The translations under genes were made by a program, and so were the position numbers. A stretch of DNA of 64,000 nucleotides, from contig NTKK01000006.1 of NCBI GenBank assembly GCA_002457675.1, positions 75,742-139,741 on the forward strand, read 5' to 3'. Within the stretch, counting starts at the first letter, position 1, and each line of letters starts with the position of its first letter. The notes under the pieces were generated by a model. The model did not search any database and was not told the origin of the DNA. It worked only from the letters and a program-made list of their open reading frames with translations. This document shows, one piece after another, positions 1-64,000 of this stretch. This DNA is from Bacteroidetes bacterium MED-G17. GTDB taxonomy: Bacteria > Bacteroidota > Bacteroidia > NS11-12g > UBA9320.

Positions 1-1218
1 TTTTACAAATTGTTTGTTGCCCTCCATATGAGGGATAAATAGTCCTTTTCCACCATTTTTAAGGTAAATAGAAAGTTTATCCTCTTCCTTAAGAGATAAA
101 GTTTTTAATTCATTGGCAATTATTAATGCATATTTTTCTAGGTTTACTTTCAAGAGTTCTGAAGGAGCCTTGAATTGAATGTTATGACTGCTTTGAAAAA
201 CTTGTTGCAAATGCTTTTCAAAGCCACCTTCTCCAATACATAATATTTTGTCTTTTTGTGGAACAAAGAATTGGGCATAAAAAATGTCATCAAATAGGAT
301 TGGGAAGTCCTCTATTTGAGCCTTTATTTTGTGCCAACCGAAATCTTTTGTTTGTATTGGCAAGGTGATTATTTTTTCGTTTGAATCTGTAAATTCAAAT
401 ATTTGGGTAAATATCTTCTGATCATCCAAAAAGATTGTCATCGAGTTATTTATTGGAGTTTTTTTACCTCTTGAAGAAATTTTTATACTCAAATTGTTTT
501 CTACCCCAATTTCAAAAATGGGTTCTGAAAACCAAATACTATCTATTGATAAGTTCCTGATATTATTGCTTTCTAAAGTTGTAAAGAAATAATTTATGCT
601 CGTATCTAAACCAAGTTCTACGTCATAATAGAAAGCAAAATCACTCAAAAAGTAACAAGTTTTAACATCATTTGGTAAACCGGAAAAAAGCTGTTTCTGT
701 TTAGCAAATATTTCGTTTATACTTTTTGATTTTGCGCTTATGTTTAGGTCATTAATTTGATTGACTATTTCTTTCTTATTTGACCAATTCGATAAGCTAT
801 TAAAATCATGCGAAAGAATTAAATATTCAAAATGATTGGGCATAGATTTTACTATATCTAAAGCTTTATTTTTAGCTTCCTCAAAAAGACTGCCCGAACT
901 TCCTTCTAATTGCATACTTCTGCTGTTGTCAATAAAAAATAGAATCTTGGCACTTTCTTGCGAGGTATATTCTTTTGAAATTGGGAAAATCGGCTTAAGC
1001 ATGGCAAAACATATACTGCCAATTATGATAATTCTTAATATTAGGAGAAACAGATTAAAGAGTCTCCTATTTTTTTGTGTTTCTTTTTTAATGATGTGAA
1101 GCAGGGCCGTGTTTGAAAACAAAATATGCTTTCTTCTTCTCATAGCAATTAAATGAATCAAAAGCGGCACTAACACGAATGCAAATAGCCAAGCTGCTTT
1201 TGGTTGTAAGAATTGCAT
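1..1218 (-). CDS. BatA/VWA-domain membrane protein, C-terminus cut by window edge
   Basis: An open frame runs on the minus strand from an ATG at 1218 off the left edge; 406 residues are visible. The N-terminus is typical of the BatA (aerotolerance N-terminal) family: a membrane segment at about residues 8-25, an RRRK basic turn, and a second membrane segment at about 56-75. A von Willebrand A region follows, with a metal-site motif D98-N-S100-R-S102 (DxSxS). The visible C-terminal part resembles the GATase-like domain seen in Bacteroidota BatA paralogues (IGEGGFEKHL, then NGGKGLFIP). The family is membrane-anchored; its function is poorly known. A TATATTCG box lies 9 nt before the ATG. Confidence 0.85.
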   Translation of the reverse strand, partial: MQFLQPKAAWLFAFVLVPLLIHLIAMRRRKHILFSNTALLHIIKKETQKNRRLFNLFLLILRIIIIGSICFAMLKPIFPISKEYTSQESAKILFFIDNSRSMQLEGSSGSLFEEAKNKALDIVKSMPNHFEYLILSHDFNSLSNWSNKKEIVNQINDLNISAKSKSINEIFAKQKQLFSGLPNDVKTCYFLSDFAFYYDVELGLDTSINYFFTTLESNNIRNLSIDSIWFSEPIFEIGVENNLSIKISSRGKKTPINNSMTIFLDDQKIFTQIFEFTDSNEKIITLPIQTKDFGWHKIKAQIEDFPILFDDIFYAQFFVPQKDKILCIGEGGFEKHLQQVFQSSHNIQFKAPSELLKVNLEKYALIIANELKTLSLKEEDKLSIYLKNGGKGLFIPHMEGNKQFVK

Positions 1219-1226
1219 AGAACAAA

Positions 1227-1234
1227 CGAATATA
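1227..1234 (-). promoter_or_regulatory. Putative -7 box of the BatA-like gene
   Basis: Reads TATATTCG on the minus strand, one mismatch from the Bacteroidota TAnnTTTG box. Start of transcription is predicted about 5 nt downstream, leaving a leader of about 4 nt before the ATG at 1218. Confidence 0.45.
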
Positions 1235-1273
1235 AAAATGTTGTCAGCACCAAAGAGAAATCAACATATTTTT

Positions 1274-1281
1274 TATTTTTG
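1274..1281 (+). promoter_or_regulatory. Putative -7 box of the SRP RNA gene
   Basis: TATTTTTG matches TAnnTTTG exactly. It ends 5 nt before the first base of the terminal helix of the SRP RNA at 1286, which is where transcription should start. Confidence 0.6.
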
Positions 1282-1285
1282 CTCC

Positions 1286-1373
1286 GTCGGTACGACCAGC
1301 TCCCTTTGAACTCCCCCAGGTGTGAGAGCAAGCAAGGGTATTAGGTTGTAGCGGTGCGATACCGACACTTTTT
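1286..1373 (+). ncRNA. ffs: Small bacterial signal recognition particle RNA (4.5S-type)
   Basis: The segment has the conserved SRP domain IV core: CTCCCCCAGG (1311-1320), then the GAGAGCAAGCAAGGGTA block, the usual asymmetric loop plus tetraloop region. The ends close a helix: GTCGGTA (1286-1292) pairs with TACCGAC (1360-1366). A run of T residues follows (1369-1373) as a simple terminator. The RNA scaffolds Ffh for co-translational membrane targeting. It lies only about 20 nt upstream of the transaldolase ATG, so its promoter may also serve that gene. A covariance-model search would confirm the boundaries. Confidence 0.87.
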
Positions 1374-1393
1374 AGTAAAATCTCATAATCAAC

Positions 1394-2053
1394 ATGAAAT
1401 TCTTTATTGATACAGCCAATCTTTCAGAAATAAATGAAGCAAACGAATTAGGTATTTTGGATGGTGTTACAACCAATCCTTCACTTATGGCAAAGGAAGG
1501 TATTAGTGGAGAAGAAGAAGTTAATGAGCACTACATCAAAATTTGTAATCTTGTAAATGGAGATATAAGTGCTGAAGTTATCTCAACCAATTTCGAAGGT
1601 ATGATAATAGAGGGTCAAAAATTGGCCAAATTACATGAAAATATTGTTGTTAAGGTACCCATGATAAAAGATGGTGTTAAGGCCATAAAGTGGTTTAGCG
1701 ACAAAGGAATAAGAACCAATTGCACCTTGGTGTTTTCACCAGGACAAGCAATTCTTGCAGCAAAAGCAGGCGCAGATTACGTGTCACCATTTGTTGGAAG
1801 AATTGATGACATTACTTGGGATGGTATGGAGCTTATATCTCAAATCTCGGATATATATACCACACAAGGTTACCACACAGAGATTTTAGCAGCTTCGATT
1901 CGAACACCTAAACATATTGTAGAAAGTGCAGAATTGGGTGCAGATGTTATTACCGCACCATTAAAATCAATCCTTGGACTTCTTAACCACCCACTTACAG
2001 ATATTGGTTTGGCTAAATTTTTGGCTGACCATGAAAAAGTAAGTAAATCCTAA
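1394..2053 (+). CDS. tal: Transaldolase, small TalC/MipB-type
   Basis: A 219-residue single-barrel transaldolase of the pentose phosphate pathway, moving a dihydroxyacetone unit between sugar phosphates. Visible active-site features are D6 (FIDTANL), the TTNPS motif with N28, and the Schiff-base lysine K87 in VVKVPM. It has glutamate in the AEVIST segment and phenylalanine in SPFVGRIDD, where E. coli fructose-6-phosphate aldolase has glutamine and tyrosine, so transaldolase activity is favoured over free aldolase activity. It is a useful reference for the aberrant homologue at 57166. The ATG follows the SRP RNA closely. Confidence 0.9.
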   Translation: MKFFIDTANLSEINEANELGILDGVTTNPSLMAKEGISGEEEVNEHYIKICNLVNGDISAEVISTNFEGMIIEGQKLAKLHENIVVKVPMIKDGVKAIKWFSDKGIRTNCTLVFSPGQAILAAKAGADYVSPFVGRIDDITWDGMELISQISDIYTTQGYHTEILAASIRTPKHIVESAELGADVITAPLKSILGLLNHPLTDIGLAKFLADHEKVSKS

Positions 2054-2060
2054 TCTTTTT

Positions 2061-2786
2061 TTGGAAAAACAACTAGTCATCATACCAACGTATAACGAAA
2101 TTGACAACATTGATGACATGTTGTTGACCGTCATAGACCTGAAAACAAAATTTGATATTCTTGTTGTTGATGATAATTCACCAGATGGTACTGCTGAAGT
2201 CGTCAAAAAAAGAATGGTCAATAATCCAAATAGAATTTTTCTATTGGAGAGGCAAGGAAAACAGGGCTTAGGTACCGCGTATATTGCTGGATTTAAATGG
2301 GGCTTAGAAAAAAGTTATAATTACATGCTGGAGATGGATTGTGATTTTTCTCATAATCCCGCAGACTTACCTAGATTATTGGAAGCTTGTAAAAATGCCG
2401 ATGTTGTAGTAGGTTCAAGATATGTTAACAATCTTGTAAATGTGGTGAATTGGCCAATGGGAAGAGTTTTGTTAAGTTATTTTGCAAGTTATTATGTGAG
2501 ATTAATAACTGGAATGAAGATCATGGATACAACTGCTGGATTTGTATGTTATAAAGAAAAAGTTTTGAGGAAAATTAATCTTGATGCCATAAAATTCAAG
2601 GGGTATGCATTTCAGATTGAAATGAAATTTAAATCCAAACAAATGGGGTTTAAAATTGCAGAAATTCCTATTGTATTTACTGATAGGACTAAGGGGGAAT
2701 CAAAAATGAATAAAGGCATAATTAAGGAAGCCTTATTTGGTGTACTAGTGCTTAGATTACAGTATTTATTTAAAAGAAAAACGTAG
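2061..2786 (+). CDS. Polyprenol-phosphate mannosyltransferase-like GT2 glycosyltransferase
   Basis: A 241-residue family-2 glycosyltransferase resembling dolichol-phosphate mannose synthase without a membrane tail. The N-terminus has VIIPTYNE and the nucleotide-binding VVDDNSPDGT; EMDCDFSHNP carries the DxD-like metal site and TTAGFVCYK follows. It probably transfers a sugar from GDP- or UDP-sugar to undecaprenyl phosphate at the inner membrane face. The only suitable start is TTG at 2061, 7 nt after the tal stop; the conserved fold begins four residues later. It is probably co-transcribed with tal. Confidence 0.88.
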   Translation: MEKQLVIIPTYNEIDNIDDMLLTVIDLKTKFDILVVDDNSPDGTAEVVKKRMVNNPNRIFLLERQGKQGLGTAYIAGFKWGLEKSYNYMLEMDCDFSHNPADLPRLLEACKNADVVVGSRYVNNLVNVVNWPMGRVLLSYFASYYVRLITGMKIMDTTAGFVCYKEKVLRKINLDAIKFKGYAFQIEMKFKSKQMGFKIAEIPIVFTDRTKGESKMNKGIIKEALFGVLVLRLQYLFKRKT

Positions 2787-2818
2787 TAAATTTTCTACAC
2801 TTAATCAATTTAAACTTG

Positions 2819-2827
2819 TTATCCACA
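2819..2827 (+). promoter_or_regulatory. Single perfect DnaA-box-like site
   Basis: TTATCCACA matches the TTATNCACA DnaA box and sits in the 109-bp gap between the GT2 gene and the LpxH-like gene. No cluster of boxes is visible around it, so an origin is not supported; it may be a stray or regulatory DnaA site. Confidence 0.3.
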
Positions 2828-2895
2828 GCACTAAACAATAGTTTAACGAATATTTTATTTTCTGTTGATTTTAAGCTTTTTTCTTCGAAACATAA

Positions 2896-3753
2896 ATGTC
2901 GAAAGAAAAAAGAACTCTGGATATTGTAGTTTTAAGTGATTTACATTTAGGCACTTATGGCTGTCATGCAAAAGAAATTCTAAACTACCTACAATCTATA
3001 AATCCAAAAAAGTTAATTCTTAATGGCGATATTGTTGATATCTGGCAATTTAAAAAACGCTATTTTCCAAAAGAACATTTAATGGTAATCAATCATTTGT
3101 TAAAATTGGCAGAGCAAGGCACAGAAATAACATATGTAACTGGCAATCATGACGAATTAATTCGAAAGGTTTCCGGTCTAAAATTGGATAAAATTGAAAT
3201 AGTAAATAAAAAAGAGCTTGTGTTGACCAATCACAGGGCGTTGATTTTTCACGGGGACATTTTTGATGTTACTATGCAGTATAGCAAATGGCTTACAAAA
3301 ATTGGTGGAACTAGTTATGAGTGGCTTGTTCTACTAAATAGAATGGTCAACAAAATTTTGGTTTCCCTTAATAAAGACAGAATAAGCTTAAGTAAAAAAA
3401 TAAAAAGCTCGGTAAAGAAAGCGGTTTCCTACATTAACGATTTCGAAGAACTTTGCGCCAAAACTGCCCTTGAAAAAGGATTTGACACGGTTATATGCGG
3501 ACATATTCACGAACCGACAATTAGAGAACTTACAATAAATGATAAAAAAATTACGTACTTAAATTCAGGTGACTGGATAGAAAATCTCACATCTTTAGAA
3601 TACAGCGACAATAAATGGTCGATTTATAGTTATTTCAATCAATGGGCGATTACAGAAGAACAAAAAGTAGTTTCTAAAATAGCACATTCACATAAAAAGT
3701 TATTTGATGAATTGTTGGAGGAATTTCAAATAGGGCAAAAGGTAAAAGCCTAG
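2896..3753 (+). CDS. lpxH: UDP-2,3-diacylglucosamine diphosphatase-like metallophosphoesterase
   Basis: A 285-residue calcineurin-like phosphoesterase. The metal-binding series is complete: SDLHLG, NGDIVD, GNHDE, FHGDIFD and CGHIHEP. Proteins of this length are annotated as LpxH-type UDP-2,3-diacylglucosamine hydrolases in Bacteroidota and would make lipid X for lipid A at the inner membrane; the exact substrate is inferred. The glycosyltransferase-like gene downstream begins 1 nt after its stop, so the two form one unit. Confidence 0.82.
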   Translation: MSKEKRTLDIVVLSDLHLGTYGCHAKEILNYLQSINPKKLILNGDIVDIWQFKKRYFPKEHLMVINHLLKLAEQGTEITYVTGNHDELIRKVSGLKLDKIEIVNKKELVLTNHRALIFHGDIFDVTMQYSKWLTKIGGTSYEWLVLLNRMVNKILVSLNKDRISLSKKIKSSVKKAVSYINDFEELCAKTALEKGFDTVICGHIHEPTIRELTINDKKITYLNSGDWIENLTSLEYSDNKWSIYSYFNQWAITEEQKVVSKIAHSHKKLFDELLEEFQIGQKVKA

Positions 3754-3754
3754 A

Positions 3755-4798
3755 ATGAAGATATTGTATGCAATACAAGGCACAGGAAATGGACATTTAA
3801 CGCGTGCTATGGAACTTATTCCTGAAATCAAGGAAAAAGTAAGTCAATTGGATATTGCAATAAGTGGTTCAGAGTCAGAATTAAATTTGCCACATCCGGT
3901 CAAATACAAATTGAATGGGTTGCAGTATTTCTTTGGAAGACGTGGAGGGATAAATGTGATTAAGACTTTGAGAAACAACAACATTTTGAATTTTTTTAAG
4001 GAAATAAGTAATTTTCCAATTACAGATTATGATATGTTAATCAATGACTTTGAGCCTATAACGGCTTGGGCAGCCCAAATGAAAGGTGTTTATTCAGTAG
4101 GTATTAGTAACCAAATATCTGTTTTGGGCCAAGATGTGCCTAGGCCCAATCATATAGACTTGTTGGGAAAATTGGTTTTAAAATATTTTGCTCCAGTAAG
4201 TTATAAGTATGGAATTCATTATAAAAGTTATAATGATAAAATATTTAAGCCAATAATTAGAAAAGAGATAAGGCAGATGGAACCTGAAAATGAAGGATAT
4301 CAGCTTGTTTATTTACCTTCATGGGAAGATGAATTCCTCAAAAATGTACTTACTAAATTCCCATTTACGGATTGGCATATTTTTTCAAAACGCGCGAAAG
4401 AAATCTCTTTTTATAAGAATATTACATTTTATCCGGTAGATGTCAATATGTTTCTTAAAAAAATGGAAAAATGTGAAGGGATTATAACCAATTCAGGCTT
4501 TGGCACTACTTCAGAGGCACTTTATTTAAACAAAAAACTACTTGTTATTCCTATGAAGGGCCAACTAGAGCAGAAGTGTAATGCGTATTGTTTAAAACAA
4601 ATGGGCATTCCTGTAATTGGTGGATTTGGTGCAAAAAGTATGGAAAAAATTCAAGTTTGGCTTAACAGTTCACACTATATAAACCTTTACTACCCTCATA
4701 ACAATAAGTCAATTGTTAATAAAGTTTTTGAAGATTTTTTAGGTTACAAGCAAGCGGTAATGGGTTTAGAAAATAAAGAACTTTTATTTTCAGATTAA
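3755..4798 (+). CDS. Glycosyltransferase family protein, MurG-like GT-B fold
   Basis: A 347-residue protein with the start MKILYAIQGTGNGHLTRA, a GT28-like glycine-rich loop with a GHxTRA motif. The C-terminal half has TNSGFGTTSEAL and a PMKGQLEQKCNA segment, typical of the donor-binding half of GT-B enzymes. Acceptor and donor are unknown. It follows the LpxH-like phosphatase by 1 nt, hinting at an envelope glycolipid role (inference). It converges on atpC with an 18-nt gap. Confidence 0.75.
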   Translation: MKILYAIQGTGNGHLTRAMELIPEIKEKVSQLDIAISGSESELNLPHPVKYKLNGLQYFFGRRGGINVIKTLRNNNILNFFKEISNFPITDYDMLINDFEPITAWAAQMKGVYSVGISNQISVLGQDVPRPNHIDLLGKLVLKYFAPVSYKYGIHYKSYNDKIFKPIIRKEIRQMEPENEGYQLVYLPSWEDEFLKNVLTKFPFTDWHIFSKRAKEISFYKNITFYPVDVNMFLKKMEKCEGIITNSGFGTTSEALYLNKKLLVIPMKGQLEQKCNAYCLKQMGIPVIGGFGAKSMEKIQVWLNSSHYINLYYPHNNKSIVNKVFEDFLGYKQAVMGLENKELLFSD

Positions 4799-4815
4799 TA
4801 AGCAGTGTAAGAAAA

Positions 4816-5046
4816 TTAGGCAAGAACAATCATCTTGTTTTTGAGTATTTCCACAATACCACTTTTAATTTCAAAATTTGTCTTTTCTGTTCCCTGTTTG
4901 ACAACGATGTTGCCTTCATCTAGCGTGGAAATGATTGCCGCATGATTGTTTAAAGCTTCAAAGCTTCCTTTTGTGCCAGGTAGTTTCACAGAATCAACTT
5001 CTCCTTCAAAAAGTACCTTTTCTAATGTAATGATTTCTAGATGCAT
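4816..5046 (-). CDS. atpC: F1F0 ATP synthase epsilon subunit, short form
   Basis: 76 residues matching only the N-terminal beta-sandwich of the epsilon subunit (LEIITLEKVLFEGEVDSV, then GSFEALNNHAAIIS). The helical C-terminal domain that inhibits the enzyme in E. coli is absent. Short epsilon subunits are common in Bacteroidota. It starts 5 nt after the atpD stop and is surely co-transcribed with it; the other F1F0 genes are not here. Confidence 0.93.
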   Translation of the reverse strand: MHLEIITLEKVLFEGEVDSVKLPGTKGSFEALNNHAAIISTLDEGNIVVKQGTEKTNFEIKSGIVEILKNKMIVLA

Positions 5047-5051
5047 AACAG

Positions 5052-6578
<1,527 letters not shown>

Positions 6579-6646
6579 AGTACTTTTTTTATAGTGAAAA
6601 ACTTTGTGGAAATGTGTGGCAAAATTCTTTTTGTTTGAGTTGAAAA

Positions 6647-7366
6647 TTATACCTTCTCCAGTTGATTTAAATATAATTTAATTGTATTCGACATACCAAA
6701 GATGAGGGCGTCTGAAATAAGCGCATGTCCAATTGAAACTTCTAACAGTTGAGGTATTGTTTTGGCGAAATAAGATAGGTTTTCTAAGTCTAAGTCATGT
6801 CCTGCATTTATTCCCAAAGTATATTCATTTGCTTTTTTTGCTGTTTCTACATAGTCAAAAATGGCAATCTTTCTATCCTCTTGGTAATTTTTGGCATAGG
6901 CTTCTGTATAGAGTTCAATGCGATCTGTCTCAGTTTTTTTTGCATAATATACTTGCTCTAACTTTGGATCTAAAAAAATTGATACCCTGCATCCCAAAGA
7001 TTTAAAGTGTGATACCAAATCTTTTAGTTTTTGTTGATGTATTTTACAATCCCATCCTTGGTTTGAAGTCAATGCATTTGGCTCGTCAGGCACAAGGGTA
7101 ACTTGGGTAGGTCTAATTTCTTCAATAAAGTGGATGAATTTCTCATTTGGGTTTCCTTCAATATTCAATTCTGTTTGAACAACATCTTTAAGACTTCTTA
7201 CATCTTCATATCTAATATGTCTTTGGTCTGGTCGTGGATGAACAGTTATCCCTTGAGCACCAAAAGATTCAATTCTTTTTGCCCACTCAACAACATTTGG
7301 AACATTTCCGCCTCTTGCATTTCGCAGGGTCGCAATTTTATTAATGTTCACGCTGAGTGCGGTCAT
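6647..7366 (-). CDS. pdxJ: Pyridoxine 5'-phosphate synthase
   Basis: 239 residues with the PdxJ signatures [15 protein letters not shown] at the N-terminus, [19 protein letters not shown], and [12 protein letters not shown] near the C-terminus. It condenses 1-deoxyxylulose 5-phosphate with 3-amino-2-oxopropyl phosphate in the DXP-dependent vitamin B6 route. The organism appears to use mevalonate for isoprenoids, so DXP would be needed here only for cofactors (inference). The ATG overlaps the preceding isomerase stop as TAATG. Confidence 0.96.
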
Positions 7367-8352
7367 TAGTCATTTAGATTTGCTAAATATTCCTTTAACT
7401 GAGATATCATAGGTACTTCCATTAGCGCTGCGTCCAATTCATTTGCAAAAAAGACGCTCACCCAGTCAGTCCTGTAAATCATATCATAAATTGTCATCAA
7501 GGAATATTCTGGTATATACAATGGTAGCACGCTATTATTATCTAATTCTAAGTGTCCTTGTAAAAACTCAAATCTTGAAGCAACTCTTTCATTTTCAGAG
7601 GTGTAAATAAAAATAAAATTACTTGCAAGCTTATCTGTATAGGATTCCAACACATTGTGGTTGTGTTCTGGAATAGTTTGAACAAAAGCTTCCAGTTTAG
7701 AATTTTCGTTTATCTGTTGCGCAAATCTTATCGCAACAGGTTCCATTGCTCTATCACAAAGAATGACGAATTTTTGTTGAATGCTTGATTTAAAAAAATT
7801 AAAAATTGTTTTTGCCGAGTCTATTCTTCGATCTTGGTTTGTTTTAATTTCTTCGGCAATTTTTTGTATTTCATCTGAATAATCAATGCCAATAAGTTCT
7901 CCCAAAATCAGCGTTAAAAAGCTCAAACCATACCCAATAGTTTGTCTTGGTTGAAATCCTTTTACCAGAGAATAGAAAGTATAATTTTCTTTTTTGGCAA
8001 GGTCTTCCAATTTTCCGCCAGAGGCAAGTACAATAATTCGCGCTCCTTTTTCTTTGGCTTCAGAAAATAAATTGAGTGTTTCTTCTGTATTTCCCGAATA
8101 ACTCTGTAGGATAACCAATGTGTTTTCATTCACAAAATTTGGCAAATGATAGTCATTTACCACGTTGATCGGAATTTCAGAAAGTCTATAGAACCAGTTT
8201 TGCGCCAATTTTGCACCAATGCCTGAGCCTCCCAAGCCACCAATGACAATATTTTTGAAATCACCCTGTTTTAAGCCATGTGACTGATAATTGGACAATA
8301 CATACTCCAGTTGTTCATGGTATTGTTCTAATGATTTTTCGTGTGTTACCAA
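7366..8352 (-). CDS. Bifunctional phosphoglucose/phosphomannose isomerase, SIS domain
   Basis: About 328 residues. The N-terminal SIS fold has [15 protein letters not shown] and [11 protein letters not shown]; the C-terminal half has [11 protein letters not shown], typical of the PGI/PMI family that interconverts fructose-6-P with glucose-6-P and mannose-6-P. A longer frame begins with ATG at 8400, but the extra residues are atypical and contain a promoter-like TATCTTCG box, so TTG at 8352 (followed by [10 protein letters not shown]) is preferred. It is translationally coupled to pdxJ. Confidence 0.85.
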
Positions 8353-8371
8353 GGTTTTGATAATTTTGGAG

Positions 8372-8379
8372 CGAAGATA
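8372..8379 (-). promoter_or_regulatory. Putative -7 box of the isomerase-pdxJ operon
   Basis: TATCTTCG on the minus strand, one mismatch from TAnnTTTG. Predicted start of transcription is about 8367, 15 nt before the TTG at 8352 and downstream of the alternative ATG at 8400. Confidence 0.45.
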
Positions 8380-8407
8380 GAAAAGCTTAATATAGAACAA
8401 TTAAATT

Positions 8408-9433
8408 TTGTCCAGTAATAATCAACAAAGTGATCCAGAGTATATCCGTCACGATTTTTTGGTAGACGCAAATCAGTCTAAACTAAGGGTCGATAAATTT
8501 ATAGCGGATAGGATTGCAAAGATTTCTAGAAATAAGATACAAGATGCAATTAATGGGGGTTTGGTAAGGGTTAATGAAAAACTTGTGAAAGCCAATTTTA
8601 AGGTTAAACCTGGAGATAAGGTTCAGGTTTTAAGCTTTGAAGAACCTGAAGAGTTCCATGTAGAGCCGGAAAATATCCCAATAAATATTATTTATGAAGA
8701 TGAAGATGTAGTGATTGTCAATAAAGCTCCAAATATGGTTGTTCATCCTGGCGTTGGAAATTTTACAGGCACCTTACTCAATGCATTATACTTTTATTAT
8801 CGAAAAGAGATGGAAGTAGGGAAGGTGCAACCAGTTTTGGTTCACAGAATTGATAAAGATACGAGTGGACTTCTGGTAGTTGCCAAAAATGAAATCGCCG
8901 TAAATCATTTGGCTCAACAATTTAAAGAACATAGCATTCAACGAAAATATTGGGCCTTGGTTTGGGGCACCTTAGATAAGCATAGAGGAACAGTAGTAGG
9001 TAATATAGGAAGAAGTTTAAAAGATCGAAAAAAATTTACTGTCTTTACAGATCCTGAAATGGGCAAGCAAGCTATAACACACTACAAACTTCTCGAGGAT
9101 TTTCAATTTACCTCACTAATTGAGTGCCAATTGGAAACTGGTAGAACACATCAAATTAGAGTGCATATGAAACATATTGGTCATACACTTTTTAACGATG
9201 CATTTTACGGTGGAGACAAAATTTTGAAAGGTGTTGTATTTAGTAAATACCGACAATTTGTTGAAAATACATTTTCCATTTTGCCTCGTCAAGCCCTACA
9301 CGCCAAAAGTTTGGGCTTTGTGCACCCCTCCACCAAAGAAGCTATGTTTTTTGAATCTGACTTAGCTCCTGATTTTGTTGATGGACTAAATAAATGGAAG
9401 AATATGGTGCAAAACCAAAGCTTTAAAACTTAA
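8408..9433 (+). CDS. rluD: RluA/RluD-family 23S rRNA pseudouridine synthase
   Basis: 341 residues. An S4 RNA-binding domain spans roughly 24-80 (LRVDKFIADRI, VNEKLVKANFKVKPGD). The catalytic domain has VHPGVGNFTGTLLNAL and HRIDKDTSGL with catalytic aspartate D149, then LETGRTHQIRVH. It isomerises uridines in 23S rRNA; assignment to RluD rather than another RluA member is by overall resemblance. The start is TTG at 8408, the only one that keeps the conserved region before the S4 domain. It is divergent from the isomerase gene. Confidence 0.9.
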   Translation: MSSNNQQSDPEYIRHDFLVDANQSKLRVDKFIADRIAKISRNKIQDAINGGLVRVNEKLVKANFKVKPGDKVQVLSFEEPEEFHVEPENIPINIIYEDEDVVIVNKAPNMVVHPGVGNFTGTLLNALYFYYRKEMEVGKVQPVLVHRIDKDTSGLLVVAKNEIAVNHLAQQFKEHSIQRKYWALVWGTLDKHRGTVVGNIGRSLKDRKKFTVFTDPEMGKQAITHYKLLEDFQFTSLIECQLETGRTHQIRVHMKHIGHTLFNDAFYGGDKILKGVVFSKYRQFVENTFSILPRQALHAKSLGFVHPSTKEAMFFESDLAPDFVDGLNKWKNMVQNQSFKT

Positions 9434-12228
9434 TTGTTAATTTGGCTTAGAATAGAAAAATAAGCCAATCGGCCTATTCTCGGCCCACCATATGTTTGAA
9501 ATTGCATATTATTTAAGAGGTTTGAGGCACCAATTTTAAAGGTGCTGTGCAGTTTTTCTACGCGATAATTTATTTGTGCGTTTAACAAATCATAAGTAGG
9601 AATTTGGCCTGTAAATTGAGGAGAGCCCTCAAAAAGAAATCCTTCTATCCACTTGTAATTTATGTTGAACCCGATATACTTTATTTTTCTTTCTCCAATG
9701 TTCAATACCAAATCTCTTGCTGAAAATCCAATATTGAATTTATGCTCTGGAGTATTGAAGGCAGGTATTATAGGGTCATCTTTTGCAGATTGAATTAGCT
9801 TGTTCCAAGAATAGTTCCCCATTAATTGATAAAACTTTTTGAAATAATAATTTAAACCGATGGCAAAACCTTGGGTAGTAACCTGGTTGCTTGAGTTGGC
9901 AGAATAACGGTAAAATTTTGTTTGGTATGGATTGCCACTTACCTCATCAAATTTTGCTTTTACGCCAAGCTTGTAACCAATGAAATTTGTGTAACTATTG
10001 AAATAATAGCTAGCATCAACAAAGAGTTTTTCGTCAATAGTGGTGCGATATCCGACTTCAAATGTTCTTACTTGTTCAGGTTTTATACTATTGATATTGA
10101 ATCGTTTTAATGAGTCTAACGGTCTATTTATTTCTTCGATATGGTCAATAAATGATTCATAAGTGATGAGGTCTTTCACACCATTTAGATTCCCGCTTAA
10201 AATGGCAGGACCAACATCTAAAAATAAAAATTGATCGGATAGCGTTGGATTTCGGACCCCAGAACTGAAAGACATACGTAAAAAATCTTTGTTGGTAGGT
10301 TTATAGACCAGGGATGCTGCTGGAGAATAAACAAAATCAAAATTTTGATTCTTATCAGTTCTTAGTGACCCACTCAAAATGGCTCTGTCGTGAAAAAAAG
10401 TTTTTTTGAAACCTGCATATAAGCCAAACTCTCTATTGCTTATTTGTGTGTTGGCTGTATCATAAAATATAGTGCCTTCTGAATTGGGCTTGTACAGTCT
10501 TCCATTGCCGCCAATTCGAAGTTCATCAAAGGGTGTATTTTTCCAAATTTTTTCCCCATGAATATGATATAATGCAGATTTGTCAAAAAAACGCGAACCT
10601 CCTTCATCTTCATTATTTTTTTTGGAAATGATTTCATTGAAGGCTTGGTCAAACTCGGGACTTCCTGGCTTCAAAAAATCTCTGTCTGAGCTGATATTCG
10701 AAGCATTTTTGGTATTGGCATAGTTAGCCGATTTTTCATGCCAGATTTTTATTGAATCTTGGTTGTCTATTTCCCATTGAATGGCTTTGGCTGTATCAAA
10801 AAAAGTTTGAAAAGGATTGAGACTTATAATTTCAATTTTTGGATAATCGGATTCAGTTGTTGCATTTTTGAAGAATGTAGAGTAATCATCAAACCAGCTT
10901 TTGTTAATTTTTGAGCGATTTTGCAGTTTTTGTGCGGTAAAATAAGGGTCAAAACTATTGCCCGCATCTTCATGTGTGGCATAAATACGAAAGAAAAAGT
11001 TTCCTTTTTTTCGGTATTCTGCCCGATGTTGGAAAAATAAGATATCCCTAAGACTGAAACGATTATCTCCTTGGTAAACGGTTGTACCTGTTCCAAAATT
11101 TGAATTTAAAATCAACTCAGGGGACTTTTCTTTTAATTTTCTTTTAGTCCTAAAGTACAAGCCTAAATTGGCTTTACCATTATAACTGTTGTAATCTACT
11201 AAATCTTTCTCCCGGTAACCAGTGCGATAAACTCTTCCAAGGAATCTTTCAGGATCTTTTATTGAATAACTTGAATAATCAATAGAATATTCGTCCCCGT
11301 AGGTATTTACTTTATCGTAACCACCAGGATTGTTTGCATCAACAACTGATCCATTTATGGGGTCATTATTATCCGCCTCCCAATCATAAGCACGCATATA
11401 ATATAAGTTTAACTTATAAGCAAAAACATCAAGTCCTTTATTATCTTTTATCACGTCTGCCCAGCGAACACTACCTTCAATCAACTGTCTTTCTCCACCT
11501 TTAATCATAGTGGTCAAACCTTTGTGGGCAAATGGGTTTTTGGTCGTCATATTGATTACCCCATTAAACGCACCGGGACCAAAAAATGAGGAGCTTGCTC
11601 CCGATACAATTTCCACTTTTTGAACATCTAACTCACTAGCTCCTAAAAAATTACCCAAAGAGAAATTTAAACCAGGTGATTGGTTGTCAACCCCATCTAT
11701 AATTTGCAAAGACCGCACTGGGCTAGTGCTGTTGAAGCCGCGGGTATTAATTACTTTAAACCCCATGCTAGCTGCAGTGAGGTCTACACCTTTGAGGTTG
11801 CCTAAACCATCATAGAAATTATCGCTAGGAGTTTCTTGAATTGCCTTAAGATTAAGCGCTTCTATTGTCAGGGGTTCTTCTGCTTGTTTTTCTGTTATTC
11901 TCTGACCTCTAAATACAACTTGGTTAAGTTGGTTATCTGAAGCAGACAATTTAATATTTAACAATTTTGATGAAGAAACAGTCAATTTCTTTTCTTGAAA
12001 TGAGATAAAACTGATGACTAAACTTACCGGGAATGGTTTATTTATTTGTAGAGAAAAGCGACCATTTTCATCTGTGAATGTGCCAATATTCATTCCTTCA
12101 ACCAAAATGTTGGCGCCCATTATTTCTTCGTTATTTGAAGCATCTAAAACTACTCCTTGTATAGTATTTTGCCCGAAACTATTTTGAATTAAAACTAGCA
12201 GGGAGATAAGACCTAGTATTTTTTGCAT
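9430..12228 (-). CDS. TonB-dependent outer-membrane receptor
   Basis: 932 residues. A signal peptide (1-20, ending SFGQ) is followed by a carboxypeptidase-regulatory-like domain (about 22-105; IQGVVLDASNNEEIMGANI), a plug domain (about 120-240; INTRGFNSTSPVRSLQIIDGVD), and a long beta-barrel ending in alternating hydrophobic residues (GRLAYFSILSQINN). It imports a nutrient across the outer membrane using TonB energy; no SusD partner is adjacent, so the substrate cannot be named. It converges with rluD with a 4-nt overlap. A weak promoter-like TACTTTG lies at about 12244-12250. Confidence 0.93.
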   Translation of the reverse strand: MQKILGLISLLVLIQNSFGQNTIQGVVLDASNNEEIMGANILVEGMNIGTFTDENGRFSLQINKPFPVSLVISFISFQEKKLTVSSSKLLNIKLSASDNQLNQVVFRGQRITEKQAEEPLTIEALNLKAIQETPSDNFYDGLGNLKGVDLTAASMGFKVINTRGFNSTSPVRSLQIIDGVDNQSPGLNFSLGNFLGASELDVQKVEIVSGASSSFFGPGAFNGVINMTTKNPFAHKGLTTMIKGGERQLIEGSVRWADVIKDNKGLDVFAYKLNLYYMRAYDWEADNNDPINGSVVDANNPGGYDKVNTYGDEYSIDYSSYSIKDPERFLGRVYRTGYREKDLVDYNSYNGKANLGLYFRTKRKLKEKSPELILNSNFGTGTTVYQGDNRFSLRDILFFQHRAEYRKKGNFFFRIYATHEDAGNSFDPYFTAQKLQNRSKINKSWFDDYSTFFKNATTESDYPKIEIISLNPFQTFFDTAKAIQWEIDNQDSIKIWHEKSANYANTKNASNISSDRDFLKPGSPEFDQAFNEIISKKNNEDEGGSRFFDKSALYHIHGEKIWKNTPFDELRIGGNGRLYKPNSEGTIFYDTANTQISNREFGLYAGFKKTFFHDRAILSGSLRTDKNQNFDFVYSPAASLVYKPTNKDFLRMSFSSGVRNPTLSDQFLFLDVGPAILSGNLNGVKDLITYESFIDHIEEINRPLDSLKRFNINSIKPEQVRTFEVGYRTTIDEKLFVDASYYFNSYTNFIGYKLGVKAKFDEVSGNPYQTKFYRYSANSSNQVTTQGFAIGLNYYFKKFYQLMGNYSWNKLIQSAKDDPIIPAFNTPEHKFNIGFSARDLVLNIGERKIKYIGFNINYKWIEGFLFEGSPQFTGQIPTYDLLNAQINYRVEKLHSTFKIGASNLLNNMQFQTYGGPRIGRLAYFSILSQINN

Positions 12229-12365
12229 GCCCTAAACCTGACACAAAGTAAATGATTTGATTAGATTTCGTTTCTCTTTCTTTTGGTGTTCTTAATTAAA
12301 CCCATTTTGAATAAGTCTTTCATGGCGTGATTATTATTTAATTTAGGTTTATTTACCAACAGTCA

Positions 12366-13520
12366 ATGTATTTTACTGAAGAACATGTAATGTTTCGAGA
12401 AGGATTCCGAAAGTTTTTGGAAACTGAGGTAGTTCCTTTTATAGATACGTGGGAGAGTCAAGGAGAAATTGATAGGTCGATTTGGAAAAAAATGGGAGAT
12501 CAAGGCTACTTGGGTTTAGCCTATCCAGAAAAATATGGCGGACTCAATCTTGACATTTTTTACACGGTAATTTTTTTAGAAGAATTGCAGAAAATTAATT
12601 CTGGAGGTTTTGCAGCCGCAGCTTGGGCGCACGTTTATTTGGCTATGACGCACTTACATCATGAAGCTTCCGAGGAAATAAAAAACGTTTATCTTTCTAA
12701 AAGTATTTCTGGTGATTTTTTGGGTTGTTTATGCATTAGTGAACCTTTTGCTGGTAGTGATGTAGCGGGGATAAGAACAAAAGCTATTTTAGAAGGTGAT
12801 TACTGGATAATTAATGGATCTAAAACGTTTATTACCAATGGATATTTGTCTGATTATTTGATTGTGGCAGCAAAAACAGATAGCGATAAAAAAGCAAAGG
12901 GTATTAGTATTTTTATTCTAGAACGGTCTATGCCAGGCATTCATTCTAATAAATTAAATAAACTCGGATGGCGTGCTTCAGATACCGCAGAAATTTCTTT
13001 TCAGAATGTAAAAATACCTAGATCAAATTTGCTCGGTGAGTTGAATCTAGGATTTAACTATTTAATGGAGCATTTTGCTCTTGAAAGATTGGTGATGGGG
13101 ATAAACGCGCATGCGAGAGCCGAGGCCGCTTTAGCTTATACTTTGGCGTACTTAGACGAGAGAAAAGCCTTCGGAAAAAAGATCAATGAATTTCAAACTA
13201 TTCGTCACCAAATAGCAGAAATGGCTACTGAAGTAGAAATCGTTAAACAGTTTAATTATCAAACTGCGCGAAGACTTGGAGATGCTGAATACGTCGTAAA
13301 AGAAGCAACAATGAGTAAGCTAAAGAGTACAAAAGTTGCGGATGATGTTATGTACAAATGCTTACAATTCTTAGGAGGGTATGGCTATATCGAAGATTAT
13401 CCCTTAGCTAGGATGTTCAGAGACAGTAGATTAGGCCCAATAGGAGGCGGTACTTCTGAAATATTAAAAGAAATTTTAGCCAAGATTATTATTGACAAAA
13501 AAAATTACAAAATTACTTAG
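12366..13520 (+). CDS. Acyl-CoA dehydrogenase, isovaleryl/long-chain type active site
   Basis: 384 residues covering the three acyl-CoA dehydrogenase domains. CISEPFAGSDVAG and WIINGSKTFITNG are FAD-binding signatures; FLGGYGYIEDYPLARMFRD lies near the end. The C-terminal position that holds the catalytic glutamate in short/medium-chain enzymes is glycine here (IGGGTSE), whereas E240 in FALERLVMG matches the alternative catalytic glutamate of isovaleryl-CoA and long-chain enzymes. It introduces a trans-2 double bond with FAD. Substrate is not determined by context; the deacetylase-like gene follows after 31 nt. Confidence 0.93.
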   Translation: MYFTEEHVMFREGFRKFLETEVVPFIDTWESQGEIDRSIWKKMGDQGYLGLAYPEKYGGLNLDIFYTVIFLEELQKINSGGFAAAAWAHVYLAMTHLHHEASEEIKNVYLSKSISGDFLGCLCISEPFAGSDVAGIRTKAILEGDYWIINGSKTFITNGYLSDYLIVAAKTDSDKKAKGISIFILERSMPGIHSNKLNKLGWRASDTAEISFQNVKIPRSNLLGELNLGFNYLMEHFALERLVMGINAHARAEAALAYTLAYLDERKAFGKKINEFQTIRHQIAEMATEVEIVKQFNYQTARRLGDAEYVVKEATMSKLKSTKVADDVMYKCLQFLGGYGYIEDYPLARMFRDSRLGPIGGGTSEILKEILAKIIIDKKNYKIT

Positions 13521-13551
13521 CCCGATATTTGTGGCTTATCAATAAGTTACA

Positions 13552-14868
13552 TTGAAATTAATCATCTTCAGTTCTCAGAAAAGTGCTAGATTGAATTATG
13601 TTCTTAAGCTAATTTTTCAAGAGCTTTTATATGTTGATTACCAATTGATTGTAGACAAAGAGACCTTTGAACAATCAACAGGATTTAAGTTGAATTATTC
13701 GTGCATAGATTTAATTTCAGATATTCAAATTTACCCTAGCACCTTACTTTTTGAGGAAAAAATTAAAGATATTAGGCCAAATTTCGAAGAGATAAAATCA
13801 CTAAAAGTACTCTATAAGAATACAAATTGTCCCTATGGATATGATATTTTTTCCGCTGTTTTTTATCTCGTTTCAAGGTATGAAGAATATCAATATTTAA
13901 CTTATGACCAGCACGGAAGGTACCCGTCTTCCAATAGTATTTTATATAAAAATAATTGTTTGGATGAACCGATTGTAAATCAGTGGGTGTTGGATTTAAA
14001 AGATAGGATCGTTAAACTCAATCCGGAACTAAATTTTCGTCCACGCAGCTTTGAATTTTTATCAACTATAGATATTGACCAAGCATATCAATTTAAATAC
14101 AAATCTTACTTGAGAACCCTTTTAGGTTATTTTAGAGACTTTTCTAGGTGGGATAAAGAGTTATTAAAAACGCGCTGGTTGGTGAGAAATAATAAAATAA
14201 CAGACCCATTTGATAGTTATTGTTTTCAATTTAACAATCACTCAGCATATAAAATTCAGGCAATTTATTTTTTACAGGTCGGTAAGATGGGCAGGTTTGA
14301 CAAAAATCTGACTCCTACAAATCCAGCTTTTCAAAATTTAATTCAACAATTGTGCGAACAAGAAAATACAAAGCTTGGTTTACATCCTTCTTATGATTCT
14401 TTTTATCATTTTGATAAATTGAAAAAAGAGAAGGAAATATTGGAAAATTTAATTGGCAGTCAAATAATAAAAAGTCGACAACATTATTTAAAATTTCAAT
14501 TGCCAAAGACCTATCAGAATTTAATTGCTCTAGGGATAAAAGAGGAATACACTATGGGTTATAGCGATCAAGTTGGTTTTAGGGCTGGCATTGCGGCCCC
14601 TTTTTTTTGGTTCGATTTAGAAAAAAATGAAGAAACAAAACTGCGGGTGTTTCCATTTTGCAGTATGGATATCACACCACGACATTATTTTAAAATGAAA
14701 CCTGATGAAGCGATTTTACTCAATCGAAAATTATTGAGAAAAACAAAAGAACTTGGTGGATTTTTCAGTTCATTATGGCATAATGAATCTCTAGGTGGAG
14801 AAAATCATTGGCAAGAATGGGAAAAGGTTTATGTGAACTTGCTTAAAGATGCTACAGCAAAACAGTAG
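13552..14868 (+). CDS. Polysaccharide deacetylase-like protein of Bacteroidota
   Basis: 438 residues starting at TTG. The N-terminal 150 residues look like the DUF7033-type domain found before deacetylase domains (YDIFSAVFYLVSRYEEY). The C-terminal half has STIDIDQAY, resembling the TFDxD metal motif of NodB-type deacetylases, followed by KLGLHPSYDS (possible metal histidine) and a late LGGFFSSLWHNESLGG segment. It could act on an N-acetylated envelope sugar; no substrate is evident. No signal peptide is seen. It overlaps the convergent prenyltransferase by 17 nt. Confidence 0.7.
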   Translation: MKLIIFSSQKSARLNYVLKLIFQELLYVDYQLIVDKETFEQSTGFKLNYSCIDLISDIQIYPSTLLFEEKIKDIRPNFEEIKSLKVLYKNTNCPYGYDIFSAVFYLVSRYEEYQYLTYDQHGRYPSSNSILYKNNCLDEPIVNQWVLDLKDRIVKLNPELNFRPRSFEFLSTIDIDQAYQFKYKSYLRTLLGYFRDFSRWDKELLKTRWLVRNNKITDPFDSYCFQFNNHSAYKIQAIYFLQVGKMGRFDKNLTPTNPAFQNLIQQLCEQENTKLGLHPSYDSFYHFDKLKKEKEILENLIGSQIIKSRQHYLKFQLPKTYQNLIALGIKEEYTMGYSDQVGFRAGIAAPFFWFDLEKNEETKLRVFPFCSMDITPRHYFKMKPDEAILLNRKLLRKTKELGGFFSSLWHNESLGGENHWQEWEKVYVNLLKDATAKQ

Positions 14869-15733
14869 CTATTAATCCACACAATATGAGCCATTTATAA
14901 ATATAATTTATACGACTAAAATCCTTAGAACTGTTGGATTGTAATAAAACGATCCCAGCAAAAGCAATTAAAAGACCAAGTAAGCTCGTGATGACAACGA
15001 ATTGAGAATTCTCTGTCTCCCGAATTAAAAAGGAAATAACTCCAACACTAATAAACATCAAACCCAAAACCAATCTTTTTGTCCATTTTTTTCCTATAAG
15101 AACCGCTAAACTAGAATAACCCAACCGTTTGTCTCCTTTATGGTTTTCTAAACCCTTAATAATTTCTCTTGTAAAAATTATTATGGTAAATAAAATACCG
15201 TATGCCAAAAGGAAAAAGGTGAAAATATTAAAATAGATAGCGACACAAACGAAGGATGCGATAGATAAAAATGAAGCAGAAACTTCCCGTAGGATAGGTA
15301 ACTTCTGTAATTTATGGAAATAGAACCATATTGCGACGCAAAAAATTAGATAGAAAATGAAGACATTTCTAGAAATAAAAATGCTAATTAATGGCCCAAG
15401 GCAGGAAAATATGAAATATGTGTTGATAATCCATCGTTTACCTACTATTTGTTCTGATATAGTTTTTTTTGGTCGGTTAATTAGATCTTTTTCTAAGTTG
15501 TAAAAGCTATTAAGTAAGAATCCTGAGGCAACTACAAATGCTGTTGCAAAAACAATTAGGTGAAGATTTATATCTTTAAGAAGTTCAATTTTTGTCTTTT
15601 CACTTTCGTAAACAAATAGAACAGAAGTATACTGTATCAGTGCAACGAGTAAAATATTGTACCATCTAACGACATTAAGTAAAGCAGCAATTTTTAAAAA
15701 AAAGTATCTTCTCTTACTTAACATTTCCGACAT
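14852..15733 (-). CDS. UbiA-family prenyltransferase (GGGP-synthase-type annotation)
   Basis: 293 residues with about eight hydrophobic segments. The first aspartate-type motif is N75-SFYNLEKD83-LINRP and the second GDKRLGYSS, which bind the Mg-diphosphate of a prenyl donor. Such proteins in Flavobacteriia are annotated as geranylgeranylglycerol-phosphate geranylgeranyltransferase, but quinone-type acceptors are equally possible. It is the last gene of the mevalonate operon, starting right after mvk, so it probably consumes the prenyl diphosphates made there (inference). Confidence 0.82.
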   Translation of the reverse strand: MSEMLSKRRYFFLKIAALLNVVRWYNILLVALIQYTSVLFVYESEKTKIELLKDINLHLIVFATAFVVASGFLLNSFYNLEKDLINRPKKTISEQIVGKRWIINTYFIFSCLGPLISIFISRNVFIFYLIFCVAIWFYFHKLQKLPILREVSASFLSIASFVCVAIYFNIFTFFLLAYGILFTIIIFTREIIKGLENHKGDKRLGYSSLAVLIGKKWTKRLVLGLMFISVGVISFLIRETENSQFVVITSLLGLLIAFAGIVLLQSNSSKDFSRINYIYKWLILCGLIATVLL

Positions 15734-16657
15734 CTACAAACTACTTACCATTTCTAATTTGAAGTCTTTCAATTCAACCTTAGTTGCCTCATAATCAGTA
15801 GTAAAACCTAAAACAAACCCACCACCGCCGCTTCCACATAGTTTTAAAAAGTACTTTTCTGTTTCAATACCTTTTTTCCAAATTTTATGCAAATGCGCTG
15901 GAATCATAGGTTTGAAGTGTGCTAGCAACAAGGAACTTAATTTTTTTAGATTGTAGAATAGGGGAGTTTTATTTCCATTCAACAAGGCTTGAATACAAGC
16001 ATCATTGTATTTTTTGAATTGTGTTTTCAGCATCTTTCTGAAACCTTCTTCTTTCATCTTCTGCATGAAAATATGGATCATTGGCTGTGTTTCACTAGGT
16101 TTACCACTATCCAAAAGAAAAATTGCACCTTTATTCTCTTTGGGTGTATTAGGCAAGCCTACCATGTCCATTTCTGTTTTTGATTTTTGTAAAACAGGTA
16201 AATTAAAATAACAAATCAGCGGATCCAATCCTGAACTTTTCCCATGGAAATGGCTTTCCATTTTACCCAAAAGGTTTTTAAGATTGACCAACTTTTCTTT
16301 AGTAGGACTTGAAGCGTCAGGAATGTCTTTTTTATAGCGGTCATAAATAGCCGCCACCAATGCACCCGAGCTACCTACGCCAAAACCTTGTGGAATGGAA
16401 GACTTAAAAGATAAGCCTCTTTGGATATCGTCTTCAAATAAATCTAGGTGAAGATATGTATCAAAATTGTGCGCAGGATGATTGACTAAAAATTGACAGA
16501 ATGCCTTTAAACTACTATTGGACAAATCGTTTTGTTCCTCAAAGGTTAAAGCCCCCTTGTATGAGCCAAAAGGGATGGAAAGACCCATAGAATCTTCTAT
16601 AATTCCATATTCACCAAACAAAAGAATCTTAGCGTAATATAAGCTGTTTTTTAACAC
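15734..16657 (-). CDS. mvk: Mevalonate kinase-like GHMP kinase
   Basis: 307 residues. The N-terminus YYAKILLFGEYGIIEDSMG is the GHMP motif 1 typical of flavobacterial mevalonate kinases; GFGVGSSGALVAAIYD is the ATP-binding glycine/serine loop; KLCGSGGGGFVLGF is motif 3. It phosphorylates mevalonate at the 5-position. It lies 1 nt after mvaD and directly before the UbiA gene in a six-gene run. The split of roles between this kinase and the GYDIA kinase at 17678 is inferred from family resemblance. Confidence 0.85.
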   Translation of the reverse strand: MLKNSLYYAKILLFGEYGIIEDSMGLSIPFGSYKGALTFEEQNDLSNSSLKAFCQFLVNHPAHNFDTYLHLDLFEDDIQRGLSFKSSIPQGFGVGSSGALVAAIYDRYKKDIPDASSPTKEKLVNLKNLLGKMESHFHGKSSGLDPLICYFNLPVLQKSKTEMDMVGLPNTPKENKGAIFLLDSGKPSETQPMIHIFMQKMKEEGFRKMLKTQFKKYNDACIQALLNGNKTPLFYNLKKLSSLLLAHFKPMIPAHLHKIWKKGIETEKYFLKLCGSGGGGFVLGFTTDYEATKVELKDFKLEMVSSL

Positions 16658-16658
16658 G

Positions 16659-17696
16659 TTAGTTTAGTTTTTTTGGTCCCTCGCCTATATGGTCACAAAT
16701 GTAAGCACCATTTTCACAAAAAGTAGTAAGTTCTTTTTGTACAAACTTTTCTACCAAATCTTTATCTTTATTTAAGTGAATTAAATGCACATTGGCTCCT
16801 GCATCTAGTGTAAAAACTGCCCATAGCTTATTTTGTTCTCTCCAAGCCCATAATTTTTGAATGATATTTAGAGTATTGGGTTTCATTAAAACAAAATATG
16901 GAATTGAACTTTGCATTAGTGCGTGTAAACTCAACGCCTCAGATTCAATAATTTTTTTAAGGCCTTCTTTATCACCATCCATCAGGCGTTCTTGACATTC
17001 TATGTAGTTGTTGTTTGCTTGATGGAGTCTTCCTTGTTTGTAAAAGTGGTTTTCAACAAGAGCATGTCCTGACGAACTGGAAACAGCTTTTTCTTGGTTC
17101 TCTACCAACAAAATAGTATCTCTAAGATCATGAAAAGTGGGATGAATATTTGTATTTGGGATAGGAGTGGCAAAATCTTCAGTGTATTCCTTGCTAGTCG
17201 TTCCCTTCAAAGAACCCCAACTAACAAATCCACCATAAATAGATCTTGCCGCCGACCCAGAACCTAGTCTTGCCCAAGTGGAAGCACGCTGTTTAAAAAG
17301 TTCGTCTAAAGGTTCGTTATTTATTTGCGCATAAATATCAGCAATGCATAGTGCTAAAGCCGCAAAACCAGAAGCTGAAGAAGCAATTCCACTACCATGA
17401 GGAAATGTATTGTGTGTGTAAATATCTATCTTGTAGTCATTGATTTCATTAAACTCAGGGCTTATTCTATCTATAAATGCGTTTATTTTTGGCAGGAAAT
17501 TGTCATTTTTTTCACCTTTAACGAAACAACTGGTCTTGCCGACTCCTTTTCTAAATACCACGCGAGTTACTGTATGGCAAACCGAAAGACTAAAGCTAAG
17601 GTTAGGATTTATTGGTTTCTGTAAACCTTTCTTCCCCCAGTATTTAACCAAGGCAATGTTTGATGGAGCTTTATAGCTTACTTCATACTTTTCCAT
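16659..17696 (-). CDS. mvaD: Diphosphomevalonate decarboxylase
   Basis: 345 residues with the hallmark SNIALVKYWGK near the N-terminus, GSGIASSASGFAALAL (ATP loop), RLGSGSAARSIYGGFVSW, and FTLDAGANVHL carrying the catalytic aspartate. It makes isopentenyl diphosphate by ATP-dependent decarboxylation. The start overlaps the GYDIA kinase stop by 19 nt, a sign of translational coupling. Confidence 0.96.
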   Translation of the reverse strand: MEKYEVSYKAPSNIALVKYWGKKGLQKPINPNLSFSLSVCHTVTRVVFRKGVGKTSCFVKGEKNDNFLPKINAFIDRISPEFNEINDYKIDIYTHNTFPHGSGIASSASGFAALALCIADIYAQINNEPLDELFKQRASTWARLGSGSAARSIYGGFVSWGSLKGTTSKEYTEDFATPIPNTNIHPTFHDLRDTILLVENQEKAVSSSSGHALVENHFYKQGRLHQANNNYIECQERLMDGDKEGLKKIIESEALSLHALMQSSIPYFVLMKPNTLNIIQKLWAWREQNKLWAVFTLDAGANVHLIHLNKDKDLVEKFVQKELTTFCENGAYICDHIGEGPKKLN

Positions 17697-18610
17697 GTGT
17701 CAAAAAGTTGGTCAAATGTTAAAATAGTATCAAAACCTTTGTTTTTAAAATAGGTCATATCTTCTGAATTACCTGTGGCCAGAAAAAAATCTCCTCCCCA
17801 AGCTCCGAGGCTTTTGACAAGTCCGTTAAATTGTGGGAATGTTTTTGCCAAAGGATCTTTTTTAAGTTGTTGGGCAAGCAATAATTCATGTCTTGTTAAG
17901 AGCGATTCAAATTCTTCTAATTTTGAGCAGTTACTTAAATCAAAGCCAATTTGACTGATTTGATCAATTAAATGTATATTAGGTTTTTTGAGGGCTCTAT
18001 AATTTCGGATTTGTTCTTGAGAATTTTGTTTTCTGTTTTGATAAATAAAGAACAATTTGTCTTTAAATTTCCAACGTAATTCAACACTTGTTATGGTTCT
18101 TTTTCTATTTATATTTTGGTATAAAATGGGTGTTTTATGTTGTGCTATTGCTACATCATAACCGCTTCCACCAAAGCTATATTCTAAAAGCTTGTAGGCA
18201 TTGACACCACTCCAGGCTGCCAAGGTTGCAATTAACGAGCTACTGGATCCAAGCCCCCAGTCCCTATTGAATTTCAAGCTAGTTTTTATGTAATAATCCG
18301 TGTGCTTTTGAAAGATATTTGGTTTGTTTTTTAAGATTATCTGCAGAAGTTTGACTAAGACATCAGATGTATAATTATTCTCAGTTGATATACATTCAAT
18401 GTTTATGTCATTAATTGCAAATTTTGCAGAAAACCATTGGGTTCTGTTATGGTCGTAGCTCGTCCAAAATAATTTTGGTTTTGTGTTTATTTCGCCCTCA
18501 ACGACTTCAAGGTATTGCCCGTATTTACATGGTAACCCTAATGCATGAGCACCATCTAAAACTAAATATTCGCCGCTAATCATTAGCTTCCCAGGAGCAT
18601 AAAACTTCAT
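17678..18610 (-). CDS. GYDIA-family GHMP kinase, likely phosphomevalonate kinase
   Basis: 310 residues. Motif 1 is FYAPGKLMISGEYLVLDGA, the ATP loop is DWGLGSSSSLIATLA, and the family-naming GYD(I/V)A element is present as GGSGYDVAIA. The C-terminus has SLGAWGGDFFLAT instead of a canonical motif 3. The pathway from HMG-CoA to IPP needs two kinases; this operon holds exactly two GHMP kinases plus mvaD, so this one is the best candidate for phosphomevalonate kinase. That is inference from context. It overlaps mvaA by 4 nt (ATGA). Confidence 0.85.
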   Translation of the reverse strand: MKFYAPGKLMISGEYLVLDGAHALGLPCKYGQYLEVVEGEINTKPKLFWTSYDHNRTQWFSAKFAINDINIECISTENNYTSDVLVKLLQIILKNKPNIFQKHTDYYIKTSLKFNRDWGLGSSSSLIATLAAWSGVNAYKLLEYSFGGSGYDVAIAQHKTPILYQNINRKRTITSVELRWKFKDKLFFIYQNRKQNSQEQIRNYRALKKPNIHLIDQISQIGFDLSNCSKLEEFESLLTRHELLLAQQLKKDPLAKTFPQFNGLVKSLGAWGGDFFLATGNSEDMTYFKNKGFDTILTFDQLFDTWKSMK

Positions 18611-19935
18611 GATTTTTTTCTGAGGTCATTTAAGGCTTGAACAATTTTATTATGATGTGCGACATCGTTTTTAAAGTGTTCAATCATTTTTATTTTTTCT
18701 TCTTTGGTTGCTTCGAGCTGGTTTAAGACATTTAGCAGGTGCATTTTCATGTGACCTTTTTGAATACCTGTTGTGGTAAGGCTTCTGAGAGCGGAAAAGT
18801 TTTGCGCCAAGCCAACTGCAGCAGTTATTTTCATTAAATCTTCTGCATTTGGATTGCCTAGGAGATGATGACTAAATTTTACCATTGGATGCAGCTTGGT
18901 AATTCCACCAACAGTGCCTAATGCGATGGGAATCTCGATCCAAAATGAAAGTTCACCATTTGAAATCTCTGCATGTGTTAGACTTCTGTATTGACCACTT
19001 CTCCCGGCATAGGCATGGGCACAAGCTTCTACTGCACGATAGTCATTACCTGTCGCTACAATTACACTGTCTATACCATTCATTATACCTTTGTTATGTG
19101 TAACCGCTCTGTATACTTGTGTTTCTGCAATTTCTATAGCCCTCAAAAACTTTTCAGCAAAAATCTGAGGTGAAATGTCTGTTCCTGAAACCATACTTTT
19201 TATTGGAGCATTTACTTCGCAGCGCACCAAGCACTCTGGAGTATAATTACTTAATATACACATAATGATTTCCACATTAGGGTGAGACAGTGTGCTGTGG
19301 AATATCTCTTCCTCGAGGATTTTAGCCATTTTTTCTAAAACTGTGTTGATGAAATTTGCACCCATGGCATCGCAGGTATCAAAGCTTGCTTCAATTTGAT
19401 AGTAATTGTCTATATCACTTGTTTTGTCAATTAGCTGAACATCAATTATCCCACCACCTCTTTTTCTCATGTTATCCGTTAATCCTTCTGTTTGAGTAAA
19501 GAACTTAGTTTTTATATGATGAAAAAAGTTTTGGAGTTCTTCGGTATGTATACCTTTCCAAAGAAAATGTACATGACCAAGTTTTTTCTTTGTGACCACT
19601 GTTGCTCTAAAGCCCCCTCTATCTATCCAAAATCTTGCAGATTTAGCAGCTGCAGCGACCACTGAACTTTCTTCAATAGCCATAGGAACACAATAAATAT
19701 TATTATTTATTTTAAAATTAGGAGCTATACCATAGGGTAAATAGAAGTTAGAAATGGCATTTTCTATAAATTCATCGTGAATATTTTGGAGTTTATCATC
19801 GTTATTCCAATATTTTTTCAGTGTGGCTAAACTGTCTTTGGTATGGTCAAAATAATTCCTAATTACCCAATCAATTTTTTCTTTCTTATCAAGTTTAGAA
19901 AAACCTGATATTTTTTTGTTTTTGTTATTTGTCAA
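18607..19935 (-). CDS. mvaA: Hydroxymethylglutaryl-CoA reductase, class II
   Basis: 442 residues. The catalytic set is present: E89 (AIEESSVVAAA), K282 (THNKGIMNGID), D298 (TGNDYRAVEA) and H395 (IQKGHMKMH), with the DAMGANFIN segment. Class II enzymes are often named degradative, but the neighbours (fni, mvaD, two kinases) show a biosynthetic role: HMG-CoA to mevalonate. Cofactor preference cannot be read here. The start overlaps the fni end by 11 nt. HMG-CoA synthase is not in the window. Confidence 0.95.
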   Translation of the reverse strand: MTNNKNKKISGFSKLDKKEKIDWVIRNYFDHTKDSLATLKKYWNNDDKLQNIHDEFIENAISNFYLPYGIAPNFKINNNIYCVPMAIEESSVVAAAAKSARFWIDRGGFRATVVTKKKLGHVHFLWKGIHTEELQNFFHHIKTKFFTQTEGLTDNMRKRGGGIIDVQLIDKTSDIDNYYQIEASFDTCDAMGANFINTVLEKMAKILEEEIFHSTLSHPNVEIIMCILSNYTPECLVRCEVNAPIKSMVSGTDISPQIFAEKFLRAIEIAETQVYRAVTHNKGIMNGIDSVIVATGNDYRAVEACAHAYAGRSGQYRSLTHAEISNGELSFWIEIPIALGTVGGITKLHPMVKFSHHLLGNPNAEDLMKITAAVGLAQNFSALRSLTTTGIQKGHMKMHLLNVLNQLEATKEEKIKMIEHFKNDVAHHNKIVQALNDLRKKS

Positions 19936-20947
19936 AATTTCTTAAAGGTTTTGGAGACAAAAGTTGGGAAGCCATTTGTAATCCTTTGATTTGATATTCT
20001 ACAAATTGATCGAGGACTTCGAAGCTTTTATTGGCTCTTTGTAACATGGCCCAAGCCTGCCCATATATTGCGTTTGATTTAATCAGTGAGGTAAAGTAAA
20101 ACCCGTCAAGAAAAGTTTTGATTCCACCGGAAACAATTATTGTTTTTGTATTGGTTTCAGCAAGGTTTTCTAAAATGTCGTTACAAAATATTACCATTTC
20201 CTCCGCTTTATGACCTAGGTTGGCAATGAGACCAAAATTTTCAAGCATATGAGGAGAATTCCGCATCAATTCTAGAAGGGCAAAATTGGTTCCACCAAGC
20301 GCGCCAAAGTCAATTGCAGTTATGGGGAGCTTAAAAAGTTCATTGAGTGATTTTGGTCCCATTCCTTGTCCAACTTCTTTCACAATAAGTTGAATGTCAA
20401 GCTTATTTAATAAGCTTTTTAGCGTATCCAAAGGGGCTTGCTCAATGGTGTCTCCTTCTGGTTGAAGCCACTCTTGAAGGGGGTTTATATGCACAATTAA
20501 TCCATCTGTTTCGGTTTTGTCTATTAGTTCGGAAATTTTTTCCCATCGTCCAGATTTTGCAATTTTTTCTATTTGTGCAATGCCTAAATTGGCGTAAAAG
20601 GGGATTTCATTTCCAATATGTTTTCTTAGTTGGAAATCTTCCAAATATTCGTTGTTTTCCAAAATTATTCGGCAAGATCCTAAACCCATTCCAAGCCCAT
20701 ACTTTCCGCAAACTTTCCCTAAATTTTGGTTGATATGTTTTGCTTTGCCGGTTCCGCCTGTCATACTACTTATCCAAATAGGCGCTCGCATTTCTTTTTT
20801 ACCTAAAGGACTTTTCTGTAAAGGTGGCATTTGAGTCCCTTGCAAAATTGGCTCATAGAAGAAGCGGTTGTCAGCTCTTTCAATTTGTGACTTAAGCGCC
20901 ATGTCGATGTGGTCTTTTTTACGTTGAGAAGTATCTTTATTACTCAA
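19925..20947 (-). CDS. fni: Isopentenyl-diphosphate delta-isomerase, type 2
   Basis: 340 residues of the FMN-dependent type 2 isomerase. Signatures are QRKKDHIDMAL at the N-terminus, ISSMTGGTGKAKHIN, GMGLGSCR, HINPLQEWLQPEGD and IVSGGIKTFLDG. It interconverts IPP and DMAPP. It is the first gene of the minus-strand mevalonate run; 45 nt separate it from DUF2797 upstream. Confidence 0.95.
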   Translation of the reverse strand: MSNKDTSQRKKDHIDMALKSQIERADNRFFYEPILQGTQMPPLQKSPLGKKEMRAPIWISSMTGGTGKAKHINQNLGKVCGKYGLGMGLGSCRIILENNEYLEDFQLRKHIGNEIPFYANLGIAQIEKIAKSGRWEKISELIDKTETDGLIVHINPLQEWLQPEGDTIEQAPLDTLKSLLNKLDIQLIVKEVGQGMGPKSLNELFKLPITAIDFGALGGTNFALLELMRNSPHMLENFGLIANLGHKAEEMVIFCNDILENLAETNTKTIIVSGGIKTFLDGFYFTSLIKSNAIYGQAWAMLQRANKSFEVLDQFVEYQIKGLQMASQLLSPKPLRNFDK

Positions 20948-20992
20948 AATCTAGGCAAAGAAAGTAGATTTCCTAAGAATAATAATTGCTTA

Positions 20993-21808
20993 TCACCACT
21001 CAATTTGCACTCTATAGCCAGAATGGCTCCTAATATTTATGGCTTTGTGGTTATCAAATATCAGATATTGACCCTTAATTGCGGTTAGTATCCCTTCTAT
21101 AATGTCAACTTTTTCCAACTTAAAACTCTTTATTTTTTCAGGCCATTGAAGGTGAGGATAGCTGATGTTGTGCACTTTTTCATTGTACAAGATATAAGGC
21201 TCAAAGTCTTCTGGAATTTTTTCTAACAACTTGTCCCAAGCTTCATTTAGATTTCCCTTAAACACTGATTGATTCTTGAGCATTTTTTGCCAAGCAGTTT
21301 TGTCTTTGACAAAATTTTTCAATTCAACTTCAATTAGTCCCGCTGCCTGTCGATAAGGAGTTTCAGCAATTTTTAAGGCCTGTGTTGCTCCTTGGTCTAT
21401 CCAGCGTGTCGGCACTTGGGTATTCCTTGTAACCCCAACTTTTAGGTCACTTGTATTGCTCAGGTAGACAGTATGGGGCGTTAAATGATGTTTTTTTTCC
21501 CACTCGTAGTCTCTTAGGGCAACCCCCTCATGAATTCTACTTAGCTCTGGTCTCATTATACTCGGGACAGCAAGTGGAGATTCCATAAATTCTTGGTAGC
21601 TTAATCCTTCCCCAAAAACTTTATTTAATTTCTTACCTGAAATGATACTATTCATATAACCCATCCACTTAACACGTATATCTTTTCCTAATAAATTATT
21701 CATTGATATCGTTTGTTCAGGCTCTAGAATATCATGAAGTTCCAAACTATACCTTACTGGAATTGTAAGCTCGGATTTCATTTTTCTAAGATTGCCTTCG
21801 GCTTTCAT
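20993..21808 (-). CDS. DUF2797 family protein
   Basis: 271 residues. The core HTVYLSNTSDLKVGVTRNTQ followed by PTRWIDQGA is the conserved centre of the DUF2797 family, whose function is unknown; a distant likeness to GIY-YIG folds has been suggested by the VYL...KVGVTR pattern (my inference). The start ATG overlaps the stop of the large secreted protein as TAATG. A second in-frame ATG nine codons later is also possible. No signal peptide is seen. Confidence 0.8.
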   Translation of the reverse strand: MKAEGNLRKMKSELTIPVRYSLELHDILEPEQTISMNNLLGKDIRVKWMGYMNSIISGKKLNKVFGEGLSYQEFMESPLAVPSIMRPELSRIHEGVALRDYEWEKKHHLTPHTVYLSNTSDLKVGVTRNTQVPTRWIDQGATQALKIAETPYRQAAGLIEVELKNFVKDKTAWQKMLKNQSVFKGNLNEAWDKLLEKIPEDFEPYILYNEKVHNISYPHLQWPEKIKSFKLEKVDIIEGILTAIKGQYLIFDNHKAINIRSHSGYRVQIEW

Positions 21809-24800
21809 TATTGTTTTATGAGTATGTCCTCTAAAACCTTGCCATTTTGTAGCTCAATTCTTATATAGTAATGACCAATTGGAATTTGTGTAATTGAAAA
21901 TCTTTCATTTGGTAATTGTCCCTTTTGTTGCCAAACTAATTTTCCGAGAAGGTCTGTGAGGTATAATGTGTAGGGTTGAAAATCATTTTTGAATTCAACA
22001 TTCATGTAGTTTCTTGCTGGGTTAGGTAGTATCCTAACCGTTCCATTTTCTATCGATGCAATAGATAAGTAATGTCTGACACTGTCTTGAATTGTATTTT
22101 CTCCGCATTTATTTATTGCTGTAAGACTTACCAAATAGTTCCCTCTATCAAATCGATGTCGAGGATTTTCTAAATTTGATTTTGAGCCGTTTCCAAAATC
22201 CCAAATATAGTTATCTGCTAATTTGCTTTCGCTGGTGAAATCAATCGTCATGCTACTAGGGTCTTCTAAGGAGACTGAATAACTGAATGCCGCCAAAGGT
22301 TTGGACTCAACCAACACATTATAATTTATAGAATCTAAAACATTGGTATTTTTTTCAGAAATTACCAAAGTGATTTTATAATTTCCAGTTTGACTAAACA
22401 TAAGATTAGGACTTGGTGAATTTTCATTTGTTCCATTAATAAACTGGAAATTATTTGGCGTAATAGTCCATTTCCACGATTGTATTTTACCTCCACTTTT
22501 ATCTTTTATAAAAAGCGAGTCAGCTGTACATAAGTTAAATTGGCTTAGTTCTGCTCCAGGTTTTAAAATATTAGGAAAAAAGACATTTGAGGTGAAAATT
22601 CCTCTTCCATGAGTTGCAACAGCTACAAGATTGTCCGACGATCTAATTTTAAGCATATCGCACCTAACATTTGCAAGACCAGAATTGGTTGGTTGCCAGT
22701 CTACAGAGTTAGCCGAAAGATTGTTCGTACTCCAAACGCCTACTTCTGTAGCTAGAAGAGCTTGGTTGCTGTCAAGCGGATTGAAAAGTGCCCATCTAAT
22801 AGGCATATCTGGTAAATTGCCTTCCTTATTGACCCAGCTATTGCCTCCATTTGTTGTTTCCCAAACGCTTTTTACTCCGTAATTGGAGAATACCACAAGT
22901 AAATGGTCTTCACTCTCCCCGATAGCGATACTTGAAATATATCCGCTTGGGAGACTATTTTGAGGGTCTATGTTGACAGATACTGGTGCGGTATGGGCGT
23001 TACTAATTTTGTAGATATCTCCTAAGTCTGTTCCAACGAAAAGTGTATTGTTGGAATACGGTGAAACGATCAGGAGAGACAGTTGTCTATCGTTTGTTTT
23101 ATCTCCAAGAATTTGAATGGTATCCACACTGTATGCACCTGTTATGTTGCGTATTCTAAACAATTTTTCTTTGCTTGAAGCTGCATATAATATTTTGGCA
23201 TTATCGTCATAGTCTGCAGGGTTGATGAATCTGCCAGTTCCATCAAATGTCAATCTTTGGAATTGTTGACCACCATCTGAAGATAAATACCAACTATTTC
23301 TCACATAAGAGCTAATAGCATAAGTGCTGTCTTGTTGATCTACAAAGCAAAAACCCCCATCGCCTCCTGAAACTTTAGAGGTGCTGTTTATGCCTAAAGC
23401 AACAAACTTGTGGGTTCCATTGTCCTGTGTGCCGCCAAAAAGAGTTGAGCTATTTTCATTTGGATTAAGTGCTACCGAGTAAAACTGGGTAACATTGTAT
23501 CCGTTATTACGTTCATAAAAATTGGGCGGGGAGCTGCTAGAGGCGTCGTCCGACAGAGAAACTCCTCCATCATTTCCAAACAAAATTTGGTTGCTGTTGC
23601 TTGGGTGAAATACGATGGCGTGTTGATCGGCATGAAGGTAATCTAAGCCAAACCCTCCGTACCAATGTGAAATGGTCGACCAAGTGTTTCCCCCATTGGT
23701 GCTTCGATGAAAGTCTATTCCACCAGCAAAAACGGTGTTGGCATTGTTTGGGTGAACGCCCAAGATAAGATTGTACCATGCTTGGTTGCGGGTGAAGTGA
23801 ATTTTGTTATCATTTGTGTACTTAGGAATGGCTAAAGAAGTCCATGAATTTCCTCCATTATCTGATCTGAAAAATCCGGCGATATTTCTTTCTGAATTTG
23901 CACCAATGACGTAAAGCACATTTGGGTTACTTGGCGCACAGGCAAGCTCTATTCGGTAAGCATTTACTGTAAATGGTATCGATATTTCAGACCAATTATT
24001 GCCTCCATTTGCAGATTTATATAATTTCCCTTGGTTAAAAATTTTCCCAACACTTGCGTATAAGTCGTTATTACTAGCTATTTCTATGTCGCTAAAAAAT
24101 CCATTTAGTTTTTTTGTCCAGCTTAATCCTTTATTGTCTGAGAAAAACAAACCGCCGTTGGTCGCGACAAAAATTCGATTGTTCTGATTAATAACAATTT
24201 TTTGTACATAAGTGAAGTTCCCGTTGTTTTTGGTGGAAGTAAGTTGGTTCCAAGTTTTTCCGGCATCTTTGGTAGTCCAAATACCATCCCCTCTCACGGC
24301 GTCAATATTGTTCCAACCTTCTCCTGTGCCTACATACCATTCGTTACTATCGGATGGGTTGTGCGTGATTGTTGTGATGGCGAGGTTGGGCCAAAAGTCA
24401 TTTATTTTATGCCATTGGCTGTCAGCTTTTGTGATGTCATTATTGAACCAAAGCCCCCCAGCTACGCCGCCTGCCCAAACTTTTTTATAACCATTTGCTT
24501 TATCCGTTGGGTCATACATGAGTGCTCTTGTCCGGCCGCCAAAATTGTTGGGTCCCCTTTCCGTCCATCGGGTTGAAGGTATTGCCGCTTTATGGAGGCG
24601 TTTACTGTATTCATTGACGTATTTTATCACTTTAAACCTTTGCTGGTGAGGTACCGTGAAAGTATATGGATTGACAATCATTCTAAAATTATGTAATTCG
24701 GCAAGGTCTGGCCGATCATATTTTGGTAAAAAATCAAGTTTTTCTTGGCTTATATTTTCGTATTTAGCATAGGGGTGTTTTTTCCAAAAACGTCTGAATT

Positions 24801-24897
24801 TTCGTTGGTCCTTCTTTTTACTTCCAGTTTGAGCAGCTACCAATGTGCTTAAAATTAGTGAGACAAAAAGAAATGAAACAAATTTTGTGATTTTCAT
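21808..24897 (-). CDS. Secreted sortilin-like BNR-repeat protein with PKD and T9SS sorting domain
   Basis: 1029 residues. A signal peptide (1-22, ending VAAQ) is followed by a long beta-propeller of VPS10/BNR type with repeated Asp-box-like units such as TKDAGKTWNQ, SDNKGLSWTK, STNGGNTWST and TTNGGNSWVN. A PKD-like domain (NYIWDFGNGSKSNLENPRHRF) lies at about 870-940, and the last 80 residues are a T9SS type A sorting domain (RILPNPARNYMNVEF ... GHYYIRIELQNGK). It should cross the outer membrane through T9SS. Substrate or binding partner is unknown. Confidence 0.92.
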   Translation of the reverse strand: MKITKFVSFLFVSLILSTLVAAQTGSKKKDQRKFRRFWKKHPYAKYENISQEKLDFLPKYDRPDLAELHNFRMIVNPYTFTVPHQQRFKVIKYVNEYSKRLHKAAIPSTRWTERGPNNFGGRTRALMYDPTDKANGYKKVWAGGVAGGLWFNNDITKADSQWHKINDFWPNLAITTITHNPSDSNEWYVGTGEGWNNIDAVRGDGIWTTKDAGKTWNQLTSTKNNGNFTYVQKIVINQNNRIFVATNGGLFFSDNKGLSWTKKLNGFFSDIEIASNNDLYASVGKIFNQGKLYKSANGGNNWSEISIPFTVNAYRIELACAPSNPNVLYVIGANSERNIAGFFRSDNGGNSWTSLAIPKYTNDNKIHFTRNQAWYNLILGVHPNNANTVFAGGIDFHRSTNGGNTWSTISHWYGGFGLDYLHADQHAIVFHPSNSNQILFGNDGGVSLSDDASSSSPPNFYERNNGYNVTQFYSVALNPNENSSTLFGGTQDNGTHKFVALGINSTSKVSGGDGGFCFVDQQDSTYAISSYVRNSWYLSSDGGQQFQRLTFDGTGRFINPADYDDNAKILYAASSKEKLFRIRNITGAYSVDTIQILGDKTNDRQLSLLIVSPYSNNTLFVGTDLGDIYKISNAHTAPVSVNIDPQNSLPSGYISSIAIGESEDHLLVVFSNYGVKSVWETTNGGNSWVNKEGNLPDMPIRWALFNPLDSNQALLATEVGVWSTNNLSANSVDWQPTNSGLANVRCDMLKIRSSDNLVAVATHGRGIFTSNVFFPNILKPGAELSQFNLCTADSLFIKDKSGGKIQSWKWTITPNNFQFINGTNENSPSPNLMFSQTGNYKITLVISEKNTNVLDSINYNVLVESKPLAAFSYSVSLEDPSSMTIDFTSESKLADNYIWDFGNGSKSNLENPRHRFDRGNYLVSLTAINKCGENTIQDSVRHYLSIASIENGTVRILPNPARNYMNVEFKNDFQPYTLYLTDLLGKLVWQQKGQLPNERFSITQIPIGHYYIRIELQNGKVLEDILIKQ

Positions 24898-24904
24898 TGG
24901 GTTA

Positions 24905-24912
24905 CGAAATTA
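24905..24912 (-). promoter_or_regulatory. Putative -7 box of the sortilin-like gene
   Basis: TAATTTCG on the minus strand, one mismatch from TAnnTTTG. The predicted transcript starts about 3 nt before the ATG at 24897. Confidence 0.45.
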
Positions 24913-24979
24913 GGTTAAAAATAAAAGAACAAAGTTGAACAAAAAAAGATGGGATAATAAATAAATGGAATGCTACAAT

Positions 24980-24987
24980 TACTTTTG
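24980..24987 (+). promoter_or_regulatory. Putative -7 box of the tRNA-Arg gene
   Basis: TACTTTTG matches TAnnTTTG exactly and ends 8 nt before the first base of the tRNA. Confidence 0.5.
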
Positions 24988-24994
24988 AAATCTA

Positions 24995-25068
24995 GCACCC
25001 GTAGTTCAACTGGATAGAATACCAGATTTCGGCTCTGGGGGTTGGGGGTTCGAATCCTCCCGGGTGCG
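24995..25068 (+). tRNA. tRNA-Arg (anticodon TCG)
   Basis: A 74-nt cloverleaf. Acceptor stem GCACCCG pairs with CGGGTGC; the anticodon stem CCAGA/TCTGG encloses loop TTTCGGC with anticodon TCG at 25029-25031; the T arm is GGGGG TTCGAAT CCTCC. The 3' CCA is not encoded. A T-run follows at 25073-25078 and may end transcription. It reads CGA-type arginine codons. Confidence 0.95.
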
Positions 25069-25231
25069 CTACTTTTTTGTTGTCATTGTGCCCCAACTTA
25101 CTTTTGGTTTTATTTAGCGCTTTGATTGTGTAGTTCTCTAAGGGTTACCTTATGAACATGGAATAATTATTAGCATAAAAACATTTATTCTGTGCTTTTT
25201 TATTCTACGCTAACACCCTATTCTTTTATTA
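25069..25231. other. AT-rich spacer without recognisable gene
   Basis: Between the tRNA and the LamG remnant no frame with coding character, hairpin terminator or tRNA-like fold was seen. It could contain decayed sequence belonging to the LamG remnant. Confidence 0.4.
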
Positions 25232-25503
25232 ATGAAACAGAATAATGTTTGTTTAATAAATCTATTTTCCTTTTTATTGGATTTATTCAGTTCAATCCTA
25301 CAGACAGTTTAGTTGCGTATTTTCTATTTAATGCCAACGCAAATGATTCAATAGGAGGTGGTCATGATGGAACAGTTTGTAAAGCTACTTTAACCAATGA
25401 TAGGTTTGGGAATTCATATTTAGCCTTGAAGTTTGACGGAATAAACAAGCATATAAATACTTTTTCTAAGCGTTGTACCAATAATCCCTATCTAAGCTTC
25501 TAA
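25232..25503 (+). pseudogene. LamG/concanavalin-like domain gene remnant
   Basis: A frame read from TTG at 25249 encodes SLVAYFLFNANANDSIGG, then GTVCKATLTNDRFGNSYLA and LKFDGINKHI: the start of a LamG-like domain common in secreted Bacteroidota proteins. It stops soon after, at 25503, well short of a complete domain. A nearby ATG at 25232 opens a different frame (MKQNNVCLINLFSFLL) that looks like a signal peptide and ends at a stop before the LamG part. This suggests a frameshift plus C-terminal truncation. The 3' end overlaps comM on the other strand by 38 bp. Confidence 0.6.
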
Positions 25504-27004
25504 GGTGGATTGCTTCTGCAATGTTTTCAGCTTTTATTTTTTCCTCTCCGTGTAAATCTGATATAGTTCTTGCAACCTTTCGAATTCTGTCATAGGCACG
25601 AGCGCTAAGGTTGAGCTTTTTCATGGCATTGTTTAGTAAGTTGGTGCACTGCTTGTCTAAATGACAAAATTTATTCATCTCTTTCGCATCCATTTGCGCG
25701 TTGCAATGAAGCGAACTATGTGTAAACCTATTTTCTTGAATTTTTCGGGCTCTTAAAACACGCTGTCTAATATCTGCCGATGTTTCACCTTCTTGATGTT
25801 CTGATAGTTTGTCAATTTCTACCGGAGTAACTTCTACGTGCAAGTCTATTCGGTCAAGTAGCGGGCCAGAAATTTTGCTCATATATTTTTGTACCATGCC
25901 GGGAGCACACTTACACTCTTTATTTGGATGATTGAAGAACCCACATGGACAAGGATTACTCGAAGCAATGAGGGTGAAATTGCATGGATACTCTACAGAA
26001 AACTTAGCTCTGGATATATTGATTTTTCGCTCTTCTAATGGTTGTCTTAAGACTTCTAAAACTGTCCTTTTAAATTCGGGCAATTCATCTAAAAATAATA
26101 CACCGTTGTGTGCAAGCGATATTTCTCCTGGCTGAGGAATATTACCCCCCCCAACCAAAGCTACATCGCTAATGGTGTGGTGTGGTGACCTAAAGGGTCT
26201 TTGTGCAACTAAACTTGCTTCTTTTTCTAATAGTCCACTTATAGATTGAATTTTTGTTGTTTCCAGTGCCTCATGAAGACTTAAAGGTGGAAGAATAGAA
26301 GGTAAACGCTTGGCCAACATAGTTTTACCGGCTCCTGGTGGTCCGATTAATATAACGTTATGTCCGCCAGCTGCTGCAATCTCTAAGGCGCGTTTTATAT
26401 TTTTTTGGCCTTTTACCTCGGCAAAATCATATGGATATTGTTTTTGATTTTCTGAGAATTCTTCTCGTGTATCTACAAAAGTTCTTTTTAGTACTTTTTC
26501 ATTCTTAAAGTGACCAACTAAGTCGCGAATATGTTCTATACCGATAACATCCAGGTTATTTACAATAGCAGCCTCTCTGGCGTTTGATTTTGGCAGAAAA
26601 AAACGTTTAAAACCTTCTTCTCGAGCCTGAATAGCAATAGGTAATGAACCTTTAATTGGAAGTACACTTCCGTCCAAAGATAACTCACCCATGATGATGG
26701 TATCTTTTAGGTTTTTAGCATCAATTTGTTCGGAAGCGGCCATTATACCCATGGCTATGGTGAGGTCATAAGCAGAACCTTCTTTGCGAATGTCAGCTGG
26801 TGCCATATTGATTACAATTTTCTTTCGAGGCATTTTGTAATCGTTATGCTTGAGCGCGGTTTCAATGCGGAGTTGACTTTCTTTTATTGCATTGTCAGGT
26901 AAACCAACGATATAGTAGTTGATTCCTGGTGCTATTTCTACTTCTACGGTAATTGTAGTAGCACTCACTCCAAAAACAGCACTTCCGTAGGTTTTTACTA
27001 ACAT
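25466..27004 (-). CDS. comM: YifB/ComM-family Mg chelatase-like AAA+ ATPase
   Basis: 512 residues. The N-terminal 180 residues are the Lon-protease-like domain (YYIVGLPDNAIKES, KIVINMAPADIRKEG). Walker A is GPPGAGKT, Walker B LFLDELPEF, and the C-terminal Mg-chelatase domain has SARAYDRIRKVARTI. ComM homologues are hexameric helicases promoting branch migration during natural transformation. A cysteine-containing segment NPCPCGFFNHPNKECKC is typical. A CATATTTG box sits just before the ATG. Confidence 0.94.
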   Translation of the reverse strand: MLVKTYGSAVFGVSATTITVEVEIAPGINYYIVGLPDNAIKESQLRIETALKHNDYKMPRKKIVINMAPADIRKEGSAYDLTIAMGIMAASEQIDAKNLKDTIIMGELSLDGSVLPIKGSLPIAIQAREEGFKRFFLPKSNAREAAIVNNLDVIGIEHIRDLVGHFKNEKVLKRTFVDTREEFSENQKQYPYDFAEVKGQKNIKRALEIAAAGGHNVILIGPPGAGKTMLAKRLPSILPPLSLHEALETTKIQSISGLLEKEASLVAQRPFRSPHHTISDVALVGGGNIPQPGEISLAHNGVLFLDELPEFKRTVLEVLRQPLEERKINISRAKFSVEYPCNFTLIASSNPCPCGFFNHPNKECKCAPGMVQKYMSKISGPLLDRIDLHVEVTPVEIDKLSEHQEGETSADIRQRVLRARKIQENRFTHSSLHCNAQMDAKEMNKFCHLDKQCTNLLNNAMKKLNLSARAYDRIRKVARTISDLHGEEKIKAENIAEAIHLRSLDRDYWYNA

Positions 27005-27011
27005 AGTTTCT

Positions 27012-27019
27012 CAAATATG
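27012..27019 (-). promoter_or_regulatory. Putative -7 box of comM
   Basis: CATATTTG on the minus strand, one mismatch from TAnnTTTG. Predicted transcript start is about 3 nt before the comM ATG. Confidence 0.4.
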
Positions 27020-27236
27020 GCTTATTTACATAAAGTTCGAAAACTAATTTATAAGTAAAAGTTGCTTAAATACTTAAATTTCATTGTTTTTAATTTATTT
27101 AATCTCATTTTAGTGTCTTAGCTTTTTTAAACAGCTAGTGATCAAATGATTGTATTGATAAACTATCCTTGTTTTATACTTTACCCTATAGATGCAGAAA
27201 CTGGAATAATTAAAAGAAAAATTAAATTTGTCTTCA

Positions 27237-27722
27237 ATGCTTATTTCAAACAATAGTTCTCGTAAGATACTCCGTCTAATACTTCTTTTGGGTATTGTAA
27301 TGTTTACAAGACCTTTTTTGAATGCTCAGACTGTAGCCAACGATATTCGAGGCACTTGGCTAGTCGACGAAAAAGATGCCCATATAAAAATTTATTTGGC
27401 TAAAAATGGCAAATATTACGGCAAAATAGTTTGGTTGAATGAACCAAATGAAAAAGATGGCACGCCAAAAATTGATGATGAAAATCCAAATCCTAAATTA
27501 CAAAGCCGACCACTTTTAGGTTTGCTAATGCTTAAAGGTTTTTCTTTTAATGAACAGGCAAAAGAATGGAGTGGAGGTACAATTTACGACTCACGAGCGG
27601 GAAAAACGTATGACGCCTACATGAAATTTGCCGATGAAAACAAGACCACGCTTAAATTAACTGGCTATATAATGGGAATCCGTCAATTTGGAAAAACAAC
27701 AACTTGGACTAGGGCAAATTAA
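27237..27722 (+). CDS. DUF2147 family secreted protein
   Basis: 161 residues from ATG 27237; a TTG three codons earlier (27228) is also open. A signal peptide-like stretch (RLILLLGIVMFTRPFLNAQ) precedes the DUF2147 domain: DIRGTWLVDEKDAHIKIY, GKYYGKIVWL, GGTIYDSRAGKTYDAYM and TTTWTRAN at the end. The family is a small periplasmic beta-barrel-like domain of unknown role. It converges with the permease gene with a 4-nt overlap. Confidence 0.88.
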   Translation: MLISNNSSRKILRLILLLGIVMFTRPFLNAQTVANDIRGTWLVDEKDAHIKIYLAKNGKYYGKIVWLNEPNEKDGTPKIDDENPNPKLQSRPLLGLLMLKGFSFNEQAKEWSGGTIYDSRAGKTYDAYMKFADENKTTLKLTGYIMGIRQFGKTTTWTRAN

Positions 27723-28807
27723 AGATCTTTGGTAAGCCCTTTTACCACTTTATAGCCGTCTAAAAATTCTTTGGCAACAATTCTCAAAAAAGTATAAAGA
27801 GGTATAGCAAAAATCATTGCTAAAGGTCCTGCCAAAGTAGCAGTTATCATTGATACGGTGAATATTTCAAGTGGATGGGCTTTTACGCTTCTTGAAAAAA
27901 TAGTGGGTTGTAAAATAGCATTGTCAATAATTTGAGCTGTAATAAAAACCAGTAAAGCCTTAAGTAGGTGATTCATCAATGGTGCCGGGAAAGTCATATC
28001 AATATGTCCAGTAAAAGTCAAAAATAGGCCTAGAATGCCACCAATAATTGGCCCTATGTATGGTATTACATTTACCATTGAATAAAGAAATGCTATAAAA
28101 AATGCATTATGAACGCCAAAAATGCTCAAACCCAAAAATACAACGGTGAATACGCAACTAAATTGAACCAATAAACCAATAAAGTATCTCGACAACAATT
28201 GCTTTGTCCGTGAAATTATATTTTCGATTTGAACAAGGTATTTATCTGGAGAAAGTGCAACTATACTATTGTTCAAAATGTAGCTGTCCTTAAGTAAGAA
28301 AAAAGATATGAAGGTTATGGAAAAAAGCCAGACAAAAATACGTCCAAGCTGCGCCAAAATAGAATTTAAAAAAAGCGGAACATTCTGCATGTCGAAATAG
28401 GACAAAAACCCTTTTTGGATGTCTGATGAGCTTGGAATGGAAACACCATTTTTTTCTAGTCGATTCAAAAATGTAAATAGTTCATTTTGAATGACATCAA
28501 ATACATTGCTGTAATTAGCATTTGCCAAAACCTCTGCCTGTTTGGCTAGTGTTGGAATTAGTAACCATGCTAAACCAATAAATAGGGAAATAATAAAAAT
28601 TAATGTGATAAAGGCTTTAATACCATTCGGTAAGGATTTTTTTCTTATTTCAAGTTTTCCTAAAGCTTTGAACAAAGGCCTTCCCAGAAGAGAAAAAATT
28701 ACGCCTACCACAAAATACCCTACCACAATTCGAAGCTTCCATAAGGCAAATCCTAAAAACAAAAGCCCTACGAAAACAGCAATATTTCTGAAAACTTTAT
28801 TTATCAT
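27719..28807 (-). CDS. AI-2E/PerM family membrane transporter
   Basis: 362 residues with about seven to eight membrane segments and the family signature region FLYSMVNVIPYIGPIIGGILG and late LAGPLAMIFAIPLYTFLRIV. Members are annotated as AI-2 exporters or ion/proton antiporters; the substrate here is unknown. The start overlaps the epimerase gene upstream by 11 nt, so the two are co-transcribed. Confidence 0.9.
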   Translation of the reverse strand: MINKVFRNIAVFVGLLFLGFALWKLRIVVGYFVVGVIFSLLGRPLFKALGKLEIRKKSLPNGIKAFITLIFIISLFIGLAWLLIPTLAKQAEVLANANYSNVFDVIQNELFTFLNRLEKNGVSIPSSSDIQKGFLSYFDMQNVPLFLNSILAQLGRIFVWLFSITFISFFLLKDSYILNNSIVALSPDKYLVQIENIISRTKQLLSRYFIGLLVQFSCVFTVVFLGLSIFGVHNAFFIAFLYSMVNVIPYIGPIIGGILGLFLTFTGHIDMTFPAPLMNHLLKALLVFITAQIIDNAILQPTIFSRSVKAHPLEIFTVSMITATLAGPLAMIFAIPLYTFLRIVAKEFLDGYKVVKGLTKDL

Positions 28808-29210
28808 TTATCAAGTCAGCGCATAATTCAATTAATACGCCCAAAGTATCTTTAGGATGCAAGAAAGCTATTTCTTTTTTATCCGCTCCTATTTTTGGTT
28901 GATTGTGAATCAAATTTATACCCCTAGATGCATAAAAATCTAAGCTTTTTTGAATGCCATAAACATCAAAAGCGATATGATGTATACCTTCACCTTTTTT
29001 TTCTAAAAATTTGTAAATCGTACTCTCTTTCGAGGTGGGGCATAAAAGTTCTATTTTACAATCACCCACCTTGTAAAATACAGTGCTAACTTTTTCCGAA
29101 TCAACGATTTCAGTTTTGTAGGGTTCTGTTCCTAATAATAGATTAAATTTTGGAATGGCCACAGTCAAATTTTTTACAGCAATTCCAATATGATCAATTT
29201 TATTTATCAT
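28797..29210 (-). CDS. mce: Methylmalonyl-CoA epimerase
   Basis: 137 residues of the vicinal-oxygen-chelate fold. Metal-ligand positions are visible: H in DHIGIAV near the N-terminus, E in CKIELLCP, H in GIHHIAF and E in GVLIELC. It interconverts 2R- and 2S-methylmalonyl-CoA in propionate/succinate interconversion. The carboxylase beta subunit at 38828 fits the same pathway. It is divergent from iscS. Confidence 0.93.
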   Translation of the reverse strand: MINKIDHIGIAVKNLTVAIPKFNLLLGTEPYKTEIVDSEKVSTVFYKVGDCKIELLCPTSKESTIYKFLEKKGEGIHHIAFDVYGIQKSLDFYASRGINLIHNQPKIGADKKEIAFLHPKDTLGVLIELCADLINDK

Positions 29211-29249
29211 TCATTCAAAACTTTAGAAACATTTACAAAGATAGGAGGT

Positions 29250-29257
29250 TATATTTG
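29250..29257 (+). promoter_or_regulatory. Putative -7 box of the isc operon
   Basis: TATATTTG matches TAnnTTTG exactly. The predicted transcript starts near 29262, about 35 nt before the iscS ATG. A clear -33 TTTG is not obvious. Confidence 0.5.
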
Positions 29258-29296
29258 TACATGGATTTAATCTAAATAAATCCAGGAAAACTAAGT

Positions 29297-30511
29297 ATGG
29301 TTAAGCTGCCTATATATCTTGATAATAATTCAACTACACCTATGGATCCAAGGGTTTTGGATGCCATGATGCCTTATTTTACTCAAAATTTTGGAAATGC
29401 AGCAAGTAGAAATCATCCATTTGGTTGGAAAGCTGAAGAAGCTGTAGATTATGCTCGTGAGCAAATTGCCCAACTTATTGGTGCCAACGAAAAAGAAATC
29501 ATATTTACCTCGGGGGCTACAGAGTCAAATAACTTGGCGATAAAAGGTGTTTTAGAAATGTATGCTAGAAAAGGTAATCATATCATAACGACCAATACTG
29601 AACATAAGGCCGTTTTAGATGCCTGTAAACATGCAGAAAAAATGGGTGCAGAATTAACCTATTTGGAAGTTGAAGAAAATGGAATACTTGATCTTCAAAA
29701 ATTACAAGAAGCGATCAAACAAAATACAGTATTAATTTCTGTTATGTGGGCCAATAATGAAATTGGAGTTATTCAGCCTGTGCAGGAAATATCAAGAATG
29801 GCTAAGGAAAGGGGCGTACTTTTTCATACCGATGCTACGCAGGCAGTAGGCAAAATACCTGTAAACGTTATCGAAGATGGTATTGATTTGATGAGCTTTA
29901 CTGCACACAAAATGTATGGACCAAAAGGTATTGGAGCTTTATACGTTAGAAGAAAAAATCCAAGAGTTAAAGTAAGCGCGCAAATAGATGGAGGAGGACA
30001 TGAGCGGGGTATGCGTTCAGGAACATTAAATGTGACAGGCATTGTGGGATTTGGCGCAGCTTGTAAATTATGTAGGGAGGAGATGAATGAAGAATCAAAA
30101 AGGTTGGCAAAGCTTAGAGATAAACTTGAGAATGCGCTTTTGGCATTAGAAGAAAGTTACGTAAATGGAAGTAAAGAAAATCGTCTTCCTCATTGTACCA
30201 ACGTTTCATTCAAATTTGTTGAAGGCGAAGGGTTGATGATGGCTATGCATAATTTAGCTGTTTCATCAGGTTCTGCTTGTACTTCTGCAAGTCTAGAGCC
30301 TAGTTATGTTTTGAAAAATCTCGGACTTGATGATGAATTAGCTCATAGCTCTATCCGCTTTGGATTGGGCAGATACACATCGGAAGCGGAAATAGACTAT
30401 GCAATCGAACACGTTACCCAAGCAGTAAATAAATTAAGAGATATGAGTCCCTTGTGGGAAATGCATAAAGAAGGAATAGATTTGCAAAAAGTAGATTGGC
30501 AAGAACATTAA
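29297..30511 (+). CDS. iscS: Cysteine desulfurase
   Basis: 404 residues of the IscS type. PLP lysine K205 lies in [11 protein letters not shown], the catalytic cysteine C328 in [14 protein letters not shown], with TSGATESNN and [10 protein letters not shown] as further PLP contacts. Positions match E. coli IscS almost exactly (K206, C328). It delivers persulfide sulfur to IscU. It is the first of five genes reading through to a photolyase. Confidence 0.97.
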
Positions 30512-30518
30512 ATAAATT

Positions 30519-30932
30519 ATGGCATATTCAGATAAAGTATTAGATCATTATAACAATCCAAGAAATGTAGGTGTACTCGATAAGAGCGCCAAAAATGTTG
30601 GCACAGGGCTTGTTGGTGCGCCAGAGTGTGGCGACGTTATGCGTTTACAAATTGAAGTTGACGAGAAAACAGGTGAAATTACAGAGGCAAAATTTAAAAC
30701 TTTTGGTTGTGGCTCTGCCATTGCCTCAAGTAGCTTGGCAACGGAATGGATAAAGGGAAAAACTGTAGATGATGCATTAAAAATAGACAACATGGAAATT
30801 GTTGAGGAACTTTCCTTACCTCCGGTCAAAATTCATTGCTCCGTTTTAGCAGAGGATGCAATAAAATCTGCTATCAATGACTACAGAAAAAAACAAGGAT
30901 TAGAGCCTATTCATTTGGAAAACGAACACTAA
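30519..30932 (+). CDS. iscU: Iron-sulfur cluster scaffold protein
   Basis: 137 residues with the three scaffold cysteines C37 (APECGD), C64 (FGCGSA) and C107 (KIHCSV), and D39 that tunes cluster release. The LPPVKIHC segment carries the chaperone-binding LPPVK motif. It assembles 2Fe-2S and 4Fe-4S clusters with IscS. It starts 7 nt after iscS. No HscA/HscB or IscR genes are adjacent. Confidence 0.97.
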   Translation: MAYSDKVLDHYNNPRNVGVLDKSAKNVGTGLVGAPECGDVMRLQIEVDEKTGEITEAKFKTFGCGSAIASSSLATEWIKGKTVDDALKIDNMEIVEELSLPPVKIHCSVLAEDAIKSAINDYRKKQGLEPIHLENEH

Positions 30933-30938
30933 AGAAGT

Positions 30939-31265
30939 ATGATAACAGTATCAGAAAAAGCACATCAACAGCTGGCTAAGTTAAAGGAAGAAGGTGGAAT
31001 ACAAATTGACTATTTCCTTAGAGTTTCTGTTGTTGGCGGTGGTTGCTCAGGTTTGTCATACAAATTAGACTTTGACAATGAAAGTAAAGAAGATGATCAA
31101 ATCTTCGAGTCGGGTGGTGTAAAAGTTGTTTGTGATATGAAAAGTTTCCTTTACCTGTGTGGCACAGAATTAGACTTTACAGATGGATTGAACGGAAATG
31201 GATTTCAATTCAACAACCCAAATGCTTCTCGAACTTGCGGCTGCGGTGAAAGTTTCTCAATTTAA
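30939..31265 (+). CDS. iscA: A-type iron-sulfur carrier protein
   Basis: 108 residues with the A-type cysteine pattern C36 (VGGGCSGLSY) and C100-G-C102 (RTCGCGESF). It carries clusters to apo-targets, often 4Fe-4S enzymes. It starts 6 nt after iscU, and the DUF2256 frame begins at the very next base after its stop. Confidence 0.95.
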   Translation: MITVSEKAHQQLAKLKEEGGIQIDYFLRVSVVGGGCSGLSYKLDFDNESKEDDQIFESGGVKVVCDMKSFLYLCGTELDFTDGLNGNGFQFNNPNASRTCGCGESFSI

Positions 31266-31406
31266 TTGAAGGGATTTAAAAAAAAACTGCCTACAAAAGT
31301 TTGCGCTAGTTGCAATAGACCCTTTTCATGGAGAAAAAAATGGGAAAAAAACTGGAATAACGTAAAATATTGTAGCAAGGCATGCAAACAAAATAAAGTT
31401 CTCTAA
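31266..31406 (+). CDS. DUF2256 small zinc-ribbon-like protein
   Basis: A 46-residue gene from TTG at 31266, immediately after the iscA stop. The protein is almost entirely the DUF2256 domain: [19 protein letters not shown], then [15 protein letters not shown]. Four cysteines (C13, C16, C36, C40) form a CxxC...CxxxC ribbon likely to bind zinc, flanked by basic and tryptophan residues. DUF2256 genes are often next to cryptochrome or photolyase genes; here the photolyase starts 31 nt later. Function is unknown. It is too short for many gene finders. Confidence 0.92.
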
Positions 31407-31437
31407 AACTTTTTACTTTCACTTTCGCTTTCTTATT

Positions 31438-32979
31438 GTGCATTCAATAAAATCTTTACGTCTTGTTTTGGGTGATCAACTAAACAGACATCACAGTTGG
31501 TTCAAAGAAACAGATGATACAGTGCTGTATTGCATGATGGAAGTTCGCTCAGAAAGTGAGTATGTAAAACATCACATCCAGAAAATTGTGGGAATATTTG
31601 GCGCTATGCGCGACTTTGCGAATGCGCTAAAAAAGCAAGGACATCGAATACACTATCTGAAGATTTCTGACAGAAACAACAAACAGAGTTTTGTTGCAAA
31701 TCTTCTAGAGATTAAAGAACAATATGGCATTCAAGATTTCGCTTACCAAGAACCTGATGAATACCGTTTAGATATGGTATTAAAATCAGCTGCAAATGAG
31801 CTGGGAATACCTTCAAAAGTTCATTCAACCCAACATTTCCTGACTCAAAGAGATGAACTACAAGTATTTTTCGAGGGGAAGAAGACTTACTTAATGGAGT
31901 CTTTTTACCGATCACAAAGAAAGAAGCATAAGATATTAATGGATGCTGCTAAGCCAGTAGGAGGTAAATGGAACTATGATGTTGAAAATCGAAAAAAATT
32001 AAAAGATCTGAGCATTATACCCGAACATAAAATACCTAAAAACAACATAATGCCTATTTATGATGAAGTGATTAACGCCAATCTACCTTTTATTGGTAGC
32101 ATAGATGCCAACAACTTTATTTGGCCCATAAATCCTATCCAAGCAGAAGATATATTTGATACATTTCTTCAAACCCAGTTGCCTTTTTTTGGCACCTATC
32201 AAGACACCATGGTACAGAGCAACTGGATGTTATTTCACAGTCGAATTTCATTCGCATTAAATACCAAAATGCTTAACCCATTCCATATTATTCAGCGAGC
32301 TGAAAAGCACTGGAAGGAGAATCAAGAGAAGATTGGTATTGCTCAAGTCGAGGGATTTATTAGACAAATTTTGGGCTGGAGAGAGTATATGCGTGGGGTT
32401 TATTGGGCGCAGATGCCAAGCTATGCAAACAAGAATTATTTTTACCACACTAGAACTTTGCCTAATTACTTTTGGTCTGGCGATACCAAGATGAATTGTA
32501 TTGGCACGGTGGTGAATCAATCTCTAGAAAATGCCTATGCGCATCATATCCAAAGACTCATGGTGACAGGCAATTTTTTACTAATGGCGGGAGTAAACCC
32601 TAGTTATGTTGATGAATGGTATTTGGGTATATATATTGACGCGTTTGAGTGGGTAGAAATTACAAATACAAGAGGAATGAGTCAGTTTGCAGATGGTGGA
32701 ATTGTAGCAACAAAACCATATATTTCAACTGCCTCATATATTAATAAAATGGGCGACTATTGTGCAAATTGTCAATATGATAAAAATGAAAAAACAGGCC
32801 CCAAGGCTTGTCCTTTCAATAGCTTGTATTGGAATTTTTTAGATCAGAATAAAGAAAAACTTCAAAATAACCCAAGAATGGCAATGATGTACAGAGTATG
32901 GGGTAAATTTTCGGTTCATGATCAGCAAAATATCCTTTCCCAAGCTGAATATTATTTAGATCATTTAGAAGAACTGTAA
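31438..32979 (+). CDS. Iron-sulfur bacterial cryptochrome/photolyase (FeS-BCP, PhrB-like)
   Basis: 513 residues starting at GTG. The N-terminus (LRLVLGDQLNRHHSWF) is the photolyase-related antenna domain; GWREYMRGVYWAQMP and NCIGTVVNQSLENAYAHHIQRLM lie in the FAD domain. Four cysteines C354, C442, C445 and C458 have the same spacing as the 4Fe-4S ligands known from Agrobacterium PhrB (C350, C438, C441, C454). The family repairs (6-4) photoproducts by light. It follows iscSUA and DUF2256 on the same strand. Confidence 0.94.
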   Translation: MHSIKSLRLVLGDQLNRHHSWFKETDDTVLYCMMEVRSESEYVKHHIQKIVGIFGAMRDFANALKKQGHRIHYLKISDRNNKQSFVANLLEIKEQYGIQDFAYQEPDEYRLDMVLKSAANELGIPSKVHSTQHFLTQRDELQVFFEGKKTYLMESFYRSQRKKHKILMDAAKPVGGKWNYDVENRKKLKDLSIIPEHKIPKNNIMPIYDEVINANLPFIGSIDANNFIWPINPIQAEDIFDTFLQTQLPFFGTYQDTMVQSNWMLFHSRISFALNTKMLNPFHIIQRAEKHWKENQEKIGIAQVEGFIRQILGWREYMRGVYWAQMPSYANKNYFYHTRTLPNYFWSGDTKMNCIGTVVNQSLENAYAHHIQRLMVTGNFLLMAGVNPSYVDEWYLGIYIDAFEWVEITNTRGMSQFADGGIVATKPYISTASYINKMGDYCANCQYDKNEKTGPKACPFNSLYWNFLDQNKEKLQNNPRMAMMYRVWGKFSVHDQQNILSQAEYYLDHLEEL

Positions 32980-33017
32980 TTTTTCAGATATGTATATAAT
33001 TAGATACACTTTGCAAA

Positions 33018-33033
33018 AGTTATTGCGATAACT
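33018..33033. repeat. Short perfect inverted repeat upstream of the DEAD-box gene
   Basis: AGTTAT-TGCG-ATAACT forms a 6-bp stem with a 4-nt loop in the 113-bp gap before the helicase. No T-run follows on either strand, so a terminator is unlikely; it could be an operator. Confidence 0.3.
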
Positions 33034-33092
33034 CATAGGTTGTCCCCAATTTTTTTTAAGCCCGTAATTTTACTTCAATTTCGAATTATATA

Positions 33093-34571
33093 GTGCTATC
33101 ATTTACTGATTTAGGCCTTCCCGAACCCATAACGCGGGCCATCAAAGAATTGGGTTTTCAGAAACCAACCGAAATTCAAGAAAAGGCTCTTATAAGTCTT
33201 TTAGATAAGGATATCGACCTAATAGGTTTGGCTCAAACTGGAACTGGAAAAACAGCCGCTTTTGGCTTGCCATTGTTGTCAAAAATTGATCCTCAAAAAA
33301 GGCACGTTCAGGCTCTAATTTTATCTCCTACTAGAGAATTGGGTCAACAAATTGCTGAGCAGATGCAACTTTTTGGAAAATACATTTCAAATATGGGTAT
33401 TATGGCTGTTTACGGTGGAGCTTCTATCACCAATCAAATAAAGGATTTGAAAAAAGCCAAGCAGATTGTGATCGCAACACCTGGAAGGTTAAATGATCTT
33501 ATAAGAAGAAAAGCGATACAATTGGAAAATGTTGACTATGTAATCTTAGATGAAGCAGATGAAATGTTGAATATGGGTTTCAAAGAGGACTTAGATATCA
33601 TACTAAGTCATACCCCAATGAGCAAAAAAACTTGGCTTTTTTCTGCAACTATGCCTTCAGAAATTGAAAGAATAACCTCCAACTATATGGATGATCCTTT
33701 CCGGATTCAAGTAAGTAAAAAAAATGAGGTAAATAAAAATATTAGCCATAGATATAGTGTAGTAACACGCGCAAACAAAAACGAAGCGTTGCGTAGATTT
33801 TTAGATCTATACAGCGATACAAGAGCTGTAATTTTTTGCAGAACAAAAGCCGAAACCCAGACATTGGCAGACGAATTAATCTATAAAAATTATAAAGCTG
33901 ACGCACTGCACGGTGATCTAAGTCAAAAACAAAGAGATATGGTGATGGATAAATTTAGAAAAAATGAAATCCACTACCTAATTGCAACTGATGTGGCCGC
34001 AAGAGGAATTGATGTTAGTGATATTAGTCATGTTTTTCATTTTAATATTCCAGACCTCGCAGCCTATTACACACATAGAAGTGGACGAACAGCTAGAGCA
34101 GGGAGGCAGGGAGTTTCTATTTTATTTATTAATGGACGTGAAAATCACAAATTGAAAAGATTAGAAAAAGATTTAAATATTCAATTTGAAGCGCTAGAAA
34201 TCCCTCAAATGCAACAGATTGCCGATAAATATTTGGAACGTTGGTGTCAAGAAGTATTGAGTAGCAGTTCCAAAAAAATAAACCCCATTTTACTCAGTAA
34301 AGCGTCAATTTTGTTCGGAAATTTATCAAAAGATGAACTTCTGGCAAAAGTATTAACACTTCAACTCGTAAAGTTAAACTTTGGTGAAACCAAAGATATC
34401 AACGAAAAAATAAATCAGACGAATTCTAAACATGCTTCAAAGCCCGAAGGAAGAAGAAATAAGAAGAGTAAAAATCAGTTTAAGAGTAAATCAGCGAATC
34501 CCAATACCCATTCAAACAACTTTAAGAAAAGAAAGGCAAAGCCGAAAAATAAGAAGGGTAGAAAAAGTTAA
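33093..34571 (+). CDS. DEAD-box ATP-dependent RNA helicase
   Basis: 492 residues from GTG. All core motifs are present: Q motif (GFQKPTEIQEKA), AQTGTGKT, PTRELGQQ, TPGRL, DEAD, SAT, and HRSGRTARAG. After the second RecA domain comes a 90-residue linker and then a strongly basic, lysine/asparagine-rich tail from about residue 445, a usual RNA-binding tail. It probably acts in ribosome assembly or cold adaptation, as related CsdA/RhlE-type enzymes do (inference). It overlaps the convergent mscS-like gene by 4 nt. Confidence 0.94.
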   Translation: MLSFTDLGLPEPITRAIKELGFQKPTEIQEKALISLLDKDIDLIGLAQTGTGKTAAFGLPLLSKIDPQKRHVQALILSPTRELGQQIAEQMQLFGKYISNMGIMAVYGGASITNQIKDLKKAKQIVIATPGRLNDLIRRKAIQLENVDYVILDEADEMLNMGFKEDLDIILSHTPMSKKTWLFSATMPSEIERITSNYMDDPFRIQVSKKNEVNKNISHRYSVVTRANKNEALRRFLDLYSDTRAVIFCRTKAETQTLADELIYKNYKADALHGDLSQKQRDMVMDKFRKNEIHYLIATDVAARGIDVSDISHVFHFNIPDLAAYYTHRSGRTARAGRQGVSILFINGRENHKLKRLEKDLNIQFEALEIPQMQQIADKYLERWCQEVLSSSSKKINPILLSKASILFGNLSKDELLAKVLTLQLVKLNFGETKDINEKINQTNSKHASKPEGRRNKKSKNQFKSKSANPNTHSNNFKKRKAKPKNKKGRKS

Positions 34572-35407
34572 TGCGCTTCTTTCTTGTATAGATGCACGTC
34601 TCTTTGAGGAAAGGGAATTACCACATTATTTTCTTTGAATTTTTGATTGATTTGAAAGCGCAAGTCACTTTGTACATCCTCAATAAATAAGATTTCTAAG
34701 CTCCAGAAAAATACTTCAAATTTCAAAGAAGAATCTCCAAATTCATTGAACCTTACAAAAGGTGGTTTATTTGTTATTACCTTGGGGTGAGTTTGAACGC
34801 AATCCATCAAAATATTTTTAACCAATTCTACATCACTTCCATAAGCAACACCAACTGAAACAGAGAATCTACTAACTGGATTTATGGTGCTCCAATTGAC
34901 AATATTGTCTTGTACTATTTTCGAATTGGGTATTATGAGATGAACATTTTCTCTGTTTTCAACTATTGAAGTTCTAAGACCAATCTCTTCCACTTTTGCT
35001 AAAAATCCATTCACTTCTATTATATCACCAACTCGGATGGTATTTTCCACGAGCAATATAAGCCCACTTATTAAGTCCTTTGCTAGTTGCTGAAGTCCTA
35101 ATCCAATTCCCACTAAAAATACAGCGCCACCTGCAAGAAGTGCAGTTATTTTTACATGTAAAGCGTTCAAAATCATCATACCTGTAATGATAATTATAAC
35201 ATAACGGCTTAGTTGAAGCAAAGCATAGGATTGTCCCTCTACTAGCTTCCCTCTTCGTTTGGCAATATTTAATATTCTTCTTAACCACCTAAAAATTAGA
35301 TATGAAAAAAATAAGATAATGGCAGCTGAAAGTAGGTCGCTTATTGTTGTGTACTCTTCTCCAAGCTTTACCAGACTGGTATTTAAAAATGCCTTGATTC
35401 TTGTCAT
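34568..35407 (-). CDS. MscS-family small-conductance mechanosensitive channel
   Basis: 279 residues. Three membrane segments lie at about 22-42, 65-84 and 88-110; the pore helix has the small-residue pattern ALLAGGAVFLVGIGLGLQQL. The beta domain follows with VGDIIEVNGFLAKVEEIGLR and PNSKIV. It releases solutes on hypo-osmotic shock. The start overlaps the lipoprotein gene by 4 nt (ATGA), giving a glpQ-lipoprotein-mscS operon. Confidence 0.93.
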   Translation of the reverse strand: MTRIKAFLNTSLVKLGEEYTTISDLLSAAIILFFSYLIFRWLRRILNIAKRRGKLVEGQSYALLQLSRYVIIIITGMMILNALHVKITALLAGGAVFLVGIGLGLQQLAKDLISGLILLVENTIRVGDIIEVNGFLAKVEEIGLRTSIVENRENVHLIIPNSKIVQDNIVNWSTINPVSRFSVSVGVAYGSDVELVKNILMDCVQTHPKVITNKPPFVRFNEFGDSSLKFEVFFWSLEILFIEDVQSDLRFQINQKFKENNVVIPFPQRDVHLYKKEAH

Positions 35408-36060
35408 TCAATTATTTTTAGGGCAATAGTTTTAGTTTTAATTTTTTGTTTCTCTGCATCGTAAAAATAAACTTCTATTTTGTTATCACTTGATTTACGA
35501 GTAAGTTTCCCATTTTTGAATTGCCCTGAAGATTGCATATTTAGTTCTTCATGTATAGTAAAATAAGCTAGTTCAGACCATTCATTTTTGTAACTCAATA
35601 TGACATAAGCATTCAACAAACTTGCATCTGCATAGTTGATTGAATAGCCAATTTCATCTGCACCATCACCGTCCAAATCTCCTAAGTTTTCAAAAAGCCA
35701 TAAACCAATTTGATTATTTTCATCACTTAAAACAAAGGTGTCTGATGGGGCATTTGTACCAACAATTCGTGTGCTAGGTTTTATTTGATTTAAATGTTTT
35801 TGTACGTCCCGAATATGTTCGGCATAAAACTTATTTTGGGTTCCCTTATTTGTTTTTCTGCTTAAAAAAAGCTCCCTAATTGTGTCAATTTGTTTATCAC
35901 CATTAAAATCACCAAAAATCCAGTAGTATGGTCGAAAGGTAGCTGTAAATTTACTTATGGTGTCTGAAGTTTGTTCGGGAATTTTCTTTTCTGTTTGTTG
36001 CCTACAATTTGAACAAAAGAGGACGACAAATAAAAAATATACTGGTTTCATTTTAATCAA
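35404..36060 (-). CDS. Putative lipoprotein with calcium-loop/FG-GAP-like repeats
   Basis: 218 residues, family not recognised. A hydrophobic start (VYFLFVVLFCSNC) suggests a lipoprotein with lipidation at the second cysteine, although asparagine before it is unusual. Two segments, GDFNGDKQIDT and LGDLDGDGADEIGY, look like Asp-rich calcium loops of FG-GAP or dockerin type. It probably sits on the periplasmic or outer face. It overlaps its neighbours on both sides by 4-8 nt. Confidence 0.65.
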   Translation of the reverse strand: MIKMKPVYFLFVVLFCSNCRQQTEKKIPEQTSDTISKFTATFRPYYWIFGDFNGDKQIDTIRELFLSRKTNKGTQNKFYAEHIRDVQKHLNQIKPSTRIVGTNAPSDTFVLSDENNQIGLWLFENLGDLDGDGADEIGYSINYADASLLNAYVILSYKNEWSELAYFTIHEELNMQSSGQFKNGKLTRKSSDNKIEVYFYDAEKQKIKTKTIALKIIE

Positions 36061-36964
36061 TTAGCCGAATCAAGTCATTTGGGTAATCAGTGATGAGTCC
36101 ATCTACACCTTGCTGAATAAGAGAGATCATATCTTTCCTATTATTCACAGTCCAAGGAATAACCAGTATGTTTTTTTGATGTAATAGTTTTACTGCCTCC
36201 TCAGAAACGGATTGATGCTCGGGGCTATATATGCTTGGTGTGAAATTAAGTCTATTTAAATTTTCTTCAATACTAAGCTGGCCTTTTTCTACCAATAGCG
36301 ACGTTTTAATCTTTGGTTTCAATTGATGCACTAGGTTTAAACTTTCTACATCAAATGATTGAATAATACACTTATTTTCAATTCCTAAATCGCTGATTTC
36401 CTTTAAAATTAATCGAACATATTCATTTACCTCTGGATGATAAATATTGTCCCATTGAGGTTTTCTCTTTATCTCTAAATTGTATTGAATTCTTTGTTTT
36501 TTATTTTCCTTTATATAAGCTTGTATCGAAGTCACAACTTCTTTAAACAAGGGCTTAAAAGCACTTGTTTTTTTCTGATTCAAAAAGTCAGGATGCCCTT
36601 TCGATCCGCAATCAAAGCAAGAAATTTCTTCAAAGCTCATTTCATAAATGTTGAAAGACTTTTCCCTACTTTCTGTAATATTTTGTTGATTACTATCCAA
36701 ACATATTTTGTGATTCATATATGGCTCGTGAGAGAGAACCACCCGATTATCTTTTGTAATGACAAGGTCCATTTCTAACGTATTTACTCCGCAATCAATA
36801 GCAGCTATCATGGCATGGAATGTATTTTCGGGATATAAACCTCTAGCTCCTCTGTGTCCCTGAACATCAAAATTTTCTAAATTTTTAGGTTTTTTAATGC
36901 ACCCTGCCAGAAAAAGAACCATGATGAAAATTAAATGGGCTATTTTTTTTTGCTTGTTGTACAC
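36053..36964 (-). CDS. Glycerophosphodiester phosphodiesterase, lipoprotein
   Basis: 303 residues from GTG at 36964. The lipobox is in VLFLAGCIKK, so the enzyme is probably membrane-anchored outside the cytoplasm. The catalytic GDPD motifs are HRGARGLYPENTFHAM, EMDLVITKD and SHEPYMNHK; the end has VDGLITDYPNDL. It cleaves glycerophosphodiesters to glycerol-3-phosphate. A near-consensus TTAATTTG box ends 6 nt before the start codon. Confidence 0.92.
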   Translation of the reverse strand: MYNKQKKIAHLIFIMVLFLAGCIKKPKNLENFDVQGHRGARGLYPENTFHAMIAAIDCGVNTLEMDLVITKDNRVVLSHEPYMNHKICLDSNQQNITESREKSFNIYEMSFEEISCFDCGSKGHPDFLNQKKTSAFKPLFKEVVTSIQAYIKENKKQRIQYNLEIKRKPQWDNIYHPEVNEYVRLILKEISDLGIENKCIIQSFDVESLNLVHQLKPKIKTSLLVEKGQLSIEENLNRLNFTPSIYSPEHQSVSEEAVKLLHQKNILVIPWTVNNRKDMISLIQQGVDGLITDYPNDLIRLID

Positions 36965-36983
36965 TTGGGCAAATTAAATTATT

Positions 36984-37868
36984 TTACTCGTATAGAGAAG
37001 TATTGGACTTGAGGCTAAAGACTCTAGAGACATTAAACCCAAAGTGAATGTCCCCATCTAGCCAGCTATTATTCGTTTCTGTAATAAAACCACGCTCAAT
37101 CATGGAAGTTGAATTTGTAAAGTGCAGTTGAAAAACATGACCACCTGTTTCAATATCTACTCCTAAGCTTAATGAGTTAAATGACGAAGGATCTTGTTTA
37201 CTTTTTGGGACATAAAAATATTCTCCATTAATTGAAAATCTTTTGGTTAATTTATATCTTCCCCCCAGCCCGATGGAAATGGTTTGGTTGTTCTGCTGGC
37301 TTTGGGGTACCCAATTTCTATGAATGAAGCTTGGACTTAATTGAAGGGATAGGTTTTCAGTAATTTTTTTTGCAATTAAAATCTGTGTTGTGTAAGCCAA
37401 CCTTGCTTCAAAGAGAGCATCGTAAGCGCGGTTATGTTTGATAGTACTCCAACTAGAGGACGAAAAAAGTGTAATGGAAACTGGTTTTTTCTTATTCTTT
37501 TCTTGTTGAAGAATTTTATACTTCAAGAATCCATCATATTCTTTCCTGAAACTATTCCTACCAACACCAATCATTAACTTATCTGTTAAGCCATATTCTA
37601 ATCCCAATCTTATAAGAGCTTGATCTAGGCCAAAAAGGTCATAAAAACCACCTGAAAGGAGACCAAACCTGTGGGAAATTCGAAAATCTAAAACACCTCC
37701 ACCAACATTTTCAATAGATTGTCCATTTATAATTCGAGTGGACTTAAAAGTGTTAGAAACTAAATAGCTTTGTTTTTGCTCTGAAACGAGTTCATTTATC
37801 AAGACATTTTGAGCTGCAGCCCACTGACTAACAATTAAAAATAACAATAGCTTAATTGACCTTTTCAT
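36984..37868 (-). CDS. DUF5777-like outer-membrane beta-barrel protein
   Basis: 294 residues. The signal peptide ends at WAAAQ (residue 19-20). The rest is beta-strand-rich with FRISHRFG near the start, LRLGLEYGLTDKLMIGVGR, and a terminal strand pattern DIHFGFNVSRVF, consistent with a small barrel of the DUF5777 family. Its role is unknown. It overlaps the YceI gene by 17 nt and completes a three-gene set with a cytochrome c-like protein. Confidence 0.75.
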   Translation of the reverse strand: MKRSIKLLLFLIVSQWAAAQNVLINELVSEQKQSYLVSNTFKSTRIINGQSIENVGGGVLDFRISHRFGLLSGGFYDLFGLDQALIRLGLEYGLTDKLMIGVGRNSFRKEYDGFLKYKILQQEKNKKKPVSITLFSSSSWSTIKHNRAYDALFEARLAYTTQILIAKKITENLSLQLSPSFIHRNWVPQSQQNNQTISIGLGGRYKLTKRFSINGEYFYVPKSKQDPSSFNSLSLGVDIETGGHVFQLHFTNSTSMIERGFITETNNSWLDGDIHFGFNVSRVFSLKSNTSLYE

Positions 37869-38403
37869 AAGAAATATTCACGCTTATTCGTATGGTTTGT
37901 GCAATTTTTTGGTACATGATTTTTGGGATTTTAATCTTGTAGTCATCCAGTTGTATTTCAAAGACGCAAATGGCATTTGGTTTTGCATCTTTTACTACAA
38001 TCTTACCTCTTTCATTGATCTGTTTGGTAGTTCCCTTTATGGTTAGCTTACCACTAATTTTAACAGGGTAGATTCCATTTTTTGTGTATTGGTCTTTTGT
38101 AATACCTTCTACATAACCATCAAAGAAGGAATGTGGAAACTTTTCTGAGTCAACATAATTCTCATTAAAATGGGCTTGCATAAGGGGTATTGGAAAATTA
38201 AATTGATTCATTGGAACAACAAAAACTACCTTGCCGTCCTCTCTTAATATGCTAGCAACTTTTTTATTTTTCGCTTTGATGTCTTCTATTGGGGTAGAAG
38301 AAAAAAAAGAAATTTCACCTTGTTTGGTTTTAAATTTTTGTTGGGTAAATCCTTTGAAGGCCGGTAAAAATGTAAAAACTAGAAATAAATAATAACTTCT
38401 CAA
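37852..38403 (-). CDS. YceI-family exported protein
   Basis: About 183 residues from TTG at 38403, 5 nt after the cytochrome stop; this gives a normal signal peptide (RSYYLFLVFTFLPAFKGFTQ). A longer frame from 38463 would overlap the cytochrome gene by 55 nt and lacks that design. The YceI fold is suggested by GEISFFSSTPIEDIKA, FPIPLMQAHFNENYVDSEKF and ISGKLTIKG. YceI proteins are lipocalin-like binders of isoprenoid-type lipids in the periplasm; ligand unknown. Confidence 0.82.
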   Translation of the reverse strand: MRSYYLFLVFTFLPAFKGFTQQKFKTKQGEISFFSSTPIEDIKAKNKKVASILREDGKVVFVVPMNQFNFPIPLMQAHFNENYVDSEKFPHSFFDGYVEGITKDQYTKNGIYPVKISGKLTIKGTTKQINERGKIVVKDAKPNAICVFEIQLDDYKIKIPKIMYQKIAQTIRISVNISYEKVN

Positions 38404-38408
38404 GATAT

Positions 38409-38789
38409 TTAGTTGTTGGGTGCGCCTTGTATTATCCATGATTTGATTTGATTGATCGAGCATGTGTTGAGCTTTGGCATATTTTTTGGCATAGGGCTAT
38501 AGCCGCTTTTATGCTGGATAGAACCCAATAAACTATTATTTAATGCATAGAATCTAGCGTTTTCATGGCCCTCTAAATTAATTCCCGCGCCAATATTGAT
38601 ATTATTTTTCTCATTATGACATGTTAAACAATTATTTTGGAGAATAGGTAAGATTTGTAGTTTGTAGGAAACATTAGTGGTGTCGCATTCCGCTTCGATG
38701 CCAAATAATTTTTCGTCATTTAACTGCTTACACGCGTAAGAGAAAATACTAAATAGGCATACTGCTGCAACCCTTAAAACTATTCTCAT
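38409..38789 (-). CDS. Cytochrome c-like heme lipoprotein
   Basis: 126 residues. A signal sequence ends with FSYACKQ, a plausible lipobox. A single CLTCH heme-attachment motif lies near residue 57, and SGYSPMPKNMPKL may give the axial methionine. The C-terminal IKSWIIQGAPNN is typical of Bacteroidota cytochrome c modules. It should be exported and carry one covalent heme. It leads a cytochrome-YceI-DUF5777 operon. Confidence 0.85.
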   Translation of the reverse strand: MRIVLRVAAVCLFSIFSYACKQLNDEKLFGIEAECDTTNVSYKLQILPILQNNCLTCHNEKNNINIGAGINLEGHENARFYALNNSLLGSIQHKSGYSPMPKNMPKLNTCSINQIKSWIIQGAPNN

Positions 38790-38827
38790 TATTAGGTAAA
38801 GGTAAAAAAAGATGAATTGTTTGAAAT

Positions 38828-40381
38828 TTACAGTGGAATGTTGCCATGTTTTTTCCGTGGTAAAGTAGCAACCTTATTTTGTAACATGCCAAAAGCTTTA
38901 ATAAGCTTCCTTCTGGTTTCAGAAGGAAGAATAACTTCATCTATAAAACCTCTTTCAGCTGCGCGGTAAGGATTTGCAAATATTTCAGAGTATTCTTTTT
39001 CTTTTTGCTTCCAAGCCTCCTCCGGGTCTTCTGCTTCTTTTATTTCTTTTCTAAAAATAATTTCTGCGGCTCCTTTCGCCCCCATCACAGCAATTTCTGC
39101 GCTTGGCCAAGCAAAGTTTAAGTCTGCTCCAATGTGTTTCGAGTTCATAACATCGTAAGCACCACCATAAGCTTTCCGAGTGATTACAGTTATTCGTGGT
39201 ACAGTTGCCTCGCTAAACGCATAAAGTAATTTTGCGCCATTTGTTATGATTGCATTCCACTCTTGTTCTGTACCCGGTAAAAATCCAGGTACGTCTTCAA
39301 GTACAAGCAACGGTATATTAAAACAATCACAAAAACGAACAAATCGCGCTGCTTTTTTGCTGGACTCTACGTCAAGTACACCAGCTAGATAGTTTGGTTG
39401 ATTGGCAACAACACCAATACTCTTTCCACCTAAATGTGCAAAGCCAACAACAATGTTGGGTGCATAATTTTTGTGTACTTCAAAAAAACTATTGGAATCT
39501 ACTAAACCAGAAATGATGTCTTTTATGTCATATGGAGTGGAAGACGAATCTGGGATAATATTATCTAAGTTTTTACTGTGTTGGTCATCGTAAGAAATTG
39601 TTTCTAATTCAGGTGCTTTTGATTCACAATTTTGAGGTAAATAAGAAAGCAATAACTTCATATTCTCTAGACAAATAAGTTCATTTTTTGCGGTAAAATG
39701 AGCAACTCCGGATTTGCTTGAATGGACGGATGAACCACCAAGGCTTTCTGAACTCACCTCTTCATTTGTTACAGTTTTTACAACGTTTGGTCCCGTAACA
39801 AACATATAGGATGTGTTGTCTGTCATAAAAATGAAATCTGTTATGGCAGGTGAATAAACTGCTCCTCCTGCGCAAGGCCCTAGTATGGCAGATATTTGCG
39901 GTACAACCCCAGATGCCAAAGTATTCTGGTAAAAAATATCTGCATATCCACCTAACGATACAACGCCTTCTTGAATACGCGCTCCTCCGGAGTCATTGAG
40001 ACCAATAATTGGTGCTCCGTTTTTCATTGCCATTTCCATGATTTTAACGATCTTTTCTGCATGTGTTTCTGAAAGTGAACCGCCAAAAACAGTAAAATCT
40101 TGAGCATACACATAGACTAGACGTTTATTAACAGTTCCATAACCAGTAATCACGCCATCACCAAGTATTTGCTTCTTTTCCATGCCAAAATCGGAACTTC
40201 TATGTTTTACGAATGCGCCAATTTCTTCGAATGAATCTGTATCTAGCAATAACTCTATTCTTTCCCTTGCAGTGAGTTTTCCTTTACTATGCTGTATTTC
40301 AATACGCTCTTTTCCCCCTGCTTGAAGAGACTCTTCTCGTTTATTTAATAGTTTTTTTGTATTGGCTTTGTGTGTACTCAT
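38828..40381 (-). CDS. pccB: Acyl-CoA (propionyl-CoA) carboxylase beta subunit
   Basis: 517 residues of the carboxyltransferase family. GKLTARERIELLLD opens the conserved region; GGARIQEGVVSLGGYADIF and GPCAGGAVYSPA are the CoA-site loops, and AFSEATVPRITVITRKAYGGAYD the second site. It transfers the carboxyl group from biotin to propionyl- or acetyl-CoA. With the epimerase at 28797, methylmalonyl-CoA metabolism is likely. The alpha/biotin subunit is not in the window. It starts 2 nt after yebC. Confidence 0.93.
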   Translation of the reverse strand: MSTHKANTKKLLNKREESLQAGGKERIEIQHSKGKLTARERIELLLDTDSFEEIGAFVKHRSSDFGMEKKQILGDGVITGYGTVNKRLVYVYAQDFTVFGGSLSETHAEKIVKIMEMAMKNGAPIIGLNDSGGARIQEGVVSLGGYADIFYQNTLASGVVPQISAILGPCAGGAVYSPAITDFIFMTDNTSYMFVTGPNVVKTVTNEEVSSESLGGSSVHSSKSGVAHFTAKNELICLENMKLLLSYLPQNCESKAPELETISYDDQHSKNLDNIIPDSSSTPYDIKDIISGLVDSNSFFEVHKNYAPNIVVGFAHLGGKSIGVVANQPNYLAGVLDVESSKKAARFVRFCDCFNIPLLVLEDVPGFLPGTEQEWNAIITNGAKLLYAFSEATVPRITVITRKAYGGAYDVMNSKHIGADLNFAWPSAEIAVMGAKGAAEIIFRKEIKEAEDPEEAWKQKEKEYSEIFANPYRAAERGFIDEVILPSETRRKLIKAFGMLQNKVATLPRKKHGNIPL

Positions 40382-40383
40382 AA

Positions 40384-41139
40384 TTAGGAGTTGAGTTCTG
40401 TAAGGAGTTCTTCGGTAAGTTCTAAATTGTGGTAAACATTATTTACATCATCATCTTCTTCAAATTTTTCAATGATTGAGAGGACTTTCTTGGCGCTTTC
40501 AACGTCTAAGGCTGATTGGTTGTTAGGGATTCTTTGTAATTCTGAGCTTTTTGGCTCGATTTGTAAATCTTCAAGTTTTTGTTGCATAAGCCCAAAATCT
40601 TCAAAGCTAGTTTTGACTTCAATAAATCCTTCAAAAATTTCTAGTTCTTCTGCGCCTCCATCAATTAATTCCATCTCTAGCTCTTCTATATCAGTGTTTG
40701 TAATTTTTTCTTTTTCAATCTGAAAAACGCCTTTTTGGTTAAAAATGAAACTGAGTGAACCATTGGTTCCTAAGCTGCCATTGTATTTATTAAAAATGGA
40801 ACGAACATTGGCAACGGTTCTATTTAGGTTGTCTGTGGTAGCTTCAATAAATATTGCGATACCATTTGGTGCATAACCTTCATATGTTACTTCTTGAAGA
40901 TTTTGGCCTTCGCCTCCAGCACCTTTTTTTATTGCTCTTTCCATGGTGTCTTTTGGCATATTGGCCCCTTTCGCATTTTGTATAGCCAAACGTAGAGAAG
41001 GGTTTGCGTCTGGATCCGGACCTCCATCTCTTGATGCAATAGTAAGCTCTTTAATAAGCCGGGTCCATACTTTAGCTCTTTTGGCGTCTTGAGCGGCTTT
41101 GCGGTGTTTAATATTTGCCCATTTGCTATGACCTGCCAT
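40384..41139 (-). CDS. yebC: YebC/PmpR-family protein (translation/transcription factor)
   Basis: 251 residues with the signature MAGHSKWANIKHRKAAQDAKR, then NMPKDTMERAIKKGAGG and YEGYAPNG. Family members were named DNA-binding regulators; some were later shown to help ribosomes through proline-rich stretches. Length is standard. It forms a two-gene unit with the carboxylase. Confidence 0.95.
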   Translation of the reverse strand: MAGHSKWANIKHRKAAQDAKRAKVWTRLIKELTIASRDGGPDPDANPSLRLAIQNAKGANMPKDTMERAIKKGAGGEGQNLQEVTYEGYAPNGIAIFIEATTDNLNRTVANVRSIFNKYNGSLGTNGSLSFIFNQKGVFQIEKEKITNTDIEELEMELIDGGAEELEIFEGFIEVKTSFEDFGLMQQKLEDLQIEPKSSELQRIPNNQSALDVESAKKVLSIIEKFEEDDDVNNVYHNLELTEELLTELNS

Positions 41140-41182
41140 GTTGTTGGATAAACTTCAAAAATAGGGAAGCTTTTAAACTAAA

Positions 41183-41209
41183 AAAGCCGCCAAATTTTTT
41201 GACGGCTTT
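41183..41209 (-). terminator. Rho-independent terminator of the T9SS cargo gene
   Basis: Arms 41183-41191 and 41201-41209 form a 9-bp stem with one mismatch (AAAGCCG core). On the minus strand a run of T follows, placing it just after the stop at 41229. Confidence 0.75.
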
Positions 41210-41228
41210 CCATAAAACTAATTAAAAA

Positions 41229-41999
41229 TTATTGTATTGAAATTCTTTTGGTACTTCTTAGCTCACCTTGGTTTATTTCTAAAAGATAAATACCTTTCTG
41301 TGCATCTTCTAAGTCAAATCTGAAAGGGCCAAATTTACCTGTGAAACTTTGGTGCTTGATGCGACGTCCGGTTAAATCAAAAAGCGTAACTCCCAAATTT
41401 TGATTCGTGCTGCGCAAAATGGGATCTATAAAGATATAATCTTTTGCAGGTACCGGATACAAATTGAATAATTGATTATTTTCAATTTCATTAATATTTA
41501 CACCCCATCTTTGAGGATTGTACCACGTAATTTGGTTGACAACTAAATTATTTGATATAGTAGATGTATCTTCAGGACTAAGACTAGCTCTATTCTGAAT
41601 AAAAGATCTTGCTGCAAATAAAATATTTACTGAACTGGTTACATAACTTGCTAATGAAATAGACCTATTTATGTGAATGGTGTCATTTACTCCTAAGTTT
41701 TTTGACAATACTTCAATAAAAAAAGAATTAGGATTTTGAGCATTCGGCGCCCAAAAAAGTGGATTTCCGCTCAAATCTGTGGCAAAAAATTGGTACAATA
41801 TTGTATCACCCTCCAGTGCTTCATCTGCTCCTAAATTTTCAAGAGCTAGCGTTACATCCACAGCTGTGCCAGTTTGAACGTCGCTATTTAATTCTGTAGG
41901 TGATACAATTTCCGCAACAGACCAATCTACGGATCTTTGAGCCTTAACATTTAACTGCAGGACAAAAAGGACCGCAATAAGTAATTTTCTATTTGCCAT
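41229..41999 (-). CDS. Small secreted protein with T9SS type A sorting domain
   Basis: 256 residues. The signal peptide ends at NVKAQ (residue 21). A CARDB-like Ig fold follows (WSVAEIVSPTELNSDVQTG, VTLALENLGADEAL), and the last 80 residues are a T9SS type A sorting domain: LYPVPAKDYIFI, TLFDLTGRRI and GIYLLEINQG. It is exported by T9SS to the cell surface or medium; function unknown. An exact TAAATTTG box ends 5 nt before the ATG, implying a leaderless mRNA. Confidence 0.9.
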   Translation of the reverse strand: MANRKLLIAVLFVLQLNVKAQRSVDWSVAEIVSPTELNSDVQTGTAVDVTLALENLGADEALEGDTILYQFFATDLSGNPLFWAPNAQNPNSFFIEVLSKNLGVNDTIHINRSISLASYVTSSVNILFAARSFIQNRASLSPEDTSTISNNLVVNQITWYNPQRWGVNINEIENNQLFNLYPVPAKDYIFIDPILRSTNQNLGVTLFDLTGRRIKHQSFTGKFGPFRFDLEDAQKGIYLLEINQGELRSTKRISIQ

Positions 42000-42003
42000 A
42001 AAG

Positions 42004-42011
42004 CAAATTTA
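42004..42011 (-). promoter_or_regulatory. Putative -7 box of the T9SS cargo gene
   Basis: TAAATTTG on the minus strand matches TAnnTTTG exactly. With a 5-nt spacing the transcript would start at the A of the ATG (41999). Confidence 0.5.
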
Positions 42012-42037
42012 CTCATTCACCTAAACGAATTGTTAAA

Positions 42038-44929
42038 TTATTGAAATAATTTATTGAAATCTTCCATTTGAATGTTCATTGCTCCATTTTTATTAGCTGA
42101 TATAAGGTCACTAGCTAAGCTTGACTTTCTCTTTTGAAGTTGGAGGATTTTTTCTTCCACGCTATTTCGGCAAATGAATTTATAGCTAAAAACTGTATTT
42201 TTTTGTCCAATTCTATGTGCTCTTGCAATGGCTTGGTTTTCTGTAGCGGGATTCCACCAAGGGTCTGCAATAAACACATAATCTGCAGCAGTTAGGTTCA
42301 GTCCAGTACCACCTGCTTTAAGAGATATAAGGAACAAGGTGATATCAGGATTGTTCTGGAAAGCGTAAACTTCTTTTTCTCTTTGCATTGTTGGAGTTTG
42401 ACCATCTATGTAAGTAAAGCGAATATTCATTTGTTCAAGTTTTACGCTGAATTCTTTGAGTTGTTTTACAAATTGAGAAAAAACCAACACTTTGTGATGT
42501 TGACTTTTTGCTTCTTCAATCATGTCAAAAAGCAATTGATATTTCCCACTCTCGCCTTCGAAATCTGGGTCTACCAATTTTGGATGATTTGCTGCTAATC
42601 TCAATTGGGTAAGTCCGCTTAGGATATTTATTTTAGATTTTTCAAATCCATTTTTTTCAATATTTGTGAGCAACTCATTCCTAAATTTGCTCTTTATTGT
42701 TTCATAAAACTTTTCTTGATTAGGAGTCATTTCACAGAGTTTGACTGAATGATTTACTGGGGGCAAATCTTGGACAACATTTTCCTTGGTTCTTCTTAAA
42801 ATAAATGGAGCTATAAGTGTCTTTAGCGTTTGGGCTGATTTTTCATTTTGAAATTTTTCAATAGGGTTGGCAAATGTATTTTGAAAGAATTTTTGATTCC
42901 CTAAAAGCCCAGGATTCACACAATTCATTATTGACCATAAATCAGTAAGTCTATTTTCGATGGGTGTTCCAGTAAGTGCTAGTTTATGGTTTGCGCAAAT
43001 CTTTAAGATTGATTTATTGCTTTGCGAGCTTGCGTTTTTTATGGCTTGGGCTTCATCAATTATGAGATAATTAAAGTGTAATTTTTGAATTTGTTCAATA
43101 TCATTACGGATAACCCCATATGTGCTTATGACCACATCAAAATTCATAAGTTCATTGTATATGTTTTGACGTTCATAACCAATATAAGTAGTTGTTTTTA
43201 TTGATGGGCCAAATTTATTAATTTCTGATATCCAATTGAAAACCAATGAAGTAGGCACCACAATAAGGCTAGTTTGGGACGATGTTTTATCTTCAAACAA
43301 GGCCACTTGTTGCCCTGTGTATTTTTTTCTTTTCGATTTGTTTTCTTCTTTTTCTTTCAGTAATAAAGCAATTGTTTGTATAGTTTTTCCTAGTCCCATA
43401 TCATCTGCCAAAATACCCCCAAAATTGTTTGTCTTTAGGAATTGAATCCACCTAAAACCTTCTTTTTGATAGGGTCTTAAAGTGAATAAAGTTTCTAAAG
43501 GTAAAGGGGTGTCAATAGCTGAAAATGAAACAATATTTTGGTTGGCTTCAATGGATTTTTTAACGCTGTTTTCAACAATTGAAAAGTGTGACCGGTTTAA
43601 TTTCAAGCCATCTTTTGAATTATTAAAAAGTAACAATTGATCCAATCGCGCAAACCACTCTTGAGGAATAGTTGCAATGGTTCCATCAGGAAGTTCGAAT
43701 TCATGAATTTGTCTTTTGATGTAGGAAATTATTTTTTTAAAGGGTAGCTCAAATGTACCGAAAAGCACTTTGCCTTGAAGGTCAAACCAATCATTATCTT
43801 TATCGCTTTCTACCGATAAGTCGAATTTTGCCTTTTTGATGAGGTAATTCTTAGAAAGGAGCGATTGGTCAATATCAATTTTATGAGAAATTGTCTCTTT
43901 GTTTTCGATAATCCATTCGACAGGGTTTATTTGGGAATCCGGAATAAATTTTCCTGAAGAAAGCTGATGAAGTCCTTGTTCTTTTAAATAATTTATAATG
44001 TCATTCTCCCAATTTGCAATTCTTTTTATTCTGTAAAAAGTATTTTTTTCTTTATTGAAATGCGCAGTAATAGGCTTTTGTGGATTGACATCAATTAATC
44101 TATTTTGGTAATCAAATTTCAGTTCAAAGCAAAGTTGTCCATTTGTGTTCTCCATTAAAAAAAGTTTGGCCTTTGCGTTTACATTTAGTGTTTCAATGGC
44201 AAAGCCTTGTGCATATACATGATAATTTTCTATAATTTGGGGTATGAAATTCTGGAAATAATCTTCTTTAGTTCTTTGAGGAATTTCGATAAATTTTTTT
44301 TTCACGAATGGTTTTATCTTCTTTCCATCAATATGCCCTTCAAAGGTCATAAGCACACCTTCTGCCAATAGCCAAGGGGGGGTTTGGCTAATTAATACAG
44401 AACCATTTTTCATAAAATTGACTTTATTTCCATTATTTTTTATTGTTAAAAAATACCTAGTTGACTCTGGTGTATTTCGAAAATGAAAAAGCACGGTTGC
44501 GATTTTTTTGGAAATTGTAACGGGTTTTAGTGATAGGTGTTCCCCTTCTTCAAGGAAAATCTTTTGATTTGTTAGTTTACCTATAACCTCTGCAAGTATT
44601 TTTTCTATATAAGGTTGTATTTCTTGTTGGAAGTCACGTTTCTTTAAACGCTGAAAAAAATCTTTTGGTTTTATTTTCTCCTTTGAGCTAAATTTTTTTG
44701 TAATACTTTCTGGTGAAATGCAGTCTAAAGTTCTTATTATTTCAAAATCATCTTGGGTAAGTTTTTCCTCAAATAATTCTGCGGTACTTTGATTCAATTT
44801 TTGATTTTTTAATGAAAAATTACCTGTTTCTGTAAGTTGAACGGCTCTTGGCTGCAGGATCCAACCAAGCCAGGGGTGTTTGGTTACTGCATAATAAAAA
44901 TCGAAGCCAAATGCTAAATCTAAACGCAA
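42038..44929 (-). CDS. SNF2-family DEAD/DEAH-box helicase
   Basis: 963 residues. The C-terminal half is a complete SNF2 ATPase: ILADDMGLGKTIQT (motif I), TYGVIRNDI, IIDEAQAIKN (II), ALTGTPIENRL (III), then LISLKAGGTGLNLTAADYV and QAIARAHRIGQ (V-VI). The N-terminal ~450 residues have no domain I can name. Bacterial SNF2 proteins translocate on DNA and may remodel RNA polymerase or help repair; no defence partner genes flank it, so a housekeeping role is more likely. Confidence 0.93.
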   Translation of the reverse strand: MRLDLAFGFDFYYAVTKHPWLGWILQPRAVQLTETGNFSLKNQKLNQSTAELFEEKLTQDDFEIIRTLDCISPESITKKFSSKEKIKPKDFFQRLKKRDFQQEIQPYIEKILAEVIGKLTNQKIFLEEGEHLSLKPVTISKKIATVLFHFRNTPESTRYFLTIKNNGNKVNFMKNGSVLISQTPPWLLAEGVLMTFEGHIDGKKIKPFVKKKFIEIPQRTKEDYFQNFIPQIIENYHVYAQGFAIETLNVNAKAKLFLMENTNGQLCFELKFDYQNRLIDVNPQKPITAHFNKEKNTFYRIKRIANWENDIINYLKEQGLHQLSSGKFIPDSQINPVEWIIENKETISHKIDIDQSLLSKNYLIKKAKFDLSVESDKDNDWFDLQGKVLFGTFELPFKKIISYIKRQIHEFELPDGTIATIPQEWFARLDQLLLFNNSKDGLKLNRSHFSIVENSVKKSIEANQNIVSFSAIDTPLPLETLFTLRPYQKEGFRWIQFLKTNNFGGILADDMGLGKTIQTIALLLKEKEENKSKRKKYTGQQVALFEDKTSSQTSLIVVPTSLVFNWISEINKFGPSIKTTTYIGYERQNIYNELMNFDVVISTYGVIRNDIEQIQKLHFNYLIIDEAQAIKNASSQSNKSILKICANHKLALTGTPIENRLTDLWSIMNCVNPGLLGNQKFFQNTFANPIEKFQNEKSAQTLKTLIAPFILRRTKENVVQDLPPVNHSVKLCEMTPNQEKFYETIKSKFRNELLTNIEKNGFEKSKINILSGLTQLRLAANHPKLVDPDFEGESGKYQLLFDMIEEAKSQHHKVLVFSQFVKQLKEFSVKLEQMNIRFTYIDGQTPTMQREKEVYAFQNNPDITLFLISLKAGGTGLNLTAADYVFIADPWWNPATENQAIARAHRIGQKNTVFSYKFICRNSVEEKILQLQKRKSSLASDLISANKNGAMNIQMEDFNKLFQ

Positions 44930-44972
44930 AATGATTTAAAACTAAGAGGCTAAACTACACAATATTTATTTA

Positions 44973-45551
44973 TTAAATATAGAATTTCTTATTGGAATTT
45001 TGGACCTTACTATGAATGGACTCGTAAAATTGGCTTGGTGTTTTTTTTCGCCAGTTTTCTTTCTCTGATAATACAACCGTGTTGACGTGATTCAACAGAC
45101 CGAAATACTCCATTTCGTTAATAACATGAGGCAAAAAGTTAAGGAAATATACTTGTCCATTTTCTAATTCGTTTGATAGTTCTTCATAATAGCAATCGTT
45201 GTCACCATGAAAGTTGAGAATATTTTCACCTATTAGGCAGATATTTTCTATTCCTTGGTCAATTAAACCATCTAGCAAGAATTCTTTCAAAATTTTGATA
45301 TCATTTGTTATGCAGTCATTCCATTCACCAATACATTCGATTATAGCTAGACCATCTATATTGGAGGCATATAGTAATTTTATATAAAGTGTTTCGCTAC
45401 CAATAAAGTCCCATTGTGGGTGTAAAGCAAAATTGTATACCTTATTGGTAAAAATAAATTCAGAATACTCTCGGCCATAAAATGGAGAATCTTCATCTTC
45501 TTCTGCTTTGTATAAATGCTGCCAGAGGTAAAATGGTTCTATTTGGTGCAT
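44973..45551 (-). CDS. Conserved hypothetical protein, acidic cytosolic
   Basis: 192 residues, not recognised. It opens with IEPFYLWQHLYKAEEDEDSPFYG cut here as IEPFYLWQHLY, is rich in acidic and aromatic residues, has no signal peptide or membrane segment, and contains a central alternating hydrophobic core (IDGLAIIECIGEW, IENICLIGENIL) like an alpha/beta fold. The start overlaps the stop of the outer-membrane protein gene as TAATG, so translation is probably coupled. Its link to that protein is unknown. Confidence 0.7.
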   Translation of the reverse strand: MHQIEPFYLWQHLYKAEEDEDSPFYGREYSEFIFTNKVYNFALHPQWDFIGSETLYIKLLYASNIDGLAIIECIGEWNDCITNDIKILKEFLLDGLIDQGIENICLIGENILNFHGDNDCYYEELSNELENGQVYFLNFLPHVINEMEYFGLLNHVNTVVLSEKENWRKKTPSQFYESIHSKVQNSNKKFYI

Positions 45552-47224
45552 TAATACAAAGGAACATTACGGTTAATAAAATACCGTAATGAAATTGACA
45601 AAATGTGGTTATTTTGTTTTTGTAGTGTGGGAAGCTCAATGCGGCTACGTCTATGGGTATAAGTGAGGTCAATAAATGCGAAAGTGTTCAATTGATATTG
45701 TACCCAGAAATCCAAGAAGACAACATTACGAAGATTTCCTTGTAAGGTTTTATTTCCATATTCAAAGGCCCGATCGTTATAGGACTTTAAAATATCGCCA
45801 CCTATATTTTTTGCATATACGCTTGAATCTATACCATTTTTCATAAAAGCTGCTAAGCAAGTAAATGTCCATTTTGGTCGGGCTTGGTATTTCAATTCTA
45901 GTAAGGTTTCTCTAAAGTTTGTTCCCAAAGGATGTGCCAATGGTTGTCTGTAATGAATCAAGTTCTGGCTCTCTTTAAAGTGTGTGTAAGTAAATGGTCG
46001 AGCTTGATTAAATTCAACTAAAAAGTCAAGATTGTTTGCATGAAAAATATTGATGGCTTTAAACCCAATTTGCAAAGCCCATTTATTGGCCCACCAACCT
46101 CTGTTGGCTATGATTTCTTTTATTTTAAATTCATCTAAAACAAACTGACCGTAAAATGTCATATTTTTTCGTGGAAGATACTTGTATTCCATGCCCAAAA
46201 ATGCATTGTCAGAGCTATTAAGATTTTGTTCAACACCTCTATAAAAAATGATTGGGTTGATATAATTTAATTCAAACCCGGGATTCTGCAGGCTGTCTTG
46301 CCTACTAAAAACGATATGCTCGAAAAGCCCAATGTTTACCTTCTTTCCAAAATTCATACTCAAATGATGAAAGGCTGCATATTTTTTGCTCTGATTGGAG
46401 CCATTTCCTTTAAGTCCACCAAGGTTTGTGTGCTCGGAAAAAATATTCAGGTAATTGACGTTTCTTATGGTGGTATTCAATTTTACAAATAAGTTTGGTG
46501 GAGCAAAATCACCTAGTATTAAAGATCTTTTACCGTTCCCAATGAAATTCTGATCATGTCCAAATTGTACGTCTATTTGAGGTAGTGCTTTGAAATTTAT
46601 ATAACCTCGATAACCAAAAAAGTCATAAGCATTTGTGCTAAAACTTTTGTAGAATCCTTGATTGGGTAATACACCTGTTTCTTGCTCTCGGTCTCTAACG
46701 TGTGAAGCAAATCTTGCTTGATTCTCTGTTAGTTCACTATAAAATCCCAGTTTGTTTGATAAGCTTCCTCTAACGACTACGCCCCGTGTATTTTGAAACA
46801 AATTTTGCTTGTCTGCAGAGTTTAGACCACCAGAGAAATAAGCGATTGGATTTATGAAAAATTGAAAGTCAGTATTTTTCTTTCCATACAAGAAGGATTG
46901 GTAGGTATAAAAATGTTTTAACCTGGCTTTTTCATTCTTAAAAGAAGTATCTGAAAGCATTTCAAAACATTGTTTTTGTAAAAAATATTTATTGAATTTA
47001 TCTTGGTTTGATTGCGCTTTAAAATTCTTAGAAATGGTAAAAACTGGATTTATTTGATAAGGTTTAACAGAAGTGAAAATTGAATTTAAAAGTTTACCTT
47101 CTAACATCTCTATCCTATCCAATAGATGAAAATTTTGATTAGAACTTGTGAAATACGCTTGCTGACCAATTAAAAACTTAGTATTTCCTCCGATTAATAA
47201 TAAAATGAGGATAACTCTTCCCAC
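45551..47224 (-). CDS. Outer-membrane barrel protein, Wzi/RemB-like
   Basis: About 557 residues from GTG at 47224, which gives a clean signal peptide (GRVILILLLIGGNTKF, cleavage near GQQ). A longer TTG frame from 47263 begins upstream of a promoter box and is less likely. The body is beta-strand-rich: GFYSELTENQARF, DVQFGHDQNFIGNGKRSL and NYLNIFSEH recall the capsule-assembly Wzi/gliding-motility RemB group. The end (RIELPTLQKQ ... LSISLRYFIN) is barrel-like. It would sit in the outer membrane; a role in gliding or capsule is inferred. Confidence 0.7.
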   Translation of the reverse strand: MGRVILILLLIGGNTKFLIGQQAYFTSSNQNFHLLDRIEMLEGKLLNSIFTSVKPYQINPVFTISKNFKAQSNQDKFNKYFLQKQCFEMLSDTSFKNEKARLKHFYTYQSFLYGKKNTDFQFFINPIAYFSGGLNSADKQNLFQNTRGVVVRGSLSNKLGFYSELTENQARFASHVRDREQETGVLPNQGFYKSFSTNAYDFFGYRGYINFKALPQIDVQFGHDQNFIGNGKRSLILGDFAPPNLFVKLNTTIRNVNYLNIFSEHTNLGGLKGNGSNQSKKYAAFHHLSMNFGKKVNIGLFEHIVFSRQDSLQNPGFELNYINPIIFYRGVEQNLNSSDNAFLGMEYKYLPRKNMTFYGQFVLDEFKIKEIIANRGWWANKWALQIGFKAINIFHANNLDFLVEFNQARPFTYTHFKESQNLIHYRQPLAHPLGTNFRETLLELKYQARPKWTFTCLAAFMKNGIDSSVYAKNIGGDILKSYNDRAFEYGNKTLQGNLRNVVFLDFWVQYQLNTFAFIDLTYTHRRSRIELPTLQKQNNHILSISLRYFINRNVPLY

Positions 47225-47228
47225 ACTC

Positions 47229-47236
47229 CAAATGTA
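47229..47236 (-). promoter_or_regulatory. Putative -7 box of the Wzi/RemB-like gene
   Basis: TACATTTG on the minus strand matches TAnnTTTG exactly. Five nt later comes the GTG at 47224, so the mRNA would be leaderless. Confidence 0.5.
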
Positions 47237-47264
47237 TTGATATTTTAGAAAGTTTGAATTCAAT

Positions 47265-47272
47265 TAAATTTG
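47265..47272 (+). promoter_or_regulatory. Putative -7 box of ligA
   Basis: TAAATTTG matches TAnnTTTG exactly. The predicted transcript starts about 7 nt before the ligA ATG at 47284 and downstream of the alternative TTG at 47254. It faces the opposite promoter about 30 bp away. Confidence 0.5.
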
Positions 47273-47283
47273 GTCACTCATAC

Positions 47284-49320
47284 ATGACTGAAAGTTTGCA
47301 TAAAGAGATGCTTGAACTTACCAGGCAACTGCAGGAGCATAATTATAAATATTATGTATTGGCTGAACCAACTGTTTCAGATAAGGAATTTGACGAAAAG
47401 TTAAAAAGGCTTGAAATCCTTGAAGCTAAATTTCCAGAATTAAAAGACCCAAACTCACCTACTCAAAAAGTAGGTGGTGATCTCACCAAAAATTTTGAGA
47501 CGTTTGAACACAAAAGACCCATGTTTTCTCTAGGGAATACTTACAACAAAGAAGAACTTGTGGAATTTGATAATCGGGTACAAAAAAATTTAGGGAGTAA
47601 TAGCTATGAATATATCGCTGAGCTCAAGTTTGATGGTTTGGCAATAAGTTTACATTATAAAAATGGTGTTTTACAAAAAGCACTTACCAGGGGCGACGGG
47701 AAAAAAGGGGACGATGTGACAAAAAATGTTCAAACAATTCGCACACTAAATACCACACTAATTGGAGATTTTCCGACAGACTTAGAAGTAAGAGGTGAGA
47801 TTTTTATGCACAAAGCAGCGTTTAAAAAACTAAACCAAAAAAGAGAAAATAATGGCCTTAGCAAATTCGCGAATCCTAGAAACTGCGCGGCAGGCACCAT
47901 TAAAATGCAAGACCCAAAAGTAGTAGCACAAAGACCGCTCGATATATTTATTTATCATTTGGTTGCTCCGGAAACAAATACGCATTGGGAAGGCATACGA
48001 ATGCTGAAAACTTGGGGCTTAAAAACATCAAGCCACAGTAAATTATGCGAAAATATTGATGAATTATTAAGCTTTATTGCTTTTTGGGATAAAGAAAGGC
48101 ACCAACTCAGTTATGATATTGATGGAATTGTAATTAAGGTCAATGAGGTAGAATGCCAGCATCAATTGGGTTATACATCAAAATTTCCGCGTTGGGCTAT
48201 TTCGTACAAATTTGAGAGTGAACAAGCAATTACTATTTTACAAAAGATAAGCTACCAAGTTGGTAGAACAGGTGCTATTACACCAGTTGCCAATTTAAAG
48301 CCTGTTAATCTTCTTGGCACTACGGTAAAAAGGGCATCTTTACATAATGAGGACTTTATCAGCAGTATGGATGTTAGAGAGAATGATGTTGTAAAAATTG
48401 AAAAAGGAGGAGAAATAATTCCCAAGGTAGTTGCTGTAGTCACCGAAGACAGAAATGAGCACAATACTTTTCCATTTCAGTTTATTCAGAATTGCCCTGC
48501 TTGTGGAGGTAGATTAAACAAAAAAACTGGAGAAGCCATACATTATTGTACAAATCATTTTTGTCCTCCACAAGTTAAAGGTAGAATTGCTCATTTTGCC
48601 TCAAGGAATGCGATGGATATTGAGGGTTTGGGTAATGAAACCATTGAACTCTTGGTTGATAGAAGTCTGGTTAATAATTTTTCTGATTTGTATAATTTGA
48701 CATTTGACAATTTATACAACCTTACTAAGGAAATCGAGAATGAAGATGGAACATATAAAAAAATAAGTTTGAAAGAAAAATCGGTAAATAATTTATTAAG
48801 AGGAATTGAAAAATCAAAAGAAAAACCATTTGAAAAAGTTTTGTATGGGTTGGGTATTCGATATGTTGGAGAAACTGTAGCTAGGAAGTTAGCGATTGCC
48901 TATAAAAATTGGGAGAATTTGTCTCGAGCAAACAAAGAAGAATTGGAACAAACCAATGAAATTGGGAACAAGATAGCAGAAAGTGTTGTAGCATATTTTT
49001 CAAATAAGGGCAACTTAGAAGCGTTGAAAGAACTCCAACAGAGTGGTTTACAAATGACTTATTCGTCAACAAACAACCAAATTTCCAAAAAGCTTGAAAA
49101 TCAAAAAATCGTAGTTAGTGGTATTTTTGAAAAATATTCTAGGGAAGAAATAAAAAAGTATGTTCGAATGCATGGTGGAACGATACAAGCAGGTGTTTCT
49201 TCCAATACCAACTTTTTACTTGCTGGAAATAGTTTAGGACCCTCAAAACTGGAAAAAGCTAAAAAATTTGGCGTTAAAATAGTTTCAGAAGAACAACTTA
49301 TCAACATGTTAGATGGATAG
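47284..49320 (+). CDS. ligA: NAD-dependent DNA ligase
   Basis: 678 residues from ATG 47284. The adenylation domain has active-site lysine K115 (AELKFDGLA) and the N-terminal Ia segment HNYKYYVLAEPTVSD for NMN. OB fold, a four-cysteine zinc finger (CPACGG ... HYCTNHFCP), helix-hairpin-helix repeats (LYGLGIRYVGETVA) and a C-terminal BRCT domain (HGGTIQAGVSSNTNFLLAG) follow. It seals nicks in replication and repair. The downstream small gene overlaps by 8 nt. Confidence 0.97.
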   Translation: MTESLHKEMLELTRQLQEHNYKYYVLAEPTVSDKEFDEKLKRLEILEAKFPELKDPNSPTQKVGGDLTKNFETFEHKRPMFSLGNTYNKEELVEFDNRVQKNLGSNSYEYIAELKFDGLAISLHYKNGVLQKALTRGDGKKGDDVTKNVQTIRTLNTTLIGDFPTDLEVRGEIFMHKAAFKKLNQKRENNGLSKFANPRNCAAGTIKMQDPKVVAQRPLDIFIYHLVAPETNTHWEGIRMLKTWGLKTSSHSKLCENIDELLSFIAFWDKERHQLSYDIDGIVIKVNEVECQHQLGYTSKFPRWAISYKFESEQAITILQKISYQVGRTGAITPVANLKPVNLLGTTVKRASLHNEDFISSMDVRENDVVKIEKGGEIIPKVVAVVTEDRNEHNTFPFQFIQNCPACGGRLNKKTGEAIHYCTNHFCPPQVKGRIAHFASRNAMDIEGLGNETIELLVDRSLVNNFSDLYNLTFDNLYNLTKEIENEDGTYKKISLKEKSVNNLLRGIEKSKEKPFEKVLYGLGIRYVGETVARKLAIAYKNWENLSRANKEELEQTNEIGNKIAESVVAYFSNKGNLEALKELQQSGLQMTYSSTNNQISKKLENQKIVVSGIFEKYSREEIKKYVRMHGGTIQAGVSSNTNFLLAGNSLGPSKLEKAKKFGVKIVSEEQLINMLDG

Positions 49321-49834
49321 AATCTATCATCTTTTAAGAAAACTGGAGCTTCAAAAGCACAAAGTATCAAGCTTTGATTTTCAGCTGAGTGAGGTAACAA
49401 AAGCCGAACATTTTGGCATAATTTATTCCGTGGACTCGGATCAAAACCAGATAGAGAAGTTGGTAAATATGCTAAAAAGTGAAGGGAAAAAGGTAAAATG
49501 TTTAGGATTTGTAAGCTCAAAAATAACGCATAGAAAATTGATATCTAACTACTTATATACGTATATCTCCAAAAAAGAATGTAATTGGTGGGGTAGGCCA
49601 ATACAAAAAGAGATAGATCCGTTTGTTCAAACAACTTTTGATGTTGTTTATTCATTGGATAGTCAATTTTTATTTCCATTGCAATACATTACTAATGTAA
49701 TTTCCGCAAAAATAAAATGTGGATTCCGAAATGAACAGTTTCCCCATTTAGTGGATATTGCTTTGGTAAACAAGGATATAGATTTCTTACATTTTCATAA
49801 TTTCGTCAAAAATATTTCCATAAATGCAGGCTAA
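49313..49834 (+). CDS. DUF6913-like conserved protein
   Basis: 173 residues that I recognise only as a Bacteroidota family found before dapA, probably DUF6913. It is a mixed alpha/beta protein with HFGIIYSVDSD and a central FDVVYSLDSQFLFPLQYI, and no signal peptide. It overlaps ligA by 8 nt and dapA by 11 nt, so the three are translated from one message. Function unknown. Confidence 0.7.
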   Translation: MDRIYHLLRKLELQKHKVSSFDFQLSEVTKAEHFGIIYSVDSDQNQIEKLVNMLKSEGKKVKCLGFVSSKITHRKLISNYLYTYISKKECNWWGRPIQKEIDPFVQTTFDVVYSLDSQFLFPLQYITNVISAKIKCGFRNEQFPHLVDIALVNKDIDFLHFHNFVKNISINAG

Positions 49835-50702
49835 GAGATTGACAGGTTTAGGCGTTGCAATGACAACACCATTCAGTGAAGATTTTTCGATTGATTTTAC
49901 CTCTTTGCAAAGGCATACAGAACACCTCATAAACGGGGGAGTTAATTATTTGGTTATTATGGGAACTACAGGAGAAAATCCAACCATCAACATTGATGAT
50001 CAATTTGAGATTTTTAAGAGGGTTAAAGAATACTCAGAAGGCAGGGTCCCAATGGTTTTTGGTGTAGGGGGAAACGCTACACAATTGGTAATTGACAAGG
50101 TAGAAAAGTTTAACGACTATGCTGATGCTTACTTGGTGGTTTCTCCATATTATAATAAGCCCAATGAAGAGGGTATCATTCAACATTATAAAAACATATC
50201 TGAAGCAACCAATTTGCCAATTATTTTATATAATGTTCCTGGGAGAACGGCAAGCAATCTTTCTGTAAAACTACAACTAAGATTGGCGGAGATTGAAAAT
50301 GTTATTGGGGTAAAGGAAGCTTCTGGAAATGTGGAACAAATCATGGAATTGGCACGCCTTGCTCCTGAAGATTTTAAAATTATTTCTGGTGATGATGCAC
50401 TTACATTCCCTCTGATACCACTAGGTGTAGATGGTGTAATTTCCGTAATTGGTAACGCTTACACTAAACAAATGAAACAAATAGTCTTGATGGCAAAAGA
50501 GGAAAAAATAGAAGCTGCTCGCTATTTACATTTTAAATTACTACCCATGATAAATGCTTTATTTGCAGATGGAAATCCTGGTGGAATAAAAGTCCTACTA
50601 AATGAGATGGGCTTGATGAAGAATATATTGAGAGCTCCTTTGTTCCATGTTAATGAAAAAACAGATAGGCTCATCCGAGATTTACATAAAGTAATTAGCT
50701 AA
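49824..50702 (+). CDS. dapA: 4-hydroxy-tetrahydrodipicolinate synthase
   Basis: 292 residues. Catalytic lysine K164 (VIGVKEASGN), Y136 (ILYNVPGRT) and R141 are in place, with GTTGENPTI near residue 48. It condenses pyruvate with aspartate semialdehyde in lysine/diaminopimelate synthesis. Length and motifs are ordinary. Confidence 0.96.
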   Translation: MQAKRLTGLGVAMTTPFSEDFSIDFTSLQRHTEHLINGGVNYLVIMGTTGENPTINIDDQFEIFKRVKEYSEGRVPMVFGVGGNATQLVIDKVEKFNDYADAYLVVSPYYNKPNEEGIIQHYKNISEATNLPIILYNVPGRTASNLSVKLQLRLAEIENVIGVKEASGNVEQIMELARLAPEDFKIISGDDALTFPLIPLGVDGVISVIGNAYTKQMKQIVLMAKEEKIEAARYLHFKLLPMINALFADGNPGGIKVLLNEMGLMKNILRAPLFHVNEKTDRLIRDLHKVIS

Positions 50703-51491
50703 TTAACTTTTCTTCTTTCTTCTACTCTTTGTTTTTGCTTTTTCAGGCTCCACGACTTCTTCAATTCCCGCCATTTTTGCGTCTACCAAAACACGTCCAC
50801 AATTTTCACAAATTACGATTTTCTTTCTTTGCCGGATATCAGATTGAAGTTGAGGAGGAATTTGTGCAAAACAACCACCACACGCACCCCTGAGCACGGG
50901 AGCAACGGCTAAGCCATTTAATACATTTTTACGAATTCTTTTATAAGCGGACAAGAGTTTTTCTTCAATAATAGTTTCCGCTTTCGACCGATTGGTCAAT
51001 ATTTTTTCTTCTTCTTTCTCTGTTTCCTTAGTGATTTCTTCCAGTTCTTTTACTTTATTTTCTAAATCCAACTGTCTTTCAGAAATTTTCTGATTTACAT
51101 CAGCCACTCTCTCTTCTTTCTTTGTAATCTCTTCATACAATTGACCAATTTTTTTGTCTGCTGCTTGGATTTCCAAACCTTTTATTTCGTTTTCCTTTGA
51201 TAAAGCCTCAAACTCTCTGTTATTTTTCACTTTATTCAAAGACTCTTTATTTTTCTTTATTCTTTCTTCAGCACTTTTTTTCTGTAATTTCAGGTTGGAA
51301 ATATTGGTATTTATCGTCTCAATGTCCGTATTAAATTTTTCAAGTCTGGTGCGCAAACCTTCCATTTCATCTTCTAGATCTTTTACTTCCATTGGGAGCT
51401 CTCCACGCAATAATCGTAGTTCATCTAGTTTAGAATCAATACTTTGTAATTCGTAAAGTGAGGTTAGTTTATCTTCTGTTGTCTTTACCAT
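50703..51491 (-). CDS. Coiled-coil zinc-ribbon protein (CT398/RING_7-like)
   Basis: 262 residues. Roughly residues 10-185 form a long charged coiled-coil hairpin; the C-terminal zinc ribbon has CGGCFAQIP and CENCGRVLVD. A basic tail (KSRRKKKS) closes the protein. The family is widespread and linked by sequence to nucleic-acid or motor-associated roles, without a settled function. It starts 1 nt after the Nif3 gene and forms an operon with it. Confidence 0.88.
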   Translation of the reverse strand: MVKTTEDKLTSLYELQSIDSKLDELRLLRGELPMEVKDLEDEMEGLRTRLEKFNTDIETINTNISNLKLQKKSAEERIKKNKESLNKVKNNREFEALSKENEIKGLEIQAADKKIGQLYEEITKKEERVADVNQKISERQLDLENKVKELEEITKETEKEEEKILTNRSKAETIIEEKLLSAYKRIRKNVLNGLAVAPVLRGACGGCFAQIPPQLQSDIRQRKKIVICENCGRVLVDAKMAGIEEVVEPEKAKTKSRRKKKS

Positions 51492-51492
51492 A

Positions 51493-52590
51493 TTATTTGA
51501 AATATTTTATTGGATTTGTGTTTGTTTTAGTCAAAAGAACCGCGAATTTAGGAAATTGTCTTTGAATAATTTCGGACAACAAATCAATTGTGTGTATTTC
51601 GCTCTCATAATGACCAATATCTGCAATTAAAATATTGCTTTCTGCGTCAAAAAAATGATGGTATTTAAAATCAGATGAAACAAAGGCATCAGCACCTTTT
51701 TCTTTAGCTAAACCAAGCCAATTACTTCCTGAACCACCAACCAAGGCCACTGTTGCAATTTTCTTGCTTAATGGGGTATACTTTATCGTATCAAGGTGTA
51801 ATTTCTCTTTTAGGTAGTTTAAAAATGATTTTTCTGACATTTCTTCAGGAAGCTTACCGATAATACCAGTTCCTATATCTTGATTTGGATTTTTTAGTTC
51901 TATAATTTCATAGGCTACTTCCTCATAAGGATGTTCGTTTTTTAGAATTTCAACCAAACTTTGAATTTGGTGATTTTGTATCAAAACTTCTGCCCGTGTC
52001 TCCTCAATTTTGGAAAGAACATTTCTTCTGCCAATCCTCGGATTAGCTGTATCTTGAGGCATAAAAGTTCCAATGCCGGTATTCTGATAAGAACACTTTT
52101 TGTAAGAGCCAATTTCCCCCGCTCCCTCTTTGAAAAGCGCCCCTAAAATAGTTTCAACATCATTTTTTGGGCTATAGAAAATCAATTTGCTCAATTGATT
52201 TTTTTTTGGATCAAGAATATTTATGTTTTCCAATCCTAGTTTTTGAGCAAGCCTTTGGTTTACTCCATTATCTAGAACGTTGTCTAAGTTGGTATGTATC
52301 GCATATAAGGCAACATCATATTTTATGGCCTTTTGAACCACCCTTTCAACATAATTTGTGCCGGTTATTTTTTTTAAACCTTTGAATATGATCGGATGGT
52401 GTGAGATAATTAAGTTACAATTATTCTCTAAGGCCTCATCTATAATTTGTTCAGTTATGTCTAAGCAAATGAGCACTTTTTCCACTATCATTTCGGGGTT
52501 TCCAATTTGTAAACCACTATTGTCATATGCTTCTTGGTAACTAATTGGTGCCAAGCTTTCTAAAAAATCTGTGATTTCTTTTAGCTTCAT
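51493..52590 (-). CDS. Nif3-like dinuclear metal centre protein
   Basis: 365 residues from ATG 52590; an in-frame TTG at 52599 lies inside a promoter-like box and is less likely. The two-metal ligands are visible: LIISHHPIIF, AIHTNLDNV and DIGHYESE near the end. The insert domain in the middle (KLIFYSPKNDVETIL) is typical of the long form. It is annotated as GTP cyclohydrolase I type 2/YqfO; true substrate is uncertain. Hexameric rings are known for the family. Confidence 0.92.
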   Translation of the reverse strand: MKLKEITDFLESLAPISYQEAYDNSGLQIGNPEMIVEKVLICLDITEQIIDEALENNCNLIISHHPIIFKGLKKITGTNYVERVVQKAIKYDVALYAIHTNLDNVLDNGVNQRLAQKLGLENINILDPKKNQLSKLIFYSPKNDVETILGALFKEGAGEIGSYKKCSYQNTGIGTFMPQDTANPRIGRRNVLSKIEETRAEVLIQNHQIQSLVEILKNEHPYEEVAYEIIELKNPNQDIGTGIIGKLPEEMSEKSFLNYLKEKLHLDTIKYTPLSKKIATVALVGGSGSNWLGLAKEKGADAFVSSDFKYHHFFDAESNILIADIGHYESEIHTIDLLSEIIQRQFPKFAVLLTKTNTNPIKYFK

Positions 52591-52596
52591 AATTAA

Positions 52597-52604
52597 CAAA
52601 AATC
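52597..52604 (-). promoter_or_regulatory. Putative -7 box of the Nif3-like gene
   Basis: GATTTTTG on the minus strand, one mismatch from TAnnTTTG. The predicted transcript starts about 2 nt before the ATG at 52590. Confidence 0.4.
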
Positions 52605-52628
52605 ATTTTTATTCATTAATATTCGCCC

Positions 52629-53600
52629 ATGCACACATTAAAATGGTTTTTATGGCCTTTTTCTTTGTTGTATCTTCTTATTACTGAATGTAGAAATTTT
52701 CTGTTTGACCAAGGTTTTCTTTCGTCGCATAAAGCAGATATCAAAACCTTGGTTATTGGGAATTTAGCCATTGGGGGATCTGGCAAAACACCCCTTACCA
52801 TTTGGTTTATTCAAGAAATGATGAAAGAAAATCAAATAGCAGTATTGAGCAGAGGTTATGGAAGAAAAACACAAGGTTTTCGTTGGGTAACGGAAGCATC
52901 TCATTTTCACGAAGTGGGAGATGAGCCATTAATGATAAAAATTAAATATCCGAAAATACCAGTGGCCGTCTGTGAAGATAGAATTTTTGGTGTGAAAAAA
53001 ATCAAAGAAAAAAATCCACAGGTAGCTTGGGTAATATTGGATGACGGATTTCAACACAGAAAATTAAAACCAACTTTTTCTGTAATCGCTTCAGATTATT
53101 CAAAACCCTTTTTTAAGGATAACCTACTGCCTTTTGGTAGGCTGAGGGAATCCCGTTGGCAAATAAAAAGAGCCAATGCAATAGTTTTTACTAAATGTCC
53201 TCCTAAACACAATAAATTTCATGGTATGGAGGTACCTTCATATTACAGCGCCATCAATTATCAAGAATACGATTGGGTGAAAGGGGAAAAGCCGAAAGAA
53301 GATAAACACACAATCATTTTGTCTGGTATTGCCTTGCCTTCCTCTTTTTCGAACGAGGTATTGAATGATTTTCCAATGGCCAAAAGGTATCCTTTTAGGG
53401 ATCATTATACATTTAAACAAAAGGATTTAGACAAAATCTCTGTAGATAAAGCTGGCTCAACATTGATTACAACTGAAAAAGATTGGGTAAGGTTGAAAGG
53501 ATTGGATCTTTCGAGATTTGAAAATGTTGCCTATTTACCTATTAAACTAATTATGCGGAATAATGATTTAATTAATCAAATACAAAATTTTAATGGTTAA
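52629..53600 (+). CDS. lpxK: Tetraacyldisaccharide 4'-kinase
   Basis: 323 residues. An N-terminal membrane helix (WFLWPFSLLYLLI) is followed by the P-loop GNLAIGGSGKTPLT (about 44-57), SRGYGRKT, VGDEPLM and ILDDGFQHRK. It adds the 4'-phosphate to lipid A at the inner membrane. rsmA overlaps its end by 8 nt. Confidence 0.95.
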   Translation: MHTLKWFLWPFSLLYLLITECRNFLFDQGFLSSHKADIKTLVIGNLAIGGSGKTPLTIWFIQEMMKENQIAVLSRGYGRKTQGFRWVTEASHFHEVGDEPLMIKIKYPKIPVAVCEDRIFGVKKIKEKNPQVAWVILDDGFQHRKLKPTFSVIASDYSKPFFKDNLLPFGRLRESRWQIKRANAIVFTKCPPKHNKFHGMEVPSYYSAINYQEYDWVKGEKPKEDKHTIILSGIALPSSFSNEVLNDFPMAKRYPFRDHYTFKQKDLDKISVDKAGSTLITTEKDWVRLKGLDLSRFENVAYLPIKLIMRNNDLINQIQNFNG

Positions 53601-54363
53601 GCCAAAAAAATATCTTGGGCAACATTTTTTACAAGACGCGCAAATAATTGATAAAATCATAGCCCAAGTAAAAACCTCCGGATGTCAAAACATATTAGAA
53701 GTCGGTCCAGGAACTGGTGCCTTAAGCAAGCACCTAATGCAATTGAATAAAAATCTCAAAGTGGTTGAAATTGACCAAGAATCAATTATATTTTTACAAA
53801 AAAACTATCCCGCCTTAGATATAATTAATGAAGACTTTCTGAACCTAAATCTAGAAAGCCTGTTTGACGGAGAACCGTTTTTACTACTTGGGAATTTCCC
53901 CTATAATATTTCCTCTCAAATATTATTTCATATGTTAAGTTTTTATCCCACTATTCCGGAAATGATTGGAATGTTTCAATTGGAAGTGGCACAAAGAATA
54001 TGCTCCTCACCACACTTAAAAACTTATGGTATTATATCAGTACTGAATCAGATATATTATCAATGTAATTTGTTGTTTAGGGTTCCACCTAATGTTTTTT
54101 TTCCTCCACCTAAGGTTTACTCTGCCGTTGTACATTGCGTGAAAAATGAAAAAGAATGGAATATTACTCAATTTAAGCAACTCAAGAAAATCGTTCGATT
54201 CGCATTTCAACAACGCAGAAAGAAACTACCAAATGCCTTAAAATCAGAAATCCATGATAAGTCATTTTGGTTGAATCATCGTTTTGCCGACCTTCGTGCT
54301 GAGAATTTAGCTGGAGATGACTTTCTAGCCTTGGTTAAAGAAATACAAGATTATAAAAGATGA
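53593..54363 (+). CDS. rsmA: 16S rRNA dimethyladenosine transferase
   Basis: 256 residues. The SAM-binding EVGPGTGALSKHL, acidic VVEIDQES, and catalytic NFPYNISSQIL motifs are present; FQQRRKKLPNAL lies in the C-terminal domain. It dimethylates two adjacent adenines near the 16S 3' end. The stop overlaps the mgtE start as ATGA. Confidence 0.96.
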   Translation: MVKPKKYLGQHFLQDAQIIDKIIAQVKTSGCQNILEVGPGTGALSKHLMQLNKNLKVVEIDQESIIFLQKNYPALDIINEDFLNLNLESLFDGEPFLLLGNFPYNISSQILFHMLSFYPTIPEMIGMFQLEVAQRICSSPHLKTYGIISVLNQIYYQCNLLFRVPPNVFFPPPKVYSAVVHCVKNEKEWNITQFKQLKKIVRFAFQQRRKKLPNALKSEIHDKSFWLNHRFADLRAENLAGDDFLALVKEIQDYKR

Positions 54364-55712
54364 AGTTGAATAGTTTAAACGAGGAAATTATAGGGCATAT
54401 AAAAACTTTATTGGCTGATGACTACCATGAGGAGCTAAAAAAAGTTTTGTCCCTTTTGCATCCAGTAGATATTGCAGAACTATTCAACCAGCTAGAATTA
54501 GAAGAAGCGATCATAATTACCTCGTTGGTAGATAAAAATACAAGACCTGGCATTGTAACAGAATTGCCAGAAGACATACTATTGCGTTTCTTAGAAGGTT
54601 ACTCTGCAGAAGAGATTTCCGAGCTATTCATTGAAGAAATGGACTCAGATGATGCAGCAGATTTACTTAATACCATCCCAAAAAATCTGTCAAAAGAAAT
54701 TTTAGCAGTTTTGAAGGACAGAGATTTTGCAGGACAAATTATCAAATTATTGAAATACCCGGAAGATTCGGCAGGTGGCCTTATGGCAAGCGAAATGATA
54801 AAAGTTCAATCCAACTGGACCTTAGCACAATGTGTCGATGAAATAAGAAAACAAGCAGTTGAAGTGGACAAAGTTTTTACGGTGTACGTTGTTGATGAAA
54901 GCAATATATTGCTTGGTTTGGTATCATTGAAAAAAATAATTTTATCTCCCTCAGATCAATTGGTATCGAACATCATGGAAATTGACCTTGTAGTTATTTC
55001 CGTTTATGCTGAGGGCGATGAGGTTGTGAAATTGATGAGAAAATATGACCTGGTTACCCTTCCAGTAATTGATGCCCTAGGAAGACTTGTAGGGAGAATT
55101 ACCATTGATGATGTTGTAGATTTTATTCAGGAAGAAGCGGATAAAGATTACCAAATGTTATCTGGTTTAAGCACAAATGTCTCCAACCAAGATACAGTTT
55201 GGCGCCTAAGTAAAGCGCGTTTGCCTTGGTTAATTATTGGCTTGTTTGGTGGTTTAGCAAGCGCTTGGGTAATAGGAGGTTTTGAGGAAGCGATAAATAG
55301 AAATGTCCAGTTGGCCATGTTTATGCCTCTAATCATGGCGATGGGTGGAAATGCGGGAGTTCAATCGAGTTCAATCATTGTTCAGGGTTTGGCCAATAAA
55401 ACAATGGAGAACAAAGATTTATTGAAACGTGTGCTAAAAGAATTGTCTGTTTCTTTACTTAATGGAACGCTTACATCAATATTGGTTATTGCTATAGGAA
55501 TGTTTTTGAGCAACTATCAAATTACTGCAGTTGTTGCGCTGTCTTTACTAACAATTATTATCCTATCTTCATTTATTGGAACTATTATTCCACTCATTTT
55601 AGATAAATACAATATTGATCCAGCTTTAGCCACAGGTCCATTTATTACAACCACAAATGATTTGCTCGGATTGTTTCTCTACTTCTTGATAGGAAATTTA
55701 ATTTTAGGGTAA
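54360..55712 (+). CDS. mgtE: Magnesium transporter
   Basis: 450 residues with the MgtE order: N-terminal superhelical domain (1-130), two CBS domains (about 135-255), a connecting helix and five membrane segments (about 285-450). PLIMAMGGNAGVQSSSI is the conserved pore region and the last segment ends GNLILG. The CBS/N domains sense cytosolic Mg and gate the channel. It is third in the lpxK-rsmA-mgtE run. Confidence 0.95.
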   Translation: MKLNSLNEEIIGHIKTLLADDYHEELKKVLSLLHPVDIAELFNQLELEEAIIITSLVDKNTRPGIVTELPEDILLRFLEGYSAEEISELFIEEMDSDDAADLLNTIPKNLSKEILAVLKDRDFAGQIIKLLKYPEDSAGGLMASEMIKVQSNWTLAQCVDEIRKQAVEVDKVFTVYVVDESNILLGLVSLKKIILSPSDQLVSNIMEIDLVVISVYAEGDEVVKLMRKYDLVTLPVIDALGRLVGRITIDDVVDFIQEEADKDYQMLSGLSTNVSNQDTVWRLSKARLPWLIIGLFGGLASAWVIGGFEEAINRNVQLAMFMPLIMAMGGNAGVQSSSIIVQGLANKTMENKDLLKRVLKELSVSLLNGTLTSILVIAIGMFLSNYQITAVVALSLLTIIILSSFIGTIIPLILDKYNIDPALATGPFITTTNDLLGLFLYFLIGNLILG

Positions 55713-55716
55713 AAAA

Positions 55717-55748
55717 AAAGCGCCTTTTACGACGCTTTACTTTTTTTT
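55717..55748. terminator. Bidirectional rho-independent terminator
   Basis: Stem AAAGCG (55717-55722) with CGCTTT (55733-55738), extended past one mismatch by a C-G pair, with A-runs on the left and T-runs on the right. It lies between the convergent mgtE and repeat-lipoprotein genes and can serve both. Confidence 0.75.
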
Positions 55749-55757
55749 ACTCATAAC

Positions 55758-56198
55758 TTAACCGTTGCGGTCTTTTTCGTCTTTATCGCCTTCTCCTCTG
55801 TCTTTTTCGTCTTTATCGCCTTCTCTTCTGTCTTTTTCGTCTTTATCGCCTTCTCCTCTGTCTTTTTCGCCTTTATCACCTTCTCCTCTGTCTTTTTCGT
55901 CTTTATCACCTTCTCCTCTGTCTTTTTCGTCTTTATCGCCTTCTCCTCTGTCTTTTTTGTCTTTATCGCCTTCTCCTCTGTCTTTTTTATCTTTATCGCC
56001 TTCTCCTCTGTCTTTTTTGTCTTTATCGCCTTCTCCTCTGTCTTTTTTGTCTTTATCGCCTTCTCCTCTGTCTTTTTTGTCATCTTGCTTATCTTTTCTA
56101 ATTACTTTTAGCAAGTCATTTTTGTCCAAACCTTCTTTACATCCTGTTGTGAAAGTTAGCGAAGCAAAAAGTGTGATTAATATAATATACGAACGCAT
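55758..56198 (-). CDS. Lipoprotein made largely of a charged decapeptide repeat
   Basis: 146 residues. A lipoprotein signal (ILITLFASLTFTTGCKEG, cysteine at about 20) is followed by a short linker and then about ten tandem copies of a ten-residue unit (KKDRGEGDKD, later copies EKDRGEGDKD). The repeat is strongly hydrophilic, with alternating acidic and basic residues, and should be unstructured or an extended zwitterionic stalk outside the membrane. Only this frame has a signal peptide; overlapping frames are by-products of the repeat. Function unknown. Confidence 0.75.
   Translation of the reverse strand: MRSYIILITLFASLTFTTGCKEGLDKNDLLKVIRKDKQDDKKDRGEGDKDKKDRGEGDKDKKDRGEGDKDKKDRGEGDKDKKDRGEGDKDEKDRGEGDKDEKDRGEGDKGEKDRGEGDKDEKDRREGDKDEKDRGEGDKDEKDRNG
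55771..56070. repeat. Ten perfect-length copies of a 30-bp tandem repeat
   Basis: Ten consecutive 30-bp units plus a partial eleventh, differing by only zero to three bases each. Being a multiple of three, copy loss or gain changes protein length without a frameshift. The units lack stops in all three plus frames and in two of three minus frames. Confidence 0.95.
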
Positions 56199-56335
56199 AG
56201 TATTCTCAAAAGTAATATAAAAAATATTAAATATTCTACTGGAGGTATATTATCATGAATCAAAATCAAAAATTTTGATCTAATTATTTGTACTTTATTT
56301 TTTTTGGCGCATACTTAAGACATAACTTCGCAGCA

Positions 56336-57163
56336 ATGAAGAGGACCTTTGATGTCGGTACCATAAGAATCCACCAAGACGAGCTATTTTTAATATCAGG
56401 TCCTTGTGTAATAGAAGAGAGGGATACCATGTTTAAAACAGCAGAAAAACTGAAACATGTTCAAGACGCGCTCAACATTCCAATCATTTATAAATCTTCT
56501 TTCATGAAAGATAACCGCAGCGCAGTCGATTATTACACGGGTCCTGGAATAGATGAGGGATTAAAAATTTTAGAAGAAGTAAAAGTTCAGTTTGGTTTTC
56601 CTGTTTTAAGCGATATACATTTTCCCTCTCAAGTAATGGACGTAGCAGAAGTATTGGACATCATACAAATACCAGCCTATTTGTGTATGCAAACTACTTT
56701 GGTTACGGAAGCAGCAAAAACAGGCTTGCCAATTAATATTAAACATGGTCAGTTTCTTGCGCCAGAAAACATGGTCAAGCCAATAAAGAAGATTGAATCT
56801 ACTGGGAATGAAAAAATTATATTGACAGAAAGAGGCTATACATTTGGTTACAATGATTTGGTTGTGGACCCTAGAAGCTTCTATCATTTAAATAAAACAG
56901 ACTACCCAGTTGTCTTTGATATAACCCATTCAATTAGGAAATATGGTATTCCAAGTGCAGACCCAAAAGGGGGCAATAAACAATATTTAGATGTTCTCGG
57001 ACGAGCAGGTACCGCAGCTGGTGTTGATGGATTGTTTATAGAAACACATCCTAGTCCAGAAAGGGCATTATGTGATGCAGCTAGCCAAATGTGTGTAAAT
57101 GATTTGGAAGAATATTTAAAACCATTGATTGAAATTCATAATATTGAAAAGAAATACAGATAA
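56336..57163 (+). CDS. kdsA: KDO-8-phosphate synthase-like enzyme, metal-dependent type, divergent
   Basis: 275 residues from ATG 56336; upstream in-frame codons are not conserved. The DAHP/KDO8P-synthase barrel has LISGPCVIEE with C24, which with H198 (DITHSI), E236 (FIETHP) and D247 (ALCDAAS) marks the metal-dependent class. KDNRSAVDYYTGPG fits the KANRSS arabinose-5-P loop, so KDO8P synthase is the nearest family. However, the usual RQTD is MQTT (M118, T121) and KKGQF is KHGQF (H137). It condenses PEP with a phosphosugar; the exact sugar is uncertain. It leads a three-gene operon. Confidence 0.82.
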   Translation: MKRTFDVGTIRIHQDELFLISGPCVIEERDTMFKTAEKLKHVQDALNIPIIYKSSFMKDNRSAVDYYTGPGIDEGLKILEEVKVQFGFPVLSDIHFPSQVMDVAEVLDIIQIPAYLCMQTTLVTEAAKTGLPINIKHGQFLAPENMVKPIKKIESTGNEKIILTERGYTFGYNDLVVDPRSFYHLNKTDYPVVFDITHSIRKYGIPSADPKGGNKQYLDVLGRAGTAAGVDGLFIETHPSPERALCDAASQMCVNDLEEYLKPLIEIHNIEKKYR

Positions 57164-57165
57164 CT

Positions 57166-58176
57166 ATGGAATTTTATCTTGATTCAGCCAATCTAAACGA
57201 AATTAAAGAAGCTTCGGAGCTCGGTTTCATAACGGGTTTGACAACAACACCAACTTTTATGCACCGAGATGGCATAAAGGATATTGATGGCACTATCTTA
57301 CAACTTTCAAAGCTAATGCCTGTGATTCAAGTGGAAGCTCTCGGCAATAATGCAGATGAAATTGAAAAAGAAGCAGACCGATTGGTAGCATTGGGTTTAG
57401 ATCCAAAGAAAACAGTATTCAAAATACCAATCTCTTTGGAAGGCGCAAAAGCATGTAAAAGGCTTGTAAGTAAAGGATATTTGGTGAATTTACATTTAGT
57501 CTACACCCTCCAACAAGCTTATGTGGCCTTGTCTGCTGGAGCATCTTACGTTTGCCCTTTAGCTGGACGATTACAAGATCAAGGACATGATGCGCTTTCC
57601 CTATTTGAACAGTGTGTAGATGCGGTAGATAGATATGGATACGATTCAAAAATTATGTTCTCATCTGTGAGGCATCCAGAACATATAAGAAATGCATTAA
57701 ATATAGGAGTGCATACTTGTACAATGCCATGGAAAGTAATCAAAATGCTCCCAAATAATAACTTCACAACTTTGGGTACCAATCAGTTTGTAGAACACAC
57801 AAGACTAATGACTGTGACTGTTGGACAAGCCATGCGAAAAGCAGATGCTACGATACTTCAAGACAGGCTAGTAAAAGATGCATTGATTGAAATGACCAAG
57901 TCAAAACTTGGAGCTATAACGGTAGTTGGTGAAAATGAAGATATTCAGTGTGTTTTTACAGATGGAGACTTACGCCGCATGTTGGAAAACGAAGGTGAGA
58001 AGGTCTTAAACAAACAACTCTTAGAAATGCCTTCTAAGCTTAGCGTAAGCATTGAGGCAGATGCATTACTCTATGACGCATCTGAATTAATTAAAAGAAA
58101 AAAAGTAGACAATATTGTGGTGACACAAAATGGAAAACCAATAGGAATGTTAGATGTTCAGGATTTAATTGCCTAA
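57166..58176 (+). CDS. Transaldolase-like barrel fused to KdsD-type tandem CBS domains
   Basis: 336 residues. Residues 1-205 form a transaldolase/F6P-aldolase barrel with D6 (FYLDSANL) and a Schiff-base lysine K86 (TVFKIPIS). The normal TTNPS is TTTPT (N28 to T), and the Tyr/Phe of the YVNRID/FVGRID segment is leucine (CPLAGRLQD). Residues about 212-336 are two CBS domains closely like those of arabinose-5-phosphate isomerase KdsD, including KLGAITVV and FTDGDLRRML. It lies 2 nt after kdsA and overlaps the phosphatase gene as TAATG. It may supply or sense the phosphosugar used by the kdsA product; activity is unproven. Confidence 0.85.
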   Translation: MEFYLDSANLNEIKEASELGFITGLTTTPTFMHRDGIKDIDGTILQLSKLMPVIQVEALGNNADEIEKEADRLVALGLDPKKTVFKIPISLEGAKACKRLVSKGYLVNLHLVYTLQQAYVALSAGASYVCPLAGRLQDQGHDALSLFEQCVDAVDRYGYDSKIMFSSVRHPEHIRNALNIGVHTCTMPWKVIKMLPNNNFTTLGTNQFVEHTRLMTVTVGQAMRKADATILQDRLVKDALIEMTKSKLGAITVVGENEDIQCVFTDGDLRRMLENEGEKVLNKQLLEMPSKLSVSIEADALLYDASELIKRKKVDNIVVTQNGKPIGMLDVQDLIA

Positions 58177-58883
58177 TGGAGTTAAAACAAATAGTTTCTT
58201 TGTATGAGGAAATTGGCGCGGAATTTGTGAGTTCAGCTACACAAATCCAACATAAATTTCAAAAGATCAAATGCTTAATTTTTGATTGGGATGGAGTTTT
58301 TCATGGAGGGGAAAAATATGATAACTTTAAAGGAAGTTTTTCTGAACCCGACAGTATGGGCATTAATCTTCTTAGATTTTCAAAATATCTCCTGAATCGT
58401 CAGATGCCAAAAATGGCCATCATAACAGGATTGCACAATAATACAGCGAAACAATTCGCAGACAGAGAACGATTTGACTTTCAATACCATAATTTTAAAG
58501 AAAAAAATGGAGCTTTTCAACACATATTAAAAGAAAACGAACTGCAAGCAGACGAATGCGCTTATTTCTTTGATGACTTGTTGGATATCCGTGTGGCAGA
58601 GCAAGTTGGTTTGCGGATTTTGATTAGTCATAACGCCAATCCATATTTCTCCAACTGGTGCAAAGCGCACAATTATGCTGACTATGTCAGCGCTCATTCA
58701 GGTGGTTTTTTAGCGATTAGAGAGGCATGTGAGATGTTAATGGCAATTGGAGGAAATATTGATAAAGTTTTTTTGGCTAGGAAGAATTTTGATGCGTCTT
58801 ACAAAAATTATCTTGATCAAAAAAGGAATAGCAAGCTTGTACTGTTGGAACCTGTCGATATTGGTCTTCAAGAATTTCTATAA
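58176..58883 (+). CDS. KdsC-like HAD phosphatase, divergent
   Basis: 235 residues. The HAD motifs are D37-W-D39-G-V (nucleophile and acid/base), AIITG (motif II), a lysine in FKEKNGAF (motif III) and YFFDDLLDIRV (motif IV, D133-D134). DYVSAHSGGFLAIREACEML aligns with the KdsC tail, but the usual arginine of GRGAVRE is lost and AIITGR reads AIITGL. It is longer than KdsC at both ends. It probably removes the phosphate from the condensation product of the upstream enzyme; a changed substrate is inferred. Confidence 0.82.
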   Translation: MELKQIVSLYEEIGAEFVSSATQIQHKFQKIKCLIFDWDGVFHGGEKYDNFKGSFSEPDSMGINLLRFSKYLLNRQMPKMAIITGLHNNTAKQFADRERFDFQYHNFKEKNGAFQHILKENELQADECAYFFDDLLDIRVAEQVGLRILISHNANPYFSNWCKAHNYADYVSAHSGGFLAIREACEMLMAIGGNIDKVFLARKNFDASYKNYLDQKRNSKLVLLEPVDIGLQEFL

Positions 58884-58898
58884 AAGAAAGAAGTCTTT

Positions 58899-58930
58899 TT
58901 TGTTCATTAGTAAAAATCCACCTATTTTTG
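58899..58930 (+). promoter_or_regulatory. Putative promoter of the rplM-rpsI-rpsB-tsf operon
   Basis: TTTG at 58899-58902, a 20-nt spacer and TATTTTTG at 58923-58930 match the Bacteroidota -33/-7 promoter pattern well. The predicted transcript start is near 58935, about 27 nt before the rplM ATG. Confidence 0.65.
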
Positions 58931-58961
58931 CCACCCTTTTTACGTAAAACAGACGAGTAGT

Positions 58962-59402
58962 ATGCTGAATTATAGAACAAAGTCTTTGCCAACTGCAGAA
59001 GTACAAAAACATTGGTTTTTGGTAGATGCACAAGGAAAAACCTTGGGTCGATTGGCAAGTGAAATAGCCAAAGTGATTAGAGGTAAACATAAACCAAGCT
59101 TTACTCCTCACATCAATTGCGGAGACAATGTAATTGTAATAAACGCAGAGAAAATATCGGTTACAAGTGACAAAGAATCTCGTAAAGAGTATATATCTTA
59201 TTCTGAATATCCTGGAGGTCAGAAAAGAAGATCTTTAAAGGAGATGAGAAGAAAAACGCCAAATAAAATTATAGAAAAAGCGGTAAAGGGCATGTTGCCC
59301 AAAAATAGACTTGGAAGGGATATCTTTCATAACCTCAAAGTATATTCCGGCGCTGAACACCCTCATGAAGCTCAAAAACCTCAAACCTTAGAAATATCGT
59401 AA
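58962..59402 (+). CDS. rplM: 50S ribosomal protein L13
   Basis: 146 residues. WFLVDAQGKTLGRLASEIAK and the C-terminal LKVYSGAEHPHEAQKP are L13 signatures. It is an early-assembly protein of the large subunit. The rpsI start overlaps its stop by one base. Confidence 0.98.
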   Translation: MLNYRTKSLPTAEVQKHWFLVDAQGKTLGRLASEIAKVIRGKHKPSFTPHINCGDNVIVINAEKISVTSDKESRKEYISYSEYPGGQKRRSLKEMRRKTPNKIIEKAVKGMLPKNRLGRDIFHNLKVYSGAEHPHEAQKPQTLEIS

Positions 59403-59791
59403 TGAGTATTATAAATAAAATAGGAAGAAGAAAAAACTCAATAGCCAGAGTATACCTGCAATCAGGAAAGGGAGAGATTCTTATTAATGGAAAAGATTAT
59501 AAGGAGTTCTTTCCGACGCTAGGTACGCAATACATGGTTATGCAGCCATTTTTGATTACACAAACTGAAGGGAAGTATGATGTCAAAGTAAACGTAGCAG
59601 GTGGTGGAACAACTGGCCAAGCTCAATCAATTAGGATGGCCATTGCTAGAGCTTTGGTGGAAGAAAATGAAGAGGAATACAAACCCAGTTTGAAGCGAGA
59701 AAAGCTTTTGACGAGAGATTCTCGGATGGTGGAGCGCAAGAAATTTGGTCAGAAAAAAGCAAGAAAGAAATCTCAATTTAGTAAACGATAA
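59402..59791 (+). CDS. rpsI: 30S ribosomal protein S9
   Basis: 129 residues. GRRKNSIARVYLQSGKGEI, GGGTTGQAQSIRMAIARAL and the basic tail ending KKSQFSKR are diagnostic. The C-terminal tail reaches the decoding centre. It overlaps rplM by one base. Confidence 0.98.
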   Translation: MSIINKIGRRKNSIARVYLQSGKGEILINGKDYKEFFPTLGTQYMVMQPFLITQTEGKYDVKVNVAGGGTTGQAQSIRMAIARALVEENEEEYKPSLKREKLLTRDSRMVERKKFGQKKARKKSQFSKR

Positions 59792-59793
59792 TT

Positions 59794-60555
59794 ATGGATC
59801 AATTAAAACCAGAAGATCTACTAGAAGCGGGCGTCCATTATGGTCACCTGACAAGAAAATGGAACCCAAGAATGGCACCTTACATTTTTATGGAGCAAAA
59901 TGGGATTCATATCATCGATGTAAATAAGTCTTTATCAAAATTAGAAGAAGCCCAAAACGCCATACGTAATATTGCACGAACAGGCAGAAAGATTCTCTTT
60001 GTTGCTACAAAAAAACAAGCGCAAGGGATAGTTGCAGAAGCTGCTCGTGAAGTAAGAATGCCTTATGTGGTAGAAAGATGGTTGGGTGGGATGCTGACAA
60101 ACTATGCAACAGTTAAAAAATCAATAAAGAAAATGCAAAATATAGGGAAAATGGAGTCCGATGGAACCTTTGAGAATATGAACAAAAAGGAGCGTTTGAT
60201 GAAAACACGCGAAAAAGAGAAACTCGCTCGTGTTTTAGGTGGTATAGTTGAAATGAATAGACTTCCGGCTGCTCTCTTTGTTGTGGATACAAACAGAGAA
60301 CAATTGGCCATTGCAGAGGCGTTGAAATTAAATATACCAATATTTGGCGTTGTAGATACAAATTCAGACCCAACTAAAATAGACTTTCCTATCCCTTCAA
60401 ATGATGATGCTGCACAGGCAATACAATTGGTTACTAGTCAGCTTACAGCTGCTATACAGGAAGGTTTGACAGAAAGAAAAAAGTTAAGGGAAGAGAAAAA
60501 ACAAGAAGACGAAAAAGCTGAGCAAGCAGCTGAAACAACGCAAGAAAAAGCCTAA
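59794..60555 (+). CDS. rpsB: 30S ribosomal protein S2
   Basis: 253 residues. LLEAGVHYGHLTRKWNPRM, ILFVATKKQAQ, RWLGGMLTN and NIPIFGVVDTNSDP are S2 motifs. The C-terminus has a charged extension ending EKA. It starts 2 nt after rpsI. Confidence 0.98.
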   Translation: MDQLKPEDLLEAGVHYGHLTRKWNPRMAPYIFMEQNGIHIIDVNKSLSKLEEAQNAIRNIARTGRKILFVATKKQAQGIVAEAAREVRMPYVVERWLGGMLTNYATVKKSIKKMQNIGKMESDGTFENMNKKERLMKTREKEKLARVLGGIVEMNRLPAALFVVDTNREQLAIAEALKLNIPIFGVVDTNSDPTKIDFPIPSNDDAAQAIQLVTSQLTAAIQEGLTERKKLREEKKQEDEKAEQAAETTQEKA

Positions 60556-60578
60556 AACCTTCTAAAAAATAAGTTAAA

Positions 60579-61412
60579 ATGGGAATTACAGCTGCTCAAG
60601 TAAATGAGTTAAGAAAGAAAACAGGTGCTGGCATGATGGATTGCAAAAAAGCACTAAATGAGAGCAATGGCGATATGGAAGCAGCCATTGACTACTTAAG
60701 AAAAAAAGGACAAAAAATTTCTGCCAAACGTGCAGATCGAGATGCGACTGAAGGCGCCGTCATTGCAAAGGTCGATCAGGATGCAAAACTTGGCGTCGTG
60801 TTAAGACTCAATTGCGAAACAGATTTTGTTGCCAAAAACAATGACTTTGTAGATTTTGCAAATCAACTTGCTCAACTGGCTTTGGAGAATTCCTGCGAAA
60901 CGATTGAACACATTAATCAATTGGAGATAGATAACAAAAAAGTAGCAGAAATCATAGTAGACAAGGTTGGGACGATTGGAGAAAAAATCGAAATTGGAGA
61001 ATATTATACTACACGAGGAAATGGCGTAGTAGACTACATACATGGGGGCAACAAAATTGGGGTATTGGTCGTTATGAATCAGAGCCTTGATGACACTAAG
61101 AAATCTACAGGAAAAGACTTAGCTATGCAAATTGCCGCAATGAACCCAGTTTCAGTAGACGAAAATTCAGTTCCTGAAGAGGTTAAACAAAGAGAATTAG
61201 AGATTGGTAGAGAGCAAGCACGTCAAGAAGGTAAACCGGAGGCTATGATTGAAAAAATAGCCTTAGGGAAATTGAATAAATTCTACAAGGAGCAAACCCT
61301 GCTCAAACAAGCATTTGTTAAGGATAGTTCCAAAACAATTGAAAAGTTTTTAAAGGAAATTGACTCCGAATTAACCGTTACCGATTTTAAGCGAGTGGCG
61401 CTAGGCAACTAG
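60579..61412 (+). CDS. tsf: Translation elongation factor Ts
   Basis: 277 residues. ELRKKTGAGMMDCKKALNE is the N-terminal signature and NCETDFVAKNNDF the EF-Tu-binding TDFV element. It exchanges GDP for GTP on EF-Tu. It follows rpsB in the classical order, 23 nt downstream. Confidence 0.97.
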   Translation: MGITAAQVNELRKKTGAGMMDCKKALNESNGDMEAAIDYLRKKGQKISAKRADRDATEGAVIAKVDQDAKLGVVLRLNCETDFVAKNNDFVDFANQLAQLALENSCETIEHINQLEIDNKKVAEIIVDKVGTIGEKIEIGEYYTTRGNGVVDYIHGGNKIGVLVVMNQSLDDTKKSTGKDLAMQIAAMNPVSVDENSVPEEVKQRELEIGREQARQEGKPEAMIEKIALGKLNKFYKEQTLLKQAFVKDSSKTIEKFLKEIDSELTVTDFKRVALGN

Positions 61413-61413
61413 T

Positions 61414-61626
61414 CTAATCGAATGAAATAATTTCCGTTTCTCCCTTTCTAGCGTAAATTTTTAAAGTCGACATTGATTTGGAAGCAATCTCTTTCCCTAT
61501 CATTATGGCTTTGTCTATCGAATAAAAATTTCTAAACGCTCTTTTGTTGCCTTCTTTTTTGATAGACCACCGGTTGCCATTTTGTTGGACCAACCAAACA
61601 CAATTCTTTTTATTATTATTCAACAT
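61414..61626 (-). CDS. DUF2188-like small protein
   Basis: 70 residues. WLVQQNGNRWSIKKEGNKRA and the later AIMIGKEIASKSMSTLKIY match the DUF2188 pattern of a small stress-associated beta-alpha domain; the usual HGRDG ending is replaced by ARKGETEI. No signal peptide. It converges with tsf (1-nt gap). Function unknown. Confidence 0.75.
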   Translation of the reverse strand: MLNNNKKNCVWLVQQNGNRWSIKKEGNKRAFRNFYSIDKAIMIGKEIASKSMSTLKIYARKGETEIISFD

Positions 61627-61760
61627 CTGTTGTAGTTCTTAAATCTTATTTTCAAACTACAATAGTAGAAAAGGCAATTAGGAGAAAAAATATAGAAATG
61701 TCACATTATTATAAAAATGTGCTTTAGTAGAATAGCTCTTTGATACAGCTTTTGATTCAG

Positions 61761-62108
61761 TTATTTATTGACCTTCTTAACAACAGCCTCAAAGGTTTTG
61801 GGATGGTTCATAGCTAAATCTGCCAAAACTTTTCTGTTTAGTTCAATATTTTTGGCGTTAAGTAGACCTATAAATTTACTGTAACTTATTCCATACTGTC
61901 TCGAACCTGCATTGATTCTTTGAATCCATAAAGCACGAAAATTCCTCTTTTTTGTTTTCCTGTCTCGGTAAGCATATTGCCATGCTTTTTCGATAGCATT
62001 TTTTGAAACGGTCCAAACATTTTTTCTTCTGCCCCAATAGCCTTTGGCGTGCTTGAGCATTCTTTTTCTTCTCTTTCTTGATGCGACTGAATTTACTGAT
62101 CTTGGCAT
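61761..62108 (-). CDS. rplT: 50S ribosomal protein L20
   Basis: 115 residues. [29 protein letters not shown] and [17 protein letters not shown] are typical. It binds 23S rRNA early in assembly and represses its own operon in several bacteria. It is last in thrS-infC-rpmI-rplT. Confidence 0.98.
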
Positions 62109-62166
62109 ATTTGATATTTATTTTAGGCGTTACACTATTGCAGTAAGCTTTTTGCCTGGTTTTGAC

Positions 62167-62367
62167 TCATTTTTTAATTCGTAGTAATAATTTTATGTTA
62201 TTCTCATCTCGTTCATTTACCAAACCATCATGACTAAGATTTCGTTTTTGTTTCTTTGTTTTTTTGGTTAAGATGTGGTTCTTAAACGCGTGCTTTCTTT
62301 TAATTTTTCCTGAACCTGTAACAGAAAATCTTTTTTTAGCACTTGAGTTTGTCTTTGCTTTAGGCAT
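62167..62367 (-). CDS. rpmI: 50S ribosomal protein L35
   Basis: 66 residues. [20 protein letters not shown] and a basic body ([14 protein letters not shown]) fit L35. It overlaps the infC end by 8 nt. Confidence 0.97.
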
Positions 62368-62986
62368 TTGTTTCTTTTTTTAATTTTTCTTCTCTTTCTC
62401 TTTCTTCTCTGGCAATGGTGCGTTCGTCTTTTTTGACTATTGCTTTGACTGTGGGAGACAAAACAATAATCATCTTTTTTCCTTCCATTTTTTTAGGTGA
62501 CTCTATTTTGGAGATATCACTTAATTCTTCTGCAAATCTGTCGAGCAAAAGTGCTCCTAAATCTTTATGCATGATAGCTCTTCCTCTAAAAAAAACGTAT
62601 GCCCTTACTTTATTGCCTTCTTTCAGGAAATTGATTGCATGATTTTTTTTGAAGTTAAAATCATGATCGTCTGTATTGGGTCCAAAACGGATTTCTTTAA
62701 TGGAAGTTTTAACTTGATTTTGTTTGATTTCTTTCGCCTTCTTTTTTTGCTCGTAAAGAAATTTTTTATAATCAATCACTTTACAAACGGGAGGTTTTGC
62801 TTTTGGGGAAATTTCCACCAAATCAAGTCCTTGATGTTCCGCAATTTTCAGTGCCTCAGAGAGCGATACAATATCATTTTGAACATTTCCACCTACCAAC
62901 CTTATTGGGTCAGTGTGGATATCTTGGTTGATGTTATGAGGGTTTGTAGGCTTTACATAACCTCTAAATTTTCTCTTTTTTCTCAA
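62360..62986 (-). CDS. infC: Translation initiation factor IF-3
   Basis: 208 residues. The N-domain has VRLVGG-like [11 protein letters not shown] and [20 protein letters not shown]; the C-domain [17 protein letters not shown] and [10 protein letters not shown]. The start is TTG, two codons after the thrS stop and in the same frame; no ATG is available nearby. IF-3 genes often use non-ATG starts that IF-3 itself discriminates against, so autoregulation is plausible. It overlaps rpmI. Confidence 0.96.
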
Positions 62987-62989
62987 AGG

Positions 62990-64000
62990 TTATTCAGCTA
63001 ACTTTTGTTTAAAAAATGAGACAAACTCATCAATCGACATTTTTCCTTTGTCACCTTCTCCATGTATTCTTACTGATACTGTATTTGTTTTCTTTTCTTC
63101 CTCACCAACGATAAGCATAATTGGTATTTTCTTAGACTCAGCATCCCGAATTTTTCGCCCAATTTTTTCTGCTCTTTTATCAGCAAGGCCGCAAATATCG
63201 TAATTGTTTAACAATTTTGAAATTTTATCGCTGTAATCGTGATATTTTTCACTAATTGGTAGGATATAATATTGTTCTGGACTCAACCAAAGGGGAAAGT
63301 TTCCTCCGGTATGTTCAATTAGGATTCCAATAAATCTCTCTAGAGAACCAAATGGTGCGCGATGAATCATTACAGGTCTGTGTTTCTCTCCATCAGGGCC
63401 AGTGTAGTTTAAATCAAATCTTTCAGGTAGATTGTAATCAACTTGAATTGTGCCCAATTGCCAGGACCTTCCTAGCGCATCGTCAACCATAAAGTCTAAT
63501 TTGGGTCCATAAAATGCAGCCTCACCATATTCTGTTACGGTTGCCAGCTTTTTTTCTGCAGCTGCCTGAGTGATTGCTTTTTCAGCTTTATTCCAATTTT
63601 CATCGCTACCAATGTACTTTTGTTTATTGTTTGGATCTCTAAGAGAAATTTGTGCAACGAATTTCTGAAAACCTAGTTTATTGAAAACTTTAATTACTAA
63701 TTCTATAACATCTTTGAATTCATCTAGAAGTTGGTCAGGTGTACAAAAAATGTGTGCATCATCTTGGGTAAATCCCCTTACTCTTGTAAGTCCATTAAGT
63801 TCTCCTGATTGTTCATAACGATATACTGTCCCAAATTCTGCAATTTTTAGTGGAAGTTCTTTGTAACTCTTGGGGGAAAAGTTGAAAATTTCGCAGTGAT
63901 GCGGACAGTTCATGGGTTTCAATAAAAACTCTTCATCCTCTTTTGGGGTTTTGATAGGCTGAAAGCTGTCTTCACCATATTTTTCGTAATGACCACTTGT
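62990..64000 (-). CDS. thrS: Threonyl-tRNA synthetase, N-terminal part cut by window edge
   Basis: 337 residues are visible, with the frame open to the window end (upstream sequence continues as [15 protein letters not shown]). Class II motifs are [19 protein letters not shown] (motif 2) and [20 protein letters not shown] (cut: [11 protein letters not shown], motif 3). CPHHCEIF carries zinc ligands. The anticodon-binding domain ends at KLAE. It charges tRNA-Thr and heads the infC-rpmI-rplT operon. Confidence 0.97.

Follow-up and report, generated by a model that had tools for sequence, protein, structure and literature searches.

A transaldolase–CBS fusion proposed to replace KdsD in a variant Kdo module of Bacteroidota

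The window, a 64,000-nucleotide stretch of bacterial DNA, carries a three-gene cassette that probably represents a complete variant module for the synthesis of Kdo, the sugar joining lipid A to the remaining lipopolysaccharide. Kdo synthesis is usually written as a single fixed enzyme set beginning with KdsD. In the variant module, a fusion of a transaldolase-type barrel and a pair of CBS domains is proposed to act as a non-orthologous replacement of KdsD and to produce the pentose that KdsA consumes, most likely D-arabinose-5-phosphate (A5P). The gene content, the mutual exclusion with KdsD, the Kdo operon context, the conservation of the lysine and phosphate site, and a paired KdsA signature can be read from sequences, while the catalysis, the A5P product, and the CBS ligand are inferred.

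The cassette consists of three consecutive genes on the plus strand forming one tight operon (Table 1). A preliminary description had reported this arrangement at 56336–58883, with a 2-nt gap and a TAATG overlap, and re-derivation of the coordinates and boundaries from the sequence gave the same result. The gap between kdsA and the fusion gene reads CT, and the TAATG at 58174–58178 joins the end of the fusion gene to the start of the phosphatase gene. Pfam and NCBIfam profile matches agree with the three assignments originally made, namely a KdsA-type synthase, a transaldolase-like barrel with CBS domains, and a KdsC-like phosphatase. A promoter scan gave no matches in excess of shuffled controls. 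A lipoprotein-like 146-aa ORF lies at 55758–56198 on the minus strand. A 30-bp tandem array (10.4 copies, 96% match) encoding KDRGEGDKDE repeats makes up its C-terminal half, and a second open frame on the same strand, 55751–56083, spans the array.

Table 1. Features of the cassette and of its diagnostic codons (window coordinates; Ec, E. coli)
Feature	Coordinates	Strand	Remarks
kdsA* (fusion-linked type of KDO-8-phosphate synthase, 275 aa)	56336..57163	+	ATG 56336, TAA 57163
D59 codon, KDNRS motif (ordinary KdsA: KANRS)	56510..56512	+	D in 53/53 fusion-linked, A in 49/49 KdsD-linked KdsA
M118 codon (Ec R120 / A. aeolicus R106)	56687..56689	+	M in 53/53 vs R in 49/49
Transaldolase–CBS fusion, 336 aa, proposed KdsD replacement	57166..58176	+	ATG 57166; PF00923 and two PF00571
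Transaldolase/FSA-type barrel, residues 1–210	57166..57795	+	TIGR00875 E 4.1e-45 (below cut-off)
T28 codon (FSA N28, donor-recognition residue)	57247..57249	+	T in every fusion row; ordinary transaldolases N (28/28)
K86 codon (FSA K85, Schiff-base lysine)	57421..57423	+	K in all fusion rows; R/S in five KdsA-less f4 copies
H110 codon (FSA T109, catalytic-water residue)	57493..57495	+	H in every fusion row; ordinary transaldolases T (28/28)
KdsD-type CBS pair, residues 216–336	57811..58176	+	TIGR00393/NF008141/NF008581 best
kdsC-like HAD phosphatase, 235 aa, divergent	58176..58883	+	NF007019 E 5.6e-20

In Pfam searches, residues 3 to 202 of the fusion match TAL_FSA (PF00923) with an E value of 2.7e-33 (116 bits, cut-off 27), in addition to two CBS domains (PF00571). 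Residues 1–210 gave no match to a SIS domain among the Pfam and NCBIfam profiles, TAL_FSA being matched instead. The barrel stays below the NCBIfam equivalog cut-off for fructose-6-phosphate aldolase (TIGR00875, 153.8 vs 245.95 bits), and the fusion is covered by none of the NCBIfam models. For the full-length protein, the AlphaFold model has a mean pLDDT of 90.8, and the best Foldseek match of the barrel is the transaldolase 1vpx of T. maritima (E 3.7e-21, rmsd 1.4). For the C-terminal half, the best profile is KpsF/KdsD/GutQ (TIGR00393, E 1.6e-17), with the next unrelated CBS family at 4e-9. When the CBS half is searched alone, KpsF/KdsD/GutQ ranks first for the window copy and is matched in all 22 members tested. 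In the PDB, both sequence and Foldseek searches place CBS pairs of arabinose-5-phosphate isomerases at the top (4o9k, 3k2v, and 3fna), with 4o9k leading (sequence E 3.4e-15, fold E 2.8e-11). The structure 4o9k shows the CBS pair of a KdsD in complex with a ligand, presumably CMP-Kdo. An origin of this half from unrelated CBS proteins, named beforehand as the outcome that would refute a KdsD-type regulatory half, is thus ruled out by profiles, PDB sequence search, and fold alike. Since at least 80 public genomes conserve the fusion from end to end, a chance joining is excluded. A match on a Sinorhizobium sojae plasmid (93% cover) was rejected, as it proved to be an FSA-type gene of the ordinary kind that had been spuriously extended.

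The genome containing the window belongs to Bacteroidota, has a size of 1.67 Mb, and is 99% complete. No KdsD was found in it when its SIS-domain proteins were examined; these comprise GlmS (two domains), a PGI/PMI-like protein, MurQ, GmhA, and one weak sub-threshold match, and a KdsD encoded elsewhere in the genome was rejected accordingly. Of a normal kds set, kdsB is present, outside the cassette, whereas a normal kdsD and a canonical kdsC are absent, the cassette phosphatase being the sole KdsC-family match. RpiA was absent in the search of this genome, from which no conclusion is drawn, as RpiB was outside the search.

A scan of genome contigs revealed at least 551 stretches encoding relatives of the fusion. 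The best 80 of these come from Cytophagales, Bacteroidales, Chitinophagales, and Sphingobacteriales-type genomes, and from three Desulfobacterota-labelled MAGs. In all, 247 genomes of the class with at least 90% completeness were scored for KdsA, the fusion (A1, E < 1e-80), and KdsD (TIGR00393, E < 1e-40). KdsA is encoded in 188 of them, 144 with KdsD only, 41 with the fusion only, one with both (G325), and two with neither (G334 and G120, the KdsA of G120 being partial). KdsD or the fusion therefore accompanies KdsA in 186 of 188 genomes, and the fusion is found in 42, about 22% of the KdsA-bearing Bacteroidota genomes sampled. The 59 genomes without KdsA include 50 with neither, four with KdsD, and five with the fusion. 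Fisher's test for the exclusion gives p 8e-38, with shared ancestry ignored. This near-perfect exclusion and the lack of KdsD in the window's genome strongly support the idea, put forward in the preliminary description, that the barrel replaces the SIS domain while the regulatory half of KdsD is kept. The three exceptional genomes stand against it.

The fusion and KdsD each occur in different members of families f1, f6, f12, f16, f36, and f38. The presence of both systems within at least six families implies that replacement or transfer occurred repeatedly. In f1, the window's own family, no full-length fusion was detected in the other genomes searched, and the five scored for KdsD were all positive. 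The closest KdsA relatives of the window's copy belong to a Flavobacteriales-labelled MAG and to Flammeovirgaceae. By inference, the cassette of the window was likely acquired horizontally. Some genomes depart from the general pattern. G325 (L156, L185) encodes the fusion and a full KdsD, with KdsA of the fusion type only. G247 (L199, L207) holds both KdsA types and the fusion without KdsD, and is possibly an intermediate in a switch from KdsD to the fusion. The three Desulfobacterota-labelled MAGs carry the cassette (L092, L095, L096), two of them with a kdsB more divergent than those of Bacteroidota; both true transfer and misbinning are possible.

The active site of the barrel was examined by aligning 90 fusion rows from 88 distinct loci with E. 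coli FsaA and 28 ordinary transaldolases from Bacteroidota. D6, E57, K86, N108, R135, S167, and R169 are invariant across the fusions, with the exception of K86 and R135 in five KdsA-less f4 copies; the Schiff-base lysine K86 and the phosphate-site residues are thus kept in every sampled KdsA-linked fusion. In FSA, K85 is essential, D6 and N28 are donor contacts, N28 touching donor-derived intermediates, and Q59, T109, and Y131 form the catalytic-water network (PMC13259622). Six donor-pocket and water-site columns differ uniformly in the fusions, namely N28T, T109H, Y/F131L, S129C (86/90), A165S, and S57Q. N28T, T109H, and Y/F131L do away with residues on which known transaldolases and FSA rely, which counts against the proposed role. 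The five f4 genomes without KdsA contain a decayed fusion in which K86 is replaced by R or S and H110 and R135 are lost, without kds context. The catalytic lysine is therefore retained only alongside KdsA in the sampled genomes. The decayed copies (L149–L153, in genomes G154, G216, G266, G188, and G243) lie in the same orientation after peptidase-like and alkaline-phosphatase-like genes, and possibly have a new, non-aldolase role.

The clear transaldolase/FSA fold and the Schiff-base lysine would also suit an ordinary transaldolase with an accessory CBS pair, placed beside kdsA by operon chance. This can scarcely be credited, as another transaldolase with a canonical active site is encoded separately at window positions 1394–2035 (+), the active-site replacements of the fusion are uniform, and the link to KdsA* and the absence of KdsD hold even where the genes are unlinked (G146, G144). 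The second transaldolase also means that the fusion is not required for the pentose phosphate pathway. Alternatively, another SIS enzyme, for instance GlmS, which is present in the window's genome, could yield A5P in a side reaction, with the fusion serving as a scaffold or regulator of KdsA*. A precedent is the isomerase domain of trypanosomatid GFAT, which has been proposed as an A5P source (PMC11301363). This alternative is very improbable, for it leaves unexplained why KdsD-less, KdsA-bearing genomes almost constantly encode the fusion, and why its lysine is invariant with KdsA and lost without it.

The kdsA product scores above the cut-offs for KDO-8-phosphate synthase (NF003543, 334.2 vs 242 bits; TIGR01362, 316.9 vs 314 bits), but differs from the E. 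coli enzyme at seven positions, with D59/Y66/Y115/M118/H137/R201/Y203 in place of A61/S68/F117/R120/K139/Q205/R207. This fusion-linked type is referred to as KdsA*. The replacements A61D, F117Y, R120M, Q205R, and R207Y separate all 53 fusion-linked from all 49 KdsD-linked KdsA sequences, the latter forming a widened sample beyond the top scorers, and fusion-linked KdsA has a one-residue insertion in loop L7. The ordinary A5P-pocket residues A61, F117, and R120 are thus not kept, being D, Y, and M in 53/53. Residue R120 corresponds to R106 of A. aeolicus by alignment to 1fwn and its R106G variant 1t8x. The A5P pocket of KdsA is lined by F117 and adjacent residues, with loops L2, L7, and L8 acting as gates to the active site (PMC6650799). 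In a KdsA tree, the copies from fusion genomes fall on one side of a branch, opposite the KdsD-linked ones, with an SH-aLRT of 99. In the mixed families, DYYMHRY is tied to the fusion and ASFRKQP to KdsD, a rule that 21 genomes follow without exception; the first Y of DYYMHRY is F in two copies. Since the signature co-varies with the fusion, two consecutive enzymes changed together. Judged by these comparisons, KdsA* is a newly recognised, separate and co-varying type whose A5P pocket and gate loops have been remodelled.

KdsA* either binds A5P in another way, is handed it by the fusion through channelling, or acts on a related aldose. R120M, F117Y, and A61D lie at sites of contact between KdsA and A5P and also count against the proposed role, as KdsA* may bind A5P differently or use another aldose. 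In the last case, the fusion would make an aldose such as unphosphorylated arabinose or another pentose phosphate, leading to a Kdo isomer or free Kdo through chemistry of another kind. The uniform changes at the pocket and gate loops, together with the altered donor pocket of the barrel, are compatible with such a product, but we consider it unlikely: KdsA* passes the synthase cut-offs and keeps K60, N62, R63, H202, E239, and D250, a phosphatase with intact catalytic residues remains, and ordinary-family KdsB, WaaA, and KdnB are encoded in the same operons.

Homologous cassettes were collected by gene neighbourhood, as had been recommended. Among the 80 loci (the best 80 of at least 551), a phosphatase gene lies directly 3' of the fusion gene in 61 and kdsA directly 5' in 47, and some are adjoined by waaA, kdsB, or the KdnB gene. 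In L066, L107, and others, the order is waaA, aminotransferase, KdnB, kdsA, fusion, kdsC, kdsB. The KdnB of L066, whose stretch also includes waaA and kdsB, matches the Kdo 8-oxidase 5k8c with an E value of 2.5e-127. Genes for a sugar aminotransferase and a close KdnB homologue precede kdsA* in 13 loci (L066, L072, L076, L080, L089, L091, L098, L105, L106, L107, L113, L115, and L157), which suggests the formation of 8-amino-Kdo in those Bacteroidota. In L092, from a Desulfobacteraceae MAG, waaA, kdsB, kdsA, the fusion, and kdsC occur together. The neighbouring waaA, kdsB, and KdnB indicate that the operon product is Kdo or 8-amino-Kdo, and hence that the aldose has the D-arabinose configuration, the latter step resting by inference on the established specificities of these three enzymes. 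The two options left by the preliminary description can therefore be weighed: the same context favours a different way of making arabinose-5-phosphate and disfavours another ulosonic acid as the end product.

The phosphatase matches KdsC below the cut-offs (NF007019, 71.8 vs 208 bits; TIGR01670, 48.2 vs 106.95 bits). Its residues D37, D39, K110, D133, D134, R182, and E183 correspond to D32, D34, K102, D125, D126, R167, and E168 of E. coli KdsC and are conserved in 62/62 sequences. It thus shares the HAD catalytic residues and the C-terminal R167-E168 motif with KdsC/YrbI, but is about 45 residues longer and has W between the motif aspartates (DWDG). The KdsC family was useless as a third exclusive marker, as many Bacteroidota have several YrbI-type phosphatases.

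In the proposed pathway, the barrel of the fusion would make the pentose substrate of KdsA with Lys86 as the Schiff-base catalyst, and the KdsD-type CBS pair would provide the end-product control formerly exerted by KdsD, its ligand being inferred. KdsA* would condense the pentose with PEP, the KdsC-like phosphatase would remove the phosphate, and KdsB, encoded elsewhere in the window's genome, would form CMP-Kdo. The exact reaction of the fusion is the least certain part, as the evidence does not separate the routes. The first choice is a lysine-bound C1–C2 (glycolaldehyde) unit that would be added to glyceraldehyde-3-phosphate with the stereochemistry of FSA, yielding A5P. As cited in PMC6298115, E. 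coli FsaA and FsaB convert glycolaldehyde and glyceraldehyde-3-phosphate to A5P with a KM of 0.2 mM and a kcat of 16 per s, so that a barrel of this family can build A5P. In the cell, a pentose phosphate would be a likelier source of the C2 unit than free glycolaldehyde, and the net reaction would be a C2 epimerisation of ribose-5-phosphate to A5P. Either retro-aldol and aldol steps or a proton-transfer epimerisation could bring this about, and H110 might serve as an additional base. Ketose–aldose isomerisation via a lysine imine was rejected by reasoning only as chemically awkward, since the enaminol would give an amino sugar, and aldol or epimerase chemistry is therefore preferred.

As a sub-case, the fusion could use free glycolaldehyde and glyceraldehyde-3-phosphate directly, as FsaA does in vitro. 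FSA chemistry and stereochemistry yield A5P (PMC6298115), and the donor contact N28 is replaced in all fusions while the phosphate-site residues are kept. This remains doubtful, as no supply of glycolaldehyde is known; FolB is absent from the window's genome, which makes free glycolaldehyde from folate synthesis unlikely there. A broader form of the preferred explanation, for which the case is evenly balanced, is a second, independent entry into Kdo synthesis: a lysine-dependent transaldolase-fold enzyme would make A5P with no isomerisation of the KdsD type and pass it, possibly by channelling, to a co-evolved KdsA* whose A5P pocket is remodelled, in a spreading module that displaces kdsD-kdsA across Bacteroidota and perhaps Desulfobacterota.

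The proposed module resembles several known systems in part. Like KdsD/KpsF/GutQ, the fusion has a C-terminal CBS pair of the same family and a proposed position at the same step, and almost all KdsA-bearing genomes of the class have one of the two; unlike KdsD/KpsF/GutQ, it lacks a SIS domain and has as its catalytic half a transaldolase-type barrel with a Schiff-base lysine. With transaldolase/FSA proteins (PF00923; 1vpx, 3r8r, 3s0c, FsaA) it shares the fold, the lysine, D6, the transaldolase-type glutamate E57, and the phosphate-site R135/S167, but every sampled fusion has N28T, T109H, and Y/F131L, a CBS pair, and a kdsA link, and falls below the FSA cut-off. KdsA* belongs to the same family as KdsA from A. 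aeolicus (1fwn) and E. coli (1d9e) and keeps the PEP and metal-site residues, but is set apart by A61D, S68Y, F117Y, R120M, K139H, Q205R, R207Y, and the L7 insertion. The sulfofructose transaldolase BmSF-TAL is likewise a re-purposed member of the barrel family, but acts in sulfosugar breakdown and has neither a CBS pair nor a kdsA link.

The known prokaryotic routes to D-arabinose are polyprenyl epimerisation, a D-ribulose isomerase, and a KdsD-type isomerase (PMC11301363); a transaldolase-type route is missing from those given there. The initial statement that no description of the arrangement was known still holds, in that none of a transaldolase–CBS fusion in Kdo synthesis was found in the open-access literature. 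Subscription papers and preprints were outside the search, and the novelty is therefore provisional.

If the proposed role is correct, about 22% of the sampled Kdo-making Bacteroidota (42/188) would use another first enzyme and another KdsA pocket, and a pathway step missing in many genomes would be explained. The fusion would add a new natural A5P-forming reaction to a fold used for biocatalysis. Inhibitors based on KdsD and KdsA of the standard kind might then be unsuited to these bacteria, and the fusion and KdsA* would offer a clear example of a joint switch in two consecutive enzymes.

What the first reader, a model, noticed from the sequence alone, without database searches (positions are those of the whole stretch)
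57166..58176. Aldolase fold plus KdsD CBS pair could form arabinose-5-phosphate by aldol addition
The lysine K86 and D6 of the transaldolase family are kept, but N28 is threonine and the catalytic Tyr/Phe position is leucine, unlike the normal transaldolase at 1394 in the same window. Known fructose-6-phosphate aldolases accept glycolaldehyde as donor in vitro and create the D-threo configuration; glycolaldehyde plus glyceraldehyde-3-P with that geometry would give D-arabinose-5-P, the substrate of KdsA. This chemistry for the present protein is a hypothesis; loss of catalysis and a sensing role is the main alternative.
Basis: partly seen in the sequence, partly recalled or inferred. Interest (0 to 1): 0.72.

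Follow-up and report, generated by a model that had tools for sequence, protein, structure and literature searches.

The report
Transaldolase-type replacement for KdsD in Kdo synthesis
Many Bacteroidota lack the textbook enzyme that makes arabinose-5-phosphate for the endotoxin sugar Kdo and carry, between the next two Kdo genes, an undescribed transaldolase-like enzyme with a regulatory CBS tail that most likely takes over that step.

Summary
57166-58176 encodes a 336-aa protein: a transaldolase/FSA barrel fused to a KdsD-type CBS pair, inside kdsA-fusion-kdsC. (2) Among about 210 Bacteroidia genomes with strong KdsA, 157 have only KdsD, 47 only the fusion, 2 both. (3) D6, T28, E57, K86, N108, H110, L132, R135 and R169 are identical in 109/109 distinct fusions, but six fusion relatives in genomes without KdsA have lost K86. 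(4) The neighbouring KdsA is a matching variant (D58, M117, H136). (5) One finished genome has the same operon with the fusion gene absent and a KdsD elsewhere: a natural swap. So the fusion most likely supplies arabinose-5-phosphate in place of KdsD. No description was found in the open literature. A sensing-only role is now unlikely.

The parts
57166..58176 (+). TAL-CBS fusion, 336 aa; proposed arabinose-5-phosphate-forming enzyme replacing KdsD
57166..57795 (+). Transaldolase/FSA (beta/alpha)8 barrel, residues 1-210
   Evidence: Pfam PF00923; AlphaFold model pLDDT 89.9; VIA-align Z 29.9, rmsd 1.7, 214 residues to 1vpx
57814..58173 (+). CBS pair, residues 217-336, KdsD-type
   Evidence: best PDB match 4o9k, 59.7 bits; groups with KdsD CBS against GuaB/MgtE, support 0.97
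57421..57423 (+). K86, predicted Schiff-base lysine
   Evidence: 109/109 fusions; lost (R or S) in 6/6 fusion relatives of KdsA-less genomes
57247..57249 (+). T28, replacing transaldolase N28 (donor-stabilising position in FSA, PMC13259622)
57493..57495 (+). H110, replacing the Thr that holds the catalytic water (FSA T109)
   Evidence: 109/109 His; Thr in 30/30 transaldolases
57553..57561 (+). C130-P131-L132, replacing transaldolase S-P-F (FSA A129 and Y131)
   Evidence: C130 105/109, L132 109/109
56336..57163 (+). kdsA, KDO8P synthase of a variant type (D58, Y114, M117, H136; numbered from K at 56339)
   Evidence: NCBIfam above cut-off; variant residues in 53/53 fusion-linked KdsA (H136 in 52/53) and again in a second set of 13 (one has R at 136)
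58176..58883 (+). KdsC-like HAD phosphatase with intact catalytic residues (D37, D39, K110, D133, D134, D137); the only KdsC in the genome
1394..2053 (+). Ordinary transaldolase, used for comparison
   Evidence: TIGR00875 279.9 bits, above cut-off 245.95

Best explanation
The protein is a non-orthologous replacement of arabinose-5-phosphate isomerase (KdsD). Its barrel, a transaldolase/FSA-fold class I enzyme with an altered donor pocket, forms D-arabinose-5-phosphate, which the neighbouring variant KdsA condenses with PEP. Its KdsD-like CBS pair probably gives feedback control by a pathway nucleotide such as CMP-Kdo. Shown by comparison: the gene replaces KdsD in genomes that make Kdo, and its aldolase active site is under strict constraint there. 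Inferred: K86 forms an imine with C1 of an aldose; the pocket that normally holds the C1 hydroxymethyl of dihydroxyacetone (N28, S130) has been changed because A5P is F6P without C1; the favoured reaction is glycolaldehyde + glyceraldehyde-3-P to A5P (about 50% if it makes A5P), otherwise C2 epimerisation of ribose-5-P or isomerisation of ribulose-5-P (about 35%).
For: Operon kdsA-fusion-kdsC here and widely: in 80 loci kdsC lies directly downstream in 61/76 and kdsA in 49/80; waaA-kdsB-kdsA-fusion-kdsC in two Desulfobacterota MAGs. The host has kdsB, waaA and KdsC but no KdsD; its only other SIS proteins look like GmhA and MurQ. Complementarity: KdsA-positive genomes 47 fusion only, 157 KdsD only, 2 both, about 3 neither, Fisher about 1e-39; seven families hold both kinds; 47 of 50 genomes fetched through the fusion lack KdsD. 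Active-site invariance 109/109 against K86 loss in 6/6 KdsA-less genomes. Natural swap in G320: same operon without the fusion gene, KdsD elsewhere. Chemistry: FsaA/FsaB make A5P from glycolaldehyde + GAP (PMC6298115); A5P binds transaldolase covalently (PDB 3upb; cited in PMC7407102); N28/A129 stabilise DHA in FSA (PMC13259622). The CBS pair groups with that of KdsD.
Against: No biochemistry exists for this protein. The catalytic Tyr/Phe and N28 are lost, so ordinary FSA/transaldolase activity cannot be assumed. No adequate glycolaldehyde source is evident, which weakens the aldol version. Five fusion genomes also carry KdsD (G286, G309, and those of L129, L131, L169). The neighbouring KdsA is itself altered at positions conserved in canonical enzymes, so a somewhat different substrate is conceivable. 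Genomes are related, so the Fisher value overstates independence.
Confidence: 0.82

Rival explanations
1. A5P is made inside the same active site by C2 epimerisation of ribose-5-P (C1 imine at K86, proton exchange at C2 by H110/E57) or by isomerising ribulose-5-P, with no free glycolaldehyde. (A rival on chemistry only; it agrees with the main claim that the product is A5P.)
For: It swaps one for one with KdsD, which uses ribulose-5-P. H110 is a new invariant candidate acid/base at the catalytic-water position. It removes the need for a glycolaldehyde supply.
Against: No transaldolase-family epimerase or isomerase is known to me. A ketose imine at C2 does not lead simply to the aldose.
Confidence: 0.3
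2. The barrel is a catalytically dead sensor of sugar phosphates and the CBS pair a regulator; A5P comes from another enzyme such as GlmS (eukaryotic GFAT has this side activity, PMC11301363) or GmhA.
For: Loss of the catalytic Tyr/Phe; fusion relatives in KdsA-less genomes have lost K86, so regulatory descendants can exist. GFAT precedent.
Against: Lys, Asp, Glu, Asn and the phosphate-binding Args are identical in 109/109 where the fusion is of the Kdo-linked type. GmhA occurs in nearly all genomes with or without KdsD or KdsA and was not found in the fusion genome G153. GlmS is near universal (general knowledge, not tested), so it would not explain the mutual exclusion.
Confidence: 0.08
3. 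Transaldolation: it removes a dihydroxyacetone unit from octulose-8-P (made by transketolase from glucose-6-P) and leaves A5P.
For: Transketolase and transaldolase handle octulose-8-P (PMC5854111); the carbon skeleton works out (own inference).
Against: It needs a dihydroxyacetone donor pocket, but N28 and S130 that serve it are replaced.
Confidence: 0.07
4. The operon makes a different 3-deoxy sugar: the fusion makes another aldose phosphate for the variant KdsA.
For: KdsA differs at D58, M117, H136 and the loop after THS in essentially all 53 fusion-linked copies; KdsC is below its family cut-off.
Against: G320 runs the same variant KdsA/KdsC with KdsD and no fusion; kdsB and waaA share the operons; the K-x-N-R-S motif is kept.
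Confidence: 0.1

Closest known systems
KdsD/KpsF/GutQ arabinose-5-phosphate isomerase (SIS + CBS pair)
   Same: Same inferred product and place next to kdsA; homologous C-terminal CBS pair.
   Different: No SIS domain; the catalytic domain is a transaldolase-type barrel, so the chemistry must differ.
E. [quoted passage not shown]
   Same: Fold (Z about 27), Schiff-base lysine, Asp6; FsaA/FsaB form A5P from glycolaldehyde + GAP in vitro (PMC6298115).
   Different: N28 to T, Q59 to E, T109 to H, A129 to C, Y131 to L; CBS tail; Kdo operon. Below the FSA equivalog cut-off (153.8 against 245.95).
Small transaldolases (TalC type, e.g. 3r8r, 1vpx, 3s0c)
   Same: Closest barrel by sequence and structure.
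   Different: Donor-pocket and acid/base residues replaced; an ordinary copy is present elsewhere in the same genome.
2-deoxyribose-5-phosphate aldolase (DERA)
   Same: Analogy only, from general knowledge: class I aldolase with an aldehyde donor and GAP acceptor giving an aldose-5-phosphate.
   Different: Different family; no sequence match seen.

Membership tests
Transaldolase/FSA superfamily (Pfam PF00923) | Sequence match above the curated cut-off | tested here: met
   116 bits against 27
Transaldolase/FSA superfamily (Pfam PF00923) | (beta/alpha)8 barrel of this family | tested here: met
   Model Z 29.9, rmsd 1.7, 214 aligned, 33% identity to 1vpx
Transaldolase/FSA superfamily (Pfam PF00923) | Schiff-base lysine and Asp6 | tested here: met
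   K86 and D6 in 109/109
Fructose-6-phosphate aldolase / transaldolase (TIGR00875) | Equivalog score cut-off 245.95 | tested here: not met
   153.8 bits; the window's ordinary transaldolase scores 279.9
Fructose-6-phosphate aldolase / transaldolase (TIGR00875) | Asn28 and catalytic Phe/Tyr | tested here: not met
   T28 and L132 invariant
Fructose-6-phosphate aldolase / transaldolase (TIGR00875) | Turnover of F6P/DHA | not testable with these tools
   needs assay
KdsD/KpsF arabinose-5-phosphate isomerase (TIGR00393) | SIS isomerase domain | tested here: not met
   Match covers only model positions 155-267, the CBS part; 64 bits against 203.7
KdsD/KpsF arabinose-5-phosphate isomerase (TIGR00393) | KdsD-type CBS pair | tested here: met
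KdsD/KpsF arabinose-5-phosphate isomerase (TIGR00393) | Supplies A5P to KdsA | not testable with these tools
   Strong indirect support only
Canonical KDO8P synthase (neighbour) | KANR(S/T), LCRQ, KKGQF residues | tested here: not met
   KDNRS, LCMQ, KHGQF in fusion-linked KdsA; canonical in the 17 other-type KdsA checked and in the PDB relatives aligned

The most novel reading that the evidence does not exclude
Kdo biosynthesis in a large part of Bacteroidota starts with a carbon-carbon bond-forming step: a CBS-regulated class I aldolase builds arabinose-5-phosphate from glycolaldehyde and glyceraldehyde-3-phosphate, a reaction so far known to me only in vitro and in designed pathways, working with a co-evolved KdsA variant.
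Probability: 0.4. Interest if true: 0.9.

Novelty: new variant of a known kind. Interest (0 to 1): 0.78.

Why it matters
KdsD is taken as the entry enzyme of Kdo synthesis and as an antibacterial target. If this is right, hundreds of Bacteroidota species (and a few Desulfobacterota) use an unrelated enzyme that sequence models place nearest transaldolase, which explains their missing KdsD and gives a natural enzyme for A5P formation, useful for glycolaldehyde-assimilation pathways. The question is directly testable by complementing a laboratory E. coli strain.

Tried and rejected
GmhA as the missing isomerase: near universal regardless of KdsD/KdsA and not found in a fusion genome. A short KdsD without CBS in the host: none; the two weak SIS hits look like GmhA and MurQ. 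Loss of catalysis: rejected for Kdo-linked fusions, accepted for the divergent family f4. The first alignment script read minus-strand loci on the wrong strand and was redone. Papers on the residue roles of KdsA R117/K136 and TalB N35/T156 were not in the open library. The promoter/terminator scan was no better than shuffles. Papers naming a transaldolase-CBS protein in Kdo synthesis: none found.

Full report
Observation. The ORF at 57166-58176 is real. It encodes a transaldolase/FSA domain (PF00923, 116 bits) followed by CBS domains, and no NCBIfam model scores above its cut-off. The CBS pair is closest to those of KpsF/KdsD; in a small tree it groups with KdsD CBS pairs against GuaB and MgtE with support 0.97. 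The AlphaFold model has mean pLDDT 89.9, and the barrel superposes on small transaldolases (1vpx: Z 29.9, rmsd 1.7, 214 residues).

Setting. The gene starts 2 bases after the kdsA stop codon and its stop overlaps the start of a KdsC-like phosphatase (TAATG). The host genome (1.67 Mb, 99% complete) has single copies of kdsA, kdsC-like, kdsB and waaA but no KdsD: the TIGR00393 model finds only the fusion's own CBS pair, an ORF of guaB size and two SIS proteins whose Pfam matches fit GmhA and MurQ. All the relatives of the same family and order that were searched lack the fusion, and nearly all carry a full KdsD-size protein.

Distribution. In 295 Bacteroidia genomes, 57 have a full-length or nearly full-length fusion or its divergent relative, 167 have KdsD at E<=1e-30, and KdsA was mapped in the same set. 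With a strong KdsA (E<1e-80, my threshold), 47 have the fusion only, 157 KdsD only, 2 both and 4 neither. One of the four, G245, was misfiled by me and has no strong KdsA; two others are 60-80% complete. The Fisher p is about 1e-39; it ignores shared ancestry, but seven families (f1, f6, f12, f16, f37, f40, f68) contain both fusion-only and KdsD-only members, so the switch recurred. A further set of 50 genomes found through the fusion (some of them also in the first set), including the isolates Thermonema rossianum, Flexithrix dorotheae, Thermoflexibacter ruber and Raineya orbicola, has KdsD in only 3.

Neighbourhoods. In 80 loci a kdsC-like gene is directly downstream in 61 of 76 with enough flank, and kdsA is in the locus in 49. 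Some operons add kdsB and a DegT-type aminotransferase plus iron alcohol dehydrogenase, as expected (from memory) for 8-amino-Kdo. Two Desulfobacterota MAGs have waaA-kdsB-kdsA-fusion-kdsC.

Active site. D6, T26, T27, T28, E57, K86, N108, H110, Y113, L132, R135, S166, S167 and R169 are identical in 109 of 109 distinct fusions (one further row was a truncated parse). Ordinary transaldolases have N28, T110, S130 and F132. By contrast six divergent relatives in family f4, whose genomes lack a strong KdsA, have replaced K86 (R five times, S once), R135 and R169, and four of them D6, while keeping the CBS pair. The neighbours that were checked are unrelated to Kdo. Thus the aldolase site is kept where KdsA is present and lost where it is not. 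This is the strongest sequence argument against a sensor-only role.

Co-evolved KdsA. KdsA beside the fusion is a separate type (64-69% identical to the window's, against 41-47% for the other type), with D58, Y114, M117, H136 and a changed loop in 53 of 53 (H136 in 52) and in a second set of 13 (one has R at 136). Canonical KDO8P synthases have A, F, R, K. This could mean a different substrate. However, G320, a single-contig 7.0-Mb genome, has the same operon (kdsA of this type, kdsC-like, kdsB) with the fusion gene absent from between kdsA and kdsC and a full KdsD elsewhere, whereas G274 of the same family has the fusion and no KdsD. KdsD and the fusion are thus interchangeable with KdsA type held constant, which points to A5P as the common product.

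Mechanism. A5P has the configuration of F6P minus C1 (established stereochemistry). In the transaldolase pocket A5P would sit as a C1 imine with its C2-C3 bond where F6P's C3-C4 bond is cut; PDB 3upb is titled as a transaldolase in covalent complex with arabinose-5-P, and a paper on covalent inhibition by A5P is cited in PMC7407102. FsaA and FsaB are reported to use glycolaldehyde as donor and GAP as acceptor, giving A5P (PMC6298115). In FSA, N28 and A129 were picked as positions that stabilise the dihydroxyacetone donor, and Q59, T109 and Y131 hold the catalytic water (PMC13259622). The fusion changes N28 and the 129/130 position and has E57 and H110 with Leu132 at the water site. I infer a pocket retuned to an aldehyde donor, with H110/E57 as the new acid/base pair. 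The weak point is glycolaldehyde supply; internal epimerisation of ribose-5-P, or isomerisation of ribulose-5-P, is a serious rival. Feedback by CMP-Kdo through the CBS pair is inference from its KdsD-like origin.

Verdict. An alternative A5P-forming enzyme for Kdo synthesis, not described in the open library: member of the transaldolase/FSA superfamily, not a transaldolase or FSA by the equivalog test, and a functional rather than sequence counterpart of KdsD.

Noticed in passing
window 56336-57163; also L170-L182 and kdsA in L090-L169: KdsA beside the fusion is a distinct variant (D58, Y114, M117, H136, altered loop) whose presence tracks the fusion; role of the changes unknown.
   Followed up: partly
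L072-L077 (family f4 genomes without strong KdsA): Transaldolase-CBS relatives that have lost K86, R135 and R169 but keep the CBS pair; in L072 next to M61-type peptidase and phosphodiesterase genes. Likely pseudoenzymes with a new role.
   Followed up: partly
L200 and L201 (genome G320): Kdo operon of the fusion type lacking the fusion gene, with KdsD elsewhere: a natural swap.
   Followed up: yes
L146, L149, L150: Desulfobacterota MAGs with the fusion and Kdo genes together, no KdsD: horizontal transfer (or binning error) beyond Bacteroidota.
   Followed up: partly
window 58176-58883: KdsC-like phosphatase with an N-terminal extension, far below the KdsC cut-off but with invariant HAD residues; only KdsC candidate in the genome.
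   Followed up: partly
window 55751-56220: 30-bp tandem repeat, 10.4 copies, 96% match, open in three overlapping frames; one minus-strand frame looks like a lipoprotein with a charged repeat (KDRGEGDKDE).
   Followed up: no
L161:4516-4884 and L167:4516-4884; L145, L152, L159, L160 near 4563-4982: Small genes between kdsA and the fusion: a four-helix bundle protein (TIGR02436 in L167) and an unrelated family of about 138 aa (L160 copy has no NCBIfam match).
   Followed up: no
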